From NCBI GenBank assembly GCA_020349885.1, contig CP070701.1, forward strand, positions 277,169 through 341,168: a DNA stretch of 64,000 nt. Reading direction: 5' to 3'. Under the pieces are notes generated by a model. That model worked only from the letters and a program-made list of their open reading frames with translations, had not been told where the DNA came from and searched no databases. This DNA comes from Acidobacteriota bacterium. Lineage in GTDB: Bacteria > Acidobacteriota > G020349885. Shown here one piece after another: positions 1 to 64,000 of this stretch (position 1 is its first letter; the number at the start of each line of letters is the position of its first letter). The position numbers and the translations under genes were made by a program.

Positions 1-7
1 CATACAT

Positions 8-84
8 TGGTAGCGGGGGCGGGATTTGAACCCGCGACCTCAAGGTTATGAGCCTTGCGAGCTACCTGACTGCTCCACCCCGCA
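8..84 (-). tRNA. initiator tRNA-fMet (CAT)
   Basis: The reverse strand folds as a 77-nt cloverleaf with an encoded CCA end and a CAT anticodon (complement of 48-50, loop CTCATAA). Two features mark it as the initiator rather than an elongator: positions 1 and 72 are unpaired (U1 against U72), and the D-stem carries A11:U24, a purine-pyrimidine pair. The anticodon stem is CAAGG/CCTTG, so only two of the three G:C pairs usual next to the loop in initiators are present (A29:U41). A strong promoter lies directly upstream. Confidence 0.95.
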
Positions 85-109
85 ACAAGTGGTGCAAAGA
101 CGAGGCTTC

Positions 110-138
110 AGTCTAGGGAAATTCCCGCGCCTTGTCAA
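110..138 (-). promoter_or_regulatory. sigma-70 promoter of the initiator tRNA
   Basis: On the minus strand there is TTGACA (133-138), a 17-nt spacer and TAGACT (110-115), reading into the tRNA about 25 nt downstream. The spacer contains the palindrome GGGAATTTCCC. Confidence 0.8.
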
Positions 139-233
139 GGTCGGCTCGCTTGCACCTTGCCTGTACAAGCAGGAAGCAAGTTGCCGGGGTTGGAGCAGAA
201 CAGATGAAGAAGGAAGAGAAGATTCAGCGCTTC

Positions 234-1205
234 TCAGATGGCCGGCGCCTTCGGCATGCGCGCTTTCTTTTCGAGCGCCTCGAGCTTCTCCTCGAGCGCC
301 TTGAGCTTCTCCTCGAGCATCCTCTGGCGTTGGGCGCGCTCGGACATCATCCTCTGGAACCGCTCCGTCTGCATCATGTCCTCCAGGCGCTTCAGACTCG
401 TCTCGAAATCCTCCTCGCTCCAGTGCCACAGGAACCGGCACTGGCCGCCCTTTTCGGCGGGGCAATCCCCGTGGCCGGAGAGGAGCATGCCGAGGTCGAA
501 CCGCGTTTTTTCACGCGCCTCGAGCCGGAAGGAGAGCTCGAGCGGCCGGCCGCGGCGCTGCGCCCGGAGCGACACGCTCTCGCCCGCCTCGCGCTCGCGC
601 ACGGCCGAGATCAGGTCGCTTCCGCAGCGGACGGGAATTTTTTCGATTTCCAGGATCACGTCCCCGACCTCGAGGCCGCGGGCGGCGGGGCTGTCCTCGT
701 CGACGCCGGCGACGAGGACGCCGCGGTCGGAGGGCGCGCCGAAGTATTCGCGCAGCTCGGGCGTCATCTCCTGGACGGTGGCGCCGAGATAGGCGGCGCG
801 CACCTTGTGCGGGTGGATGTGCCGCATGAGGTCCGGAACGTTCAGGTTCGGCCACCCCACGGCGCAGCCGGCGTTTTCCGGCGTCTCCGGGCGCTCTTCC
901 AGAACGAGCGAGAAAGGCTGCGGCGGAGACCCCTCCCGCCGCATCCGAAGCTCGATGCGCTCTCCCGGCTGCGCGGCGTCGATGTGCGCCGCCAGGGTGT
1001 GCACCGAATCCACGCTTTGGCCCTCCACGGACTCGAGGATATCGCCGATCCGGACCCCGACGTCTTCGGCCGGCCCGTCGGGGCAGACGCACGTTACGCG
1101 CACGCCCCGCGGCGTGTCCTTGACGCACATGCCGGCCCAGCCGCCGGCGAACGCCGGCAGCGCCGCCGTCCACGCCGCAAACAAAGCGAAAGGCAAGGCT
1201 CTCAT
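234..1205 (-). CDS. exported protein with two PDZ domains and a C-terminal coiled coil
   Basis: The 323-residue product starts with a signal peptide (MRALPFALFAAWTAALPAFA). Two PDZ-like segments follow, around residues 25-105 and 145-230, each with the GVRIGDILESVEG or GLEVGDVILEIEK pattern. The last 50 residues are a charged heptad-rich coiled coil. No serine-protease domain is present, so this is not a DegP/HtrA enzyme; a periplasmic adaptor role is inferred. The ATG at 1205 is chosen because AGGAAGG lies 8 nt before it; a GTG three codons upstream is less well placed. It is the last gene of the sigma/anti-sigma operon, which suggests a role in sensing or executing an envelope stress response. 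Confidence 0.75.
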   Translation of the reverse strand: MRALPFALFAAWTAALPAFAGGWAGMCVKDTPRGVRVTCVCPDGPAEDVGVRIGDILESVEGQSVDSVHTLAAHIDAAQPGERIELRMRREGSPPQPFSLVLEERPETPENAGCAVGWPNLNVPDLMRHIHPHKVRAAYLGATVQEMTPELREYFGAPSDRGVLVAGVDEDSPAARGLEVGDVILEIEKIPVRCGSDLISAVREREAGESVSLRAQRRGRPLELSFRLEAREKTRFDLGMLLSGHGDCPAEKGGQCRFLWHWSEEDFETSLKRLEDMMQTERFQRMMSERAQRQRMLEEKLKALEEKLEALEKKARMPKAPAI

Positions 1206-1223
1206 GTTCGGCACCTTCCTGTG

Positions 1224-1880
1224 TTACGGGGAGTACGCCGCGGCGGCCGCCTCCACCGGCTCGGCGGGGCGGTGGTAGATGGCGTAGGGGTCGAAGACGA
1301 GCTCGTGCGCGTCGTCGCCGCCGAGGAAGATCGGCTCCGAGCGGATCTGGGAGGCGAGGGCGTTGATGTCCTCGATGAGCGCCTCCACCTCCTCCACCTC
1401 CTTGTCGGATTCCATGGCGGCCCGGTCCGCCGGAAGAGAAACATGCGCGGCGGGCGGGGGCGCCTCGGCGCGGGCGGTCGCGACGCGGGGGGAATCGGGC
1501 GGCGGGGACGGCGCGCCCCGCTCCCACGGGGTATAACGGGTCATCATAAAGGCGGAAGCGGCGACCACGAGGGCCACCGCTCCGAGGGAAGGTAGGAGGT
1601 AGGTGAGGGAAGGGGTTTGAAATGAAGGCAGGAAAATTCTTTTCGCCGGCTCCGGCTCCGCGCGCAGGGCGAAGCGCACGCGGCTCGCGAAGCCGAACGG
1701 GGCCTCGACGGGCGGCAGGCCGTGCAGGAGGTCGCAGGTGCTCACGTACGCCTGGTAGTCCTCGTAGCACTCGGCGCAGGAGCGCAGGTGGCGCTCGACG
1801 TGCAGGCGCTCCCCGTCCGAGAGCCCGCCCTCGTAGTACCGGGCGTAATAATGGCGGAGCGCGGCGCACTTTTGCGGCAT
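1224..1880 (-). CDS. anti-sigma factor with N-terminal zinc-binding domain
   Basis: This 218-residue protein begins with a zf-HC2/ZAS domain carrying the H31-X3-C35-X2-C38 zinc motif typical of ECF anti-sigma factors. One membrane span follows at about residues 95-115, then a proline/alanine-rich region that would be periplasmic and is predicted from topology only. The start codon lies one base after the sigma-factor stop, so the pair is translationally coupled. The expected role is to hold the upstream ECF sigma factor at the membrane until an envelope or redox signal releases it. The signal is unknown. Confidence 0.88.
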   Translation of the reverse strand: MPQKCAALRHYYARYYEGGLSDGERLHVERHLRSCAECYEDYQAYVSTCDLLHGLPPVEAPFGFASRVRFALRAEPEPAKRIFLPSFQTPSLTYLLPSLGAVALVVAASAFMMTRYTPWERGAPSPPPDSPRVATARAEAPPPAAHVSLPADRAAMESDKEVEEVEALIEDINALASQIRSEPIFLGGDDAHELVFDPYAIYHRPAEPVEAAAAAYSP

Positions 1881-1881
1881 A

Positions 1882-2484
1882 TCAGCTCTCCACGAACTCC
1901 CGCAGCACGTCCTTGAGCATGAGCCGCCCGCGGTTGACGCGCGACTTGACGGTGCCCAGGGGGCAGCCCACCACGTTCTCGATCTCCTCGTACGAGAGCC
2001 CCTGCAGGTCCCGCAGGGCCACCACGACGCGGTATTTCTCGGGAAGACTCCTCACGGCCCCGCGCACCCGCTCCACGACCTCCTGCCGCGTCAGATTCGC
2101 CTCGGGCGACGGCGTCTTCGAGGGGGCGTTCGTCATGACGCCCTCGTGCGCCTCGCTGTCCCTCGCGCTGAAGAGCAGCTTGCCCCAGCGCTTCTCGCGC
2201 CGGATCTCGCTGATGGCGAGGCGCGTGGCGATGGTATGGAGCCACGTCTTGACCGGCGCCACGGGCTCGTACCGCGGCGCGGCGCGGTAGGCTCGAAGGA
2301 ACGTTTCCTGGGCGACGTCCGTCGCCTTCGCGCGGTCCCGGAGAATGCCTGTCACGTAGTTCACGATGGCGCTCTGGTGCCGCTCGACGATGACTCCGAA
2401 AGCGTCCGTCGATCCTTGCTTGACGCTTTCGATAATCTCTTCATCGCTCGGCTTGTCTCGTCGTTCCGTATCCGTCCCGGCCAT
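1882..2484 (-). CDS. ECF-family RNA polymerase sigma factor
   Basis: The 200-residue protein has the two-domain ECF layout. Region 2 (about residues 25-95) contains DVAQETFLRAYRAAPRYEP and the WLHTIATRLA segment. Region 4 (about 140-195) contains SLPEKYRVVVALRDLQGLSYEEIENVV with the helix-turn-helix. Region 3 is absent, as usual for this group. A good ribosome site, AAGGAG, lies 5 nt before the ATG. It sits first in an operon with its anti-sigma factor and a PDZ protein. A promoter of ECF type immediately upstream suggests autoregulation. Confidence 0.93.
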   Translation of the reverse strand: MAGTDTERRDKPSDEEIIESVKQGSTDAFGVIVERHQSAIVNYVTGILRDRAKATDVAQETFLRAYRAAPRYEPVAPVKTWLHTIATRLAISEIRREKRWGKLLFSARDSEAHEGVMTNAPSKTPSPEANLTRQEVVERVRGAVRSLPEKYRVVVALRDLQGLSYEEIENVVGCPLGTVKSRVNRGRLMLKDVLREFVES

Positions 2485-2504
2485 ACGTGCTCCTTATGGA
2501 ATCA

Positions 2505-2529
2505 AACGAGGGGTTCCGGGAAAAGTTCC
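2505..2529 (-). promoter_or_regulatory. ECF-type promoter, probably autoregulated
   Basis: On the minus strand GGAAC (2525-2529), a 16-nt spacer and CGTT (2505-2508) match the general ECF promoter pattern GGAAC-N16/17-CGTT. It lies about 20 nt upstream of the sigma-factor ATG, with the Shine-Dalgarno in between. Recognition by this particular sigma factor is inferred. Confidence 0.65.
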
Positions 2530-2784
2530 CGCCCGTAGCGGGCTCGCTTCCCCCGGCCCGGGGCCAAAAAAGGGGTCTTCGCGGCGATATTTCATGCTCT
2601 CCTCTCGGCACATCGGGTCTAGTGTAGTGCATACGAAGCCTCTTTACAATTAATTGTAGGGCGGATGGCCGACCTCGCTCCGCCGAAGCGGCTACGCGAA
2701 GGCGAGTGACCAATGACCGAACGGCGGAAAAACCTTTTATTCATAAGACTTAGCGGCCCCGCCCCCTGGGCGGGGTAAACCTTG

Positions 2785-2802
2785 CCCAGACTATCGTCTG
2801 GG
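2785..2802. repeat. small hairpin CCCAGAC-N4-GTCTGGG
   Basis: A 7-bp perfect inverted repeat. A sister copy with a 5-nt loop lies at 3077-3095, and both are preceded by CTTG. They look like members of one dispersed palindromic element. Confidence 0.6.
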
Positions 2803-2805
2803 TTT

Positions 2806-2907
2806 GTTCCTAGGGGCAATTTAAAAATCCTTTATTCATGCGCACTTGGTAGGTTCGTTCCTAGGGCCGATTTAAAAATCCTTTGTTTATGCGCAGTTGG
2901 TAGGTTC
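2806..2907. repeat. 51-bp tandem repeat, two copies
   Basis: Two adjacent units start at 2806 and 2857 (period 51). Each runs GTTCCTAGGG, then AATTTAAAAATCCTTT or a close variant, then ATGCGCA.TTGGTAGGTTC. A third unit begins at 2908 and is lost after a few bases. Confidence 0.85.
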
Positions 2908-3076
2908 GTTTTGTAAATTGAGGGGGGCGGGGGGTGCATCCTCCCCATGACCGATGACCGGATGACCGAATCCTTGCATACTCCATACGCTATATTCCAT
3001 ACGCGATACTCCATACTTCTCCATGTATGCCGTCCGTGCGATTTGTCAAGGATTTTGCCGGATTTGCCGGAGCTTG

Positions 3077-3095
3077 CCCAGACTCTTAGTCTGGG
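3077..3095. repeat. second copy of the CCCAGAC/GTCTGGG hairpin
   Basis: The same 7-bp arms as at 2785-2802, with CTTG upstream and GTTGCCGGCCCG downstream. Similar GCCGGCCCG text recurs at about 3149. Confidence 0.6.
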
Positions 3096-3306
3096 TTGCC
3101 GGCCCGCCCTAACAAATCTTGGCGGGTAAAACTTGTCCCGTGCGAAGCGGCGGGATTGCCGGCCCGCTCCCCTCGTGTCATTCCGAGGCCCTGTCGAGGA
3201 ATCGTCTTTTCACGCCACTTAGCGGGTTTGTTTCGTGATTTGGGAGTGGCGTAGATGAGTTGGAAAAGTAGCCACACGGGCTGCTCCAGCCGCTTCACGA
3301 CGCACT

Positions 3307-3347
3307 ATGCCGCTGAAGCGCGGCATGGTAGCATGCGCTATGCTACC
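3307..3347. promoter_or_regulatory. two adjacent dyads upstream of the 3397 gene
   Basis: ATGCCGC-N6-GCGGCAT (3307-3326) is immediately followed by GGTAGCAT-N5-ATGCTACC (3327-3347), both perfect. They lie 50-90 bp before the next gene and could be operators or a transcript hairpin pair. No regulator is recognisable nearby. Confidence 0.4.
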
Positions 3348-3396
3348 AGACACGCTTTCCTCTTTTCCCTCCCCAACACCACGGACGTTGACTGAA

Positions 3397-3927
3397 ATGC
3401 GCGACGATAGCGACTGGGTGAGCATCGCGGCATTGGGAGTGATTTACAGCGTGATTTTTTACTTTGGAATGCTGCGCTTGGGATTTGACAAGCCCGTGGT
3501 TGTTTCTCTTCTCTTTTGTGCGATTCTTTTATTCATCCACTTGTCAAATAGGCTTATAAATAAAAGGGCAGAGATATGGACAAAGGAATTTTTTGATTAT
3601 TGCCGAGAAAAGAGGGTCAATCAAGACAAATTAGAGCTATCACAAAATGATGTGCGCGACTGGATGCTTGTAAAGTATCTCAACCTACACGGCGCAATTG
3701 CAACAAGGACACATAGGGCCTTTGACATAAAAATATTGTGCAATCTGGATTTTTGGTGGAAGCATAATATCGTTCCGCTTTGCGACAATCCTCTTGTAGT
3801 GGAGTGGAGGAAAAAAATAGACGCGAAGGGCGACCCCCAAAAGGAGGCGGAAGAACTTTACAAAAAACATTTTAAATGGTTTATGTTTTGGCGGGGCTAT
3901 TATATCTTAAGGGGCGACGACCAATAA
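3397..3927 (+). CDS. small membrane protein, family not recognised
   Basis: The 176-residue protein has two hydrophobic spans near the N terminus (about residues 8-26 and 32-50). A lysine- and tryptophan-rich cytoplasmic-looking tail follows, ending FKWFMFWRGYYILRGDDQ. The start at 3397 puts the first span close to the N terminus; an in-frame ATG at 3307 is possible but would run through the two dyads. Codon use is clearly AT-richer than the neighbours, and the gene sits alone in a repeat-rich stretch, which suggests acquisition. No function can be assigned. Confidence 0.6.
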   Translation: MRDDSDWVSIAALGVIYSVIFYFGMLRLGFDKPVVVSLLFCAILLFIHLSNRLINKRAEIWTKEFFDYCREKRVNQDKLELSQNDVRDWMLVKYLNLHGAIATRTHRAFDIKILCNLDFWWKHNIVPLCDNPLVVEWRKKIDAKGDPQKEAEELYKKHFKWFMFWRGYYILRGDDQ

Positions 3928-4030
3928 GGTTATTGCGCTTTAGGCATGAATAGAAAGCAGCTCCTCAACCGTCCACTTGTGGTCGGTTAGCTTGCCCGTT
4001 TCAAACCACTACGATAAAAATTAAACGGCT

Positions 4031-4101
4031 TGCCCCGCCGCTTGCCCGCCTCCGGCGTGGGGACTTGCCCCGCCGAAGCAGGTGATTTCCTCAGCGAAGG
4101 G
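4031..4101. repeat. palindromic GC-rich intergenic element
   Basis: The segment carries CTTGCCCCGCCGCTTGCCCGCC and CTTGCCCCGCCGAAGCAGG motifs similar to the CCCGCCTGCGGCGGG modules at 7671-7819. Transcribed copies would form small hairpins. The rest of the 3928-4155 gap shows nothing else. Confidence 0.4.
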
Positions 4102-4155
4102 GGGTAGAATGAAAAGGCGATACCCGAGAACAAGCATGTGCACCGAGGCGTGACG

Positions 4156-5052
4156 ATGAAACGATGTGTCGTCCTTTTTGTATTAGCGATTGGATTTAGC
4201 GGACTATCTTACGCCCAAGACCTCGAACTCAAGGCCGCGATGTGCAAGAATCCCATTTTGATAGGGGAACCTGGTCTTCTTCGAGTGACGTTGACACATA
4301 CAGGGTCAAAGCCGCTCTTTGTCGAAGCCTACGGTAATGAGGGCGTAGAGCCCGTAGCCGTAAAAGTGCTGGACCCGGATGGCAAGACTGTGAGTCCGGG
4401 CCAGTTGTTCACTGAATCCTCAGTGGGTATGCAAATTCACAAGGGACAGACGCTTCTACTGGAGGAGGCGGAACTGGGAGCGTTCGAAAAGACCGGGGTC
4501 TATACGGTGAAGGTAATCTACAAGTCGCAGGAGGAGTACTACGGGCGAAAGTGGCCAGAGCCCAAGGGGGCGAAGCCGCAGGTGCATTCCTGCGTAGCAG
4601 CGGAGCTTGAAACGGAGATGCAATTCACGGTAGTGCCGCCGTCGAAAGCTGTGGATCAGGCGGCACTGGAGCTAATGGACGGAAAATGCTTTGGGAGCTT
4701 TGATCCTGTCTGCGAACAAGTATTTACTCAATTTCCTGACAGCACCTATGCGCCGTATGCGAAATTCCATTTCGCACTGGGCGCAACAGGGATTGTAACC
4801 AAGCTGAAGGCCCAAAATGCTATTTCCCTGCTCTCAGATTTACTCGACCCGGAAAGTTTTTGCCTAGCAGGGCGGGCAGAGCTTTACTTAATCGGTGCGT
4901 ACTCAAAAGTAAAGGATCAGGACAATGCACGTCATCATCACGGCCAACTTATCAAGAAATATCCCAATTCCTATTTAGAGTTCGAGGGCCATTACGGGTT
5001 GATCAACATGGGGCCTCCGCCTGATCCGGATGCTTTTGAGGATCTGGAATAA
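4156..5052 (+). CDS. exported protein of unknown function with a TPR-like C-terminal half
   Basis: The 298-residue product has a signal peptide (MKRCVVLFVLAIGFSGLSYA). A beta-rich domain follows at about residues 25-160 (LLRVTLTHTGSKPLFVEAYG), reminiscent of an immunoglobulin-like fold. The helical C-terminal part contains 'FPDSTYAPYAKFHFAL' and 'AELYLIGAYSKVKDQDNA', resembling TPR/YbgF-type repeats. The ATG at 4156 is preferred to one at 4138 because GAGG precedes it and the signal peptide starts there. A TAGAAT hexamer at 4105 could be its -10 element. It stands alone, with composition intermediate between the AT-rich island and the core. Confidence 0.65.
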   Translation: MKRCVVLFVLAIGFSGLSYAQDLELKAAMCKNPILIGEPGLLRVTLTHTGSKPLFVEAYGNEGVEPVAVKVLDPDGKTVSPGQLFTESSVGMQIHKGQTLLLEEAELGAFEKTGVYTVKVIYKSQEEYYGRKWPEPKGAKPQVHSCVAAELETEMQFTVVPPSKAVDQAALELMDGKCFGSFDPVCEQVFTQFPDSTYAPYAKFHFALGATGIVTKLKAQNAISLLSDLLDPESFCLAGRAELYLIGAYSKVKDQDNARHHHGQLIKKYPNSYLEFEGHYGLINMGPPPDPDAFEDLE

Positions 5053-5186
5053 GAAATTGGGGATAGTCGCCCGCTGGTCGCTGGTTTTTGTCGTTCTTGC
5101 GGGCGCAGCTTTTTTGAGAAAGGGGAAAGAAGTAAGGAGAGATATCTCCTAACCCCTAATCTCTAATCCCTATCCCCTGCCCCCCG

Positions 5187-6683
5187 TCACCAGTGCCGGA
5201 TCTTCTCCGTCGCGGCGGCGCGGTTGAAGTCGGGGTCCTGGAATTTGTTGTGGCAGCCCTCGCAGCCGCCGGAGGCCGATTTCCCCGACGCGGGAGGGGG
5301 ATTCCCTGGATCGGCGGCGTGCTCCGAGGCGGCGCCGTGGCACGTCTCGCACCCGACGCCCGCGAACTCCGGCGTCGAGCGCACATTTCGGAACCCGCCC
5401 TTCTTGTAGCCCGTCGCGTGGCAGGCGACGCACTGGGGGTTGAAATCCTGCGCCACCTTGACGAGCGTCTCGAAGGCGCGGGCGTGCGGAGAGTCCTCCC
5501 ACTGCGCGAACTGCTTCGCGTGGCACGGCTTGCAGACTTCCGAGCCCGCGAAAGTCTCGTAGCTCTTCGGGCGGGGAACGTCGGACGCGAGCCGCCGCAG
5601 GAGCTCGGAGGATGAAACGCCCTCCTCGGCTTCCTTCCGCGCGATTTTGTCGAGGGTGTCGAGAACGAGAAGCTCGATGTCATGCTCGGGCAGGTAGCGC
5701 TCGGAAAGGGGATGAAGCTTGAGCTCGACGCGCTCCTTGCGCCCCCTGTCGTTCAGGAAAAACCGCACCTCCACCATCGTGCGTCCCTCGTAGCCCGTGT
5801 AGGCGATGGGCACGTCCGCCTCGAAAAGAGGCTCCTGTTCGACCCGCGCCCCCAGGGACGCGATAACCAGGTCCGCCTTGGGAACGGCCCGCGCGAGCTC
5901 GCGCGCGTCCGGCTCGTCCATGCGAACGAGCGCCACGACGAGGTCGTGCTCCTTGCGGAGGCGGGGAAAAACGTTGCGCGCGGCCTTGATCGGGTCGGCC
6001 ACCTCCGCCGTGCGCCCGTCGGGAAGCGTCACCGTGACGCCTGCGCGGTGCTGGAGGCCCAGGAAGGCGATGCTCCTTCCCTCTCCGAACGAGGCCGAGG
6101 CGTGGGGCATGTCCCCGATCGTCTTCCGGGTCGAGGCGTTTATCCAGGAGGCCGTGATGAAGGGAAAAGACGCCTTCTCGCGCATCCGCTCGAAGAAGGC
6201 GAAGTCCTGGCTCACGTCGAGGTAGGCGACGTTCACGGCGGCGTAGTTCAGACGGTTGTAAGCCTCGACGAGGGTCTCCGTGCGCATGCGCCCCTCCTCG
6301 GCGTCGAGGGCCCCGAAGAGCGCGCCGGTGTCCACCCAGAGGAAGGGCGCGTCGGGAAATTTTTTCCGGAACTCCCGGGCGTAGCCCGCCCGCCGGTCCA
6401 GCCCCCCGATGGGATTGACGGGGCAGCCGCACGGCTCGAGATGGCCGGCCACGTCCCCCGTGGCGAAAAGCACCAGATCCGGGGATTCCCCCTCGGGCAC
6501 GAGCGGCCCCACGGCTTTCTCCCCGGCCGCCGCTTCCTCGCCGGAGTCCGCCGCGGCGGGCGGGTCGGCGTCCTGCGGGAAAAGCACCGAGACGGCCAGA
6601 CCGGCGCACGCCAGCCCGGCGGCGAGGACGAACCATCGCCTCCGATGTGTTCCGGAAGCGCGCTCCAGGACAGTATGCTTCAT
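5187..6683 (-). CDS. 5'-nucleotidase-like domain fused to a tetraheme cytochrome c
   Basis: The 498-residue product has an N-terminal hydrophobic anchor or signal (WFVLAAGLACAGLAVSVLF). A metallophosphatase/UshA-like domain follows at about residues 65-350, including TGDVAGHLEPCGCPVNPIGG. The C-terminal third has four CXXCH heme sites: CKPCH, CVACH, CETCH and CEGCH at about residues 380, 415, 440 and 470, spaced as in cytochrome c554-like proteins. It should act in the periplasm; whether the N-terminal domain hydrolyses anything is unknown. The ATG at 6683 is chosen because GGGAA precedes it; an upstream ATG at 6737 would overlap the promoter. Confidence 0.85.
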   Translation of the reverse strand: MKHTVLERASGTHRRRWFVLAAGLACAGLAVSVLFPQDADPPAAADSGEEAAAGEKAVGPLVPEGESPDLVLFATGDVAGHLEPCGCPVNPIGGLDRRAGYAREFRKKFPDAPFLWVDTGALFGALDAEEGRMRTETLVEAYNRLNYAAVNVAYLDVSQDFAFFERMREKASFPFITASWINASTRKTIGDMPHASASFGEGRSIAFLGLQHRAGVTVTLPDGRTAEVADPIKAARNVFPRLRKEHDLVVALVRMDEPDARELARAVPKADLVIASLGARVEQEPLFEADVPIAYTGYEGRTMVEVRFFLNDRGRKERVELKLHPLSERYLPEHDIELLVLDTLDKIARKEAEEGVSSSELLRRLASDVPRPKSYETFAGSEVCKPCHAKQFAQWEDSPHARAFETLVKVAQDFNPQCVACHATGYKKGGFRNVRSTPEFAGVGCETCHGAASEHAADPGNPPPASGKSASGGCEGCHNKFQDPDFNRAAATEKIRHW

Positions 6684-6695
6684 ACGCGGTTTCCC

Positions 6696-6724
6696 ATTAT
6701 ATCGAACGCTCCGATTTCCGTAAA
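6696..6724 (-). promoter_or_regulatory. promoter of the tetraheme gene
   Basis: Minus strand: TTTACG (6719-6724), 17-nt spacer, TATAAT (6696-6701). The -10 is 12 nt from the ATG at 6683, leaving only a few bases of leader. Confidence 0.6.
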
Positions 6725-6799
6725 GTTTTGGCCGCACCCGCGCCGTGCCCGCCCCGCGCTTCGCCGCGCGCTTTGTTCTTGCCCCTGCAAGGGGGTATC

Positions 6800-7519
6800 A
6801 TGACGCCTGCCATGAAGAAGAACACGCGGCGGCTCGCGGGGGCGATCTTGTTATGCGTCGGATGCAGCCGGATTCCCGCGCCCGACCTCGGCGAGTTTGA
6901 AAAGGCCGTCGTCAGGCAGTGCGGCGTCGCCCCGCAGACGGTCGAGCTCGGCGAGATCGAGATCGATCGCGAGCGAAAGGAAGCCGTCGTCCCGTTCACC
7001 GTTCCGGAGCTCCAGGAAGAGATTCGCTTCAAGGCGCGCTTCGTCTATCACGACTTCCGCGGCTGGGAGCTTGACGCCTGTTACGACCGCTTCGGCGGAT
7101 GGCTGCTGCCGGAGGTCTTCGCGGAGGAGATGGAATCGTTCCGCCTTTCCGATACGCGCACGCTTTTGTTCGTCGCGGGCCTGGCCGTGTCGGCGCATGC
7201 GATGGAACAGGGAGACCTCAAGGCGCGCCTTTCGGGAGCGGAATTGGCTGCCGCCCTTGAACCCCACTACCAGCGGTATCTGCCGGAATACGAAAAGGAA
7301 TTCTTCTTCCGGCCGCCGCGGAGCGCGCCGCAGCGCGACTTCTGGGGGCACCGCCTCACCTACGCGCTGGACATCCTCAACCCTTCGATGCTACCTTTTA
7401 ATTTCGAGGTGCGCTCGGTCGGCGCCGACGGAAACGCCGGCGGACGCGACGACCTTAGTTTCAGCCAGGCGCAGGACGGCGTTGTGGGCCCCTTGCGGAA
7501 CATCTGGTATCACCGCTGA
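6800..7519 (+). CDS. putative lipoprotein with a pseudopilin-like C terminus
   Basis: The 239-residue protein starts with a basic stretch and a hydrophobic segment ending LLCVGC, a plausible but imperfect lipobox. The middle is unrecognised. The C terminus, DFWGHRLTY followed by FEVRSVGADGNAGGRDDL, closely resembles the calcium-binding C-terminal loop of type II secretion major pseudopilins (DPWGxPY...SLGADGxxGG). The N-terminal pilin helix is missing, so it is not a pilin. The ATG at 6800 follows GGGGG closely; the ATG at 6812 is an alternative. The gene is divergent from the tetraheme gene. Confidence 0.65.
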   Translation: MTPAMKKNTRRLAGAILLCVGCSRIPAPDLGEFEKAVVRQCGVAPQTVELGEIEIDRERKEAVVPFTVPELQEEIRFKARFVYHDFRGWELDACYDRFGGWLLPEVFAEEMESFRLSDTRTLLFVAGLAVSAHAMEQGDLKARLSGAELAAALEPHYQRYLPEYEKEFFFRPPRSAPQRDFWGHRLTYALDILNPSMLPFNFEVRSVGADGNAGGRDDLSFSQAQDGVVGPLRNIWYHR

Positions 7520-7561
7520 GCGGGGTTTCGGGAGCCGGGATTGAGTTGGGAGAGAGGATGC

Positions 7562-7654
7562 GGAGAGGTACCGAAGTGGTTATAACGGGTCCGCCTCGAA
7601 AGCGGATGAACCCTTTACCGGGTTCCGTGGGTTCGAATCCCACCCTCTCCGCCA
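7562..7654 (+). tRNA. tRNA-Ser (CGA)
   Basis: A type II tRNA with acceptor stem GGAGAGG/CCTCTCC, a long variable arm (GAACCC...GGGTTCC), T-loop TTCGAAT and encoded CCA at 7652-7654. The anticodon loop CTCGAAA gives CGA (7597-7599), which reads UCG. The 3' end of this gene is repeated downstream. Confidence 0.95.
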
Positions 7655-7858
7655 TAACGGAGGTGCCGTGGCCCGCCTGCGGCGGGTAAAGCAAGCCCTG
7701 GGTGGGCTTGTCCGCCTGCGGCGGATTCGAATCCCACCCTCTCCGCCATAACGGAGGTGCCGTGGCCCGCCTGCGGCGGGTAAAGCAAGCCCTGGGTGGG
7801 CTTGTCCGCCTGCGGCGGATTCGAATCCCACCCTCTCCGCCATAACGGAGGTGCCGTG
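7651..7858. repeat. 94-bp tandem repeat carrying copies of the tRNA-Ser 3' end
   Basis: GCCATAACGGAGGTGCCGTGG recurs at 7651, 7745 and 7839 (period 94). Each full unit contains CCCGCCTGCGGCGGG, then GCAAGCCC...GGGCTTG, then CCGCCTGCGGCGG, all palindromic. It ends with ATTCGAATCCCACCCTCTCC, a copy of the T-loop and 3' acceptor strand of the adjacent tRNA. Each unit also has GGAGG-N4-GTG, so it repeats the start region of the following nuclease remnant. Confidence 0.9.
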
Positions 7859-7942
7859 GATGCCCAGCGCGGCTATTGCGCGTACGTTCTAGAGAGCAAA
7901 CGGAACGGGCGGTACTACATTGGAAGCACCTCCCGCGGGTAA
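7856..7942 (+). pseudogene. N-terminal remnant of a GIY-YIG endonuclease
   Basis: A 28-codon frame begins at GTG (7856) after a good GGAGG. It reads YCAYVLESKRNGRYYIGSTS before a TAA at 7940. This matches the start of small single-domain GIY-YIG nucleases, with the paired motifs (here CAY for GIY, and YIG) and the GST that follow. The remaining roughly 60 residues, including the catalytic Arg and Glu, are absent, so the protein is not functional. It lies directly behind tRNA-Ser, a usual neighbour of such nucleases in uncultivated bacteria. Confidence 0.75.
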
Positions 7943-8017
7943 CCGGAAGGAATTACCCCTTACCGGCTGGACTTGCCGGCCGCCGGGGGAGGTTGGCCAG
8001 GGAGCGGAGCCTTATGC

Positions 8018-8023
8018 TATACT
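8018..8023 (+). promoter_or_regulatory. possible -10 element of ftsH
   Basis: TATACT lies 21 nt before the ATG, with TTGGCC at 7993-7998 as a weak -35 (19-nt spacer). The gap between the nuclease remnant and ftsH holds nothing else. Confidence 0.35.
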
Positions 8024-8044
8024 AGTAAGATAAGGAAATTTTCT

Positions 8045-9937
8045 ATGCAAAGGCTGAAGACGCTTACCATCTGGCTCGTGCTGTTAATCGCGGTGCTCCT
8101 GGTGTGGCAGTATTTCGCCGATACGAAGCCCGCGCCGCTGTCTCTTACCTTCAGCGAGTTCCTCGCGGCGGTCGAGCGCAAAGAGGTCAAGGAGATAACC
8201 ATCGCGGGGGAATCGGACATCACGGGCACCTTTCGCGAAAACGAGAAAGCCTTCGCCACGATCGCGCCCCGCTACGACGGCCTGGTGGACCTCCTGCGCA
8301 AACACAAGGTCGCCATCACGGTCAAGGAAGAGAACACCGGGGTGTATTGGGGGCTCCTCTACACGTGGCTTCCCATCATCGTGCTCGTGGGGCTTTTCGT
8401 CTTTCTGCTGCGGCAGATGCAGGCCGGCTCCATGAAAGCGCTCTCGTTCGGAAAAAGCCGCGCGCGGCTCGCCTCGAGCGACCGCGAGCGCGTCACCTTC
8501 GCCGACGTCGCCGGATGCGAGGAGGCGAAGGATGACCTTTCGGAAATTGTCCAGTACCTGAAAGACCCGCAGAAGTTCCAGCGCCTCGGGGGAAAGATTC
8601 CCAAGGGCGTGCTCCTCGTCGGCCCGCCGGGCACGGGGAAGACGCTTCTCGCCAAGGCCGTCGCGGGGGAGGCGAACGTCCCGTTTTTCTCCATCAGTGG
8701 CTCGGACTTCGTCGAGATGTTCGTGGGCGTGGGCGCCTCGCGGGTGCGCGATCTTTTTGAAAAGAGCAAGAAAAACGCCCCCTGCCTCATCTTCATCGAC
8801 GAGCTGGACGCCGTGGGGCGCCTGCGCGGCGCGGGCCTGGGCGGCGGGCACGACGAGCGCGAGCAGACGCTCAACCAGCTCCTCGTCGAAATGGACGGAT
8901 TCGAGACGAACCTCGGCGTCATCCTTCTTTCCGCGACGAACCGCCCCGACGTCCTCGACCCGGCGCTCCTTCGCCCCGGCCGCTTCGACCGCAAGGTCAT
9001 CGTGGATATTCCCGACCTCCGGGGACGCACCGAGATCCTGAAGGTGCACACGAGAAAAGTGCCGCTCGCCCCCGACGTGAACCTGGAGACGATCGCCCGG
9101 GGAACGCCCGGCTTCACGGGAGCCGACCTGGCGAACCTCGCGAACGAAGCGGCGCTTCTTGCGGCCCGCCGCAACAAGGAAAAGGTCTTCATGACCGAGT
9201 TCGAAGACTCGAAGGACAAGGTCCTGATGGGAAGCGAGCGCCGCAGCCGCGTCATCAGCGACGAGGAGAAGCGCACCACCGCCTACCACGAGTCGGGGCA
9301 CACGCTGGTCGCCATGTCCGTCAAGCATGCCGACCCCGTGCACAAGGTGACCATCATTCCGCGGGGGATGGCGCTGGGCGTCACGCAGCAGCTTCCCGTC
9401 GACGACCGCCACACGTACAGCAAGGAGTATCTCGTGGACCGGCTCGCCGTCCTCATGGGCGGGCGGGCCGCCGAGGAGCTTTTTCTCGACCACCTGACCA
9501 CGGGCGCCCGCGACGACCTGGAGAAGGCGACGAGCATCGCGCGCGCCATGGTGTGCGAGATGGGGATGAGCGGACTCGGCCCCGCGACCTTCGGCCGAAA
9601 AGACGATAACGTATTCCTGGGGCGCGAGATCACCCGCATGGTGGACTACAGCGAGGAAACCGCGCGGCGCATCGACGCGGAAGTGCAAAAATTTTTAGGC
9701 GAAAGCTACGACCGCGCGAAGGACGTTCTGAACGAAAACCGCGAGACGATGGAGCGCATGGTGAAACATCTGCTGGAGCGCGAGACGCTCACGGCCGAGG
9801 AGGCCGCCGCCGTGGTGCGCGGTGAGGAGCTTCCTCCGCTCGAGGTCGCGGAGCCCGCTCCCGAGCCCGCACCGCAAGAGGCCGAAAAGCAGAAAGCCCC
9901 CGCGCCCGTCCTTACGCCTGCTCCCGCGCAAAAGTAG
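8045..9937 (+). CDS. ftsH: ATP-dependent zinc metalloprotease FtsH
   Basis: The 630-residue membrane AAA+ protease has two N-terminal spans (about residues 5-22 and 100-120) flanking the periplasmic domain. The AAA module has Walker A GPPGTGKT near residue 196, FIDELDAVG, and the second region of homology [18 protein letters not shown]. The M41 peptidase domain has HESGH near residue 415. It degrades unneeded or damaged membrane proteins as a hexamer in the inner membrane. The C-terminal 40 residues are a Pro/Ala/Glu-rich tail. The ATG at 8045 has AAGGA 8 nt upstream. It is followed after 24 nt by cdsA. Confidence 0.97.
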
Positions 9938-9961
9938 CCGCGGCGCTGTTTCCTCTCCGTC

Positions 9962-10759
9962 GTGCACTGGAAACGAGTTCTCACCGCCCTTGTATTCATC
10001 CCGCTCTTTTTCGGACTGGTCCGATACCTCCCCGTCTATGCGTTTGCCGTCTTCATCGGCGCGGGAGCGCTGGCGGCGCTTTGGGAATACGCGCAGCTTT
10101 TGCACGCACGCGGCTGGGTGGCTTCAAGGTTCGTTTTCGTCGCGGCGGGGCTCGCCTCGGCCGCGACGCTTGCCTTCAAGCCGTCCGCGCACCGGATGCT
10201 GGCCGCGTCGGCGTCGCTCGCCGTCGTTTTTCTCGTGGCCTCGCTCGCGCGTCCGCAGCGCTCCATGGAGCAGCGCTTCCTCTCGATCGGCGCGTCGCTT
10301 TTCGGGGCATGCTGCGTCGGGATGGGCTTGGGCATCCAGGTTCCGCTCCGGGCGCACGGCGCCGAGTGGATTTTCCTGCTCTACCTTGCGGTCTGGCTTG
10401 GTGACACGTTCGCTTTTTACGTCGGTCGGACACTTGGCCGTCATCCCATGGCTCCGGAAGTCAGCCCCCGCAAAACATGGGAGGGGGCCGTGGGTCATGT
10501 GCTCGGAGGTCTTATAGGCGCCATCGCGGCGAAGATGCTGTTTTTCCACACCCCTGGATGGGACATCGCGGTGATCGCGGGAATCCTTCTTAGCCTTGCG
10601 GCCCAACTGGGCGACCTTTCCATCTCGCTCCTCAAGCGCGCCGCCGGCGCGAAAGATTCTGGAGCGCTGCTTCCGGGGCACGGCGGCGTCCTCGACCGCG
10701 CCGACTCGCTTCTCTTTGCGGCCCCCCTGCTCTTTATCTACAGCAGGATTGTGTCCTAG
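9962..10759 (+). CDS. cdsA: phosphatidate cytidylyltransferase
   Basis: This 265-residue polytopic inner-membrane enzyme makes CDP-diacylglycerol from phosphatidate and CTP, the branch point of phospholipid synthesis. It shows about eight hydrophobic spans. The family signature near the C terminus, SLLKRAAGAKDSG then LPGHGGVLDRADS, is intact with its acidic metal-binding residues. It starts at GTG 9962; the ftsH stop is only 24 nt upstream, so the two are probably co-transcribed. Confidence 0.93.
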   Translation: MHWKRVLTALVFIPLFFGLVRYLPVYAFAVFIGAGALAALWEYAQLLHARGWVASRFVFVAAGLASAATLAFKPSAHRMLAASASLAVVFLVASLARPQRSMEQRFLSIGASLFGACCVGMGLGIQVPLRAHGAEWIFLLYLAVWLGDTFAFYVGRTLGRHPMAPEVSPRKTWEGAVGHVLGGLIGAIAAKMLFFHTPGWDIAVIAGILLSLAAQLGDLSISLLKRAAGAKDSGALLPGHGGVLDRADSLLFAAPLLFIYSRIVS

Positions 10760-10883
10760 CCCCGATATCGCCGGGGCAAGGGGAAAGGTGCGGCAACCCC
10801 GCCTATGGCGGACAAGCCTGACGCTTAGCGTTGGGATCGGGACAAAACGCTTGACGGGCGGCGGCGCGCGATTTTTTTCGCCC

Positions 10884-10912
10884 TTGACTGCCCGCGGCGC
10901 GTGTGCGATTAT
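10884..10912 (+). promoter_or_regulatory. sigma-70 promoter of purD-purE
   Basis: TTGACT (10884-10889), 17-nt spacer, GATTAT (10907-10912). Predicted transcription begins near 10919, about 40 nt before the purD ATG. Confidence 0.6.
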
Positions 10913-10957
10913 TTTTTGCCGCGCTGCGGACGTAGCCCCGCGCGCGGACTCTTGGTC

Positions 10958-12259
10958 ATGCGAATCCTTGTCATCGGCTCCGGCGGACGCGAGCACGCCC
11001 TGGTCTGGAAAATTTCTCAGAGCCCACTCGCGGACGAAATTTACTGCGCGCCCGGCAACCCGGGCATCGCCGAGCATGCCGAGTGCGTGGCCCTCGACCC
11101 GACGAGCTCGATCGAGCTCGCCGACTTCGCCCAGGAGCTCCGCGTCGGCCTCACGGTCGTGGGGCCGGAGCTTCCGCTCACGATGGGCATCGTGGACGAA
11201 TTTCTCAAGCGAGGCCTGCGCATTTTCGGCCCCCGCAAGCTCGCGGCGGAGCTCGAGGGAAGCAAGGTCTACGCCAAGGAGTTCCTGCAGAAATACGACA
11301 TTCCCACCGCGTCCTTCGAGGTCGCCCACTCCCCGGATGAAGCGCGGCAGATTCTCGACCGGACGGGGTTGCCCGCCGTGATCAAGGTCGACGGCCTTGC
11401 GGCGGGCAAGGGCGTCTTCGTCTGCCTGACGCCCGACGACGCGGACAAGGCCGTTGAGGCGATTATGGTGAAGAAGAAATTCGGCGGCGCCGGCGAGCGT
11501 GCCGTTATCGAACAATTTCTCGAAGGCACCGAGGCCTCCTTCATCGTAATCTCCGACGGCCGCCGTGCCCTCCCCCTGGTGACCTCGCAGGACCACAAAA
11601 CCCTTCTCGAGGAGGACAAGGGGCCGAACACGGGAGGCATGGGCGCGTTTTCTCCGGCGACCAATCTCTCGCAGGACATGTTCCGCTCCGTGATGCAGGA
11701 CGTCGTCCAGCCCACGCTCGTGGGACTCGAAAAGGAAGGGCGGCGCTACGCGGGATTCCTCTACGTCGGCCTCATGCTTACGCCCGACGGCCCCCGGGTG
11801 CTCGAATACAACTGCCGCCTCGGCGATCCCGAGGCGCAGGTCATCCTGCCGCGCCTTCAGAGCGACCTCGTCGTCCTCCTTCATTCCGTGGCGAGCAAGG
11901 AGCTCGGCCGCGCCAAGGTCGAGTGGGACACGAGAGCGGCCACGTGCGTCGTGCTCGCCGCCGAGGGCTATCCCGAGGCGCCCAAGAAGGGCATGCCCAT
12001 CGAGGGTCTCGAAGAGGTGGAGGACATGGAAGACGTTTTCGTCTTCCATGCCGGCACCAAGCGGGAGGACGACCAGACGGTCGTCGCCGGAGGGCGCGTT
12101 CTCGGCGTCACCGGCATGGGAGAAAAACTGAGCCAGTCCATCCGCCGCGCCTACGAAGCCGTGGGCCGGGTGCGTTTCGAGGGCATGCACTTCCGGCGCG
12201 ACATCGGCCTTGCGGCTTTGAAGGGGCGCGCCTCGCAAGACAAGGAGGGAAAGGAGTAA
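10958..12259 (+). CDS. purD: phosphoribosylamine--glycine ligase
   Basis: The 433-residue ATP-grasp enzyme joins glycine to phosphoribosylamine to give GAR, step 2 of purine synthesis. Seen: N-terminal GSGGREHALVWK, the lid region AVIKVDGLAAGKGV, the ATP-grasp core (EFLEGTEASF, QDHKTLLEEDKGPNTGGMGA) and the metal site LEYNCRLGDPEAQ. Length is normal for the family. The ATG at 10958 begins the conserved MRILVIGSGGRE. purE follows after two bases. Confidence 0.96.
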   Translation: MRILVIGSGGREHALVWKISQSPLADEIYCAPGNPGIAEHAECVALDPTSSIELADFAQELRVGLTVVGPELPLTMGIVDEFLKRGLRIFGPRKLAAELEGSKVYAKEFLQKYDIPTASFEVAHSPDEARQILDRTGLPAVIKVDGLAAGKGVFVCLTPDDADKAVEAIMVKKKFGGAGERAVIEQFLEGTEASFIVISDGRRALPLVTSQDHKTLLEEDKGPNTGGMGAFSPATNLSQDMFRSVMQDVVQPTLVGLEKEGRRYAGFLYVGLMLTPDGPRVLEYNCRLGDPEAQVILPRLQSDLVVLLHSVASKELGRAKVEWDTRAATCVVLAAEGYPEAPKKGMPIEGLEEVEDMEDVFVFHAGTKREDDQTVVAGGRVLGVTGMGEKLSQSIRRAYEAVGRVRFEGMHFRRDIGLAALKGRASQDKEGKE

Positions 12260-12261
12260 TT

Positions 12262-12825
12262 ATGGCCGCGCCGAAATCGTCCGCTCGCCGAACCGGGAAG
12301 ACGCGAACGCCGCGCGTGGGAATCATGATGGGCAGCGCCTCGGACCGCCCCGTGATGGCGGAGTGCGAAAAGACTCTCGAGTCGCTGGGCGTCGCCTGCG
12401 AATCGGTGACGCTCTCGGCGCACCGGACGCCGCGCGAGGTGCAGCGCTACGTCCGTGCGGCGCCCGCCCGGGGCGTCCGAGTACTCGTCGCGGGAGCCGG
12501 CATGGCGGCACACCTTGCGGGCGCCGTCGCGGCGCACACGACGCTCCCCGTAGTCGGCGTCCCTCTCGACAGCTCGGCCCTGAACGGCCTCGACGCGCTC
12601 CTTTCGACCGCGCAGATGCCCCCCGGCATTCCCGTTGCGACCATGGCCGTCGGGAAGGCCGGGGCGCGCAACGCGGCGCTCTTCGCCGCGTCCATCCTCG
12701 CGCTCGACGACGCCGCTCTTGCCCGCCGCCTCCGCGCCCTGCGCAGCCGCAACCGCAAGAAGGTTCTCTCCTCCGACCCGGCGACGAAGCGGATTCTGAA
12801 AATGCTGAAGCGTCGGAAAAAATAA
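12262..12825 (+). CDS. purE: N5-carboxyaminoimidazole ribonucleotide mutase (class I PurE)
   Basis: The 187-residue protein carries the PurE signatures [20 protein letters not shown] and [16 protein letters not shown], and the loop [19 protein letters not shown]. Most PurE proteins have GAGGAAHLPG where this one has [10 protein letters not shown]. It interconverts N5-CAIR and CAIR in purine synthesis. Class I enzymes need PurK, which is not in this window. About 15 basic residues precede the usual start and about 35 basic residues extend the C terminus. GGAG stands before the ATG, inside the purD 3' end. Confidence 0.93.
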
Positions 12826-12831
12826 ACGGCT

Positions 12832-12849
12832 GGCGCGGCCTTCCGCGCC
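12832..12849. terminator. hairpin between convergent purE and oppF
   Basis: GGCGCGG-CCTT-CCGCGCC is a perfect 7-bp stem with a 4-nt loop, sitting in the 25-bp gap between the two stop codons. On the minus strand it is followed after a few bases by TTTATTTTTT, so it probably ends the opp transcript. Confidence 0.55.
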
Positions 12850-12850
12850 C

Positions 12851-13893
<1,043 letters not shown>

Positions 13894-13897
<4 letters not shown>

Positions 13898-14466
13898 GGG
13901 CTCGAAGGTTTAGGAGAGGGAAAGTTGGGCGACTCCAATCCTAGCTTGTTAGGTGATTTGTCGTCTTTGCGAATCAATACGAGACGAAATTCGCGAAAAT
14001 CCTTGCCGAGAATCATCTTCATTACAACAAGCGAAAACGCCAGACTAATTATGATACCCACCAGTTGAATCGGCAAGTCGGAGTTGAAAGCCCCCTGGGC
14101 CTGGAGAAGCCCCATAACAAAACCAATAATAAAAGTGATGAGCATAGAGCGCCAAAGATACGCCCACCATACGCGAACTGTTCTTCCCCATGTCACTTCG
14201 AGTTCCGTGTTGACCTCCTTGCGAATCAATACGAGGCGAAATTCACCGAAATCCTTGCCGAGAATCCTCTGCATCACAGCAAACGAAATTGCTATGCTTA
14301 TGATACCTGTAAGGTTTAGGATTATGTTAGCCAGTTGAGGTGGTGAGCCGAGAACCCCCATAAAAAGACCAAGACCAAAACCAATAATGGAAGTGATGAG
14401 CATTAAGCGCCAAACATACGCCCACCATACGCGAACGGTTCTTCCCCATGTCACTTCGAGTTCCAT
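13894..14466 (-). CDS. small membrane protein made of a fused tandem duplication
   Basis: The 190-residue protein consists of two near-identical 86-residue halves, each beginning (M/T)[16 protein letters not shown] and ending ILGKDF(G/R)EFRLVLIRK. Each has two hydrophobic segments. The ATG at 14466 has a strong AAAGGAGG ribosome site. The same GAGGTCAAC site is preserved inside the gene before copy 2, but there the ATG has become ACG (14206-14208), merging the halves in frame. The gene is AT-richer than oppD and oppF and separates them, which suggests insertion into the operon. Its family was not recognised. Confidence 0.75.
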
Positions 14467-14537
14467 GTTGACCTCCTTTTGGAAGTTAGCTTGGTAACTT
14501 TCCGAAATGCTAAGCTCCACAACTCCAAAACTCCTAT

Positions 14538-15515
<978 letters not shown>

Positions 15516-15586
15516 TGTAGCGCCGCCTTCCCCCCGGAGTCAAGAATCGGGGACCGGCCGCCGATGGATATCCCGGGATCCCGGGT

Positions 15587-15615
15587 TTGCGTTGCGCCGC
15601 CCGACCGGGTATCAT
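15587..15615 (+). promoter_or_regulatory. promoter of the 15654 gene
   Basis: TTGCGT (15587-15592), 17-nt spacer, TATCAT (15610-15615), about 38 nt before an ATG that has GGAGG 7 nt upstream. Confidence 0.5.
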
Positions 15616-15653
15616 AAAAACCTTAAGAAACCTTGAAGAACGGAGGCATACCC

Positions 15654-16325
15654 ATGGGCAAAAAGACGATTCTCGTTCTCCTGGCAACGTTGCTTGGCCT
15701 GGCCGGAGCGGCACAGGCGGGAATTCTCGACGCGATTCGCTCGCCCGACCCCTCGGACGACGTGTCGGTCTTGAAGAGTCTTTACCGCGAGCACTTCAAG
15801 CCCGACGACGTGCAGTTCGGGGTCCTGCTCAAGGGCTCGAGGGACGGCCCGGAGCACTTGGCCGTCTACTGCTATCTCTCGAAGGAATCGGGCAGGGACT
15901 ACAACTACATACTGGGCCTGCGCCGAGGCGGCGACTCGTGGCAGGTGGTTTTCGAGAAGCTGAAGATTGACGTCGGCGGAATTTTCGTTTCCCTCCCGAG
16001 CCGGCCGGGCCCGCCCTACGGCAAGGCCTACGGCTACTGGAAAAAAGAACCGAGGACGAAGGTGCGCCTCACGGACGTGGAAATCGTCGACTGGGTGAAC
16101 GCGCGCGTGCTCTCGGCGTCACTCGGCATCGGCGCGGACGAGGTGCTCGCCCGCCGCGCCAACGGGGAAAAAATTTCGGCCATCGCCGGAAAAACCTACC
16201 GCGAGAAACACAAGGGCGGCCCGTCCGCGGAGAAGGAAAAAAGCAAAGATACGGCTAAAGGCAAAGGCAGGAGCAGGGGCACGGGAACATGCACGGCCGC
16301 CGGGCCGCCGGGGAAGAAGAAGTAG
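15654..16325 (+). CDS. exported protein of unknown function with a lysine-rich tail
   Basis: The 223-residue product has a clean signal peptide (MGKKTILVLLATLLGLAGAA). A domain of about 150 residues follows, with VLKSLYREHFKPDDVQFGVLL and YNYILGLRRGGDSWQVVFEKL. The C-terminal 45 residues are rich in Lys, Gly and Ser and probably disordered. No family is recognised. The start is fixed by GGAGG seven bases upstream. It has its own promoter and a strong terminator, so it is a single-gene unit. Confidence 0.7.
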   Translation: MGKKTILVLLATLLGLAGAAQAGILDAIRSPDPSDDVSVLKSLYREHFKPDDVQFGVLLKGSRDGPEHLAVYCYLSKESGRDYNYILGLRRGGDSWQVVFEKLKIDVGGIFVSLPSRPGPPYGKAYGYWKKEPRTKVRLTDVEIVDWVNARVLSASLGIGADEVLARRANGEKISAIAGKTYREKHKGGPSAEKEKSKDTAKGKGRSRGTGTCTAAGPPGKKK

Positions 16326-16375
16326 CCTCGGCTTAAGGGCCGTCGGGCGGCAAGCCGTCAGGATTCAGATTTTGC

Positions 16376-16406
16376 AAGGGCGCACTGCGGTGCGCCCTTT
16401 GTTTTC
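16376..16406 (+). terminator. rho-independent terminator
   Basis: AAGGGCGCAC-TGCG-GTGCGCCCTT is a perfect 10-bp stem with a tetraloop (16376-16399), followed by TGTTTTC. It ends the 15654 transcript. Confidence 0.85.
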
Positions 16407-16434
16407 GCGGGCCCATGTTACAATGGGCTGGCGC

Positions 16435-17601
16435 ATGGATTCCCTCATTCATCACCTGCAGTGCACCGCATGCGGGAACGTCTATCCCGATGACCTGGAG
16501 CACCAAAGCTGCACCGAGTGCCGCAAGCCGCTCGAGGTGCGCTACGACCTGCGTCCGAGCGCCGCGTCGCTCCCGAGGGCGTGGAGCGGGCGCGGCGCCT
16601 ACCTCTGGCGCTACCGCGAGCTTCTGCCGCTCCGCGAGGCGAGGAATCTCGTCACGCTCGGCGAGGGATGCACGCCGCTTCTTCGCGTGCCCCGCTGGGA
16701 GCGGCAGTTTCGGCTGCACCGCGTTTTTGTCAAGGACGAGGGGCAAAACCCGACCGGCTCGTTCAAGGCGCGCGGCATGGCCGTCGTGGTTGCGAAGGCC
16801 AAGGAGATGGGCGCAAAGCGCATCGCCCTCGCCACGCTCGGAAACGCGGGCGTCGCCGCGGCCGCCTATGCCGCGGCGGCCCGCCTGAAGGCGCACGTCT
16901 TCATGCCCTCGGATACGCCGGAGGCCTTTTCGAGCGAATGCGAGCACTACGGCGCCGCAGTGCACCGGGTGGACGGCGCCCTCGACCATGCCGCCATGGT
17001 GATGAGCCAGGACAAAGAAGCGCGCCGGGCCTACAACGTCGGCACCTTTCGCCAGCCCTACCGCCTTGAGGGCAAAAAGACGATGGGCTTCGAGCTCTGG
17101 GAGCAGATGGACGGCAATTTGCCCGACATCATCCTCTATCCCACGGGGAGCGGCACGGGAATCGCCGCACTCTGGAGGGCGTTTTCGGAGCTCGAGGAAG
17201 CGGGCATGCTGAAAAACGGGAAGAAGCCGCGGCTCGTCGCCGTGCAGCCCGACGGATGCGCGCCCATCGTTAAGGCGTTCCGCGAGAAGGCGGCCCAAAC
17301 CGAGCGCTGGGAAAACCCCGAGACCATCGCGCTCGGCCTGCGCGTTCCCTCGCCCCTGGGCGACACGCTGGCGCTCCACGCCCTCTACGACAGCGACGGC
17401 TTCGCCCTTTCGGTGAGCGACTACGAGATTCGGCAGGCCATGCGCGAGATGGCGGCGGGCGCGGGCGTCTTTCCGGCGCCCGAGGGGGCGGCGACGCTTG
17501 CGGCCTTGAGGATGCTCCAGGAGTCGGAAAAAATTCCTTCCTCAGCCTCCGTGGTGCTTATTAATGCCGCAACGGGAGACCGCTATGTGGAGCTGCTTTA
17601 A
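16435..17601 (+). CDS. thrC: threonine synthase
   Basis: The 388-residue PLP enzyme converts O-phosphohomoserine to threonine. An N-terminal zinc-ribbon-like segment has C10-X2-C13 and C26-X2-C29. The PLP lysine is in NPTGSFKARG at about residue 110. The glycine loop is LYPTGSGTGIAALW. It resembles plant/archaeal-type threonine synthases; a related PLP lyase is less likely. ATG at 16435 places the zinc ribbon at the N terminus, but no Shine-Dalgarno precedes it. TACAAT at 16419-16424 may be a very close -10. Confidence 0.88.
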   Translation: MDSLIHHLQCTACGNVYPDDLEHQSCTECRKPLEVRYDLRPSAASLPRAWSGRGAYLWRYRELLPLREARNLVTLGEGCTPLLRVPRWERQFRLHRVFVKDEGQNPTGSFKARGMAVVVAKAKEMGAKRIALATLGNAGVAAAAYAAAARLKAHVFMPSDTPEAFSSECEHYGAAVHRVDGALDHAAMVMSQDKEARRAYNVGTFRQPYRLEGKKTMGFELWEQMDGNLPDIILYPTGSGTGIAALWRAFSELEEAGMLKNGKKPRLVAVQPDGCAPIVKAFREKAAQTERWENPETIALGLRVPSPLGDTLALHALYDSDGFALSVSDYEIRQAMREMAAGAGVFPAPEGAATLAALRMLQESEKIPSSASVVLINAATGDRYVELL

Positions 17602-17685
17602 GAGGAGGCCGTCGAGAAAGTCTTGCTCGGCGCAGGCGGGCTCCTTCGGCGCGGGTTCTGAAAATTCCCTTGGCGGTTCTTCTGC

Positions 17686-18438
17686 TCAGGGGAACAGCTT
17701 CTTTTCCTTGAGGCTCACGTAGCCGCCTTCGGCCACGATGATGTGGTCGAGCACGGGGATGCCCAGCGTGTGACCCGCCGAGACGAGGCACTTGGTCACG
17801 TCGACGTCCTCGGCGCTCGGCGTCGGGTCGCCCGAGGGGTGGTTGTGGAAAAGGACGACCTTCGCGGCGTTTAACGCAACGGCCTCCTTGAAAACTTCCC
17901 GGGGGTGCACAAGGCTCTGGTCGAGGGTGCCGACGGAGATGATGCGGTAGCCGCGCGGGCGGTTCTTCACGTCCAGCAGGAGCACGCCGAACACCTCTTT
18001 GTTCGCCTGCGCGTGGCGCGAGAGGATGGTTCGCACCACATCCGCCGGATGGCGCAGCGCCTCTCCCGCCTTGAGCGAGACCTCCTGCGCGCGCCGCGAG
18101 AGCTCGAGGGCCGCAAGGATGCGTCCGGCGCGGGCGCGGTCCACGCCCCGGATTTCGAGAAGCTTTTCAAGGGGCGTTTTGGCAAGGCCCGCCAGGCCGC
18201 CGCATTGGTCGAGAATGCGCTCCGCGAGTTTCTTCGCGGCCTCCGTCCGGCGGGCGCCCGACGCCAGCACGAGCGCGAGGAGGTCCTCGTCCTCGAGGCG
18301 GCTGCCGCCGTCGCGCAGGAACGCGCCCCGGCCGACGGCGTCTCTCGGAGTCGATTCGCAAGCGGGAGAAACACGGCCGCGGCTACGGGAGGTTTTTTCT
18401 CGCTCCTTGGCTGAAGGCCTGCGGGCGCGGGACTTCAT
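17686..18438 (-). CDS. radC: RadC family protein (JAB/MPN domain)
   Basis: The 250-residue protein has the N-terminal helix-hairpin-helix region (LEDEDLLALVLASGA, LEIRGVDRARAGRIL) and the C-terminal JAB-type metal site HNHPSGDPTPSAEDVDVT. The historical DNA-repair label is not well supported for this family and the biochemical role is unsettled. The first 40 residues are basic and look disordered. Its promoter region is divergent from that of the pseudo-receiver gene. TACAAT (18447-18452) stands 8 nt before the ATG with no Shine-Dalgarno. Confidence 0.92.
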   Translation of the reverse strand: MKSRARRPSAKEREKTSRSRGRVSPACESTPRDAVGRGAFLRDGGSRLEDEDLLALVLASGARRTEAAKKLAERILDQCGGLAGLAKTPLEKLLEIRGVDRARAGRILAALELSRRAQEVSLKAGEALRHPADVVRTILSRHAQANKEVFGVLLLDVKNRPRGYRIISVGTLDQSLVHPREVFKEAVALNAAKVVLFHNHPSGDPTPSAEDVDVTKCLVSAGHTLGIPVLDHIIVAEGGYVSLKEKKLFP

Positions 18439-18565
18439 AAGCGCTTATTGTAGCATACGACTCCCAAGACTCGGACGGGCACGGGGGCTCACGAGCGGCG
18501 AGAAAATTCATGCGCTTCTTTGCCCGGTTGATTCAACGACGAAAGGCGCGAAAACCCCTTGTTTG

Positions 18566-18594
18566 TTGACAAGTTATGAGAAGAGGGCTATTCT
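18566..18594 (+). promoter_or_regulatory. strong sigma-70 promoter of the 18640 gene
   Basis: TTGACA (18566-18571), 17-nt spacer, TATTCT (18589-18594). Predicted start of transcription is near 18601, about 40 nt before the ATG. Confidence 0.8.
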
Positions 18595-18639
18595 AGAAAA
18601 GCTGAAAGTCTCGCGCCGCGACGTCGTATTTCTGAGGCC

Positions 18640-21600
18640 ATGAAAAAGATTCTCATTGCCGACTACGACCCCAAGAACTTGACCTACCTTCAGACCATCT
18701 TGGCGGGGAAGGGCTTCGAAGTCCAGACGGTCAACAACGGCCAGGATGCGGTCGAGCACTTTCAAAACTGGAACCCCGACCTCGTCATCATCGAACCCAT
18801 GCTTCCCAAGCTCCATGGTTTCGAGGTTTGCAAAAGAATCAAGTCGGGGCCGCGGTCGGATGTGCCGCTCATCTGGTGCACCAAGACCTACAAAGGGAGA
18901 AAGTACCGCAGCGAGGCGCTTCAGAAGTACCAGGCCTTCGAACACCTGGAGCGGCCCGTGACCGACGACGTGCTGCTGAAAGCCGTGGGACGCGCTTTGG
19001 GCCTGGACCTGCTAGGGCCGAAGCCTTCCAGGGCTAAAGGGGCCGGAGCTTCTGCGGAGGCGTCCGCCGCGGCCAAAACCACTGGACAGGTGGTGCACGA
19101 CGTTGACCGCGATGCACTCCTGCGTGAAATGCGGCAGATCGGACGGAAGGAGAAGAAAACGCGAGAGAAGGAGAAACCAGAAGCGCCGGAGCTCTCTCCC
19201 GAGGAGGCCGCGAACGTCACCGCGCAGGCCATGGAAGACTTTCTCAAGCCGCCGAAGAAGCGGCGGAAAACGGACATAAAGAAAGCCAAGGCCTCCCTGA
19301 AGCAGACTCTCAAGGACCTCAAGAAAACGCGCAAGAAAAAGGATGCTTCGCCCTACGGCTTGAAGAAGGGGGCGGAACACCTTGAGGAGCGTTCGTTTGA
19401 GCCGTTCCAGTGGGAAGAGTCGCCGGAAGAGCCGGAGCCCCAGGAGGAGTCTTTGCCCCAAGCCCCGGGTGCCCAGGCCTCGGAAGAACAACTGCTCACG
19501 TCGGAAGACCTGTTTGGAGACATTCTCGCGGAGGAGACGCCTCCGGAGTTTGAGTATCCTTCAAAAGCCAAGCCCGCGGCCGAAGATGCGCAAGGCGCCG
19601 AGGAGGGGGAAGATCTGGATGAGATCGCCGCCGAGGACGAAGAGGGTTCTTTCGAAGAAGAAGTTGAGGAGCTTTCGGAGTCGCTTGGAGAAGCCCAGCC
19701 CGAAGAGGCTCCGGCAGAAGGGGAAGAAGGAGAAGATTTCGAACAGGAAGGCACGCCGTCGCTCGATGCGCTCGATGCGCTTGAAGGCGCCGTCGAAGGG
19801 GAGGGCCTGGAGGAAGAAATCGCCGCCCGGGACGAGCTGGAATCGGACGAAGCGGATTCTTCCGAGGAAGAAATTGAGGAGCTTTCGGAATCACTTGAAG
19901 AATCTCACGAGGAAGAAGCGGTGATCGAGGGAGAAGATTTAGGACGGGAAGGCACGCCGTCGCTCGACGCGCTCGATGCGCTTGAAGGCGCCATCGAAGG
20001 CGGAAATCTGCCGGACGAATTATTTACCGAGTCAGAGGAGGAACAGGACCTGGAAGAGGCCCCCTCCGGCGAAGAGTTTGACGAGGAAGAAGAGGAAGAA
20101 GAAATTTCGGAGGAGCTTGAGCCGGCCGTTTCAGATGAGGCCGATTCGTCGCCCCGCGTTGTGGAACTGCACGACGACGAGGAAGAAGAGGCGCCGGCCC
20201 TTGAGGCTGTCGATGCCACGGAAGGCATGGCGGAGGAAGAAGAGCTTCCCGAAAACGCTGCGGAGGGAGAAGAGGAATTTCCTGAAAAAGCCTCGGCTGA
20301 GTCGGAGAGCGACGAGGAAACGGAAGAGTACAAAACGCAGGCGCTGGACGCGGAACATCCCGAAGATCAATACGCGACGCTTTCCCCTGAGGAAATGGAG
20401 GAATCGCCCGTACTCGAAGAGACTTCTGAAGAAGACTCGACGGACCTCGAGGAAAAAGTGTCCGTGCAGGAGGAGGAAGAGGAAAAGGAAGAAGAGGAAG
20501 AGCAAAGCGTTCCTGTCGGCGAAGAACTGCCCTCGCTGCCCGGGGAGGATATTGCGGCTTCCGAAGAGGAAACTTCTGCTTCCGCTCCAGAAGAAATTCT
20601 GGATTCAAAGAAAGATTTCAGTTCGGAAGAAGAAGCCATAGGTTCACTGGACGAAGTTTTCGATGCTTCCGAGCCGGCCGCACGGGAAGCGCCGGAGGAG
20701 GCTGAGGAAGGTGAAGTGGGGGACTTGGAGCCCTTTGAAGCGGTTGAAGAAGAAGCGGAAGAGGCGGCGGAGCCTCCCGAGAAAGCGGAGGAGGAACGGC
20801 AGGTTGAGGCGCCGGCGGAGGAGGAGGTTTCGAAGGACAGCACGGCGCAAATCGAACGCGACGAATTCGTTGAAGAGATGCGCAAGAGCATGCCGCCGGA
20901 GGAGATGTGGACCGGAGCGGAAGAAGAAAAAGTGCAAGAGGGAGCTTCCACTGAGGAGGATTCTTCCCCCCTTGAGATTGAGCCTGCCGAAGAGATGCCG
21001 CAGGAGGAAGCCGCCCGGGAGGAGCCCGCTGTTGAGGAAGCGGCGCTTGAAACCGCCGAATCGGTTGAGCTTGAAGGCGGGGAAGAGATTTCCCTGGCGG
21101 ATGACGAGGGAAGCGGAAAAGAGGAAGAATCCTCGGAGGAAGTAAATCTCCATTTTACGCCGGAAGAGGATAAGCAAGGACCTTCTCTCTCCGAGGCCGA
21201 AGAGGAGGAGCCTTCGCTCCTTATGGACGAAGTCGCGACCGGTGAGGGTGAGGAAAAAGCTTCGGCCGAAGAGCCGGTGGAAGAAGAGCGGCAGGCACTG
21301 GCTGTTTCCGCCGAAGCGGTTCCTTCGGAGGCGCCGAAGGAGGAGGAATCGGAGCCGACTCTCGCCGACCTCGCCGAGGTGGCCGCGCGTCCCAGGCCCT
21401 CGCTTTCGCCTCGCCGGCGGGTGAAAAGCGGGAAAATTTTAAAGATTGCCGCGAGTCTGGTCGTTGTGGCGGCGCTTGCCGTTGCGGGATACCTATTTCG
21501 CGACGCGGTTTCTGAAAAATTCTTCCGCTTTCGCGACGCGGTTTTTGACAAAGTCTCCCGCGGAGTATCTGAAGGTCTGGAGACAATAAAGGAAACGGCT

Positions 21601-21921
21601 CCCTCCCCCGCGCCCGTCTCCAGCGAACCTCTCAAGAATCTCGAGGGCGTTAAGAAGCCGCAGCCCCTGCGAACGACGACGCCGCTTCTGCCGCAAGACT
21701 CGGAGGCTCCGTCGGGGACCCAGGTTTTCGTGAGCGCGCACATTACGGTTGAGGGCAGCGTCAAGGAGGCGCGCACGGTTCACAACCCGTCCGACGAGCC
21801 GGTGCTTTCCAGGCTGGCCGAGGCCGAGGTGCTCACGTGGACGTTCACGCCGGCCGAAAAGGACGGGCGGAAGGTGGCCGTCTGGCTGACCGTTCCCGTG
21901 CCCTTTGCCCGGGGGGAATAG
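18640..21921 (+). CDS. pseudo-receiver / acidic linker / TonB C-terminal fusion protein
   Basis: The 1093-residue protein has three parts. Residues 1-125 form a response-regulator receiver fold, but the phospho-acceptor Asp is Glu (E52, in PDLVIIEPMLP) and the conserved Lys is Arg (ERPV). Residues 130-925 are low-complexity and extremely rich in Glu and Ser, including two copies of EGTPSLDALDALEGA (67-residue period). A membrane span (about 933-950, LKIAASLVVVAALAVAGYLF) is followed by a TonB-type C-terminal domain (about 1026-1090, VFVSAHITVEGSVKEARTVH). The topology puts the receiver and acidic region in the cytoplasm and the TonB domain in the periplasm. Partners and function are unknown. 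Confidence 0.8.
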   Translation: MKKILIADYDPKNLTYLQTILAGKGFEVQTVNNGQDAVEHFQNWNPDLVIIEPMLPKLHGFEVCKRIKSGPRSDVPLIWCTKTYKGRKYRSEALQKYQAFEHLERPVTDDVLLKAVGRALGLDLLGPKPSRAKGAGASAEASAAAKTTGQVVHDVDRDALLREMRQIGRKEKKTREKEKPEAPELSPEEAANVTAQAMEDFLKPPKKRRKTDIKKAKASLKQTLKDLKKTRKKKDASPYGLKKGAEHLEERSFEPFQWEESPEEPEPQEESLPQAPGAQASEEQLLTSEDLFGDILAEETPPEFEYPSKAKPAAEDAQGAEEGEDLDEIAAEDEEGSFEEEVEELSESLGEAQPEEAPAEGEEGEDFEQEGTPSLDALDALEGAVEGEGLEEEIAARDELESDEADSSEEEIEELSESLEESHEEEAVIEGEDLGREGTPSLDALDALEGAIEGGNLPDELFTESEEEQDLEEAPSGEEFDEEEEEEEISEELEPAVSDEADSSPRVVELHDDEEEEAPALEAVDATEGMAEEEELPENAAEGEEEFPEKASAESESDEETEEYKTQALDAEHPEDQYATLSPEEMEESPVLEETSEEDSTDLEEKVSVQEEEEEKEEEEEQSVPVGEELPSLPGEDIAASEEETSASAPEEILDSKKDFSSEEEAIGSLDEVFDASEPAAREAPEEAEEGEVGDLEPFEAVEEEAEEAAEPPEKAEEERQVEAPAEEEVSKDSTAQIERDEFVEEMRKSMPPEEMWTGAEEEKVQEGASTEEDSSPLEIEPAEEMPQEEAAREEPAVEEAALETAESVELEGGEEISLADDEGSGKEEESSEEVNLHFTPEEDKQGPSLSEAEEEEPSLLMDEVATGEGEEKASAEEPVEEERQALAVSAEAVPSEAPKEEESEPTLADLAEVAARPRPSLSPRRRVKSGKILKIAASLVVVAALAVAGYLFRDAVSEKFFRFRDAVFDKVSRGVSEGLETIKETAPSPAPVSSEPLKNLEGVKKPQPLRTTTPLLPQDSEAPSGTQVFVSAHITVEGSVKEARTVHNPSDEPVLSRLAEAEVLTWTFTPAEKDGRKVAVWLTVPVPFARGE
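19750..19992. repeat. intragenic direct repeat, period 201 bp
   Basis: GGCACGCCGTCGCTCGA and about 25 further matching bases occur at 19750 and 19951, encoding the duplicated EGTPSLDALDALEGA motif. Confidence 0.8.
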
Positions 21922-21957
21922 TCGACTTGTGCGCCTGCGGCATAGTAGAATGGGCGC

Positions 21958-22239
21958 ATGCTGGACGACAAGCAGCGCCGCTACTACGAGGAGCTCCACG
22001 AGCGCACCCGGAAGGAATACCTCTCGCTTGAGCGCCAGGTGGCGGAGATACTTGCAGGGGTCAAGGAGCGCATCGAAGGGCTGCGCGGCCAGATGGACGC
22101 CCTTTTGAAGATCTATGCGGGGATTTGCGACCGGTTGGACGTGGAAAACGACCTCGCCCTGACGGAGGGAGAAGGGGAAGAAGAAGACGAGGAGGAGGAA
22201 GAGGAGGAAGAATACGACGAGGAAGAAGAGATAGATTAG
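21958..22239 (+). CDS. small coiled-coil protein with acidic tail
   Basis: The 93-residue protein has a charged helical part (RRYYEELHERTRKEYLSLERQ) and a final 25 residues that are almost all Glu and Asp. No family is recognised. The ATG has no Shine-Dalgarno, but TAGAAT ends 6 nt before it, suggesting a leaderless transcript. Its acidic composition resembles the linker of the preceding fusion protein, 36 nt upstream. It may be functionally linked to that gene, but this is inference. Confidence 0.6.
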   Translation: MLDDKQRRYYEELHERTRKEYLSLERQVAEILAGVKERIEGLRGQMDALLKIYAGICDRLDVENDLALTEGEGEEEDEEEEEEEEYDEEEEID

Positions 22240-22241
22240 GG

Positions 22242-22263
22242 GGGCGGCCCCGGGTGGCCGCCC
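22242..22263. terminator. hairpin between convergent genes
   Basis: GGGCGGCC-N6-GGCCGCCC is a perfect 8-bp stem located just after the stop of the 93-residue ORF and before the mfd stop. No U-tract follows on either strand. Confidence 0.4.
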
Positions 22264-22304
22264 GAATCCCGACAAAGCAACATGGCGCCCACGCGGCGGC
22301 GCCC

Positions 22305-25300
22305 CTACAGAAGCGCTTCCAGCACTTTCCTTGCCACGTCCATGGGCGAATATTCTTCCGAGGGGATATCCACGCGAATCTGGCCCGAGGGCGTGCGCGA
22401 CGCCGCTTGGTTGGCTTTCAGGAACGCGGCCAAGCGGCGCCCGTCCACGCGCGCGGCGGCATGGAAGGTAAAGAAGAGGCTTCGCCGGCGCTCCTCGATC
22501 TTTTCCATCTGCAGGCGCCGCGCCAGCATTCTCAACCCCGCCGCCTCGAAAAGGCGGCGCGCCTCTTCTGGCGCGGGCCCGTATAGGTCCTCTGTCTCGT
22601 CGAGAATCCGCTGCGCGCTTTCCGCCCCGCGGGCTTCCACCAGGCGGCGGTAGAGCCGGAACCGCTCCGCCATCTCCGGCACGTAGCTTTCGGGAACGCG
22701 CGCCGGCTCCGCGAAGCGCAGCGTGGGCTCCGCCTCGTGCTCGACGGCCTCGCCCTTCAGCTCCTTTATTTTCTGCTCCAGGAGCTTCAGGTACATGCCG
22801 AATCCCACGGCTTCGATGTGCCCCGACTGCTCGTGGCCGAGCAGGTTGCCGGCGCCGCGAATCTCGAGGTCCCTCGCCGCGAGCTGAAAGCCCGCGCCGA
22901 GGAAGGAAAACTCCTGCAGGGCGCGCAGCCGCTCGCGCGCCTCATCCGTGAGCGCCGCGTCCGTCGGGACGAACAGATACGCGTAGGCGCGCACGTCGGA
23001 GCGCCCCACGCGCCCCCGCAGCTGGTAGAGGTCGGCGAGGCCGAACGCGTGGGCGTTCGTGACGACCAGCGTGTTCACCGACGCGATGTCCACGCCGTTT
23101 TCCACGATGCTCGTCGCCGCGAGGACGTCGTAGCGGCGCGCGAGAAAATCGATGAGGGTCCGCTCGATCCGGCGCGGCGGCATCTGGCCGTGGAGCGACA
23201 CGGTGCGGGCGCGCGGGACGAGGCGCTCGACGAGCTTCGCGTGGTAGGAGAGGGTCGCCGTGTCGTTGTGGACGTAGTACACCTGGCCGCCGCGCCGCAG
23301 CTCGCGCTCCACGGCGCTCCGCACCACGTCCTCGTCGAAGGGCAGGACGATGGTGTGGACGGCGAGGCGGTTCGGAGGCGGCGTCTCGATGAGGCTCATG
23401 TCGCGGATGCCGCCGAGCGCCATCTGGAGAGTACGGGGCACGGGCGTCGCGCTCATCGAGAGCACGTCCACCGTCTCGCGCCATTGCTTGATTTTTTCCT
23501 TCTGCGCGACGCCGAAGCGCTGCTCCTCGTCCAGCACCACGAGACCAAGGCCGGCGAAGCGCACGTCCTTCGAGAGGAGCCGGTGCGTGCCGATGACGAT
23601 ATCCACCTTCCCCTCGGAAAGCTCGGCGGCGATTTTTTTCTGCTCGCCGGCGTCCTGGAGGCGGCTCAGGTGCGCGATGCGGACGGGAAGCCCGCGAAAG
23701 CGCTCCCGAAACGTGAGCATGTGTTGCTCGGAGAGCACCGTCGTGGGCGCGAGGAGCGCGGCCTGCTTGCCGGCCGAGACGACCTTGAAGGCGGCGCGGG
23801 CCGCCACTTCGGTTTTCCCGAACCCCACGTCGCCCACGAGGAGCCGGTCCATCGGATGCGGCGATTCCAGGTCGCGCTTGACCTCCTCCACGGCGCGCGC
23901 CTGGCCGGGCGTAAGCTCGAAGGGAAAGGTTTCTTCAAAGTCGCGCTGCGCCGACGTGTCGGGAGGGAACGCATGTCCCGGGCGGCTTGCGCGCTTTGCG
24001 CTGAGCGCCAGGAGTTCGCCCGCCAGACTCGCCATCGAGCGCTCCATGCGCGTGCGCAGGCGTTTCCATGAGGCGCTTCCCAGGCGGGCGAGCGAGGGCG
24101 GGGGAAACGCGTCCTTCGAGGCGAATTTCTCCACGACGCCGAGGCGCTCCAGGGGAACGTAGATTTTCCCGTCCTCGTACTGCACTTCCAGGCATTCCAC
24201 GTCGTAGCCGTCCGTCCGCAGCGTGCGGAGCGCCGCGAATTTCCCCACGCCGTGGTCGGCGTGCACGACGTAGTCGCCTTCGGCGAGTCCCCGCAGTCCT
24301 TCCGAAAACACCTCGGCGACGGACGCCGCCGCCGCGTGCGCCGGCTTCGAGGGGGCCAGAAGGCGCGCCTCTTCGAACATGTCCGACTCCGCCAGGATGA
24401 AAAGATTGTTTTCCGGCCACTCGAAGCCGTCGAGCACCGGAAGCTTTCCGATAGTGGGCGCCGTCTCGTGAAAGGTTTCCAGAGAAATCTCGGGCCGGTA
24501 TTCGACGTCGAGGCCGCCGGCACGCGGGGTTTTTACCTGCGCAAGCGAGTCGGCAAGCCTGCGCCCCCGCCCGAGCGACGAGACGCCCAGCACGACGCGG
24601 CGGCCTTCCTGCCGCTCTGGGCCTGTCGGCTGGAGGATTTCTTGCAAGTATTCCGCGAGCATCTCCAGGTTGCCGTCGAAGCGGGGCGGCTTCGCGGTTT
24701 GAAGCGAGACGACGCGGCCTTCCTCTCTCTCCTCTCCCTGCGGAAGAGGGGCCGGGGGCTGGGGAAGCTCGTGCAGCGAGACGTGCGGGGAGTCGAGGAG
24801 TGGCAATTCTTCCAGGAAAATCTCCTCCGCGCCCGGGGCGGCCGTCTCCCCGCTAGCCGCGGCCATGGCGGCGTACGACGCGCGCGCGCGGCGGACGCCG
24901 CTGCGGCAGAGGGGCGGCTCGTCCGCCGCGAGGAGCATCTCGTCGGGCTCGAACCGGCCCCGAAGGAGCGCTTCGAGCGACGAGGTGTTTTCGTAAAGCC
25001 ACGCGGCGTGGAACTCGATTCCGGGAAAACGGTCCCGGCGCTCGAGCCCGCGGGCCGTGCGCTCCGCTGCATCCTGCGAGGCGCCGCGCGCCAGCGCGGC
25101 GTCGCGCCAGCGGCGGGCGGCGGCGTCGCTCAGGACGATCTCGCTCTCGCACGTCACCAGCGCGCGCTCGACGGGTCCCGCGGAGCGCTGCGTGGCCGGG
25201 TCGAACCGCCGGAGCGACTCGATCCGGTCGCCGAAGAACTCCACGCGGAGGGGCTCGCCCGCCGAGGGCTGCGGGGCAAACGGCGGGAACACGTCCACGA

Positions 25301-25805
25301 CGCCGCCGCGATGTGAGAACTCTCCCGGCTCGACGACGCGGTCGGCGTGCAGGTAGCCCGCGGCTTCGAGCTGGCGCAGAAACTCCTCGAGGCTCATCGC
25401 GCCGTCCGGCCGAAGTGCCATGGCAGCCTCGTCGAAGACCGCAAACGGCGCGAGCCGCATCGCGGCGGCCGGCGCGGCCGCGACGAGAAATGAAAAATCC
25501 TCGCCCGAGGCGAGCGCTCCGAGCGCCGCCGCCCGCTCGTGCAAAAGGCGCGCGTGCGGCGCCTCGCCCTTGAAGGGATTGCCCGTGAGCGCCGGGAATT
25601 TCAGAAGGATTTCCCGCGGCGCGTAGGCCCGCAGATTCTCCGAAAGGCGATGGAGCGCGTCGTTGTCCGGAACGACCGCGACGACGGGAGCGCCCAGCAG
25701 GCGCTGCGCCTCGGCCAAAAGGAACGCCTTCGCGCCCTCGACCGCGCCCAAAAGAAGCGTCGGCGCGCGCCTTCGGAGGCGGTTCAATACGGAAGCGGGA
25801 AGCAT
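22305..25805 (-). CDS. mfd: transcription-repair coupling factor Mfd
   Basis: The 1166-residue protein is full length. Visible parts are the UvrB-like N-terminal domains, the CarD-like RNA-polymerase interaction domain (EGDYVVHADHGVGKFAALRT), the RecG-like translocase with GDVGFGKTEVAARAAFK, DEEQRFG and QLRGRVGRS, and the C-terminal TRCF domain. It removes stalled RNA polymerase at lesions and recruits UvrA. The ATG at 25805 lacks a Shine-Dalgarno, and TAGAAT (25812-25817) sits six bases upstream. Confidence 0.96.
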   Translation of the reverse strand: MLPASVLNRLRRRAPTLLLGAVEGAKAFLLAEAQRLLGAPVVAVVPDNDALHRLSENLRAYAPREILLKFPALTGNPFKGEAPHARLLHERAAALGALASGEDFSFLVAAAPAAAMRLAPFAVFDEAAMALRPDGAMSLEEFLRQLEAAGYLHADRVVEPGEFSHRGGVVDVFPPFAPQPSAGEPLRVEFFGDRIESLRRFDPATQRSAGPVERALVTCESEIVLSDAAARRWRDAALARGASQDAAERTARGLERRDRFPGIEFHAAWLYENTSSLEALLRGRFEPDEMLLAADEPPLCRSGVRRARASYAAMAAASGETAAPGAEEIFLEELPLLDSPHVSLHELPQPPAPLPQGEEREEGRVVSLQTAKPPRFDGNLEMLAEYLQEILQPTGPERQEGRRVVLGVSSLGRGRRLADSLAQVKTPRAGGLDVEYRPEISLETFHETAPTIGKLPVLDGFEWPENNLFILAESDMFEEARLLAPSKPAHAAAASVAEVFSEGLRGLAEGDYVVHADHGVGKFAALRTLRTDGYDVECLEVQYEDGKIYVPLERLGVVEKFASKDAFPPPSLARLGSASWKRLRTRMERSMASLAGELLALSAKRASRPGHAFPPDTSAQRDFEETFPFELTPGQARAVEEVKRDLESPHPMDRLLVGDVGFGKTEVAARAAFKVVSAGKQAALLAPTTVLSEQHMLTFRERFRGLPVRIAHLSRLQDAGEQKKIAAELSEGKVDIVIGTHRLLSKDVRFAGLGLVVLDEEQRFGVAQKEKIKQWRETVDVLSMSATPVPRTLQMALGGIRDMSLIETPPPNRLAVHTIVLPFDEDVVRSAVERELRRGGQVYYVHNDTATLSYHAKLVERLVPRARTVSLHGQMPPRRIERTLIDFLARRYDVLAATSIVENGVDIASVNTLVVTNAHAFGLADLYQLRGRVGRSDVRAYAYLFVPTDAALTDEARERLRALQEFSFLGAGFQLAARDLEIRGAGNLLGHEQSGHIEAVGFGMYLKLLEQKIKELKGEAVEHEAEPTLRFAEPARVPESYVPEMAERFRLYRRLVEARGAESAQRILDETEDLYGPAPEEARRLFEAAGLRMLARRLQMEKIEERRRSLFFTFHAAARVDGRRLAAFLKANQAASRTPSGQIRVDIPSEEYSPMDVARKVLEALL

Positions 25806-25811
25806 GGTTTT

Positions 25812-25817
25812 ATTCTA
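25812..25817 (-). promoter_or_regulatory. start-adjacent -10 element of mfd
   Basis: TAGAAT on the minus strand with exactly 6 nt to the mfd ATG; the -35 region (TTCGCC) is weak. It would give an mRNA starting at or next to the start codon. Confidence 0.5.
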
Positions 25818-25894
25818 CGGCGTCCCGGAAGCGTTGGCGAATTAAAACAGCGAAATTTCCGGCGTTTTATTTTTTTCCCTCCCGCCTGTAAACT

Positions 25895-26608
25895 ATGCTT
25901 GTGCACCGAAGAAAACCCTCGACGAGCCGGGGAAAGATTTTCCGCATGCATAGCGCGCTCCTTCGCGCGCTCGGGCCCCAGGGATGGTGGCCGGGCGACG
26001 GGGCGCTCGAGATTTCCATCGGGGCCATCCTCACGCAGAACACGGCGTGGACGAACGTCGAGCGCGCCCTCTCGAACCTCAAGCGCGCCGGCGTCCTGAC
26101 GAAAAACATGCGCCGCTCACTCGAAATGCTCCACGCGACGCCGCAGGCGCGCCTGGCGCAGTGGGTGCGCCCCTCGGGCTATTTCCGCCAGAAGGCCCGG
26201 CGCCTCAAGCATTTCCTCCGGCATGCCATGGAGCGCCACGGCGGGGACCTGGAGCGCTGGTACAGGCGACCCTTAGGGGCGCTTCGCCGCGAGCTCCTCT
26301 CGCTCGACGGCATCGGCCCCGAAACCGCCGACTCCATTCTTCTCTACGCCGCCGGGAAGCGCGTCCTGGTGGTGGACGCCTACACGCGCCGCGTTCTCGC
26401 GCGCCACGGCTTTCCCGTCCTGGGCCTTTCCTACGACGAGCTTCGCTTCTTTCTGGAGGCGCGCCTTCCGCGCTCGGCCCGGCTCTACAACGAATTCCAC
26501 GCCCTGCTTGTCAACGTGGGCAAGACATGGTGCCGCCCGCGCGCGCCGCGGTGCGGGGCGTGCCCCCTGAGCCCTTTCACGCCCATCCACAAGGAGCGAG
26601 TGCCGTGA
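25895..26608 (+). CDS. HhH-GPD DNA glycosylase, MagIII/endonuclease III-like
   Basis: The 237-residue protein has the HhH motif LDGIGPETADS and the catalytic Asp in VVDAYTRR (D161). The Lys of bifunctional endonuclease III (GxGxKTA) is Glu here, so it should be a monofunctional glycosylase. ILTQNTAWTNVERAL resembles 3-methyladenine glycosylase MagIII. At the C terminus three of the four iron-sulfur cysteines remain (C213, C220, C223); the fourth position is Thr229. Either the ATG at 25895 or the in-frame GTG at 25901 could be the start; TAAACT (25889-25894) is 6 nt before the GTG. The stop overlaps the next gene's GTG. Confidence 0.82.
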   Translation: MLVHRRKPSTSRGKIFRMHSALLRALGPQGWWPGDGALEISIGAILTQNTAWTNVERALSNLKRAGVLTKNMRRSLEMLHATPQARLAQWVRPSGYFRQKARRLKHFLRHAMERHGGDLERWYRRPLGALRRELLSLDGIGPETADSILLYAAGKRVLVVDAYTRRVLARHGFPVLGLSYDELRFFLEARLPRSARLYNEFHALLVNVGKTWCRPRAPRCGACPLSPFTPIHKERVP

Positions 26609-27399
26609 TCGAGGTGCACGAGCTGCGCATGGTGTACCGCAGCGTCTCGCTCCGGTACGTGGGCGATTTTTTTTCCGCACCCGTCAAGCACGTCGCGCTC
26701 GGCGGCGTATCGTTCGAGGTGCGCGAGGGGGAGACCGCGGCCGTCGTCGGTCGGAACAGCGCCGGCAAGACGACGCTTCTCAAGATTCTCGCCGGCCTCG
26801 TGCTTCCGGCCTCCGGGAGCGCCCGCGTCGGCGGCTTCGACGTCTTAAAAGAGCCGGTGGAGGCGAAGCGGCGCATCGGCTTCATGGGCTCCCAGGAACG
26901 CTCCTTCTACTGGCGCCTCACGGCGCGCCAGAATTTGCAATTCTTCGCGGCCCTCTACGACCTCCGCGGGGGCGCCGCCGCGGCGCGCGTGGAAGAGGTT
27001 TCCGGGATGCTCGACGTCGGCGAGCACCTGGACCGGCCGTTTAGAAGCCTTTCCTCGGGAGTCCAGCAGCGCATGGGGCTCGCGCGCGCTCTCCTTCACC
27101 GCCCCCGCCTGCTCCTGCTCGACGAGCCCACGCGAAGCCTCGACGCCGACTCGGCCGCGCGCTTTCTGGAGCTGCTGGAAAGAATCTCGCGCGAGGAGAG
27201 TCTGACGGTCTTCTTCGCCACGCACACCGCGCGCGACCTCCGCCTGGCCCGCCGCATCCACGTCCTCGACCGGGGCCGCTTCACCTGGCGGGGAACTTCG
27301 AAAGAGTTCCTCGCAGCGGGCGGCGAGGGCTCCGGGCCGGCGCCGCGCACCATGGAAGAAGCGCTCGAGCACATGCTTTCGAGGGAGGAGCACTCTTGA
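26605..27399 (+). CDS. ABC transporter ATP-binding protein (exporter type)
   Basis: The 264-residue ATPase has Walker A GRNSAGKTT, signature LSSGVQQRMGLARALL, Walker B LLLLDEPTRSLD and a switch His (ATHTARDL). It begins at GTG 26605, overlapping the glycosylase stop as GTGA, and ends overlapping the permease TTG. Together with the next gene it forms an ABC-2 type transporter that would export a lipid, polysaccharide, drug or similar molecule. The substrate cannot be told from sequence. Confidence 0.9.
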   Translation: MIEVHELRMVYRSVSLRYVGDFFSAPVKHVALGGVSFEVREGETAAVVGRNSAGKTTLLKILAGLVLPASGSARVGGFDVLKEPVEAKRRIGFMGSQERSFYWRLTARQNLQFFAALYDLRGGAAAARVEEVSGMLDVGEHLDRPFRSLSSGVQQRMGLARALLHRPRLLLLDEPTRSLDADSAARFLELLERISREESLTVFFATHTARDLRLARRIHVLDRGRFTWRGTSKEFLAAGGEGSGPAPRTMEEALEHMLSREEHS

Positions 27400-28198
27400 G
27401 AGCTTTGACGGCCTTCCTCAAGCGCGATTTCCTCAACGACGCGTCCTACCGCTTCGCCTTCGCCCTGAATTTCGTCGGGATACTTTTCCTGGTCACGCTC
27501 TGGTTCTTCATCTCACGCTTCCTCGGCAAGGACGTGACCCTTCCCGGAAGCGGCGAGACGGTCGACTATTTTCCTTACGTCCTCCTGGGCATCGCGGCGA
27601 TGGGCTACCTTCAGACCGCGCTCGGAGGATTCTCGAGAAAGCTGCGCGCCGAGCAGCTCACGGGAACGCTGGAGGCGCTCCTCGCCACGCCGCTCTCGAT
27701 GCGGATGCTCGTCGTGGGCACCCTGGCGTGGGATTTCCTCATGAGCTCTTTCGGGGTCATCCTCTACGTGGCGATCGCGGCCGCGTTCTTCGACATGCCG
27801 CTCCACGCCTCCGGCCTCGTGGGCTTCGCCCTGGCGCTCGTCCTCACGGTCGGCTGCGCCGTGGCGCTCGGCATGCTCTCGGCCTCCTTCATCATCGTGT
27901 TCAAGCGCGGCGATCCCATCAACATGCTGATTACGGCCTTCTCGGCGCTGTTCGGCGGCGTCTTCTTCCCCGCGCAGGTGCTTCCCTCCTGGCTCGAGCC
28001 CGTGGCGAAGGTCGTGCCGCTTACCTACGCGCTCGACGCCATGCGGGGAAGCCTGCTTCTGGGAAAAACCCTCTCGGAGATTGCGCCCAGCCTGCTCGTC
28101 CTCGCCGGATTCTGCCTGGTGCTCCTTCCTCTCGGCGTGGTCGCGTTCGGACGCGCCGTGGACCTGGCGCGCCGGAACGGCACGCTGGTGCAGTATTG

Positions 28199-28199
<1 letters not shown>
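27396..28199 (+). CDS. ABC-2 type transporter permease
   Basis: The 267-residue protein has six hydrophobic segments and the ABC-2 membrane pattern near the C terminus (FFPAQVLPSWLEPVAKVVPLTYALDAMR). The TTG at 27396 overlaps the ATPase stop (TTGA), and its own stop overlaps the thiolase ATG (TGATG). It is the membrane partner of the preceding ATPase. Confidence 0.9.
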
Positions 28200-29488
<1,289 letters not shown>

Positions 29489-29509
29489 CCGGCGCCTGCT
29501 CGCTCGCAC

Positions 29510-30421
29510 CTACCGCCCGCTCTTGCCGCGTCCCGCGGGAATCGCAAGCAGGGGGCAGGGGGAGAGCCACGCCAGGCGCTCGGTGTTCGACCCGAGAATC
29601 TTCTTCGGCAGGTTGGACTCGCCGCGTGTTCCCATGACGACGAGGTCGATCCTGGCCCGCTTGGCGTAGCGGGCGATGCCCCTGCTGGTGAACGGGTCTT
29701 CCGTGACCCGGCAGCAGATGTCCAGGCGGCTCGCCCTTTTCAGCACGCCGTCGAAATGCTTCTTCGCCCTCTTTCGCATCATGCCCTTGATGCGCTTCAG
29801 GACCCATGCGGCCTCCTCGTCTTCCGGATAACCGTAGGTATAGGTGTCCTGGACGTGAAGGACGTGGAGCTCCGCGCCCAGCGACCGGGCCATGGCCACG
29901 GCCGCCCGGAACGCCTTGTTGGCGGTGGGGGAAAAATCGGTGGGACAAAGAACGCGCCGTATGGCGGCTCTCCTGAGAATAATGTGGGGTAAAACCAGCA
30001 CCGGTTTCGTGGAGGCGGCGAGCACCTTGCCCGTCACGCCGCCCAGCGCGAACACGCGGGCCACTTGGGAGGCCCCATGAGTGCCCATCACGATAAGGGC
30101 CGCCCGCTTCGCCCTCGCGTAATCCAGAATGGCCCCGGCGGGAACGCCGACCGTTACGTGCCGCGTAACGTCCAGGCCGTGGCGCCTCGCCTGGTCCTTG
30201 GATATCAGGCGGCGGATGCGGTCGTTGGCGGACTCGACGAGTGCGTCGCGGATCGGGCGCTTCATGAGCACGCTCTCCTTGCCGGGCGCCCACGAGGCCT
30301 CTACCACATGGAGGAGGTGGATTTTTGCGCGCCTCACGTTCGCAAGCTGGGCGATATAAGGGAGAACTCTTCGGAAATTTTGTCGAAAGTCGGTAGGGAC
30401 GACAATGGTTTGGATTTTCAT
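29510..30421 (-). CDS. universal stress protein with two Usp domains
   Basis: The 303-residue protein is a tandem Usp fold. Domain 1 spans residues 3-145 (TIVVPTDFRQNFRRVLPYIA), domain 2 about 150-300 (RRVLCPTDFSPTANKAFRAA). The nucleotide-binding motif G-X2-G-X9-G(S/T) is intact in domain 2 (MGTRGESNLPKKILGS) and close to consensus in domain 1. AAGAAGG lies 8 nt before the ATG at 30421. It probably binds ATP or AMP in the cytoplasm under stress; the trigger is unknown. It converges with the thiolase 21 nt away. Confidence 0.9.
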   Translation of the reverse strand: MKIQTIVVPTDFRQNFRRVLPYIAQLANVRRAKIHLLHVVEASWAPGKESVLMKRPIRDALVESANDRIRRLISKDQARRHGLDVTRHVTVGVPAGAILDYARAKRAALIVMGTHGASQVARVFALGGVTGKVLAASTKPVLVLPHIILRRAAIRRVLCPTDFSPTANKAFRAAVAMARSLGAELHVLHVQDTYTYGYPEDEEAAWVLKRIKGMMRKRAKKHFDGVLKRASRLDICCRVTEDPFTSRGIARYAKRARIDLVVMGTRGESNLPKKILGSNTERLAWLSPCPLLAIPAGRGKSGR

Positions 30422-30645
30422 GGTTACGCCTTCTTTGCTTGCGGCTTCCGGTGCACGCGCGCGCACCCCGAGCCGTGTATGTGCTGAATGCCGTGGTTGT
30501 CGAACGTTCTCATCTTCAAAATCTTAGCACACAACGAGGCGATTCTTGCCAGGCCCGGCGCGCACGTGCGATGAAAGCGTCCCCATGCCCGCTTTCGGGC
30601 GCGCCGAAGCGAGCCTGCCGCGTGAGCACATCCCGACTCTCACTG
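30422..30645. other. divergent intergenic region before ahbD
   Basis: Apart from the ahbD promoter and leader (30646-30739) nothing is recognised. There is no convincing ORF and no clear promoter for the stress-protein gene beyond a TAAGAT hexamer on the minus strand near 30526. Confidence 0.4.
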
Positions 30646-30674
30646 TTGACAATTACCCCTGAAAAGCATAATAT
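30646..30674 (+). promoter_or_regulatory. strong sigma-70 promoter of the ahbD operon
   Basis: TTGACA (30646-30651), 17-nt spacer, TAATAT (30669-30674). The leader of about 58 nt contains the dyad TCTCT-N6-AGAGA (30691-30706), a possible operator or small hairpin. Confidence 0.8.
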
Positions 30675-30739
30675 GAATTAAGGCGGCGTTATCTCTGTTT
30701 ATAGAGAACGTTCGCTTATATTAAGGCGTAGGAAGCGAT

Positions 30740-31903
30740 ATGTCCAATATAAAGGAGACAGCGGAGGCGCTGCGGAATCATCCGGACGCCGCGGCGCTCG
30801 CGGCTCGTTACGCGAAAAACCTGGCGCACGAGCTGCGCCTCGTCTTCTGGGAGACGACCGCCGGTTGTAACCTCGAGTGCGTCCATTGCCGTCGCCTCGA
30901 CGTGGCGAAGGAACTCATGAAGACCGACCTCACCACGGAGGAGTCGCTCCGGCTGGTCGACTCGGTCCGCGAGGTCGGAACCCCTATTTTGGTGCTTTCC
31001 GGCGGCGAGCCCCTCTTCCGCCCGGATATCTTCGACATCGCATCCTACGCCTGCGGAAAGGGGCTCGCCGTTGCGCTCGCAACGAACGGGACGCTCATCG
31101 ACCGGGAGATGGCGAAGAAAATTTCGGCCTCCGGGATCCAGCGCGTGAGCATCTCCCTCGACGGAACGGACGAGAAGACCCACGACGATTTCCGGCGGCA
31201 GCCGGGCTCGCTCAAGGCGGCGCTCGAAGGCCTCCGCCGCGTCAAGGAGCAGGGGATAAGCATACAGGTCAACACGACCGTCACCAAGCACAACGTGCAC
31301 CAGCTCGAGGAGTTCTACCGCCTGGCGCTCGAGATGGGGGCCGACTCCCTCCACTTTTTCATGCTCGTGCCCGTCGGGTGCGGCGTACAGATAGCCGAGA
31401 GCAACGTGCTCGACGCGGAAACCTACGAGGAAGTGCTCCGGTGGCTTTATCGAAAGTCCATGGAGAAGAAGCTCCACTGCAAGGCCGTGTGCGCTCCGCA
31501 CTACTACCGCATCATGCGCGAGGAAGCCAAGAAGGAAGGCCGAAAAATTACCCCGCAAACCCACGGCATGGACGCCCTCACCAAGGGCTGCCTCGCCGGG
31601 ACGGCCGTTTGCTTCATCTCGCACGAGGGCGACGTGTTCCCATGCGGTTACCTGCCCGTCTCCTGCGGGAACATTCGAAAACAACGTTTCAAGGATATTT
31701 GGGAAAATTCCCCCGTCTTTGCCATGCTCCGCAACGACGACGGCCTCGAGGGCAAGTGCGGCATCTGCGAGTTCAAAAAAGTCTGCATGGGCTGCCGCGC
31801 CCGCGCGTTTTACGAGAGCGGAAGTTTCATGGATGAAGAGCCTTACTGTATCTATGTGCCCAGGAGGCAGCGTGCTTCCGACGTCGCCCAGCAGCGGGCG
31901 TAG
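30740..31903 (+). CDS. ahbD: heme b synthase AhbD (radical SAM)
   Basis: The 387-residue protein has the canonical radical SAM motif CNLECVHC (C43, C47, C50), the glycine-rich LSGGEPLFRPD, and a C-terminal auxiliary-cluster region CGICEFKKVCMGCRARAF followed by EEPYCIYVPRR, as in AhbD. AhbD decarboxylates the two propionates of iron-coproporphyrin III to the vinyl groups of heme b in the siroheme-dependent pathway. No other ahb gene is in the window. It fits the many heme-c proteins encoded here. The ATG follows GGAAGCGAT. It is the first of three closely spaced genes. Confidence 0.85.
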   Translation: MSNIKETAEALRNHPDAAALAARYAKNLAHELRLVFWETTAGCNLECVHCRRLDVAKELMKTDLTTEESLRLVDSVREVGTPILVLSGGEPLFRPDIFDIASYACGKGLAVALATNGTLIDREMAKKISASGIQRVSISLDGTDEKTHDDFRRQPGSLKAALEGLRRVKEQGISIQVNTTVTKHNVHQLEEFYRLALEMGADSLHFFMLVPVGCGVQIAESNVLDAETYEEVLRWLYRKSMEKKLHCKAVCAPHYYRIMREEAKKEGRKITPQTHGMDALTKGCLAGTAVCFISHEGDVFPCGYLPVSCGNIRKQRFKDIWENSPVFAMLRNDDGLEGKCGICEFKKVCMGCRARAFYESGSFMDEEPYCIYVPRRQRASDVAQQRA

Positions 31904-31917
31904 AGAGAACCATCACG

Positions 31918-32355
31918 ATGACCGCACAGCAGGCCAGCGCGGCCACCGGTAGCGACCACGCGCTCAGGGCCCACGTCCAGGCCCTTGCGAAGGAAGAGCC
32001 TTTCTTTAATGAACTTTTCGAGACGGCGCTTGGCCGCCCCGTGCGCCCGCGTTTCCATACGGACACGGCGGGGCTTGACATCTCGTTCGAGAACACCGTG
32101 AACGACCTTCCCAACCGCGCGCGCTTGAAGTTTTTCCGCCACAAGGGGCAGAAGCGCATGGTCGCGTTTTTCTACAAGAGTAGCCTCCTCCCGCACAGCC
32201 GCGACCGCTTCGCGTACGGCTGCTGCGTTTTTCGCCCGGAGAAGACGTCGGGGTCGGACGTCGCGGCCTGGTTCGAATACTCCGAAAGCGGGTTCGCCGT
32301 GGACAAGCGTCCGGCCGGATGGATGCGCGGCGTCCCGTTCGAGGTGCCGGAGTAA
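31918..32355 (+). CDS. small protein of unknown function between two radical SAM genes
   Basis: The 145-residue soluble protein has no signal peptide. Notable stretches are FFNELFETALGRPVRPRF and ENTVNDLPNRARLKFFRHKG. It holds a single adjacent Cys pair (GCCVF) and no recognisable domain. It starts 14 nt after ahbD and ends 19 nt before the next radical SAM gene, so it belongs to that operon. It could be an accessory protein, but this is only positional inference. Confidence 0.6.
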   Translation: MTAQQASAATGSDHALRAHVQALAKEEPFFNELFETALGRPVRPRFHTDTAGLDISFENTVNDLPNRARLKFFRHKGQKRMVAFFYKSSLLPHSRDRFAYGCCVFRPEKTSGSDVAAWFEYSESGFAVDKRPAGWMRGVPFEVPE

Positions 32356-32374
32356 TCAGGAAACAGGAAACAAG

Positions 32375-33643
32375 ATGAGCCTAGAGACACTGAATCCATG
32401 CGAGCTTGAAATCGACCTGTTTTGCAAGGGACTGCGTATCGACCCTTCATGCACATTGGAGGAAGACGCGCGCCTTTTCGCCCGCACGCGCGCGGGCCTC
32501 GGCAGCGGGCTCGAACTCGTAATCCCCGGGCAAGGAACCATGAAGGACGTCTGGGTGAACACCCCCGTCGAGGAGGATTTCGCCCAGGTCTCGCCCTACC
32601 TCCTCGTCAAGCGCGGCGGCGAGTACGCCATCCTCGACGAGCGCGGCCCCTCCTACGCGGTTCGCATCCCGCACGAGCCGCGCTGGTACACGGCGAAGAC
32701 GAGCCGCGGCCACGACATGTGCCGCATCGGCGTTCTCCAGGGCACCTACCTCGGCATCTACATCGACAACTCCTGCGGCTTCTGGTACTACCCGACGCCG
32801 CTCAACTGCCAGTTCTGCACCACGGGCGCGAACGTGGGGGTCAACGAGGTGGCGGATAAGGACAAGGACGAGGTGGCCGAGGTCTGCCAGGCGGCGAAGG
32901 ACGAGTCCGACATCACGTTCGTGCATTTCAACGCCGGCTTCCACCCCGACGACACCGACTTAGAGAAGGCCGCGCCCTACGTCAAGACGGTCAAGGAGAA
33001 GGTCGGCCTGCTCACGGGGGTTCAGGTTTCGCCCACGAGCAACCTGTGGAAATACGACTGGCTCATCGACCTGGGCACCGACCATTTCTCCTTCTGCTAC
33101 GAGTTCCACAATCCCGAGTACTTCGCCAGGTACCTGCCGGGCAAGGAAAAGCTCATCGGCCAGAAAAAGTTTTTCAGGGCGATGGAGTACACGGCTAAAA
33201 AGCTCGGCAAGGGCACCGTCTCGGGGGAAATCATCACGGGCGTCGAGCCCATCGAGGACACGCTCAAGGCGATCGACTACATCACGGGGGTGGGGGCCTT
33301 TCCCACGGTGTGCATCTTCCGGCCCACCGTCGGCGCCGACATGGAGAGCGTCCCGCCGCCGCGCTACGAGGACATGCAGGTGGTGATGAAGCACATGTTC
33401 GATGCTTGCCGGCGAAACGGCATCCCCATCGGCATGGCCCCGAACATCGAGGTGAGCATCATCGTCAATCCCGAGGACGCCGCCTATCTCGCCGACCGCG
33501 CGCCGGGCTACTACTGGTACCGGACGAAGCTCGCGGTCATGCGCTTCGGGGCCAGGCTCTACTTCGCCCCCCAGCTGCGCCCCCGCGAGGTCAAGGCCGA
33601 CTCGCGCGACCCGGAGCCCTACCGCGCACCCGCCGCGACTTGA
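32375..33643 (+). CDS. radical SAM-like protein with a CX10CX2C cluster motif
   Basis: The 422-residue protein has C134, C145 and C148 spaced CX10CX2C (CGFWYYPTPL then NCQFC), where standard radical SAM enzymes have CX3CX2C. The rest looks like a TIM-barrel radical SAM protein: a strand then HFNAGFHPDD, SGEIITGVEPIEDTLKAIDY, and VSIIVNP near the end. About 115 residues precede the cluster. It lies in the ahbD operon. The substrate is unknown; porphyrin or heme chemistry is suggested only by the neighbour. AGGAAACAAG before the ATG supports the start. Confidence 0.7.
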   Translation: MSLETLNPCELEIDLFCKGLRIDPSCTLEEDARLFARTRAGLGSGLELVIPGQGTMKDVWVNTPVEEDFAQVSPYLLVKRGGEYAILDERGPSYAVRIPHEPRWYTAKTSRGHDMCRIGVLQGTYLGIYIDNSCGFWYYPTPLNCQFCTTGANVGVNEVADKDKDEVAEVCQAAKDESDITFVHFNAGFHPDDTDLEKAAPYVKTVKEKVGLLTGVQVSPTSNLWKYDWLIDLGTDHFSFCYEFHNPEYFARYLPGKEKLIGQKKFFRAMEYTAKKLGKGTVSGEIITGVEPIEDTLKAIDYITGVGAFPTVCIFRPTVGADMESVPPPRYEDMQVVMKHMFDACRRNGIPIGMAPNIEVSIIVNPEDAAYLADRAPGYYWYRTKLAVMRFGARLYFAPQLRPREVKADSRDPEPYRAPAAT

Positions 33644-33669
33644 CTTAACCGCACATAAAGGATTAGAAT
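33640..33669 (+). promoter_or_regulatory. promoter of the giant Kelch-repeat gene
   Basis: TTGACT (33640-33645, overlapping the previous stop), 18-nt spacer, TAGAAT (33664-33669), about 50 nt before the TTG start. Confidence 0.65.
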
Positions 33670-33719
33670 CGGACATTCCAAGGAGCACAAATTACCCTCC
33701 GCACACGGAAGGTGTAATT

Positions 33720-36700
33720 TTGAGGATACGCGTTCTATGGCTGGCAGCCGCTCTCGCTTGGGTGCCGTCCGTATGGGCATCGGGGGCAGAGCTTTCTTTC
33801 GAGGAGCGCCTTTACTACCAGGAGAGAATCGAGCGCGTCTATTACAACCACCGCACCGGCGCGAAGCCGCCTTTTGAGGAGACCCTTTCTCGGGAAACGC
33901 TGGCGAACAAGGTTGAAAAACATCTTCTTCAAAGCGCCCTCGTGGAGGAGCAGGCGCAGCGGGGAAGGAGCTATGCTTTGGACGAGGAGCGTCTCCAGCG
34001 GGAGCTTGAGCGAATCTGCCGCTCGACGAAGGCACCGGGCGTTTTGAAGGAACTTTTCGCGGCGCTGGACAACAACGCCTACCTCGTCAAAGAAATATTG
34101 GTGCGCCCCATCCTGGCGGAGAAGATGACGCGGGCGCTGTACCGGGGAGACGCGGAGTTTCATCGCCCGGAGCGGGAGAAGGCGGAGCGCATCCTGGACG
34201 AGGCACGCCTGATGAAGGGCGGACAGATGGAGGCGACGGCGAGGGTGCATGGGGCGGAGCATCTTCAAACGGCGTTGCGCGCCCTTCGTGACGCGTCCCG
34301 CCGTTTTCCTGAGGAGGCCGAAGGCCGTCACGAAGGGCGGCGGGACGCTCCTCAGGGACGCGGTGGGAACACCGTCGAAATTGAGCCGGACGAACTCGCA
34401 CGGCGGCGCGAGGAATTGAAAGGAACGGAACGGGCGCCCCGGATGCGTGAGACGGAGTCAGGGTTTGCCATTGAGCGGCTTCTGCCTTCTGAACCTTCTG
34501 AACTGGACGTTGAATCCATCCTCATTCGCAAGCGCCCCTACGAGGAGTGGTTTGATAAACAAGTTGGCGAGTTAGGGGTTGAGAGCTTAGGAGTTGGGGA
34601 GTTTTACGCCGAGCCATCCGAGCCCTCAACTTCGCAACTTCAAAGCTCCTCAACTCTTGACTCTCCCTGGGAGCCTTTACCCTCGCTCTCCCCGCTCCCG
34701 ACCTCCGATCCTTGCACGCCGGACTCGTGGGTGAACACGCTGGGGATTGCGGCCAGGGATGATCACACGGCCGTGTGGACCGGCTCGGAAATGGTAGTCT
34801 GGGGAGGAGGGTATTGCGGACTTGGGTGTACTTTTGATACCGGAGTGCGCTACGACCCGTCGACTGATACGTGGTCGGCGACCTCGACGGCGAGCGCGCC
34901 ATCGGCACGGGCACGGCACACCGCCATATGGACGGGAACGGAGATGATCGTGTGGGGAGGACAGACCAACGTCACTTATTTCAACACGGGCGGACGGTAC
35001 GACCCAATCGCGGACACGTGGACCGCGACCACGACGACGGGTGCGCCTTCGGGCCGCCGCTACCACACGGCCGTCTGGACAGGGACGGAGATGATTGTCT
35101 GGGGAGGCGATGACGATGCACCTGGCTTCTTTGACGACGGCGGGCGGTACAATCCCGCGACGGACTCGTGGACCGCGACGTCCACTGTCGGCGCCCCTCT
35201 TGCGCGACAGGAGCACACAGCCGTCTGGGCCTCCGGAATTCTCACTCCCGTGATGGTCGTCTGGGGCGGCTGGGACGTAAACACCTCCAACAGCGGCGGC
35301 TTCTACGACCCTGCGACGGATACATGGACGGCCACCTCGATGGGGGGCGTTCCTTCCGGTCGTTACAAGCACTCGGCGGTCTGGACCGGCTCGGAGATGG
35401 TCGTCTACGGCGGCATTGAATACCTCTACGATACGCTTGGATGCATAGAACCCGTATTCTTCCCCGCCTACGGAGAGACTTCGACCGGAGGAAAGTACGA
35501 TCCCTCCACCAACAGTTGGTCTTCTATGCTGTCGGCTCCCTTGACGCCCCGCTCGGAGCATACGGCGGTCTGGACCGGGACAGAAATGATCGTGTGGGGC
35601 GGCCGGATCTATGCGGGCGGGTTCTGTCCGTACAGTTATGACTGCTACTGTGACGTCTGGTATCACGGAGACGGGGCCCGCTACGATCCTGTTACGGACG
35701 CATGGAACATAACCTCCCCGACGGGCGCGCCCGACGCCCGTGCCCGGCATACCGCCGTCTGGACGGGCTCAGAAATGATCGTCTGGGGCGGATACTACTA
35801 CGCGGGAGGTTTTAATCGCACCTATCACACGGGCGGCCGGTATGACCCTTCGGCGGATACGTGGATTCCCATGGTGAATACCGGTCCTTCACCGCGAGAC
35901 AGCCACACTGCGGTGTGGACGGGGGCCGAGATGATCGTGTGGGGAGGCAAAGGTAGCAGCTCTCTTTCTTCTACGAACACCGGCGGACGCTACGATCCTG
36001 CGCTCGACGTTTGGCTGGATACCTCGCTCACGGGCGCTCCCTCCATGAGGCGCTTTCACACCGCCGTCTGGACCGGGACGGAAATGATCGTGTGGGGAGG
36101 ATACGGCGGTCTCGTGGGAGGAGCGAAAGATGATGGGGGATGCTACGATCCGCTCTCGGATTCATGGACGAGCACCTCAACCACGAACGCGCCGTCCGCG
36201 CGCTACTACCACACCGCCGTGTGGACGGGAACGGAGATGATTGTTTGGGGTGGCTTTGGATGTTCTGATCCTCCTACATGCTTGCTCACCGCCTACCTCG
36301 ACACCGGCGGACGCTACAACCCTTCGACGGACAGCTGGACGGCCACGGGCACGACGGACGCGCCGTCGGCGCGCTACCGCCACACGGCGGTGTGGACGGG
36401 AACGGAGATGATTGTTTGGGGTGGCTTTGGATGTTCTGATCCTCCTACATGCTCGCTCACCGCCTACCTCGACACCGGCGGACGGTACGATCCGGCGACG
36501 GACAGCTGGATGGCGACCTCGACCGCAAGCGCACCCACGGCCCGCGAATACCACACCGCCGTGTGGACGGGAAACGAGATGATCGTATGGGGAGGATACG
36601 ACGGAACGGCCTCGCTGGATACGGGAGGGCGGTACCAGCCTTCAACAGACTCATGGGCTCCAACTTCGCTTGTCGGAGTTCCCTCGGCGCGCTCTTCCCA

Positions 36701-39700
36701 TACGGCAGTATGGACTGGCAGCGAAACGATTGTGTGGGGCGGAGGAACGGATACGGGCGGCAAATACAGCCCTTCCGCGGACAGCTGGGCACCAACGTCC
36801 ACCGTGAACGCGCCGGTGCCTCGCTCTAAACACACGGCCACTTGGACGGGCGCGGAAATGATCATATGGGGCGGAACGCTTGCGACGAACTCGATGGGAC
36901 TCTATACACCGGACTGCCCGGCAATCTGCGTCCCGCTTCCGACACCGTCGCTTCAAACGCCCCCGAGCGGCGTAACCGTTACGTCCTCCACTGTCCCCCT
37001 CCGGTGGTACGATGTGCTCGGCGAAACCGGCTACGAGTGGCAGGTGTTCAACGACATGTGCATCGCGGACATCGCCGCGAGCGGGACGACGAGCGTGAAC
37101 CAAGGAAGTGCCGACGTTCCCCTCGCTGACGGCGACTATTTCTGGAGAGTGCGAGCCATAGGGGACGGCACATGGTACTGCGACAGCGGTTGGTCGGAGT
37201 GCCGCGGCTTCACCGTGTTCGCCTGCGCGCCGGAGGACGGCTACGAGGAGAACGACACGTCCCCGCTTGCGTCGTCTCTCAGCGTGGGGGAGACGCAAAG
37301 CCACTCCCTCTGCGACCAGGACTGGCTGCGCTTTTCCGCGGACGCGGCCAAGACCTACGAGATTCGAACGCTCAACCTTACGGGCGGCGCCGATACGCTC
37401 ATCGAGCTCTACCGCTCCGACGGGGTGACGCTGGTGGACTCGGACGACAACGGAGGCGGCGGCTTGGCGTCGCTCATCACTTGGACGGCCGACGAGACGA
37501 GCGATTTCCTTGTCCGCGTGCTGGAGCCCGCAGGCGCGTACGGAAGCGGCAAGGGCTACGACGTTCAGCTTACGTGCGTCGCCAATTGCGGTGCGGGCCG
37601 CGGCTGCTGGAAAGATACGAAGGTTTCCGCGCCCTCACCGCGCTACGGCCACACCGCGGTTTGGACGGGCTCGGAGATGATCGTCTGGGGGGCGGCGGGG
37701 GACTCCTCCGGCGGGCGCTACGACCCTTCCACGAAAACATGGACGCCTACGTCTCTCATCGGAGCGCCCTCTCCAAGATCCGATTTCACCGCCGTCTGGA
37801 CGGGCTCGGAGATGATCGTCTGGGGAGGAGACGGGGGAGCAAGTGGTCGGTTAGACACGGGAGCACGGTACGATCCTTCCACGGATACTTGGACCCCGAC
37901 GTCCACGGTCGGCGCGCCTCCGGCTCGCTACTACCACACGGCCGTCTGGACCGGAACGGAGATGATCATCTGGGGAGGATTCGGTCCTGGAGCGGGTGAC
38001 ACGGGAGGACGATACGACCCTGCGACGGATACCTGGGCGCCTGTTTCCACGACGAATGCGCCATCCTCCCGACGCGAGCATACGGCAGTGTGGACCGGCA
38101 CGGAGATGGTTGTCTGGGGCGGCTACGACGGAAGTTTCCTGGACACGGGCGGACGCTACAACCCTGCCACGGACACATGGACGGCGACCTCGACCGTGGG
38201 TGTTCCAACCGGGCGCTACAAGCACACGGCCGTCTGGACGGGGACGGAAATGATCGTCTGGGGCGGCTACGACGGAAGTTTCCTGGACACGGGCGGTCGC
38301 TATGACCCTTCCACCGACACGTGGACGGCGACCACCATGACCGGCGCTCCCTTCGCGCGCGAGCGGCACAGCGTCGTTTGGTCCGGAACGGAGATGATCG
38401 TGTGGGGCGGTTACAACAATACCGGGCCTTGGCCTTATCGACGGAACGACGGTGCGCGCTACAATCCGGCGACCGACTCCTGGACGGCCACGACCATGAC
38501 GAACGCACCTTCCATTCGCTCCGACCACACGGCGGTGTGGACGGGGACGGAAATGATTGTCTGGGCGGGTGACTGGGGGGGCTCGAACAGCGGCGCGCAC
38601 TACGACCCCGCAACGGATTCCTGGATTGAGATGCCCCGCTATGGTGTTCCCGAGCCGCGTTGGATAGACGGCGCCGTGTGGACGGGCACGGAGATGATCG
38701 TGTGGGGAGGATACAGTATAGGCAATCGCCTCGACACGGGTGGAAGGTATGATCCTGCAGCAGATTCTTGGACCGAGACTGCCGAATCAGGAGCTCCCTC
38801 GGCACGTTCGAGTCATTCCACCATATGGACGGGAACGGAGATGATCGTCTGGGGCGGGTACGACGGTTCAACCGAAGTGGACACGGGCGGACGGTACGAC
38901 CCAATCACGGACTCATGGCAAGCCACGTCTACGGCGGGTGCCCCGGCGGCACGTTTGAGTCATTCCGCCGTCTGGACGGGGACGGAGATGATCGTTTGGG
39001 GTGGATACGACACGGTGGGTTTGACGGACACGGGTGGACGGTACGACCCGGCGACAGACACCTGGCAACCTATGTCTACGGCGGGCGCGCCGAGTGCGCG
39101 TGCTCGTCACACCGCCGTGTGGACGGGCACGGAGATGATTGTCTGGGGCGGCTACGGCAGCAGTCCTAGCTACAAAAATGACGGCGGGCGCTACAATCCC
39201 TCGACGGACTCATGGACGCCCGTCACTCTGGTGGACGCTCCGATGGGACGACACTACCACACGGCGGTCTGGACGGACACGGAGATGATCGTCTGGGGCG
39301 GCTCCGATTCCAGCGACCACTTCAACAGCGGTGGACGTTACGATCCAACCTCGGATTCGTGGGCCGCTACGCAGCTGTTTGGCGCTCCATCCGAACGCGA
39401 CAGCCATTCAAGCATCTGGACGGGGAAGGAAATGATCGTCTGGGGCGGCAGCATGGGCTCCGAAAGATTCAACGACGGCAGCCGTTACGATCCCGTCACG
39501 GACACGTGGAAATCCCTACCTACGGCGGGTGCTCCGTCGGCCCGGTATAACCATGCGGCCGTGTGGGCCCCCGAATACGGGCAAATGATCGTTTGGGGAG
39601 GAGGCACGTCGTCACGCTCTTTCGACAGCGGCGGCGTTTACACCTTGCCCCCCGACGTTCCAACGATTTCCTGTCCCCCGACGGCATGCGTCGGGACGCC

Positions 39701-40655
39701 CTACACGGTTACCTGGACCGTCGCGGCTTCGGCTTCAACCTACGACGTGGACGAGGATTGCGACGGGACGGCGGATTACACGACGTCCGATACGTTCCTC
39801 ACGCTGGCGAAAGCCGTTCCGGGCGTCTTCTGTTACCGCGTCCGCGCAGCGAACGATTGCGAGTACACGTGGTGGTCCGCCCCGGACTCGACAACGGTGG
39901 ACGGTCCGACGCCGACGATAACCCCGGACGGCCCGACGACTTTCTGCGAGGGCGGAAGCGTAACGCTGGATGCAGGCGCGTGGTCGGGCTACTCGTGGAG
40001 CACGGGGGCGACGACGCAGACCATCAACGTAACAACGGGCGGCTCGTACGCGGTGACGGTGACGGACGGAAACGGCTGCTCTGGCACGTCGGCGCCCGAG
40101 GAAGTGACGGTGAACCCGCTGCCGACGCCTGTGATTACCGAATCGGCGTGCGGCGTGCCGACGCCGAACAACGTTACGCTCGACGCGGGCGCGGGCTACT
40201 TGGCCTATCTCTGGAACACGGGCGCGAAAACGCGGACGATTGTCGTGGCGGGAAACGGCGCGTCATCCTACAGCGTGATAGTGACGGACGGCGACGGGTG
40301 CCAGGGCTCGGACAGCCACGGCCCGGTGCAGGACTGCGGCGCGCCGTCTCCTCCCGGCGAATGCTCCGGTCCCGGCGAGCCGCCGCTCATCTTCACGAGC
40401 GTGACGAACTTGACGTGGGAGCTGGACGCCGCCGCGACCGTCTATAACCTGTATCGTGGAGACGTGGCGCTTCTTCCGGACTACGGTGACTGCTACCAGG
40501 CGGACTTGCCGTCGAACTCGTTCGACGAAGCGGCGAGTCCGCCGGCGGGTGCGACGTGGTTCTACCTCGTGAGCGCGGAGAACGGAAACGGTGAAGGCCC
40601 TCTCGGCGTCGACTCGGACGGCGTGGAGCGAGTTCCCACAACAATCTGTCCGTAG
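33720..40655 (+). CDS. giant secreted Kelch-repeat protein
   Basis: The 2311-residue protein starts at TTG with GGAAGG 8 nt upstream and has a signal peptide ending near VWASG. Residues 25-300 are helical and charged, resembling SurA-type N domains. Two blocks of about 14 Kelch-like repeats each (about 334-1064 and 1301-1977) have the core HTAVWTGTEMIVWGG...GGRYDP.TD.W and a 45-57-residue period, enough for several beta-propellers. Between them is a pre-peptidase C-terminal-like domain (EENDTSPLASSLSVGE, DQDWLRF). The end has Ig/PKD-like modules and a fibronectin-like domain ending GVDSDGVERVPTTICP. A surface role is inferred. Confidence 0.88.
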   Translation: MRIRVLWLAAALAWVPSVWASGAELSFEERLYYQERIERVYYNHRTGAKPPFEETLSRETLANKVEKHLLQSALVEEQAQRGRSYALDEERLQRELERICRSTKAPGVLKELFAALDNNAYLVKEILVRPILAEKMTRALYRGDAEFHRPEREKAERILDEARLMKGGQMEATARVHGAEHLQTALRALRDASRRFPEEAEGRHEGRRDAPQGRGGNTVEIEPDELARRREELKGTERAPRMRETESGFAIERLLPSEPSELDVESILIRKRPYEEWFDKQVGELGVESLGVGEFYAEPSEPSTSQLQSSSTLDSPWEPLPSLSPLPTSDPCTPDSWVNTLGIAARDDHTAVWTGSEMVVWGGGYCGLGCTFDTGVRYDPSTDTWSATSTASAPSARARHTAIWTGTEMIVWGGQTNVTYFNTGGRYDPIADTWTATTTTGAPSGRRYHTAVWTGTEMIVWGGDDDAPGFFDDGGRYNPATDSWTATSTVGAPLARQEHTAVWASGILTPVMVVWGGWDVNTSNSGGFYDPATDTWTATSMGGVPSGRYKHSAVWTGSEMVVYGGIEYLYDTLGCIEPVFFPAYGETSTGGKYDPSTNSWSSMLSAPLTPRSEHTAVWTGTEMIVWGGRIYAGGFCPYSYDCYCDVWYHGDGARYDPVTDAWNITSPTGAPDARARHTAVWTGSEMIVWGGYYYAGGFNRTYHTGGRYDPSADTWIPMVNTGPSPRDSHTAVWTGAEMIVWGGKGSSSLSSTNTGGRYDPALDVWLDTSLTGAPSMRRFHTAVWTGTEMIVWGGYGGLVGGAKDDGGCYDPLSDSWTSTSTTNAPSARYYHTAVWTGTEMIVWGGFGCSDPPTCLLTAYLDTGGRYNPSTDSWTATGTTDAPSARYRHTAVWTGTEMIVWGGFGCSDPPTCSLTAYLDTGGRYDPATDSWMATSTASAPTAREYHTAVWTGNEMIVWGGYDGTASLDTGGRYQPSTDSWAPTSLVGVPSARSSHTAVWTGSETIVWGGGTDTGGKYSPSADSWAPTSTVNAPVPRSKHTATWTGAEMIIWGGTLATNSMGLYTPDCPAICVPLPTPSLQTPPSGVTVTSSTVPLRWYDVLGETGYEWQVFNDMCIADIAASGTTSVNQGSADVPLADGDYFWRVRAIGDGTWYCDSGWSECRGFTVFACAPEDGYEENDTSPLASSLSVGETQSHSLCDQDWLRFSADAAKTYEIRTLNLTGGADTLIELYRSDGVTLVDSDDNGGGGLASLITWTADETSDFLVRVLEPAGAYGSGKGYDVQLTCVANCGAGRGCWKDTKVSAPSPRYGHTAVWTGSEMIVWGAAGDSSGGRYDPSTKTWTPTSLIGAPSPRSDFTAVWTGSEMIVWGGDGGASGRLDTGARYDPSTDTWTPTSTVGAPPARYYHTAVWTGTEMIIWGGFGPGAGDTGGRYDPATDTWAPVSTTNAPSSRREHTAVWTGTEMVVWGGYDGSFLDTGGRYNPATDTWTATSTVGVPTGRYKHTAVWTGTEMIVWGGYDGSFLDTGGRYDPSTDTWTATTMTGAPFARERHSVVWSGTEMIVWGGYNNTGPWPYRRNDGARYNPATDSWTATTMTNAPSIRSDHTAVWTGTEMIVWAGDWGGSNSGAHYDPATDSWIEMPRYGVPEPRWIDGAVWTGTEMIVWGGYSIGNRLDTGGRYDPAADSWTETAESGAPSARSSHSTIWTGTEMIVWGGYDGSTEVDTGGRYDPITDSWQATSTAGAPAARLSHSAVWTGTEMIVWGGYDTVGLTDTGGRYDPATDTWQPMSTAGAPSARARHTAVWTGTEMIVWGGYGSSPSYKNDGGRYNPSTDSWTPVTLVDAPMGRHYHTAVWTDTEMIVWGGSDSSDHFNSGGRYDPTSDSWAATQLFGAPSERDSHSSIWTGKEMIVWGGSMGSERFNDGSRYDPVTDTWKSLPTAGAPSARYNHAAVWAPEYGQMIVWGGGTSSRSFDSGGVYTLPPDVPTISCPPTACVGTPYTVTWTVAASASTYDVDEDCDGTADYTTSDTFLTLAKAVPGVFCYRVRAANDCEYTWWSAPDSTTVDGPTPTITPDGPTTFCEGGSVTLDAGAWSGYSWSTGATTQTINVTTGGSYAVTVTDGNGCSGTSAPEEVTVNPLPTPVITESACGVPTPNNVTLDAGAGYLAYLWNTGAKTRTIVVAGNGASSYSVIVTDGDGCQGSDSHGPVQDCGAPSPPGECSGPGEPPLIFTSVTNLTWELDAAATVYNLYRGDVALLPDYGDCYQADLPSNSFDEAASPPAGATWFYLVSAENGNGEGPLGVDSDGVERVPTTICP
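34281..34356. repeat. interleaved inverted repeats inside the Kelch gene
   Basis: Three perfect inverted-repeat pairs occur in the order A-B-C-A'-B'-C': GCCCTTCGTGACG (34281-34293 and 34326-34338), CGTCCCGCCG (34294-34303 and 34338-34347), and CCTGAGGAG (34308-34316 and 34348-34356). The segment is translated in frame in the N-terminal region. It looks like an intergenic palindromic element captured by the gene. Confidence 0.8.
36229..36481. repeat. near-identical 171-bp tandem duplication in the Kelch gene
   Basis: The text from GGAACGGAGATGATTGTTTG through TGTTCTGATCCTCCTACATG to GACACCGGCGGACG recurs with a period of 171 bp (57 codons) and almost no differences. Other repeats are much more diverged, so this duplication is recent. 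Confidence 0.8.
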
Positions 40656-40674
40656 GCGCACCCGCCGCTCAAAC

Positions 40675-40703
40675 TTGCAACCGCCCGCCGGTTTATGTGT
40701 AAT
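40675..40703 (+). promoter_or_regulatory. start-adjacent promoter of the M24 gene
   Basis: TTGCAA (40675-40680), 17-nt spacer, TGTAAT (40698-40703), then 5 nt to the ATG at 40709 with no Shine-Dalgarno. A leaderless transcript is likely. Confidence 0.6.
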
Positions 40704-40708
40704 GTCGT

Positions 40709-41896
40709 ATGGGCAAGCCATCTGTTGAAAGTGTCGTCGTACCCGAGGAGGAATTTTCAAGCCGCGTTTCAAGGACCAGGCAAAAAATGGTCGCTAGCGG
40801 CATCGACGTGCTGGTCGTTTTTTCCGGACCCGGCAGCTTAAGGTACGGGCAGCGCGGGCACGTGCTCTACCTCTCGGGATACGAGCCTTACTTCGGGGAC
40901 TGCATGATGATACTCGCGGCGGATGAAAAACACGAGCCGTTGCTGGAGACCGACTCGGCGAACTATTTTCCGGAAGAATGCACCTGGATTACGAACGTGG
41001 TTGAAACCGGAGATCATATCAAAGTGATAAAGGAGTATTTGTCGGATACGGGTCTCACGAAAGGCAGGGTCGGTATTGCCGGCGAATATTCCGTCAGCCC
41101 GGCGTTGTATCTCCGTATGATTGACCGGCTCAAACCCGCGGAAACCGTGCCGGCCTCAAAAATCCTCGAGTCCGAGCGTGCGGTGAAATCCGATTTTGAG
41201 CTGGGTTGCCTCAAAAAGGCCGCCGAGATTGCGGCGAAAGGATTCTTTGCGGCGGCTGATTTCATCAAACCCGGCGTCACCGAGTCCGATATCGTCGGGG
41301 AGGTGGAAAGGGTATGCAGAAGACATGGCTCGCAATTCTTTCCCCACTATACGATGGTCGTTTCAGGAAATGATGAAGTACATGGAAGTAACTGGTGGAA
41401 GTGCGGCGGGAGAACGATAGAAGCCGGGGATCCGATCAGTATGGATTTCGGCACCATGTATAACAATTATTGCTGTGATCTTTGCCGTCCGTACGTCGTC
41501 GGGAAAGCATCGGATAAACAAAAAGACGTCCTGAAAGTCCTGCTTGAATCGCACCATGCGGCGGCGGAAGCGGCCAAGCCGGGCGTGATGGTATCAGCGG
41601 TGGATGCGGCGCATAATAAAGTTGTGACCGCTGCATGGGGTGATCAGGAGGACTGGTGGGGGCTCGGCCATGGCGTGGGGCTCGAGGTGCACGAGTGGCC
41701 GTTTATCGGCTACCATCACATTGTTGACGAGGATGCTTATAAAGATGTTCCGCTTGAGGAGAATATGGTGATTTCCCTGGAGCCGTCGATTTCCTTTCCG
41801 GATGTAGGAGATTTCCAGATCGAGGATCAGTTCGTCGTGACGAAGGGCGGCGCGGTGCGGTTGAACGACATTCCGCATAAGATTTTTGAAATTTGA
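40709..41896 (+). CDS. M24 family metallopeptidase (Xaa-Pro peptidase/creatinase fold)
   Basis: The 395-residue protein has an N-terminal creatinase-type domain (about 1-160) and a C-terminal pita-bread domain. Candidate metal ligands are visible: Asp in SMDFGTM, Asp in CCDLCRP, His in GLGHGVGLEVHE, Glu in SLEPSIS and Glu in IEDQFVV. It could be an Xaa-Pro aminopeptidase or dipeptidase; M24 folds also include creatinase, ectoine hydrolase and DddP-type lyase, so the substrate is open. A cupin gene follows 25 nt after its stop. GC content is lower than in the neighbouring Kelch gene. Confidence 0.85.
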   Translation: MGKPSVESVVVPEEEFSSRVSRTRQKMVASGIDVLVVFSGPGSLRYGQRGHVLYLSGYEPYFGDCMMILAADEKHEPLLETDSANYFPEECTWITNVVETGDHIKVIKEYLSDTGLTKGRVGIAGEYSVSPALYLRMIDRLKPAETVPASKILESERAVKSDFELGCLKKAAEIAAKGFFAAADFIKPGVTESDIVGEVERVCRRHGSQFFPHYTMVVSGNDEVHGSNWWKCGGRTIEAGDPISMDFGTMYNNYCCDLCRPYVVGKASDKQKDVLKVLLESHHAAAEAAKPGVMVSAVDAAHNKVVTAAWGDQEDWWGLGHGVGLEVHEWPFIGYHHIVDEDAYKDVPLEENMVISLEPSISFPDVGDFQIEDQFVVTKGGAVRLNDIPHKIFEI

Positions 41897-41921
41897 GAAA
41901 CAACGATTTTATGGAGGCAAA

Positions 41922-42374
41922 ATGACCGATCAAAACCCGGAACCCGGAGTACTGACAAGCAGAAATTTTAAATTCAACGGCCTCGACGACCTTGTGCCGG
42001 GCAGCCGGTATACGGAAATAAAGGAAGCGGAAGGGTTCGGCGGTTTCGGGCTTTATTTTATGGAGCCCGGCAGCCAGACAACCGTTTTCTCCCTGGAAAG
42101 TGAAGACGATGGCACGGCCGATGAATACTACGGCCCCTGTTTCGAGTTTTACTTTCTCATTTCCGGCGAGATAACGATGTATTGGGGGAAGGACGCGGCC
42201 AAGCTGAAGAAAGGCGAAGAAAACGAATTACATCTGAAAGCCGGTGATTTCGGATGCTGGGAAAAGGGATGGAAGTTCTCGGCAAAGAACACGGGAGAAA
42301 TCCCGGCCATGTTTTTCTGGGGACTTGAGGAACCCCCCGAGGGCGTTGTGGGGAGAGCGGCCCCTGTGACCTGA
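41922..42374 (+). CDS. cupin-fold protein
   Basis: The 150-residue protein has the double-stranded beta-helix pattern: FEFYFLISGEITMYWG for motif 1 and LKAGDFGCWEKGWKF for motif 2. The usual HxH metal ligands of motif 1 are missing, so metal binding is doubtful. GGAGG lies just before the ATG at 41922, which is preferred to one at 41886 inside the M24 gene. It is co-transcribed with the M24 gene and converges on the hemerythrin gene 7 nt away. A role in binding or processing the same small molecule is inferred only. Confidence 0.75.
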   Translation: MTDQNPEPGVLTSRNFKFNGLDDLVPGSRYTEIKEAEGFGGFGLYFMEPGSQTTVFSLESEDDGTADEYYGPCFEFYFLISGEITMYWGKDAAKLKKGEENELHLKAGDFGCWEKGWKFSAKNTGEIPAMFFWGLEEPPEGVVGRAAPVT

Positions 42375-42381
42375 TTTGCGG

Positions 42382-42936
42382 CTACGCCTCCGGCGTAAAG
42401 CAGCAGTAGCCGATCTTATCGCACGCCTCTTTGAGGCGCTTCCACGTGTCCGCCTCGGGGATGGCGCGAAGGGCCATGGGGTAAAGGACGTGGTTCTCCT
42501 TGTGGATGTGCGCGCGGAGCATCTCGACGAGGACGCGGGCCGGCTCCGCAAGGCGGTTCTTGAACTCGGAGAGTTCCATGCCCCCGCTCTCCTTGGCGAG
42601 GGCCTCGAGTTCGTGTTTGAGCTTCCGGAGCTCCTGGTGCTCCGCCCTCATCACCCGGGTCGGGCCCTGAATCATGCGCCGCTCAAGCTCTGTGAAGAGC
42701 GCCTCCTCCTCGCGCTGGTGGTGAGGCTCGGCGCCTATGAGGTGCCCGGCGAGGTGCGCGAGCGTCTCGCGGGTATTTTCTGGAACCGCCGCACCTTCCG
42801 CCTTCCCGACATCCTCCGCGAACGCCTCGAGCTTGTCGAGGACGTCGAGAATAATCTCGTGCTCGCTCATCATGGTGTGGAGGACGTGGCCCGCAGGCAG
42901 CGTGGTTTTGAAGTCAGGGTTGTCTTGTGGTCTCAT
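42382..42936 (-). CDS. hemerythrin HHE domain protein
   Basis: The 184-residue four-helix protein carries the His/Glu set of an HHE di-iron site: SEHEIIL near residue 25, HHQREEEALFTELE, MRAEHQEL and HIHKENHVLYPM. Such domains bind oxygen or nitric oxide or store iron. The C-terminal Cys pair (GYCCFTPEA) is unusual. GAGGAG lies 7 nt before the ATG. It is a single gene with no obvious partner. Confidence 0.85.
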   Translation of the reverse strand: MRPQDNPDFKTTLPAGHVLHTMMSEHEIILDVLDKLEAFAEDVGKAEGAAVPENTRETLAHLAGHLIGAEPHHQREEEALFTELERRMIQGPTRVMRAEHQELRKLKHELEALAKESGGMELSEFKNRLAEPARVLVEMLRAHIHKENHVLYPMALRAIPEADTWKRLKEACDKIGYCCFTPEA

Positions 42937-43067
42937 AGGGGTCTCCTCGAAGTTTTTCGCTTAACCGTTCATATGCTCCCGTTAGTTTAGCATTTTTTTC
43001 GCTATAGCTGGCCCGCGAGGGGCGTCATGAGGGCTATTTTTTTGAGGTTTTAAAATTCAAAATTAAC
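42937..43067. other. AT-rich leader and upstream region of the hemerythrin gene
   Basis: It holds the Shine-Dalgarno of the hemerythrin gene and AT-rich text (AAATTCAAAATTAACTTG) leading into the next promoter. No gene is visible. Confidence 0.4.
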
Positions 43068-43096
43068 TTGCAAAATGGCCGTTGATTGTGTATAAT
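43068..43096 (+). promoter_or_regulatory. consensus sigma-70 promoter of a short transcript
   Basis: TTGCAA (43068-43073), 17-nt spacer, TATAAT (43091-43096). It reads into a 19-codon ORF and a GC-rich hairpin. It shares TTGCAAA, CCGTT and ATAATGAGG.ATTA with the promoter at 43315-43343. Confidence 0.75.
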
Positions 43097-43123
43097 GAGG
43101 TATTAAGGTATGGAAAGGCGAGC

Positions 43124-43183
43124 ATGCATAAGCACGTGAGGCGGTGCAGTTGCCCGAATTGCAGAAAGGGGTTTTTATTCTAG
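43124..43183 (+). CDS. 19-residue Cys-rich micro-ORF
   Basis: ATG at 43124 is preceded by GGAAAGG at 5 nt. It encodes MHKHVRRCSCPNCRKGFLF before TAG. The CxCxxC arrangement with two nearby His residues could bind a metal. It lies about 20 nt downstream of a consensus promoter and 40 nt upstream of a hairpin. Alternatives are a leader peptide or a chance ORF in a small RNA. Confidence 0.4.
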   Translation: MHKHVRRCSCPNCRKGFLF

Positions 43184-43224
43184 GGTAGCGTTTTATTCAC
43201 AGGCTTCTCTCCTCCCTTGTTCAG

Positions 43225-43250
43225 GCGGGCGATCCTCCCGGGTCGCCCGC
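43225..43250 (+). terminator. GC-rich hairpin ending the short transcript
   Basis: GCGGGCGA-N10-TCGCCCGC is a perfect 8-bp stem. The following bases (TTGGCTATGTTTGG) are only weakly T-rich, so termination is possible but unproven. Confidence 0.45.
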
Positions 43251-43275
43251 TTGGCTATGTTTGGAAAGGGCTCAA

Positions 43276-43334
43276 CACTAACGAGCGGCGCCCCTCAAAA
43301 GTTCCCGGTGAAATTTGCAAACGCCCGTTAGTGC
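43276..43334. promoter_or_regulatory. inverted repeat flanking the sensor-kinase promoter
   Basis: CACTAACGAGCG (43276-43287) and its near inverse CGCCCGTTAGTG (43322-43333) flank the -35 box at 43315-43320. This is a candidate operator or transcript hairpin. Confidence 0.4.
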
Positions 43335-43343
43335 CTACATAAT
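43315..43343 (+). promoter_or_regulatory. promoter of the two-component system
   Basis: TTGCAA (43315-43320), 17-nt spacer, CATAAT (43338-43343), about 110 nt before the kinase start. It resembles the promoter at 43068-43096. Confidence 0.55.
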
Positions 43344-43462
43344 GAGGCATTATTCCTTACTCCTTGGGGATGTTTTCGATGACCGTTGCCTTGCTCTACG
43401 CCTCGGCGGGCGCCGATTCCCCCGAAGGCGCGACCTTCACCTCTTTGCGCTAGCGGCACGAC

Positions 43463-45502
43463 GTGATGATGGACGAAGTTTTTCCCCGGACGGAACGCTC
43501 GTGGAGAAAGCGCCTGCAGCGCGTCAGCATGCGGACCAAGATCGTGGTCCCGATGGCGGCCCTCGCCATCATTCCGGCGATGGTCGTCGGCGTTTTCAGC
43601 ATCTCGCGCACGCGGGGCTCACTGAAGGAGAGCACCGTCCAGCTCATAGGGTTCGACACGGTTTCGAGGGCGCAGGAGGTGCAGGAATTCCTCCAAGCTG
43701 TTTTCAAGGACCTGCGCTTCCTGGCCCAGAGCAGGGTGATACGCGGCCTCGCCGCCGCGGAAGCGTCGGGAACGACCGGGCGGATCGCCGCCCTGCGGAA
43801 GGAGGCGGAGCGGGAGTTTCTCCTCTTCTCCCAGGGCAGGCGCGCCTACTACCAGCTTAGGTACCTCGACAGCACGGGGCGCGAGGTCGTGCGGCTGAAC
43901 GTCGAAAACGGTCAGCCGTCCGTCGTTCCCCCCGAGGAATTGCAGGACAAGAGCACGCGCTACTACGTGAAAGCCGGCATGGCGCTGGAGCCTGGAGAGG
44001 TGTACATCTCGCCCATGGACCTGAACATCGAGCGCGGAAAGGTGGAGGTGCCCCACCGGGAGGTCGTCCGTTACGTCACGCCCGTCGAGGGGGACGGGGA
44101 GGGGGGAGGGGGCCTGGTGGTGATAAACGTCTACGCCGATTACCTTTTCTCGTTGATAAGCCCCTTTCCCCCCAATACCGAGGCATGGCTTGTCGGAGAC
44201 GACGGCGCGTACCTGAGCTATTTCGGCGACTCGGAGGAAAAACGCCATCTCTACCGGCTGGAGGCGCAGCGCCGCCTCTCCGCGGATTACTCTCCGGCGG
44301 AAGTTTCCGCCATCCTGCAGGACGGGAGCAGGCAGCGGGCCCTTGAGACCGCCAGCCACCTGGTGCTGTCCGCGCCCATCGCGTTCGGCGAAAAGGCGAG
44401 CGCCCGCCGGTGGTGGCTTTTGATCGCCTACCCCGAGGCCGCCATCAGCAGCCGCGTCCGGCCTCTTCCGGTTTTCCTTTCCGTGGTGCTGGTGCTGGTC
44501 GTCACCGCGGCCGCCGTCACGGGCGTACTCGTGTCCCACTACCTTTCACGCCCGATGTCGCTCCTGCGCCAGGCCACGCGGGAAGTCGTGGCGGGCAACC
44601 TGTGGAAGCAGGCCGAGGTCGCAACGGGGGGCACGATCGAGGGCCTGGCGTCGGACATCAACGTCATGACGCAGAGACTCCGGGAGGCCCAGGAGCGGCT
44701 CGGCACGTGGGACGAGGAGCTCGCGGCTGAGGTCGCGCGCCAGACGGAGCGGCTGAGCAAGCTGCAGACCGGCCTTGCGCGCGCCGACAAGCTGTCGTCC
44801 ATCGGACAGATGACCGCCGGCGTCATGCACGAGATCGGAAATCCCCTCGCCGCCCTCAAAACGAAGATCCAGGTTGCCCAGGAGGACGGGAAAAATTGTC
44901 CCGACTGCCAGGCGCTTCTCGAAGAGACCATGAAGGAGGTGGACCGCCTTTCCATGTTCCTCCGGTCGTTCTCGCGCCTGGCCAGACTCAGCCATCCGAA
45001 CTTCCAGGACGTGTCGCTGGTGGATCTGGTTAAAGAGGTGGCCCTTCTCGTGGACTCGGAGCTCCAGCGAAGGAAGGTCACCCCGCGCCTGGAGCTCGCG
45101 GGCGACACGCCGCACGTCCGCGGGGACGGAAACCAGCTTCGACAGCTCCTTATCAATCTGCTTTTCAACGCCGCGGACGCCTCCTCGCCCGGCGCGGAGA
45201 TTCTCGTCAGGACGGGGCTCGGGTGCGAGAGCGCGAACATTCAGGACCCGAGCGCGGGAGCTTTTCTCGAGGTCGTCGACCGGGGCAAGGGCATAGCCCC
45301 CGAGCGCCTGGGAAAAATCTGGGACCCGTTCTTCACGACGAAGCCCGAGGGCACGGGTCTCGGGCTGGCGATATGCCGCCAGATTATCGAGGAGCACGGC
45401 GGCGCGATCCGCGTGAAAAGCGCGCCCGGCGCCGGAACGACCATCACGGTGGAGCTTCCCGGAAGGCCGCCCGCCCGCACCGAAGACCGGCCGCGAGTCT
45501 GA
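43463..45502 (+). CDS. NtrB-type sensor histidine kinase with periplasmic Cache-like domain
   Basis: The 679-residue kinase has a first membrane span (about 30-48, PMAALAIIPAMVVGVF), a large periplasmic sensor (about 50-330, YYQLRYLDSTGREVVRLN) resembling double-Cache domains, and a second span (about 335-355). HAMP, coiled coil, HisKA with the phospho-His in AGVMHEIGNPLAALK (about H456) and an HATPase domain (DRGKGIAPERLGKIWDPFFTTK) follow. The start is one of GTG 43463, ATG 43466 or ATG 43469. Its stop overlaps the regulator ATG (TGATG). It likely senses a small extracytoplasmic ligand and phosphorylates the sigma-54 activator. Confidence 0.9.
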   Translation: MMMDEVFPRTERSWRKRLQRVSMRTKIVVPMAALAIIPAMVVGVFSISRTRGSLKESTVQLIGFDTVSRAQEVQEFLQAVFKDLRFLAQSRVIRGLAAAEASGTTGRIAALRKEAEREFLLFSQGRRAYYQLRYLDSTGREVVRLNVENGQPSVVPPEELQDKSTRYYVKAGMALEPGEVYISPMDLNIERGKVEVPHREVVRYVTPVEGDGEGGGGLVVINVYADYLFSLISPFPPNTEAWLVGDDGAYLSYFGDSEEKRHLYRLEAQRRLSADYSPAEVSAILQDGSRQRALETASHLVLSAPIAFGEKASARRWWLLIAYPEAAISSRVRPLPVFLSVVLVLVVTAAAVTGVLVSHYLSRPMSLLRQATREVVAGNLWKQAEVATGGTIEGLASDINVMTQRLREAQERLGTWDEELAAEVARQTERLSKLQTGLARADKLSSIGQMTAGVMHEIGNPLAALKTKIQVAQEDGKNCPDCQALLEETMKEVDRLSMFLRSFSRLARLSHPNFQDVSLVDLVKEVALLVDSELQRRKVTPRLELAGDTPHVRGDGNQLRQLLINLLFNAADASSPGAEILVRTGLGCESANIQDPSAGAFLEVVDRGKGIAPERLGKIWDPFFTTKPEGTGLGLAICRQIIEEHGGAIRVKSAPGAGTTITVELPGRPPARTEDRPRV

Positions 45503-46845
45503 TGCACGAAAAAATAACCCTGCTGATTGTCGAAGACGACGAGAGCCTCAGCGCCTCCCTGGAAAAGTCGTTCCGCAAGCACGCGTACGACGTGCTTTGC
45601 GCGGCGGAGGTATCCGAGGCCAAGCGAATCCTGCACGCGCAGAAGGTCGATCTGGTTCTCCTCGACGTTCAGCTGCCGGACGCCTCCGGCCTCGAGGTGC
45701 TCCATTCGGCCCTCGAGATCGACCGCGAGATCCTGGTCATCATGATGACGGCGTTTCCCGAGATAAAGACGGCCGTCCGCACCCTGAAGGAGGGGGCCCA
45801 CGATTTCATCGTAAAGCCCTTCGAGCTCGAAGGGCTGCACCTGACGGTCGAAAAAGCGCTCGAGACCCGCGGCCTCCGCCAGGAGGTGCGGAGGCTGGAG
45901 CACGAAAAGCGCAGGCGGGGCGGCGTCGGAGAAATTCTGGGGGAAAGCCCCTGCATCGTGTCCCTGAGGAGCCAGATACAAAAAGTGAGCGAGGCGGACA
46001 CGCCGGTACTTGTGGTCGGCGAGACGGGGACGGGCAAGGAGCTGGTGGCCGACTCCGTCCACCGGTCGTCCTCGAGGGCCGGCGATCCCATGGTGAAGGC
46101 GAACTGCAGCGCTTTTTCGGAGAATCTTCTTGAAAGCGAAATCTTCGGCCACGAAAAAGGCGCCTTCACCGACGCGAAGGAGGCGCGGCCGGGGCTTTTC
46201 GAGATGGCCGACGGCGGCACCCTTTTCCTCGACGAAATTTCGGAGATGAAGCCTGGGCTCCAGGCGAAGTTTCTTCGCGTCATCGAAGGGCATCCGTTCC
46301 GCAGGGTGGGAGGGCAGCGCGAGGTGCGGGCGAACGTCCGCATCGTGGCCACGACCAACCGCGACCTTCCGGCCCTCGTCCGCTCCGGGGACTTTCGGGA
46401 AGACCTCTACTTTCGATTGAAAGTCTTTCAGATCGACGTCCCCCCCCTGAGAAGCCGCGGGAAGGACATCATAGTTCTCGCAAGATTCTACCTGAACCAA
46501 TTGGCCGTCGACCTGCGGAAGGGGAACCTGTCGCTTACCCCCGCGGCCGAGGAGGTTCTCCTCGCCTACCCCTGGCCCGGCAACGTCCGGGAGCTCTGCA
46601 ACGTTGTGGAGCGCGCGGCCCTTTTGTCGGAGCAGGGCGAGGTGGACGTAAAGCACCTGCCCGCGGAGCTCCAGACCTCCGCTTTCATCAAGCGGCACGG
46701 CTTCTTTGCTCCGGGCTCCCTGGCCAGCCTCGGCGAGCTCGAACGCCAGTACATCAACCACGTCCTGGAAGCGACGGGGGGCAACATCTCCGAGGCCGCG
46801 CGCATCCTCGGCATTTCCCGAAACACCCTGAAAGCAAAGCTTTAG
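45502..46845 (+). CDS. sigma-54-dependent response regulator (NtrC family)
   Basis: The 447-residue protein has a receiver domain with phospho-acceptor D55 (DLVLLDVQLPD), an AAA+ domain with Walker A GETGTGKE near residue 173 and FLDEISEMKPGLQAKFLRVIE, and a C-terminal Fis-type helix-turn-helix (GNISEAARILGISRNTLKAKL). The sigma-54 contact loop reads GAFTDA instead of GAFTGA, a tolerated variant in some activators. It follows its kinase with overlapping codons. A consensus sigma-54 promoter lies 270 bp downstream of the gene, so the downstream operon is its probable target. Confidence 0.94.
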   Translation: MHEKITLLIVEDDESLSASLEKSFRKHAYDVLCAAEVSEAKRILHAQKVDLVLLDVQLPDASGLEVLHSALEIDREILVIMMTAFPEIKTAVRTLKEGAHDFIVKPFELEGLHLTVEKALETRGLRQEVRRLEHEKRRRGGVGEILGESPCIVSLRSQIQKVSEADTPVLVVGETGTGKELVADSVHRSSSRAGDPMVKANCSAFSENLLESEIFGHEKGAFTDAKEARPGLFEMADGGTLFLDEISEMKPGLQAKFLRVIEGHPFRRVGGQREVRANVRIVATTNRDLPALVRSGDFREDLYFRLKVFQIDVPPLRSRGKDIIVLARFYLNQLAVDLRKGNLSLTPAAEEVLLAYPWPGNVRELCNVVERAALLSEQGEVDVKHLPAELQTSAFIKRHGFFAPGSLASLGELERQYINHVLEATGGNISEAARILGISRNTLKAKL

Positions 46846-47116
46846 CCTAAGCCCGGCCATCACCGAATTCCCGGCCGATGGTTAGTAAGAGAAGCCTGTT
46901 CAAATTCTGACCATGGCGCTATAACGTCTTGTAAATAAAAGACAATTTTCCTTTAAGCAGCAAACGATCCCCCCTGGCGTCAGCGGTTGACCACCCGCCC
47001 CGGGCCGGAGCGGGCGTGACGGTGACGCGGAGAGTCGGTCCCGGATTGCGAAAAAACCCTTTATTTTCAACGAGTTGCGGGCGAAACGCATACGGGTTTC
47101 CGACCCGAAGGGAAAG
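46846..47116. other. regulatory region upstream of the sigma-54 promoter
   Basis: No ORF. It contains the dyad GTCTT-N8-AAGAC (46926-46943, with matching inner bases TA/TA), about 190 bp upstream of the -12/-24 element, where enhancer sites for NtrC-type activators usually lie. The segment between has GC-rich and AT-rich tracts but no second clear copy of the dyad. Confidence 0.4.
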
Positions 47117-47133
47117 CTGGCACGGCAATTGCT
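47117..47133 (+). promoter_or_regulatory. consensus sigma-54 (RpoN) promoter
   Basis: CTGGCACGGCAATTGCT matches YTGGCACG-N4-TTGCW fully: GG at 47119-47120 and GC at 47131-47132 with ten bases between. Transcription would begin near 47144 and enter the cytochrome/beta-propeller operon. It is 270 bp downstream of an NtrC-type regulator gene. Confidence 0.88.
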
Positions 47134-47154
47134 TTTCTTTAACGTTTTATGTTT

Positions 47155-47216
47155 GCCAACAATAATCCCCGACCGGGGCATTGTGGCTTTCCTCGTGAGA
47201 GGAGCGGGTTGGAACC
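47155..47216 (+). promoter_or_regulatory. structured 5' leader of the sigma-54 operon
   Basis: Hairpins follow the predicted transcription start: GCCA(A)CAAT ... ATTGTGGC with an inner CCCC-GACC-GGGG stem (47155-47187), CCTC-GTGA-GAGG with a GNRA loop (47191-47202), and GGTT-GG-AACC (47207-47216). They could stabilise the mRNA or regulate it; no known riboswitch class is recognised. Confidence 0.45.
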
Positions 47217-47240
47217 TCTTCTTTTCTTGAGGGAAAGCCG

Positions 47241-48014
47241 ATAAAGAGGCGCAGGCTTTGGTGGCTCGCTGTGGGCGTCGCCGTCATCGGGCTCGGAGGA
47301 ATCCTGTACTTCCAACTCCGAAGGCCGGAGCGCACCGCGGCCATTCGTGGGCAAGAAATCGCCTGGCGGCTGGGGTGTTTTGCCTGTCACGGTCCGGAGG
47401 GAACCGGGGGCATCGCCAATCCGGGCTCCCTGGAGAACATTGTGCCCGCCTGGGATATAGGAGCCGACGTTATCTACCACGAGACCGAGGATGAGATTCG
47501 AGAGTGGATTCTGTACGGAGTGTCGCAGCGCTTCCTTGCCGTCTCAGAGGAAACGGCCGGCGGCGAGGAAGAGCCGGAACCCCTCGTTCCCATGCCCGCC
47601 TACGAGGGACTCCTGTCTTCCCAAGAATTGGATGATCTGGTGGCGTACTTCCAGGCCGTGTCCTGGTATGAGCCGGAGATGCCCGAAAACGCCTACGAAG
47701 GAAAAAAGATCGCCGCGCGGACGGGCTGCTTCGGCTGTCACGGGCCGGGAGGGCATGGAGGCGTTCCGAATCCCGGAAGCTTCAAGGGCTTCATTCCGCC
47801 CTGGGACGGAAGGGATTTCGGAAAACTGGTGCGGAACGAGGAGGAGCTGCGGGAGTGGATACTTGACGGAACCATCAGCCGTCTCGAGGCCAATCCCCTG
47901 GCTCGCTATTTCCTCAAGAATCAGAAAACCCCCATGCCCGCCTACCGGGAACATCTTTCCAAAGAGGACGTGGACAAAATCGTCGCCTATATCCAATGGC
48001 TGAGAAGGGGATGA
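47241..48014 (+). CDS. membrane-anchored diheme cytochrome c
   Basis: About 257 residues form two cytochrome c domains with heme sites CFACH and CFGCH, each in a GxxIAxRxGCFxCHGPxGxGG context, and MPAY motifs that could supply the Met ligand. The N terminus reads IKRRRLWWLAVGVAVIGLGG, a good anchor, if translation starts at ATA 47241, which has GAGGG 7 nt upstream. The only standard in-frame start, GTG 47271, lacks a ribosome site and cuts the anchor. It is the first gene of the sigma-54 operon and a likely electron carrier for the following proteins. Confidence 0.8.
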   Translation: MKRRRLWWLAVGVAVIGLGGILYFQLRRPERTAAIRGQEIAWRLGCFACHGPEGTGGIANPGSLENIVPAWDIGADVIYHETEDEIREWILYGVSQRFLAVSEETAGGEEEPEPLVPMPAYEGLLSSQELDDLVAYFQAVSWYEPEMPENAYEGKKIAARTGCFGCHGPGGHGGVPNPGSFKGFIPPWDGRDFGKLVRNEEELREWILDGTISRLEANPLARYFLKNQKTPMPAYREHLSKEDVDKIVAYIQWLRRG

Positions 48015-48016
48015 AG

Positions 48017-49927
48017 ATGAAATCGTTTGCGTTAAGAACATTGCTTGGTTTCACGGTCGTTGCCTGGACCCTGCTGATCGTCATCAGCGGCAGTCCCGAT
48101 GGACAGCCTTCCAGAGACTATTTCGGCGATAACGAGCCCGTGCTGATAAGCCCCGACAGTCCCGCGCTTATCAGACGGCCCGCGGCGCCGGAGGCCACCG
48201 TGATTACGGAGGCCGAGAGCAAGCCCGTATACCGCTCTCCGATGCACGTCTGTTTCTCTCCGGACGGCCGCCGGGCCTACGTGGTGAACCAGACGTCCGA
48301 CTCCGTCAGCGTGCTGGACGCGCGGGCGCTGAAGGTGGTGGACGAGATTCCCGTGCCTCCCCAGCCGGCCCACGCCGCCCTCTCTCTGGACGGCCGCACG
48401 CTCTACGTCACGAGCCTCTACGCAAACGCCCTGGCCGTGCTGGACGTTGAGAGACGGCGCCACATGCGAAAAATCGAGACGGGTTACGGCCCCTACGGCG
48501 TGACGGTATCTGCCGACGGAAAGAAGCTCTACGTTGCCAACTCCCTGTCCGACACCCTTTCCATCATCGACGCCAAGACCGGCGAGACGGTGTTCGAAAC
48601 GCCGGTGGGAAGGAACCCGCGCTACGTGGCGGAAACGCCGGACGGCGCGCGGCTCGTGGTCACAAACGGCCTCTCGCGGGACGTGTCGCTGGTCGATCCG
48701 GCTTCCGGTCAGGTGCTGGAAACGAGGAAGCTCGGAGAGGGCGCGCTGCCGCGCCAGGTCGCCTGCTCGCGAAGCGGTAAATGGTCATTCGTCGTGCACC
48801 TGGTCTCCCGCGACCTAGCCATCCCCACGCAGTTGGAGCGGGGGTTCACGCACTCGAACGGCTTCTCCGTCCTCGATCTCGAAACTTCCGGCTTTTTCGT
48901 TACCCTTCTTCTGGACCATCTGCTTGACGGAGCGTCCAACCCGTGGGGCGCGGTGGTGTCCTCCGACGACAAGCGGCTTTACGTTTCGCTAGCGGGGGTC
49001 CACGAGGTCGCGATTGTGGACCTCAAAAAAGCGGTATCCCTGGCTAAAGAAAGCTATCCAGAGGAGGTGGCGCGCCTGGCGAGGGACGTTGAAATTCTCT
49101 TGCTGCGCAATATTGCAAGGCGCGTGGACGCCGGCGGCCTGGGGCCGAGAGGCATAGCGCTCCACGAGGAAAGAAACGAGCTGTGGGTGTGCAACTACTT
49201 CAGCGACACCGTCTCCCTCCTGGATGCCTCGACCGGCGCCGTCCGAGAGGTCGTCCGGCTCGGCCCGCCGCAGGAAATGACGCTTCGGCGAAAGGGCGAG
49301 CTATTGTTCAACGACGCGATTGTTACGTTTCAGAGGTGGGCCTCCTGCGCCAGCTGCCACCAGGAGGACGCCACGATGGACGCCTTCAACTGGGACCTCC
49401 TGAACGACGGCGCCGGAAACCCGAAGAACGTCAAATCCCTCCGCGACATCCACGACACGCCGCCGGCCATGTGGTCGGGCGTGCGTAAGGACATGGAGGT
49501 CGCGGTGGCCGCGGGCCAGCGCTTTATGGGGTTCCTTCCCGACCCGGAATACCACGAACCGCTGCTGGCCTACATCGGCTCGCTGCGGCGGATGCCGAAT
49601 CCCCATCGCGGCAAGAACACCGAGGCCGTGGAGCGCGGCGAACGGCTGTACCGGCAAGCGCGCTGCGACGTGTGCCACATGGCCCCCTCATACTCCGACA
49701 ACCGAAAGCATGACCTCGGGCTGGCGGCGGAAATCGATCTGCGCTCGCGCTTCGACACGCCCGCCCTCCGCGACTGCTACCGCACGGCGCCCTACCTGCA
49801 CGACGGACGCGCCAAGACGCTCAAGGAAATTTTTACCGACCATAACCCGAACGGGACCCACGGTCTCGTGAGAGGATTTTCTGAAGAAGACCTCGACGAC
49901 ATGGTCGCGTACTTGAGGACGCTTTAG
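48017..49927 (+). CDS. YVTN beta-propeller fused to a diheme cytochrome c peroxidase/MauG-like domain
   Basis: The 636-residue exported protein has an N-terminal signal or anchor (LLGFTVVAWTLLIVISG). A seven-bladed-type YVTN propeller follows (about 60-420; repeats such as SPDGRRAYVVNQTSDSVSVL and SADGKKLYVANSLSDTLSII), then a cytochrome c peroxidase-like domain with CASCH (about 445) and CDVCH (about 550) and the typical TPALRDCYRTAPYLHDGRAKTL-like segment. ATG 48017 has AAGGGG six bases upstream. It could oxidise or modify a substrate using electrons passed to the diheme cytochrome, but the reaction is unknown. Confidence 0.85.
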   Translation: MKSFALRTLLGFTVVAWTLLIVISGSPDGQPSRDYFGDNEPVLISPDSPALIRRPAAPEATVITEAESKPVYRSPMHVCFSPDGRRAYVVNQTSDSVSVLDARALKVVDEIPVPPQPAHAALSLDGRTLYVTSLYANALAVLDVERRRHMRKIETGYGPYGVTVSADGKKLYVANSLSDTLSIIDAKTGETVFETPVGRNPRYVAETPDGARLVVTNGLSRDVSLVDPASGQVLETRKLGEGALPRQVACSRSGKWSFVVHLVSRDLAIPTQLERGFTHSNGFSVLDLETSGFFVTLLLDHLLDGASNPWGAVVSSDDKRLYVSLAGVHEVAIVDLKKAVSLAKESYPEEVARLARDVEILLLRNIARRVDAGGLGPRGIALHEERNELWVCNYFSDTVSLLDASTGAVREVVRLGPPQEMTLRRKGELLFNDAIVTFQRWASCASCHQEDATMDAFNWDLLNDGAGNPKNVKSLRDIHDTPPAMWSGVRKDMEVAVAAGQRFMGFLPDPEYHEPLLAYIGSLRRMPNPHRGKNTEAVERGERLYRQARCDVCHMAPSYSDNRKHDLGLAAEIDLRSRFDTPALRDCYRTAPYLHDGRAKTLKEIFTDHNPNGTHGLVRGFSEEDLDDMVAYLRTL

Positions 49928-49929
49928 GC

Positions 49930-52900
49930 ATGCCGAACGAATCCTGCGAGACCGAATCGGAGCGCGCGATGCGGCGTGAGACGGACTGGCTGCGGTGGGT
50001 GTGGCTGGCCGCGCTCGCGGTTTCAACGATTTCCTTCTTCTCGGCAACCATGCTTTCCGCGAAGAAGACCCAGCCGGGCGGGCTCCGGGAGGAAATTCCC
50101 ACGCCGCTTTCCCGGTTTGGAATACTGACCAGCCGGCGCTGGGCTTACGGCCTGCCTTACGAAAGGACCAATCTTGTCCCCGTGAAGAATCCCCATCCGA
50201 GCCCGGAGCCGCAGCCGCGGCGGGATCATCCAATCGACGTGGCCGTCAGCACGGACGGCACGAAGGTCTACGTCGGCCTGCAAGGCTCAGAGCTTGAGCC
50301 GGGCAGCGAGGTGGCCGTCTACGACGTTGCGCGTGAAAAAGTCGTCGGGCGAATTCCTCTAAAGCCGGACGGGGAAGCCGGCCCCGCGGCGTCAAGCCCC
50401 TTCAAGTTGAGAATGCACCCCGGTGGCAGGTTCCTGTGGGTCAACAGCCGGTTTTCGAACTTTGCGTCCGTGATCGATACCCGGACCGACGCGGTGGTCT
50501 CGGAGGTTCCGCTCGACTTCTACTGCCAGGACGCCGCCTTCACCCGGGACGGCCGGACGTGCTACGTTACCGACCGCTACCTCGACCAGGTTTTCGTCGT
50601 CGAAGTCGACGCGGACGGCGACACGTTCCGTACCGGGGTGCGCGAGCTCGGGGGGCTGGACGACAAGGAGTTCTTCGACGGCGATTCCGGCCAGAAAAGC
50701 ATTCACACGATACTTCAGGAGAAGTGCGGCGACTGCCACGCGGAATCCGAGGGGGGCTTCTTCGCGGGGGAAGACCCGCTGCGCAGCTTTCTGTCGGCGG
50801 TCTCGCACGTTCAACCCGGGAGCGCTTCGGAAAGCCGCCTGCTTCGCGCCGTCGTCGGAACGCAGTTCGGCGGCTACGCGAACATAGAGCCGAAAAACCT
50901 GAGGCACGCCGGGGGCACTGTCGTGTTCCACAATCCGCCGGAGGACCCCGACTACCAGGCGGTTGCGGAATGGATAAACAAGGCGTCGGTGGGGCCCGGC
51001 ATCCCCGTGGGGAATCCCCGCAGCAAGCCGAGGTTTTGCACGTTGAGCACGGACGAGCGGTACCTGTTCATCGGGAACACGGGCACGCAGGACATCGCGA
51101 TCGTGGACACGCGGAGCCTTCGGGAGGTCGGGGCGATCTTCATTCAGAACTTCGTGAACGATCTCAAGGTCTACCACCATCCCCCGACGGGAGCCGACTA
51201 TCTCATCGCCTCGACGGCGGGGATCGGCTTCGGGGGGGCGAGGGAGCGCGATCCTTACGGGGGAGAAACCTGGGATCGCACCAACCCGGCCGCGCACTTT
51301 TCGGTCTGGCGGGACATCAAGACGGGCAAGGTTTTTCCCAAATCGGAGCAGACGGTCCTCGGGCCTTTCCAGGCCGTGGACGGCACTTCCGAAATCAAGT
51401 TCCGCGACCTCCAGAACGATATAGTTATCGTTAATCTCAGCAAGCTGTCGATTCCCGAAGACCCGCCGGCGGGAAAACTAGAGCATATCCTGGTCGCGAA
51501 TCGGTACGAGGCCCACAGGAAGTGGGTGCGGTACACGTCGGACACGGCCGAATCGACGTTCGGCGACTTCAAGGGCGACATTCCGCCGGATCTCATGCGC
51601 GTCGTGGGGGCGCTCCCGTTCAACATGGCGCTCGTGGGCGATCGCCTCTTCGTCACGATGCAGGGAAGCAACCAGGTGCAGGAGTGGAAGATCAACCCGG
51701 ACGCCGCGGAGCCCAGCGACTACCTCGCGCCGGTCACCGTCTACACGGTGGGGATGCAGCCCATCGGAATCGCGGCTGGCCCGGAAAACACCCCCGCGGA
51801 CGGAAAAATTTTCGTCGCCAACTTTCTCGGCGGCACGCTCTCCGTGATCGACACCGCGACGGGTGATTCCAGGGAAATGGTCGTCGACCCCTCCGTTCTG
51901 AAGCGCCCCGTTCCCGACACCAACGCGGAGCGCGGAGAGATCTTCGCGCACACCAGCGTCTTTTCCTCGGACGGCGACACGTCCTGCTTTCACTGCCACT
52001 ACCTCGACATGGGGGACAGCAGACCGTGGGGCGTCAGCCAGGTCGTCGGGCAGGAGTTCGTCTCTCCGGACGACCCGGTCGGCCACCTGGTCAACGGGGG
52101 AACGATGGGCGTGCCCCAGATGCGCGGGCTGTTCGAGGTCCAGCCGTTTTTCTACGAGGGCGTGATCTCGGCCTTCGAGCCGCGCTCCATGATCATGGAG
52201 CACAATCCCGCCGACGACTTCATGCGCCCCGTGCCGGGATACGACCTGACCTGGATTAAAGCCCATTACGAGCTCACGGGCACCGACGACGTGCAAGCCA
52301 GCATGGACTCCTCGACGACCTTCGATGCGAACAGGGAAGAGCGCCGGGACGAGATGTTTCGGGATTTATCGATGAAGTTTTTCGGGAAAGCGTTCGCCAT
52401 GCGCGACCTCGTGCGCTTCGTGGGGGAGTGGCAGATTGCCGAGCCGCACCTTCTTCCCAACCCGTACGATCCGACGAACGAATCCGTGCTGCGCGGACGG
52501 GAGGTGTTTTTCGAGCCCCAGGTCGGATGCAGCGCGTGCCACACTCCCCCCGCGTTTACGAGGAAGAACCTCGTGGGCCAGGGCGACTTCACGGACAAGG
52601 AGGGGGGTATGTATTCGTACAGGAGCAGGGAACAGGCGATGCCGCCGGTGGTCACCTTCACGGCCCGGGACGGGGCATTCACCCTTATCGGGATGAACCG
52701 CCTGGACGCGATAAACCGGTACGCGCGGGACCTCGAGCCGTGGGACACCGGACGGGCGGAGGAAGAGCAGGGAAACGTCACGATCAGCCAGCTGCGGGGC
52801 ATATGGGACCGGCCTCCCGTCTTCCTGCACAACGGGCTGGCGCGAACGCTGCGCGAAGTGGCGGCCACGCCCGGACACCTCGCCCTCCGCGAGCTCAAGT

Positions 52901-53109
52901 ACAACCCGCTCCTCGGCGGAATCCCCGAAAGGCCGGGGCGCCGGGAAGTCGGCTTCAACGAAACGATCTGGTACAAGGAGCGGTCCGAGATGGCGAAGTT
53001 GCACTTCGCCTCGAAGGCGCGGATGGGCATGGACACGCACGGCGGCACTTCGCACCTCCGGGCGCAGCAAATCGACGATCTGGTCAACTTCATGCTGACC
53101 ATCGAGTAG
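49930..53109 (+). CDS. large triheme beta-propeller protein
   Basis: The 1059-residue exported protein has a signal or anchor (WLAALAVSTISFFSATMLSA). Propeller-type repeats are interrupted by CGDCH (about residue 267) and followed by a peroxidase-like module with CFHCH (about 685) and CSACH (about 867). It ends RAQQIDDLVNFMLTIE, like cytochrome c domains. It appears to be an expanded relative of the previous gene product; the segment NGGTMGVPQMRGLFEVQPFFYEG parallels the TPALRD region. It begins 2 nt after the preceding stop. Substrate is unknown. Confidence 0.82.
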   Translation: MPNESCETESERAMRRETDWLRWVWLAALAVSTISFFSATMLSAKKTQPGGLREEIPTPLSRFGILTSRRWAYGLPYERTNLVPVKNPHPSPEPQPRRDHPIDVAVSTDGTKVYVGLQGSELEPGSEVAVYDVAREKVVGRIPLKPDGEAGPAASSPFKLRMHPGGRFLWVNSRFSNFASVIDTRTDAVVSEVPLDFYCQDAAFTRDGRTCYVTDRYLDQVFVVEVDADGDTFRTGVRELGGLDDKEFFDGDSGQKSIHTILQEKCGDCHAESEGGFFAGEDPLRSFLSAVSHVQPGSASESRLLRAVVGTQFGGYANIEPKNLRHAGGTVVFHNPPEDPDYQAVAEWINKASVGPGIPVGNPRSKPRFCTLSTDERYLFIGNTGTQDIAIVDTRSLREVGAIFIQNFVNDLKVYHHPPTGADYLIASTAGIGFGGARERDPYGGETWDRTNPAAHFSVWRDIKTGKVFPKSEQTVLGPFQAVDGTSEIKFRDLQNDIVIVNLSKLSIPEDPPAGKLEHILVANRYEAHRKWVRYTSDTAESTFGDFKGDIPPDLMRVVGALPFNMALVGDRLFVTMQGSNQVQEWKINPDAAEPSDYLAPVTVYTVGMQPIGIAAGPENTPADGKIFVANFLGGTLSVIDTATGDSREMVVDPSVLKRPVPDTNAERGEIFAHTSVFSSDGDTSCFHCHYLDMGDSRPWGVSQVVGQEFVSPDDPVGHLVNGGTMGVPQMRGLFEVQPFFYEGVISAFEPRSMIMEHNPADDFMRPVPGYDLTWIKAHYELTGTDDVQASMDSSTTFDANREERRDEMFRDLSMKFFGKAFAMRDLVRFVGEWQIAEPHLLPNPYDPTNESVLRGREVFFEPQVGCSACHTPPAFTRKNLVGQGDFTDKEGGMYSYRSREQAMPPVVTFTARDGAFTLIGMNRLDAINRYARDLEPWDTGRAEEEQGNVTISQLRGIWDRPPVFLHNGLARTLREVAATPGHLALRELKYNPLLGGIPERPGRREVGFNETIWYKERSEMAKLHFASKARMGMDTHGGTSHLRAQQIDDLVNFMLTIE

Positions 53110-53113
53110 AACC

Positions 53114-53194
53114 ATGGGCGTTGAGATTATGAGCAATGTAATTCCAGGCGCGGGGCGGACGCCCGCGCCGCTGCACACGCGGTACGCCTTATGA
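53114..53194 (+). CDS. 26-codon ORF coupled to the first SUMF1 gene (tentative)
   Basis: ATG at 53114 opens a frame reading MGVEIMSNVIPGAGRTPAPL, ending in a TGA that overlaps the SUMF1 ATG as ATGA. The SUMF1 gene has no Shine-Dalgarno of its own, so this ORF could couple its translation. A GGCGCGGG-N7-CCCGCGCC hairpin lies within it (53148-53170). Confidence 0.25.
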   Translation: MGVEIMSNVIPGAGRTPAPLHTRYAL

Positions 53195-54243
53195 CGGGTA
53201 GCTTGATTCGCTGGGTCTTAGGCATACTGCTGCTGCTCGTCGTCGCGGCGGGCGCGGCTTGGTTCTTGACGCGGGCCGGCGCGGAGCGGAAGGGGCCGGA
53301 AGGGTTTCCGCAGGAGGCCGTCCGCGAGATTATCCACGGGCGGGACGAGTCTCAAATGGTGGTGGTGCCCGCCGGGGAATTCGTGATGGGCACGTCCGAG
53401 ACTCATCCCGAGTTGCGCGAGCTACCGGAGGAAAAGCCGCTGCGTCCCCTCGAGGTGGTGCTCGCGCACGCGGCTCCCGCGTGGCGCCACGAGGACGAGC
53501 GCCCAGCGCGGACGGTCGGACTCGACGGCTTCGCCATCGACCGCTACGAGGTGACGAACGCCCGGTACCGGAAATTCCTCGAGTGGATCCAAGCCACGGG
53601 CGATCACGGGCGCTGCCATCCGGAGGAGCCTCGGGACAAAGACCATACTCCGAGGTACTGGCGCGATTATAACCCTCTCCTTGCGGATTCCGACTATGCG
53701 CGGACGACGCCGTTTCACTCGGAGACCTTCACCGCGGACGACACTCCGGTGGTCGGGATCGATTGGTTCGACGCCTTCGCCTACGCGGCCTGGGCCGGAA
53801 AGCGGCTGCCCACCGAGGCGGAATGGGAGCGCGCCGCCCGCGGGCTCGACGGCCGACGCTGGCCCTGGGGGGACGACTGGCACTGGGGATACGCCAACCT
53901 GGGCGGCGAGAAGAAGGGCATGGACATCTCCGCCAAGGGGTACGAGAAGGACGGCTTCATCTATCCCGCCCCCGTGGGAAGCTTCGAGAAAGGCGTGAGC
54001 CCCGTCGGCTGCTACGACATGGCGGGGAACGTCCTGGAGTGGTGCGCGGACTGGTACCGAAGCGATTATTACAGCACCGCGCCGGATACCGACCCTCCGG
54101 GGCCCGAGGCGGGGGCGCAACGTGCCGTCCGGGGAGGGGGCTCACAGAACTATCCGAGCTACGCGCGGTGCGCCGAGCGCTTTTTCTATGAACCGGAGTT
54201 TCGAAACTTCACGTTGGGATTTCGCTGTGCCAAAGACTTGTAA
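53191..54243 (+). CDS. SUMF1/FGE-fold protein, membrane anchored
   Basis: The 350-residue protein has one N-terminal span (WVLGILLLLVVAAGAAWFL) and a complete SUMF1 fold: MVVVPAGEFVMGT, IDRYEVTNARYRKFL, WAGKRLPTEAEWERAARG, YDMAGNVLEWCADWY and LGFRCAKDL. The catalytic Cys pair of formylglycine-generating enzyme (CxxxxC before the last RCA) is absent: the segment reads GGSQNYPSYARCAERF. So it should not make formylglycine, and no sulfatase is nearby. It may bind or modify another partner of the operon. Confidence 0.82.
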   Translation: MTGSLIRWVLGILLLLVVAAGAAWFLTRAGAERKGPEGFPQEAVREIIHGRDESQMVVVPAGEFVMGTSETHPELRELPEEKPLRPLEVVLAHAAPAWRHEDERPARTVGLDGFAIDRYEVTNARYRKFLEWIQATGDHGRCHPEEPRDKDHTPRYWRDYNPLLADSDYARTTPFHSETFTADDTPVVGIDWFDAFAYAAWAGKRLPTEAEWERAARGLDGRRWPWGDDWHWGYANLGGEKKGMDISAKGYEKDGFIYPAPVGSFEKGVSPVGCYDMAGNVLEWCADWYRSDYYSTAPDTDPPGPEAGAQRAVRGGGSQNYPSYARCAERFFYEPEFRNFTLGFRCAKDL

Positions 54244-55351
54244 AGAAACCGTTTGCTGCGTCATTCTTCTGCTCCTTCTGGCGGCCGGGGCGCCGGCCCC
54301 GTGGAGTCATGCGGTGGAGAACCGGCCCGCCGGCATGGTGCTGGTACCCGGGGGGCAGTTCTTAATGGGCTCGGACGACGGCAGCCCCGATGAATCTCCG
54401 GCGCACCGGGTTTACGTCTCGCCCTTCTTTATCGACGCCCACGAGGTGACGAACGCCCAGTTCGCCGAGTTCGTCCGCGCGGCGGAGGCGTTCGACAAGG
54501 TGGAAGGCCCCTGGTTCCGCTTCTCTGCGAAAGGGTGCCTCGACCTCGTTGCCTACTACGAGAAGCGCTACGGCATGACGCTCGATGAGTTCGAGAAAAT
54601 TCCTTCTGAAAACACCGACGAGGAAGAGGCGACCCGGAAGCGGCTGGCCGGGCTCCGCTGGCGCTCGGCCGTCGAGGCTCTACGCCACATGGCGAAAGAG
54701 GAAAAGACCGGGGAAAAGACAGAGGAAAAGATTCAGGAGCTTGTAAAGAGTCAGGTGCGCCTCCCCGTGCGCGGCGTGTCGTGGAGGGACGCCGCGGCCT
54801 ACGCGCGGTGGGCCGGCAAGCGGCTTCCCACGGAGGCCGAGTGGGAAAAGGCCGCGCGCGGTGCGGACGGCCGCCGCTATCCCTGGGGCGACAGCTGGGA
54901 TCCCGAGCGATGCCGCACCGGGCATGAGCCCGAGGCCGGGCCTCTTCCCGTAGGCAGTTTTCCCGGTGGAGCAAGCCCCTACGGGTGCATGGACATGGCC
55001 GGCAACGTGTGGGAATGGGTTTCGGACTGGTACGGGGAGAATTACTACGACTTTTCACGGAATTCGAAAGACCCCAAGGGTCCCAGAGACTCGGACTGGT
55101 ACAAGGAGAATTACTACGATCCTTCACGGGTCTCGGATTTGTCGGAATGGCGGCAGAATAACCCTGATCTTCTTCGCACACCCCGACAGGGGCGCGAATC
55201 AAATACACGAAAAACTCTCCGCGGCGGCGGTTGGTCCGGAACCATGCCGGGACAGGCCCGGTACAACGTTCGCTGCGCCAGAAGGCTTTGGAGCAACCCT
55301 TCCTACTGGGCCGCGGACACGGGTTTTCGTTGCGTTATGGAGGCGAAATAA
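54227..55351 (+). CDS. second SUMF1/FGE-fold protein, exported
   Basis: The 374-residue protein starts at GTG 54227, overlapping the previous gene by 17 nt, with GGGA 7 nt upstream and a signal peptide (TVCCVILLLLLAAGAPAP). An ATG at 54188 is an alternative. SUMF1 motifs are MVLVPGGQFLMGSDDG, IDAHEVTNAQFAEFV, WAGKRLPTEAEWEKAARG, MDMAGNVWEWVSDWY and GFRCVMEAK. An insertion of about 90 residues follows AEFVRAAEAF. The formylglycine Cys pair is again missing (GGGWSGTMPGQARYNVRC). Confidence 0.82.
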   Translation: MPKTCKETVCCVILLLLLAAGAPAPWSHAVENRPAGMVLVPGGQFLMGSDDGSPDESPAHRVYVSPFFIDAHEVTNAQFAEFVRAAEAFDKVEGPWFRFSAKGCLDLVAYYEKRYGMTLDEFEKIPSENTDEEEATRKRLAGLRWRSAVEALRHMAKEEKTGEKTEEKIQELVKSQVRLPVRGVSWRDAAAYARWAGKRLPTEAEWEKAARGADGRRYPWGDSWDPERCRTGHEPEAGPLPVGSFPGGASPYGCMDMAGNVWEWVSDWYGENYYDFSRNSKDPKGPRDSDWYKENYYDPSRVSDLSEWRQNNPDLLRTPRQGRESNTRKTLRGGGWSGTMPGQARYNVRCARRLWSNPSYWAADTGFRCVMEAK

Positions 55352-55352
55352 A

Positions 55353-56489
55353 ATGAAAATACACACAGTCGAACGGTCGGAATACACCGAATATTTCCTC
55401 ACGCTGGGCGGGGAAGGAGGCCAGCCACTTAAGAAACCCCCGCGGCCGGCCTTGGCGGAGGTCGGCGCGTTCCTGGCCGAGAAAGGCATACAACCCATCC
55501 AGGAAAAGCTCTACGGAAAATTGTCCGCGAAGCGGGAGATTTTGGAAACCCGGAAAGCGGTCTTCCGGGAGCATGGGCTGGATCCTTCGCTCCCACTCAC
55601 TTTCATCGAAGGCTGCCCGTCCTCGACCGAGGACTTTTCCGGCGTCCAGTTGTGGGGGATTTCTCCTCGCAACCGGGGCGAAGCGGCCGTTTCCACGATC
55701 GAATGCCCGGGAAACATCAAAGGACGCTCCTGGTCGGCGGCAGGTGGTCGATTCGTGTACCTCCCCAGCGTTCGTGGAAAAAACAGCAACGGGGCGCAGC
55801 CTCCCGACGCCCCCAGGCAGGCCGAACAGATGTTCAACAACGCCACCCGCTGCCTCGACGCGCACGGCTTGTCTTTTTTGCACGTCGTGAGAACCTGGAT
55901 TTACATTTCCTGGTTCGGGAACTGGTACGGGAAATTCAACGCCGCCCGGACCGCCCACTTCAAAAAACATGGCCTCATCCGTGAAAACGGCGACAGCTAC
56001 CTGCCCGCAAGCACGGGGATCCAGGGGCGGGGCGGCGACGAGGAATGCCTCATGGACGTCCTCGCGCTGAGCCCCGGAGAATCCGGCGAGGTTCAGGCTC
56101 GCCTGCTTGGGAACAAGCGGCAAAACGAGGCATTTTCGTACGGCTCCGCCTTCTCCCGCGGGGCAGTGGTTGACATGGAGGAAAAGAAGATGGTCTTCGT
56201 GTCGGGAACCGCAAGCATCAACGAGGAAGGCAAGACCGTGTACCTGGACGACCCCGAAGGCCAGGCGATGGAGACGCTTCTTAATATCGCGTCGATCCTC
56301 GAGGCGGAGGGAGGAAGCTTGAAGGACATCTGCATGGCCACCGTGTTTTGCAAGAACGAGGAGTCTCTCGAGGCCTACCAAAGGATCAGCCGCTTGTTGT
56401 GCCTGCCGGCGTTTCCGTCCGTCACGCTCATAACGGATATCTGCCGTCCGGAGCTTCTGATCGAGATCGAGGCCACGGCCGTTTGTTGA
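55353..56489 (+). CDS. double RidA/YjgF-fold protein, chorismatase-like
   Basis: The 378-residue protein contains two RidA-type halves, the second clearly so: VFVSGTASINEEGKTV, ETLLNIASILEAEGGSLKDI and ELLIEIEATAV. The length and tandem layout resemble the FkbO/Hyg5/XanB2 chorismatase group as well as tandem RidA proteins. RidA proteins hydrolyse reactive imines and enamines; chorismatases cleave chorismate. No signal peptide is seen, so it would act in the cytoplasm, unlike its operon partners. GGAGG lies before the ATG, overlapping the SUMF1 3' end. Confidence 0.75.
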   Translation: MKIHTVERSEYTEYFLTLGGEGGQPLKKPPRPALAEVGAFLAEKGIQPIQEKLYGKLSAKREILETRKAVFREHGLDPSLPLTFIEGCPSSTEDFSGVQLWGISPRNRGEAAVSTIECPGNIKGRSWSAAGGRFVYLPSVRGKNSNGAQPPDAPRQAEQMFNNATRCLDAHGLSFLHVVRTWIYISWFGNWYGKFNAARTAHFKKHGLIRENGDSYLPASTGIQGRGGDEECLMDVLALSPGESGEVQARLLGNKRQNEAFSYGSAFSRGAVVDMEEKKMVFVSGTASINEEGKTVYLDDPEGQAMETLLNIASILEAEGGSLKDICMATVFCKNEESLEAYQRISRLLCLPAFPSVTLITDICRPELLIEIEATAVC

Positions 56490-56881
56490 AAGAGCCCGAA
56501 TCGTGTAGCTCGCCTGTCACCCCGACAGAGCCCGCCCCCGAAGACTTCGGCGGTCCCGAAGAGCCAGGCGCCCTCGTCTACGCCGTCGGCTTCCTGCTCG
56601 CCGCGGCGGTCTCAGCGGCCGTGGCCGGGTGGTGGCTGGGCTTGATGCCAACGGTATTTGCCGCCCTCGCCGGCGGCCTCGCGGGGCTGGTGGGCGTATT
56701 CACGCTCGATAACATAGGCGAGGCCGTCGTGCTCACGGTGCTCGTCGCCGTGCTCATGGCGGCCGCGGCCAGCATGAATCTGCCCCTTCCGGTGCTCCTC
56801 AAGGGGCTGGCCGTGTCGGGAGCTCTGGGGCTATGCGCCGGAAAGCTGGTGTGCGGCGTGTGGAAAGAGACGGCCGGGTAG
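56486..56881 (+). CDS. small polytopic membrane protein
   Basis: The 131-residue protein begins at TTG 56486, overlapping the RidA-like stop (TTGA). It has three or four hydrophobic spans (YAVGFLLAAAVSAAVAG, VFAALAGGLAGLVGVF, VVLTVLVAVLMAAAA, LLKGLAVSGALGLCAGKL). No family is recognised. It closes the sigma-54 operon; a hairpin follows 77 nt later. Confidence 0.65.
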   Translation: MKEPESCSSPVTPTEPAPEDFGGPEEPGALVYAVGFLLAAAVSAAVAGWWLGLMPTVFAALAGGLAGLVGVFTLDNIGEAVVLTVLVAVLMAAAASMNLPLPVLLKGLAVSGALGLCAGKLVCGVWKETAG

Positions 56882-56957
56882 AGGCTTGCGTCTCTAGTTC
56901 GCGCAGACCACCACGCCCCGGGGCGCACGCCTGCCGACTTGTGTCGAGCATCCTCGG

Positions 56958-56976
56958 CCCCCGGCCTTCGGTCGGG
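56958..56976 (+). terminator. hairpin after the sigma-54 operon
   Basis: CCCCGGCC-TTC-GGTCGGGG forms an 8-bp stem with one G-U pair. There is no U-tract, so terminator function is tentative. Confidence 0.4.
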
Positions 56977-57020
56977 GAGTCGGGACCCGGCCGCACCGCT
57001 TCAGTGGGATGACCGGCGCT

Positions 57021-57467
57021 TTACTTCTTGGGTTCGTCTCCGGATTCCCCGCCGTACTGGGGCAGGGAGTCCGTGATCGGAAACCACTTCGCCTTGTGGT
57101 CGACGAAATAGTGGCCTTCTGGCTCGAGGCCGGGCTCCCCGTTGAGGTTGGCCAGCGCCACGGCTACCTCCTCTTCCGCTTCCCCTTCCCCCTCCCGCGA
57201 CTCGAAGAAGAGCGTGCTGCCGCATTTTTTGCAGAAACTCCGCGTGGCGTTGGTGTCCGTGTGGTAGCGCGTCAGGTTGTCGGGGCTCGAGGTGATTTTG
57301 AAATTCTCGTTCTTGAAGCCCGTCCACGTCACGAAGGCCGCTCCGTGCGCCCGCCGGCAGTTGGAGCAGTGGCAGTGAATGAAGTAAAGGCCCGGGGGCG
57401 TGGCCTCGAATTTGACGGCTCCGCACAGACAGGAACCGGTTACTTTTTTGGAGCTTTCATTTCCCAC
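57021..57467 (-). CDS. GFA/CENP-V family zinc protein, copy 1
   Basis: The 148-residue protein has the zinc ligands of the GFA fold: GSCLCGAVKFEA, CHCSNCRRAHGAAF and FCKKCGSTLF. The family includes proteins formerly called glutathione-dependent formaldehyde-activating enzymes, though most members have no proven activity. It starts at GTG 57467 with GAGAGG 7 nt upstream; the same site lies in a small hairpin, AGAGA-GGTT-TCTCT. The C terminus VDHKAKWFPITDSLPQYGGE is almost identical to that of its paralogue. Confidence 0.88.
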   Translation of the reverse strand: MGNESSKKVTGSCLCGAVKFEATPPGLYFIHCHCSNCRRAHGAAFVTWTGFKNENFKITSSPDNLTRYHTDTNATRSFCKKCGSTLFFESREGEGEAEEEVAVALANLNGEPGLEPEGHYFVDHKAKWFPITDSLPQYGGESGDEPKK

Positions 57468-57608
57468 AGAGAAACCTCTCTTTCATTTATTTATTGTTGC
57501 TTTCCCGCCTCATCGTAGCGCTCCAAGAGCGCGCAAACCCCGGCCCGGAGCGCACGCCCCGTGGCGCACGTTCCCGGCCACCGCTTCAGAGGGGCGATCC
57601 GCTCTTTG

Positions 57609-58037
57609 CTACTTGGGCTCGGTTCCGGATTCCCCGCCGTGCTGGGGCAGGGAGTCCGTGATCGCAAACCACTTCGCCCCGTGGTCGACGAAATAGTGGC
57701 ACTCGGGCCGGAGATCGTGCTCCTCGCCGAGGTTGGCCAGCGTCACGTACACTTCCCCTTCAGCATGCGGCGACTCGTAGAAGAGCGTGCTGCCGCATTT
57801 TTTGCAGAAACTCCGCGTGGCGTCGGAATCCGTGCGGTAGCGCGTCAGGTTGTCGGGGCTCGAGGTGATTCGAAGATTCTCGCTCTCGAAGCCCGCCAAC
57901 GTCCCGAAGGCCGCTCCGTACGCCCTCCGGCAGATGGAGCAGTGACAGTTGAAGCAGGAACTCGGGTCCGCGGCCTCGAATTTCACGGCGCCGCACAGGC
58001 AGGAACCGTCTAATTTCTTGGAGCTTTTCTTTGCCAT
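57609..58037 (-). CDS. GFA/CENP-V family zinc protein, copy 2
   Basis: The 142-residue paralogue has the same zinc motifs (GSCLCGAVKFEA, CHCSICRRAYGAAF, FCKKCGSTLFYES). The blocks SSPDNLTRY.TD..ATRSFCKKCGS are nearly unchanged between the copies, so the duplication is fairly recent or under strong constraint. It is upstream of copy 1 in the same direction, 141 nt apart, with AGAGG 8 nt before its ATG. Confidence 0.88.
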   Translation of the reverse strand: MAKKSSKKLDGSCLCGAVKFEAADPSSCFNCHCSICRRAYGAAFGTLAGFESENLRITSSPDNLTRYRTDSDATRSFCKKCGSTLFYESPHAEGEVYVTLANLGEEHDLRPECHYFVDHGAKWFAITDSLPQHGGESGTEPK

Positions 58038-58165
58038 AGCGTAACCTCTTTTTCAATTTTTTGGTTGCTTTTCCCGCGCTTATTGTATCACTTCGAAAAC
58101 GCGTTGTCCACGCCGTTCGGCGTCACCCTGATCACGATGCGCAAGCAAGGAATCAGCGCGGCCGT

Positions 58166-58194
58166 TTGCCGTCGAGGGGTGTTCTTTCTATAAT
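58166..58194 (+). promoter_or_regulatory. start-adjacent promoter of the phosphodiesterase gene
   Basis: TTGCCG (58166-58171), 17-nt spacer, TATAAT (58189-58194), then 6 nt to GTG 58201. Transcription should begin at or next to the GTG. Confidence 0.7.
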
Positions 58195-58200
58195 GGAAGC

Positions 58201-60363
58201 GTGCGCGCCATGAAACGCCTGGTTTGCCTCTTCTTCGTCCCGCTTCTTGCCGCCTCCCTGGCGGCGGCGCAGGACGTCGAGCGCGTCGTCATCCTGGGCT
58301 TCGACGGCGCCGACGCGAAGCTCGTCGAGCGCTGGATGGAGCAAGGAAAGCTTCCCAATCTGAGCACGCTCCGCGACCGGGGCAGCTACGCGCCCATCCT
58401 GCCGCCGAATCCGCCGCAGACGCCCGTCTCATGGTCTTCCTTCTCGACGGGACTCGACCCGGGCGAGACGAATATTTTCGACTTTCTACGCCGCAAGGAG
58501 GACACCTACATCCCGACGTTCGCCATGATGACCGAGAGCTCCAGACCGTTCCTCTGGGGCGAGCGCAACGCGCTTTTCCTGGGTCCCGGCGCGGCCATCG
58601 CCCTGGGGTTCGTGGTCTGGGTGGTGCTCATGCTTGCGTGGGCGCGCCGCTCCGTCGCGCTCGTCGCGGCCGTAGTGCTCGGCGTGCTGGCGCTCTATCC
58701 CTTGTATTCCATGGCGGACCGCTGGGTTCCGACGCAAGTGCCCGACCCGATCAACAACCGCCGGGGCCTCACGATGTGGGAGGCGGTTTCCAACGGGGGA
58801 GGCTGCGCCGAGGTTTTTCGCATGCCCGCGACCTTCCCGCCCGACTCCTTCCAGTGCGGGTGGATGCTTTCGGGCCTGGGCGTTCCCGACGTGCGCGGCC
58901 GCGTGGGCACGCCCTCCTACTACACGACCGACCCCGAGTTCATCATGGACGAGAACAAGTTCAGCGTCGAGATTTTCGAGCTTCCCGAATTCGACGACTC
59001 CGCCGAGACCGAGGTCTACGGCCCCTCGACGAAGGAGCTTTTTCCCGCCCGAGAGGGCGAGAAAGAGCCCCGCTACCCCAAACGCATCGACGTTCCGATG
59101 CTTCTTGCCCGCTCGGGTGAGCGGGAAATCACGGTCGAGGTAGGAAGCGAGAAGCTTACGCTCCGCGAGGGCGAATGGAGCCGGTGGCTGGAATTCGAAT
59201 TCGTCTTCAATCCCGTGGTGAAGTTCAAGGGCTCGAGCCGCTTCTATCTCACGAGCGCCCACCCACTCCGGATGAATTTGCTGCCCATCAACTTCCACCC
59301 GGCCGATTCGCCCGTGCCGCTGACGCACCCGAAGGATTTTGCCGGAAAATTATTTAATCGCTTCGGCTTCTTCAAGACCATCGGCTGGGTCACCGACACG
59401 TGGTCGCTCGACCAGGAGCTTTTCGGCGAGGCGGCGTTCCTCGGCGACATGTACAACACCGTCGAAGAGGACGGCGCGATGCTCGAGGCGTTCCTCGACG
59501 AGCCGGAGTCGCCGCGCCTCTACGCGCAGGTGTTCGAGTTCACCGACAGGATCGGCCACACGTTCTGGCGCCTCCTCGACCCCGAGCACCCGCGTTACGA
59601 CGCCGAGCTCGCGGAGCGCTACGGCGGCGAGATGCTGCGCGCCTACCAGAAGATGGACGAGATCGTGGGCGGGGCCATGAAAAAACTCGATGACCGCACG
59701 CTCCTTCTCGTGGTCTCCGACCACGGCTTCGGCACGTGGCGCTACGCCGTCAACTACAACACCTGGCTCATCCGGGAGGGTTACATGACGCTCTTCGGCA
59801 TGCCGAGCGGCCCGAAGAACCTGGAGGACCTCTTCGGGGGCGGCGAGTTTTTCGAGAACGTGGACTGGTCGCGCACGAAGGCCTACGCCATGGGCCTCGG
59901 AAACATCTACATCAACCTGCGCGGGCGCGAGCCGAAGGGCATCGTCTCGCCTGGCGGGGAATATGAAACCCTCCGCGACGAAATTATCGAGAAGCTCGAA
60001 GCGTGGGTGGACGAGGAGACGGGCCTTCATCCCGTGCACCGCGTCTACCGGCGCGAGGACATCTACCGTTCCTTCGACCCGAACGCGCCCGATTTGCGCG
60101 CCGCGAACCGCCCCCCCTACCGCGTCTCGTGGCAGACCTCGCTCGGCGGTGCCCCCAAGCGTTTGACGGAATCCAACAACAAGAAGTGGAGCGCCGACCA
60201 CTGCTCGCTCGACCCGGAGCTCGTCAAGGGCATCCTCTTCTCGAGCCGCCCCATCGCTTCCCCGGAGCCGCGCATTATTGACGTCTATCCGACGGTGCTT
60301 GAGGCGCTCGGGCTCCCGCTTCCGGATACGCCTGGAAAAAACGTTCTTGCCTCGTCTTCATAG
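58201..60363 (+). CDS. alkaline phosphatase superfamily phosphodiesterase, membrane-inserted
   Basis: The product is up to 720 residues, with a signal peptide (LVCLFFVPLLAASLAAA). The metal site begins VILGFDGADAKLVERW and PPQTPVSWSSFSTGLDPG, with the likely nucleophile in this Ser/Thr stretch. Later metal motifs include IGHTFWRLLD and LLVVSDHGFGTW. Two extra hydrophobic spans follow the first catalytic part (about 122-165). The family is type I phosphodiesterase/nucleotide pyrophosphatase-like; substrate unknown. GTG 58201 fits the promoter; ATG 58210 is the alternative. The EnvC-like gene overlaps its 3' end. Confidence 0.85.
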   Translation: MRAMKRLVCLFFVPLLAASLAAAQDVERVVILGFDGADAKLVERWMEQGKLPNLSTLRDRGSYAPILPPNPPQTPVSWSSFSTGLDPGETNIFDFLRRKEDTYIPTFAMMTESSRPFLWGERNALFLGPGAAIALGFVVWVVLMLAWARRSVALVAAVVLGVLALYPLYSMADRWVPTQVPDPINNRRGLTMWEAVSNGGGCAEVFRMPATFPPDSFQCGWMLSGLGVPDVRGRVGTPSYYTTDPEFIMDENKFSVEIFELPEFDDSAETEVYGPSTKELFPAREGEKEPRYPKRIDVPMLLARSGEREITVEVGSEKLTLREGEWSRWLEFEFVFNPVVKFKGSSRFYLTSAHPLRMNLLPINFHPADSPVPLTHPKDFAGKLFNRFGFFKTIGWVTDTWSLDQELFGEAAFLGDMYNTVEEDGAMLEAFLDEPESPRLYAQVFEFTDRIGHTFWRLLDPEHPRYDAELAERYGGEMLRAYQKMDEIVGGAMKKLDDRTLLLVVSDHGFGTWRYAVNYNTWLIREGYMTLFGMPSGPKNLEDLFGGGEFFENVDWSRTKAYAMGLGNIYINLRGREPKGIVSPGGEYETLRDEIIEKLEAWVDEETGLHPVHRVYRREDIYRSFDPNAPDLRAANRPPYRVSWQTSLGGAPKRLTESNNKKWSADHCSLDPELVKGILFSSRPIASPEPRIIDVYPTVLEALGLPLPDTPGKNVLASSS

Positions 60364-61504
60364 CGCCCTCGCCGCGGCCGTCGCGCTTGTCCCGATGGCG
60401 TCGGGGCTCGCGGGCGCGGCGTTCGCGGAAACCTCCGACATGTCCGGGCTCGAGGCGCGGCTCCGGGCGGAGATCGAGGAACTTCGAGAAAGCCTTGCGC
60501 GCATCGACGAGGCGCGCGATTCGTTTCTCGCGCGAATGGAGCGCCTCGAAAAGGAGCAGCGCCTGCTCCGGGCCGAATCGGGGCGCTTGGCGCTCGAGCG
60601 CGAGCGCCGCACGAGGGAGCGCGACGCGCTGCGCGCCCAGATCGCGCAGCTGGAGTTCGAGCGGAAGAAAAAACAGGAGCGGCTCTCGATGGTGCTCGTC
60701 GCGCTCCACAGAATGGGGCCGCCGCGCCCGCTCCGGGCGCTCGCCGTGGAGGGAAGCCTGGGAGGCGCCCTCCGGGGCTACCGCTACCTTACGCACCTGA
60801 CCGAGGAAGAGTCCGCGCTTCTTGCGCGCCTGCTCGCGCTTCATGAGGAAACGCGCGAGAAAGAGGCGCGCCTCGGCGAGACAATCGCGCGCCTCGGCAT
60901 CATTGAGGACGAAATCGAGGGCCGCCGCGACGAAATTTCTCGAAAGCGTGCAGAATACGAAGCGCTCGTCGCGCAGCTTGCGGAAGACAAGGCGCTCCGG
61001 GACCGCGCCGTGGAGGAGATCAAGCGCGCGCGGCGGATGCTCTCCCAATTCTTCGCCGGCGTGCCACTCGGCCCGGCCGTCTCGGGGCTTTTGAACATCG
61101 AGGCCTTCCGAGGTCTCCTGCCCCGCCCCGTCGAGGGCGAGGTCGTCGTGCCCTACGGCACGATGGAGCATCCGCAGTTCCGCACGCGCGTTCCGCACAA
61201 CGGCCTCACGTTCGCGGTGCTCCAGGGCGCGCCCGTCCGCGCCGTCTTCGACGGCGCGGTCGTCTACAGCGGATGGTTCGAGGGCTACGGGCAGACCCTC
61301 ATCCTCGATCATGGCCACGGCTATTTCACGGTCTATTCCCACAACGACTCGCTCGAAAAGGGCGAGGGCGACGCGGCCGCGAAGGGCGACGTCATCGCCC
61401 GCGCCGGAAAAACGGGCTCCCTTAGCGGCCCGCAGCTCTACTTCGAGCTGCGCAAAGGGGCGCGGCCACTCGACCCCGCACCCTGGTTTTCGAAGCAGCC
61501 GTAG
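60347..61504 (+). CDS. EnvC-like murein hydrolase activator with degenerate LytM domain
   Basis: The 385-residue exported protein has a signal peptide, a long coiled coil (about 30-260, rich in Glu/Arg/Leu) and a C-terminal LytM/M23 domain. The zinc ligands are lost: HxxxD is HNGLT, and the HxH near the end is QLY (GPQLYFELRKG). So it is probably not a peptidase but an amidase activator, as for EnvC in cell separation. The TTG at 60347 gives the signal peptide and overlaps the previous stop. No ftsEX genes are in the window. Confidence 0.82.
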   Translation: MPRLHSALAAAVALVPMASGLAGAAFAETSDMSGLEARLRAEIEELRESLARIDEARDSFLARMERLEKEQRLLRAESGRLALERERRTRERDALRAQIAQLEFERKKKQERLSMVLVALHRMGPPRPLRALAVEGSLGGALRGYRYLTHLTEEESALLARLLALHEETREKEARLGETIARLGIIEDEIEGRRDEISRKRAEYEALVAQLAEDKALRDRAVEEIKRARRMLSQFFAGVPLGPAVSGLLNIEAFRGLLPRPVEGEVVVPYGTMEHPQFRTRVPHNGLTFAVLQGAPVRAVFDGAVVYSGWFEGYGQTLILDHGHGYFTVYSHNDSLEKGEGDAAAKGDVIARAGKTGSLSGPQLYFELRKGARPLDPAPWFSKQP

Positions 61505-61527
61505 CCCGCATTCCGCGAATTTTTCCC

Positions 61528-61556
61528 TTGCATTCGGTTGAAAATTCTGGTAGACT
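61528..61556 (+). promoter_or_regulatory. start-adjacent promoter of the amgK-like gene
   Basis: TTGCAT (61528-61533), 17-nt spacer, TAGACT (61551-61556), then 5 nt to ATG 61562 with no Shine-Dalgarno. Confidence 0.65.
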
Positions 61557-61561
61557 AAACT

Positions 61562-62602
61562 ATGCTTTTGCCGGAGGGCTTGCACACACAAATCAAGGCC
61601 GTGGAGCCGCTCGCCGGGGACGCCTCGGTGCGACGCTTCTTCCGCCTCCGAACCCACACGGGAGCCTCCTACGTGGCGGTTTCCTATCCTCCCCCCTCCA
61701 ACGGGCTGCACAAGACTCACCTGGCGATGAATGAGTACTTGAAAAGGTACCGCATCCCCGTCCCGCGCATCCTGGGCGTTCACGAAAAGGGGAGCCTCCT
61801 GGTGGTCGAGGACCTCGGCGAGGAAACGCTCGAAGCGTTCTTTGCGCGCGAGAGTCCGCGCGCGGCGCGCACCTACTACAAGAAGGCCATCGACCTGCTG
61901 GTCACGCTGCAGGGAGCGGCGACCGACAAGCTCTGCCCGAGCGACGTTGCGTACCAGAGCATCCTGGACGAAAAGAAGTTCATGGAGGAACTCGAACACA
62001 CCTACCGCTACTTTCTTTGCGGCCTGCTGGGCGTGAAACCCAAGCCGGCGCAGAAGCTCGCCCTGCAGGAAGGTTTCCGCGCCCTCGCGCGCCGCGCCGC
62101 GCAGCAGCCCTGGGTTCTCTGCCACCGCGACTACCATTCGCGCAACCTGCTCGTTCGCGAAAAAGGCATCGGCGTCGTGGACTACCAGGACGCGCGCCGC
62201 GGGCCCTACACCTACGACCTCGCGTCCCTGCTGCGCGATTCCTACACGTCCCTCACGGAGCGCTTCCGGACGGAGATGATCGGCTATTTCCTCTCGCGCT
62301 CCAAGAATCGCTGGAACGGACGGCCCGTCCGGGAAGATTTTGAATACGTGAGCCTCCAGCGCAACCTCAAGGCCCTCGGCACGTTCGCCTACCAGAAGGT
62401 GGAGCGCGGCACGGGGCGCTACCTGCCTTACGTTCAGCCCACCCTGAAGCAGGTGTGGCTGAACCTGCACCGCTTCGAGGAGGAATTCGACGGCCTGCGC
62501 AAGGCCCTGCGGGACTGCGTGGCCAAGGCCGACGCATCACTTTCCGCTCCCTCCCGCCGCAAGGGCCGCGGCAAAAAAGGGCGGCCTTCGCGAGCCGCGT
62601 AG
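61562..62602 (+). CDS. amgK: aminoglycoside phosphotransferase-fold sugar kinase, AmgK-like
   Basis: The 346-residue kinase begins with DASVRRFFRL, typical of AmgK. It has the catalytic loop CHRDYHSRNLL and the metal site VVDYQDARRGPYTYDLASLLRD. AmgK phosphorylates MurNAc or GlcNAc at the anomeric carbon in cell-wall recycling, usually next to murU, which is absent here. Its location behind an EnvC-like gene fits a peptidoglycan theme. The C terminus is a short basic tail. A different small-molecule kinase role cannot be excluded. Confidence 0.8.
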   Translation: MLLPEGLHTQIKAVEPLAGDASVRRFFRLRTHTGASYVAVSYPPPSNGLHKTHLAMNEYLKRYRIPVPRILGVHEKGSLLVVEDLGEETLEAFFARESPRAARTYYKKAIDLLVTLQGAATDKLCPSDVAYQSILDEKKFMEELEHTYRYFLCGLLGVKPKPAQKLALQEGFRALARRAAQQPWVLCHRDYHSRNLLVREKGIGVVDYQDARRGPYTYDLASLLRDSYTSLTERFRTEMIGYFLSRSKNRWNGRPVREDFEYVSLQRNLKALGTFAYQKVERGTGRYLPYVQPTLKQVWLNLHRFEEEFDGLRKALRDCVAKADASLSAPSRRKGRGKKGRPSRAA

Positions 62603-62736
62603 TTGTTGCCTGACGACGCCTCCTGACGTCGGCGGAGCTCTCCTTCTGCGATAGTCTTTCAATCCATCCCGATCAGGATAAATTGTCCTGTTGAAAAGAC
62701 CGCTTCTCTCCTCCCCCTTTTTTTAAAGAAAAAGGC
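62603..62736. other. convergent gap
   Basis: Only a weak hairpin (CAGGA-N7-TCCTG, 62674-62690) and a poly-T tract (62719-62725) are seen between the two stop codons. Confidence 0.4.
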
Positions 62737-64000
62737 TCAGGGATGCGGGCCGCAGGTGTTCAGAAGCGGGTTGCGCTCGACGGCGTCGCTGTCGTAGCCC
62801 GAAGGCCCCTCCGTCGCCATGTCGCACTCCGTGACGAGATAGTAGGCGTTCGTATAGCCCGGCGTAATTATTTCGCTCAGGTAGCCGCCTTCCTCGTCCG
62901 TCCCCGCCGTCCAGCACACGGCCGACAGATGGGTGTAGAAGGGAGCGTCAAGGTTGCCTTCGTAGATGTTGTATTGGATAACACCGGCACAATCGGAGGG
63001 AAGCCCCTCCCAAAAGATTTTTACTTGGCCGGAGGCCCGCTCCACGGTCAAGGGCTTGCCGGAGTCTTGTGCGGATACCTCTCCGGCAGAAGGAACGTCA
63101 TCCTCAACGGTCAGTGCCATGACGCGCGAGGATTGAAAGTTCGGATCGTCGTAGAACCTATAGTAGGTCACGAGATATTTTCCGCAGGCCGAATAGGCGA
63201 CGGCGGGATAAGAATCGCCATAGGGACTTTGCTGGATGAGGATGCCCGCTGCATCGAGCACCGTCCCATACAACGAGGTCACGCGCGCCCCGTAGATATC
63301 GTAGTCCGTGCCGCTTCGTCCATCCATCCACACCACAAAATAGTCCGCCTCGTTTGAAGCCACAGAAGGATCTACCTGCCAATTCGCCGCCGTGGAGACG
63401 GCGATGCCCGCTGCATCGAGCACCATCCCATCCGAGGTCACGCGCGTTCCGTAGATATCCGGATTGCAGAAGCATCCAGCGTCGTTCCGGTAGTCACGCC
63501 ACGCAGCGAAATAGTCCGTCCCGTTTGAAGCTACGGAGGGCCATTCCTGGTCCCATGCCGCCGTGGAGACGGCGATGCCCGAAGTGTCAAGAACCACACC
63601 CGCTGCCGTCACTCGCGCCCCGTAGAGGTTACCAGGGCCATCTCTATAATCTTCCCACACAACAAAATAGTCCGTCCCGTTCGAAGCTGCCGAGGGGCTG
63701 TACTGGCTGTTTGCCGCCGTGGAGACGGCGATGCCTCCCGTGTCCGGTGGGCCATCAAGAAGCCAGCCATCGGACGCCCGCACCCGCGTGCCGTAGATGT
63801 CGTATTTCGTCGTGGCCCAGTACCGCCGGTCCTCCCACACGACGAAATAGTCCGTCCCGTCGGAAGCCACGGAGGGAAACCGCTGGCTACTTGCCGCCGT
63901 GGAGACGGCGATGCCCACCAAGGGGTCATCGGGCACCGCCCCCGCCGAGGTGACTCGCGTTCCGTAGATGTCGTAGCCCGTGCCGCTTCGGTAGTCACGC
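62737..64000 (-). CDS. large secreted repeat protein, 3' part only (runs off the window)
   Basis: The reading frame is open to the end of the window, so the start lies beyond 64000. It encodes repeats of about 60 residues with the core GIAVSTA...PSVASNGTDYFVVWEDYR followed by DIYGTRVTS.G..LD, probably a beta-propeller. A fibronectin-like end domain follows (IQYNIYEGNL, YYLVTECD), ending GYDSDAVERNPLLNTCGPHP. The same ending occurs in the giant Kelch protein. A surface or secreted location is inferred. The GTG at 63936 is not the true start. Confidence 0.8.
   Translation of the reverse strand, partial: RDYRSGTGYDIYGTRVTSAGAVPDDPLVGIAVSTAASSQRFPSVASDGTDYFVVWEDRRYWATTKYDIYGTRVRASDGWLLDGPPDTGGIAVSTAANSQYSPSAASNGTDYFVVWEDYRDGPGNLYGARVTAAGVVLDTSGIAVSTAAWDQEWPSVASNGTDYFAAWRDYRNDAGCFCNPDIYGTRVTSDGMVLDAAGIAVSTAANWQVDPSVASNEADYFVVWMDGRSGTDYDIYGARVTSLYGTVLDAAGILIQQSPYGDSYPAVAYSACGKYLVTYYRFYDDPNFQSSRVMALTVEDDVPSAGEVSAQDSGKPLTVERASGQVKIFWEGLPSDCAGVIQYNIYEGNLDAPFYTHLSAVCWTAGTDEEGGYLSEIITPGYTNAYYLVTECDMATEGPSGYDSDAVERNPLLNTCGPHP

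Follow-up and report, generated by a model that had tools for sequence, protein, structure and literature searches.

Why should the 3' end of a transfer RNA gene be written out three times in a row, at a spacing that does not shift by a single base? Repeats of tRNA ends beside tRNA genes have been known since tyrT of E. coli and, to our knowledge, have no general explanation. The case considered here lies in a stretch of 64,000 nucleotides from an Acidobacteriota genome, within a single contig of 2.4 Mb (the whole stretch is hereafter 'the window', and positions are counted from its first letter). A sequence-only reading had proposed that a homing-type or mobile unit targeted the end of a tRNA-Ser gene, restored it on each insertion and left palindromic debris behind. 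Here, we argue that the array is probably the decayed, tandem form of a minimal tRNA-anchored cassette carrying a GIY-YIG nuclease.

The array begins with an intact tRNA-Ser(CGA) gene with encoded CCA at 7562..7654 of the forward strand (ARAGORN; 57.6 bits against the Rfam tRNA model). tRNA is the sole valid Rfam family between 7400 and 8100; sX4 and a plastid family were rejected, both matching below threshold and lying within the tRNA or the repeats of its 3' end. Exact string searches on the same strand place a 40-bp unit, TTCGAATCCCACCCTCTCCGCCATAACGGAGGTGCCGTGG, at 7632..7671, 7726..7765 and 7820..7859, separated by a 54-bp insert, CCCGCCTGCGGCGGGTAAAGCAAGCCCTGGGTGGGCTTGTCCGCCTGCGGCGGA, at 7672..7725 and 7766..7819, every copy letter-perfect and the spacings 94 and 94 bp. 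The unit spans the tRNA 3' part from T54, a spacer, GGAGG and GTGG, ending just past a GTG start, so that copies two and three are pseudo tRNA 3' ends; the insert consists of three hairpins (CCCGCC-TGC-GGCGGG, TAAAGCAAGCCC-TGGGT-GGGCTTG and TCCGCC-TGC-GGCGGA). Each unit holds a GGAGG-N4-GTG start region (7659, 7753 and 7847), and in the first two the frame opened by the shared GTG enters the palindromes and then the next tRNA end. The third GTG, at 7856, starts VDAQRGYCAYVLESKRNGRYYIGSTSRG*, a nuclease remnant of 28 codons and a stop that ends at 7942. The sequence-only reading had described just this arrangement, from the three evenly spaced ends, their CCGCC/GGCGG modules and their start regions to the single GIY-YIG N terminus behind the third, and each element of that description was borne out. 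The exact self-match within the array reaches 134 nt, far beyond chance, and because the two 94-bp units are identical, the final step, if no other, must have been a duplication. A whole nuclease is absent from every unit of the array.

Residues 7-26 of the remnant align to positions 2-21 of the Pfam GIY-YIG domain (E = 0.003), corresponding to its first 20 residues. In this profile search the match scores 18.4 bits, below the curated cut-off of 22.6 for PF01541, a shortfall that arises because the domain is cut short after position 21. A whole-genome GIY-YIG search again detected the remnant, weakly, as one of four matches alongside an intact gene ~140 bp behind the tmRNA, a UvrC-sized protein and one weak, different match with no adjoining tRNA. 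Both small GIY-YIG genes or fragments of the genome sit behind RNA genes, namely tRNA-Ser and tmRNA. The tmRNA-linked gene scores 52.7 bits, above the PF01541 cut-off; its flanking repeat is a 35 bp palindromic sequence without a tmRNA end. A tmRNA-linked nuclease used as query had no match among phages (tblastn) or plasmids. The palindromic stretch between this gene and the tmRNA (L001, 1348-1488) recurs once at another site of the genome (L192, ~900-1080), where neither tmRNA nor nuclease is present, and similar leaders occur behind tmRNA in other families.

The layout of the array is not confined to tRNA-Ser(CGA). At least seven of the 48 tRNAs in the genome are flanked by partial copies of their own end with palindromes. 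In five of these, Ser(CGA), Thr(TGT), Asn(GTT), Asp(GTC) and Glu(TTC), palindromes precede a displaced 3' copy, the order being tRNA, leader, palindrome, TAAAG core, palindrome and second copy of the tRNA's own 3' end. The first base of this copy is T54 at Thr, Asn and Ser; at Asp and Glu it is about C61, on the 3' side of the T stem. At tRNA-Thr(TGT), which carries the same insert core as the array, CCA is missing from the proximal copy and present in the distal one; Leu(GAG) follows the same CCA pattern with a shorter distal match. The other two tRNAs, Ser(GGA) and Ser(TGA), have an upstream 5' copy whose anticodon arm holds a palindrome; 5' halves precede the tRNA, in tandem or singly, at L139 1600-1858 (Ser(GGA)) and on the reverse strand of L128 (Ser(TGA)). 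A search for further 94-bp units, as had been suggested, thus gave a divided answer: the layout recurs at other tRNAs, but genome-wide the exact unit, like the exact 54-bp insert, is found at the array alone.

The association between GIY-YIG genes and RNA genes extends across the phylum. From a search of 396 genomes, 70 high-scoring GIY-YIG loci were read, a top-scoring set rather than a random sample, and 11 of them had a T-arm (GGTTCRANYCC) on the same strand within 350 bp upstream, against a mean of 0.095 after shuffling; the same motif in antisense orientation was found near none of the 70. Together with the tmRNA-linked gene of the source genome, these loci upheld the expectation that GIY-YIG genes would be found behind other RNA genes, and siting beside an RNA gene is recurrent, as expected of a free-standing, SegB-like homing endonuclease. 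Seven loci are linked to tmRNA (L308, L351, L352, L354, L358, L368 and L374, with the tmRNA of L308, L351, L352, L358 and L368 identified by eye from its 3' end) and four to tRNA: L327 and L370 to tRNA-Asn, L337 to tRNA-Glu and L372 to another tRNA end. L339, additional to the 11, has two pseudo tRNA-Asn ends, which escaped the strict motif. In five tRNA-linked loci, direct repeats containing tRNA 3' parts bracket the nuclease (L337, 183 bp at 91% identity; L339, 93 bp at 97%; L239, 90 bp at 83%; L370, 78 bp at 96%; L327, 39 bp at 100%), whereas loci without an adjoining RNA gene have direct repeats of at most 28 bp, and L355, L360 and L354 have repeats of 20-28 bp only. Among the tmRNA-linked cassettes no clear displaced tmRNA end was found downstream, with a weak one in L354 only. 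The displaced tRNA-Asn of L327 and L239 keeps its D arm, and a palindrome stands where the anticodon stem-loop should be; in L370 the part lost to a palindrome is the 5' strand of the anticodon stem with some of the loop, and upstream there is another 5' copy that bears a palindrome. In L339 (G197), the palindrome TCCCGCTGCGGCGGGA abuts T54 and runs into TTCGAG, near-identical to the window junction, where TCCGCCTGCGGCGGA runs into TTCGAA; in L337 (G284) the copy begins at C61, like those of tRNA-Asp and tRNA-Glu in the source genome.

Could the palindromes themselves be the agents of this pattern? REP- or MITE-like palindromes might have inserted beside tRNAs, duplicating 14-40 bp of target, with the nuclease remnant an unrelated neighbour. 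The 54-bp insert is indeed flanked by 40-bp direct repeats, and the form CCCCG-N-CGGGGTAAA belongs to a dispersed family, with 19 matches in the source genome against none in a reversed control and a background level elsewhere in the phylum; many copies are intergenic, as expected of REP/MITE-like elements. The insert core GTAAAGCAAGC-N-GCTTGTCC had no match in 395 genomes of the phylum and 30 scattered matches in 85k GTDB genomes, none of them near a tRNA, so the insert sequence is lineage-specific. Palindromes of this kind are dispersed over many non-tRNA sites of the genome and hence are not purely debris of a nuclease unit. The earlier view of them as such debris is qualified accordingly. 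Given relatives away from tRNAs, the inserts may be independent invaders; they may be repeats for which pseudo-tRNAs are tolerated landing sites, or they may be part of the unit. As an account of the array, however, palindrome insertion is unlikely: by eye, no duplications are evident at palindromes away from tRNAs, the tRNA junctions fall at fixed positions (T54 and C61), and in other families GIY-YIG genes are bracketed by the same tRNA copies. The genome has further repeats. At 2757-2910 of the window, a palindrome, CCCCGCCCCCTGGGCGGGGTAAA, stands ahead of a tandem repeat of 51 bp (GGTTCGTTCCTAGGG...CGCACTTGGTA), with kindred blocks at ~1207590, 1548206 and 1570448 of the same genome (G000:C1) forming a dispersed mosaic repeat family, and 36183-39156 contains several tandem repeats of 144-171 bp (~77-85% matches) that possibly encode a repeat protein.

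Alternatively, the tRNA end might simply have been duplicated in tandem by slippage or unequal exchange, as at E. coli tyrT, without involvement of a nuclease. The two identical 94-bp units would suit such a process, as would tyrT/tyrV of E. coli K-12, where the last 19-20 nt of tRNA-Tyr are repeated downstream, mostly every 178 bp. Yet we regard plain duplication as improbable, for it leaves unexplained both the statistical link of GIY-YIG genes to the 3' ends of tRNA and tmRNA and the repeats that bracket nuclease genes. A downstream 3' copy was present at two of 130 control tRNAs, taken from three genomes in the phylum; one of the two belongs to a tRNA-Asn/GIY-YIG array (G046). Here, an intact tRNA-Asn is followed by a GIY-YIG frame, a partial tRNA-Asn with a palindrome within its anticodon arm, and a GIY-YIG N terminus once more; the GIY-YIG copy scores 32.9 bits, above the PF01541 cut-off.

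A tree of 72 GIY-YIG domains, indicative given its short alignment of 82 columns, placed the RNA-linked nucleases mainly in three small groups, separate from most stand-alone GIY-YIG proteins: L358, L368, L352, L374 and the source genome's own gene with L224 (SH-aLRT 96), L351, L354, L372 and L308 (SH-aLRT 90), and L370 with L339 (SH-aLRT 96); L327 forms a long branch. The L327 nuclease had two distant GIY-YIG homologues only among plasmids and no match among viral contigs. Two contigs from viral collections (L378 and L379) encode close GIY-YIG relatives immediately after what look like displaced 3' ends of tmRNA and tRNA-Ser, read by eye as CACCGCCTCCA and CCTCTCCGCCA, with a palindromic leader. 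This position behind RNA ends hints that the cassettes are able to travel on larger elements. The arrangement on both contigs resembles prophage attachment sites. That the repeats are scars of integrase-type islands or prophages attached at RNA genes, with the nuclease as cargo beside the att site, is very improbable despite these two contigs and a regenerated target with displaced fragment that matches the island signature (Islander, PMC4383910), because complete bacterial cassettes (L327, L370, L337 and L339) hold the nuclease as sole gene between the copies, are too small for an integrase and contain none, and the start of the copy varies among several tRNA positions.

We return, then, to the tRNA-anchored nuclease cassette, for which phage T6 offers a precedent. 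Its free-standing GIY-YIG homing endonuclease SegB cuts within tRNA genes with a preference for RAWTSGAAC, and its activity gives rise to tandem repeats of tRNA and C-terminally truncated segB (PMC13096335). On the opposite strand the preferred site reads GTTCSAWTY, a T-arm sequence, and it is present in 8 of 14 T-arms beside nucleases compared with about one third of all tRNAs, a weak enrichment that is only suggestive. The arrays of the window and G046 look like such a SegB product after decay, and it is this resemblance that leads us to propose a tRNA-anchored cassette with break repair. Such a cassette would join the 3' part of a tRNA or tmRNA gene to a short leader, often palindromic, and to a small free-standing gene encoding a GIY-YIG nuclease. 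By analogy with SegB, its nuclease would cut in or beside the RNA gene, and repair of the break by recombination or end-joining would install the cassette or duplicate it in tandem. Because the RNA's 3' end forms part of the cassette itself, an intact RNA gene would stay upstream and a displaced partial copy would come to lie downstream. Selection would keep the intact tRNA while extra copies decayed and gathered palindromes; in the window, the nuclease would have been truncated after 28 codons and replaced by palindromic repeats in the two upstream units. From the arrangements described we infer that RNA genes are cleaved and that the cassette is mobile, and likewise the sequence of events and the palindromes' role. 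Flanking partial 3' copies are the trace expected of a unit that targets and rebuilds an RNA 3' end, and so the homing-type unit first suggested gains from these copies, with their palindromes, and from 11 of 70 loci where 0.1 would be expected; against it, the exact unit occupies a single site and the nuclease of the window is dead. Tandem segmental amplification, as in SegB, would account for the array no less well than the repeated insertion originally envisaged.

Whether the cassettes form a wider class is an evenly balanced question. Such a class would consist of integrase-free mini-elements of ~0.4-0.6 kb, widespread in bacterial chromosomes, in which a GIY-YIG gene with a palindromic leader inserts at tRNA or tmRNA genes, rebuilds their 3' end, leaves a partial copy disarmed by a palindrome and decays into arrays like that of the window. 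If true, the tRNA/tmRNA-anchored cassette would provide a general explanation for repeated tRNA ends, carry SegB-type biology beyond phages into bacterial chromosomes, and add a mobile element below the size of most insertion sequences, together with a set of compact nucleases whose flanks reveal their targets directly.

Chromosomal tRNA/tmRNA-GIY-YIG cassettes are not described in the open-access literature that we searched, although four known systems share some of their features, SegB the most closely. As with SegB of T-even phages, a GIY-YIG nuclease adjoins tRNA genes, and the array combines a repeated tRNA end with a truncated nuclease, which recalls the SegB product; SegB, however, is phage-borne and multiplies the tRNA at full length, and no displaced, partial tRNA ends bearing palindromes have been described for it. 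Repeats at E. coli tyrT (tpr/RttR) likewise place the tRNA 3' end in downstream tandem copies, but in a region without an annotated GIY-YIG gene, and RttR had no Rfam match at 7400-8100 of the window. Islander-type islands at tRNA and tmRNA genes also rebuild their target and leave a displaced fragment downstream, but bear a tyrosine integrase where the cassettes have only a GIY-YIG gene of ~80-100 codons. Lastly, REP and Rickettsia palindromic elements are, like the palindromes described here, short, GC-rich and dispersed within one genome, and the Rickettsia elements sit in tmRNA too (PMC2229807); unlike either, window-type palindromes stand at fixed tRNA positions, beside duplicated tRNA ends and nuclease genes.
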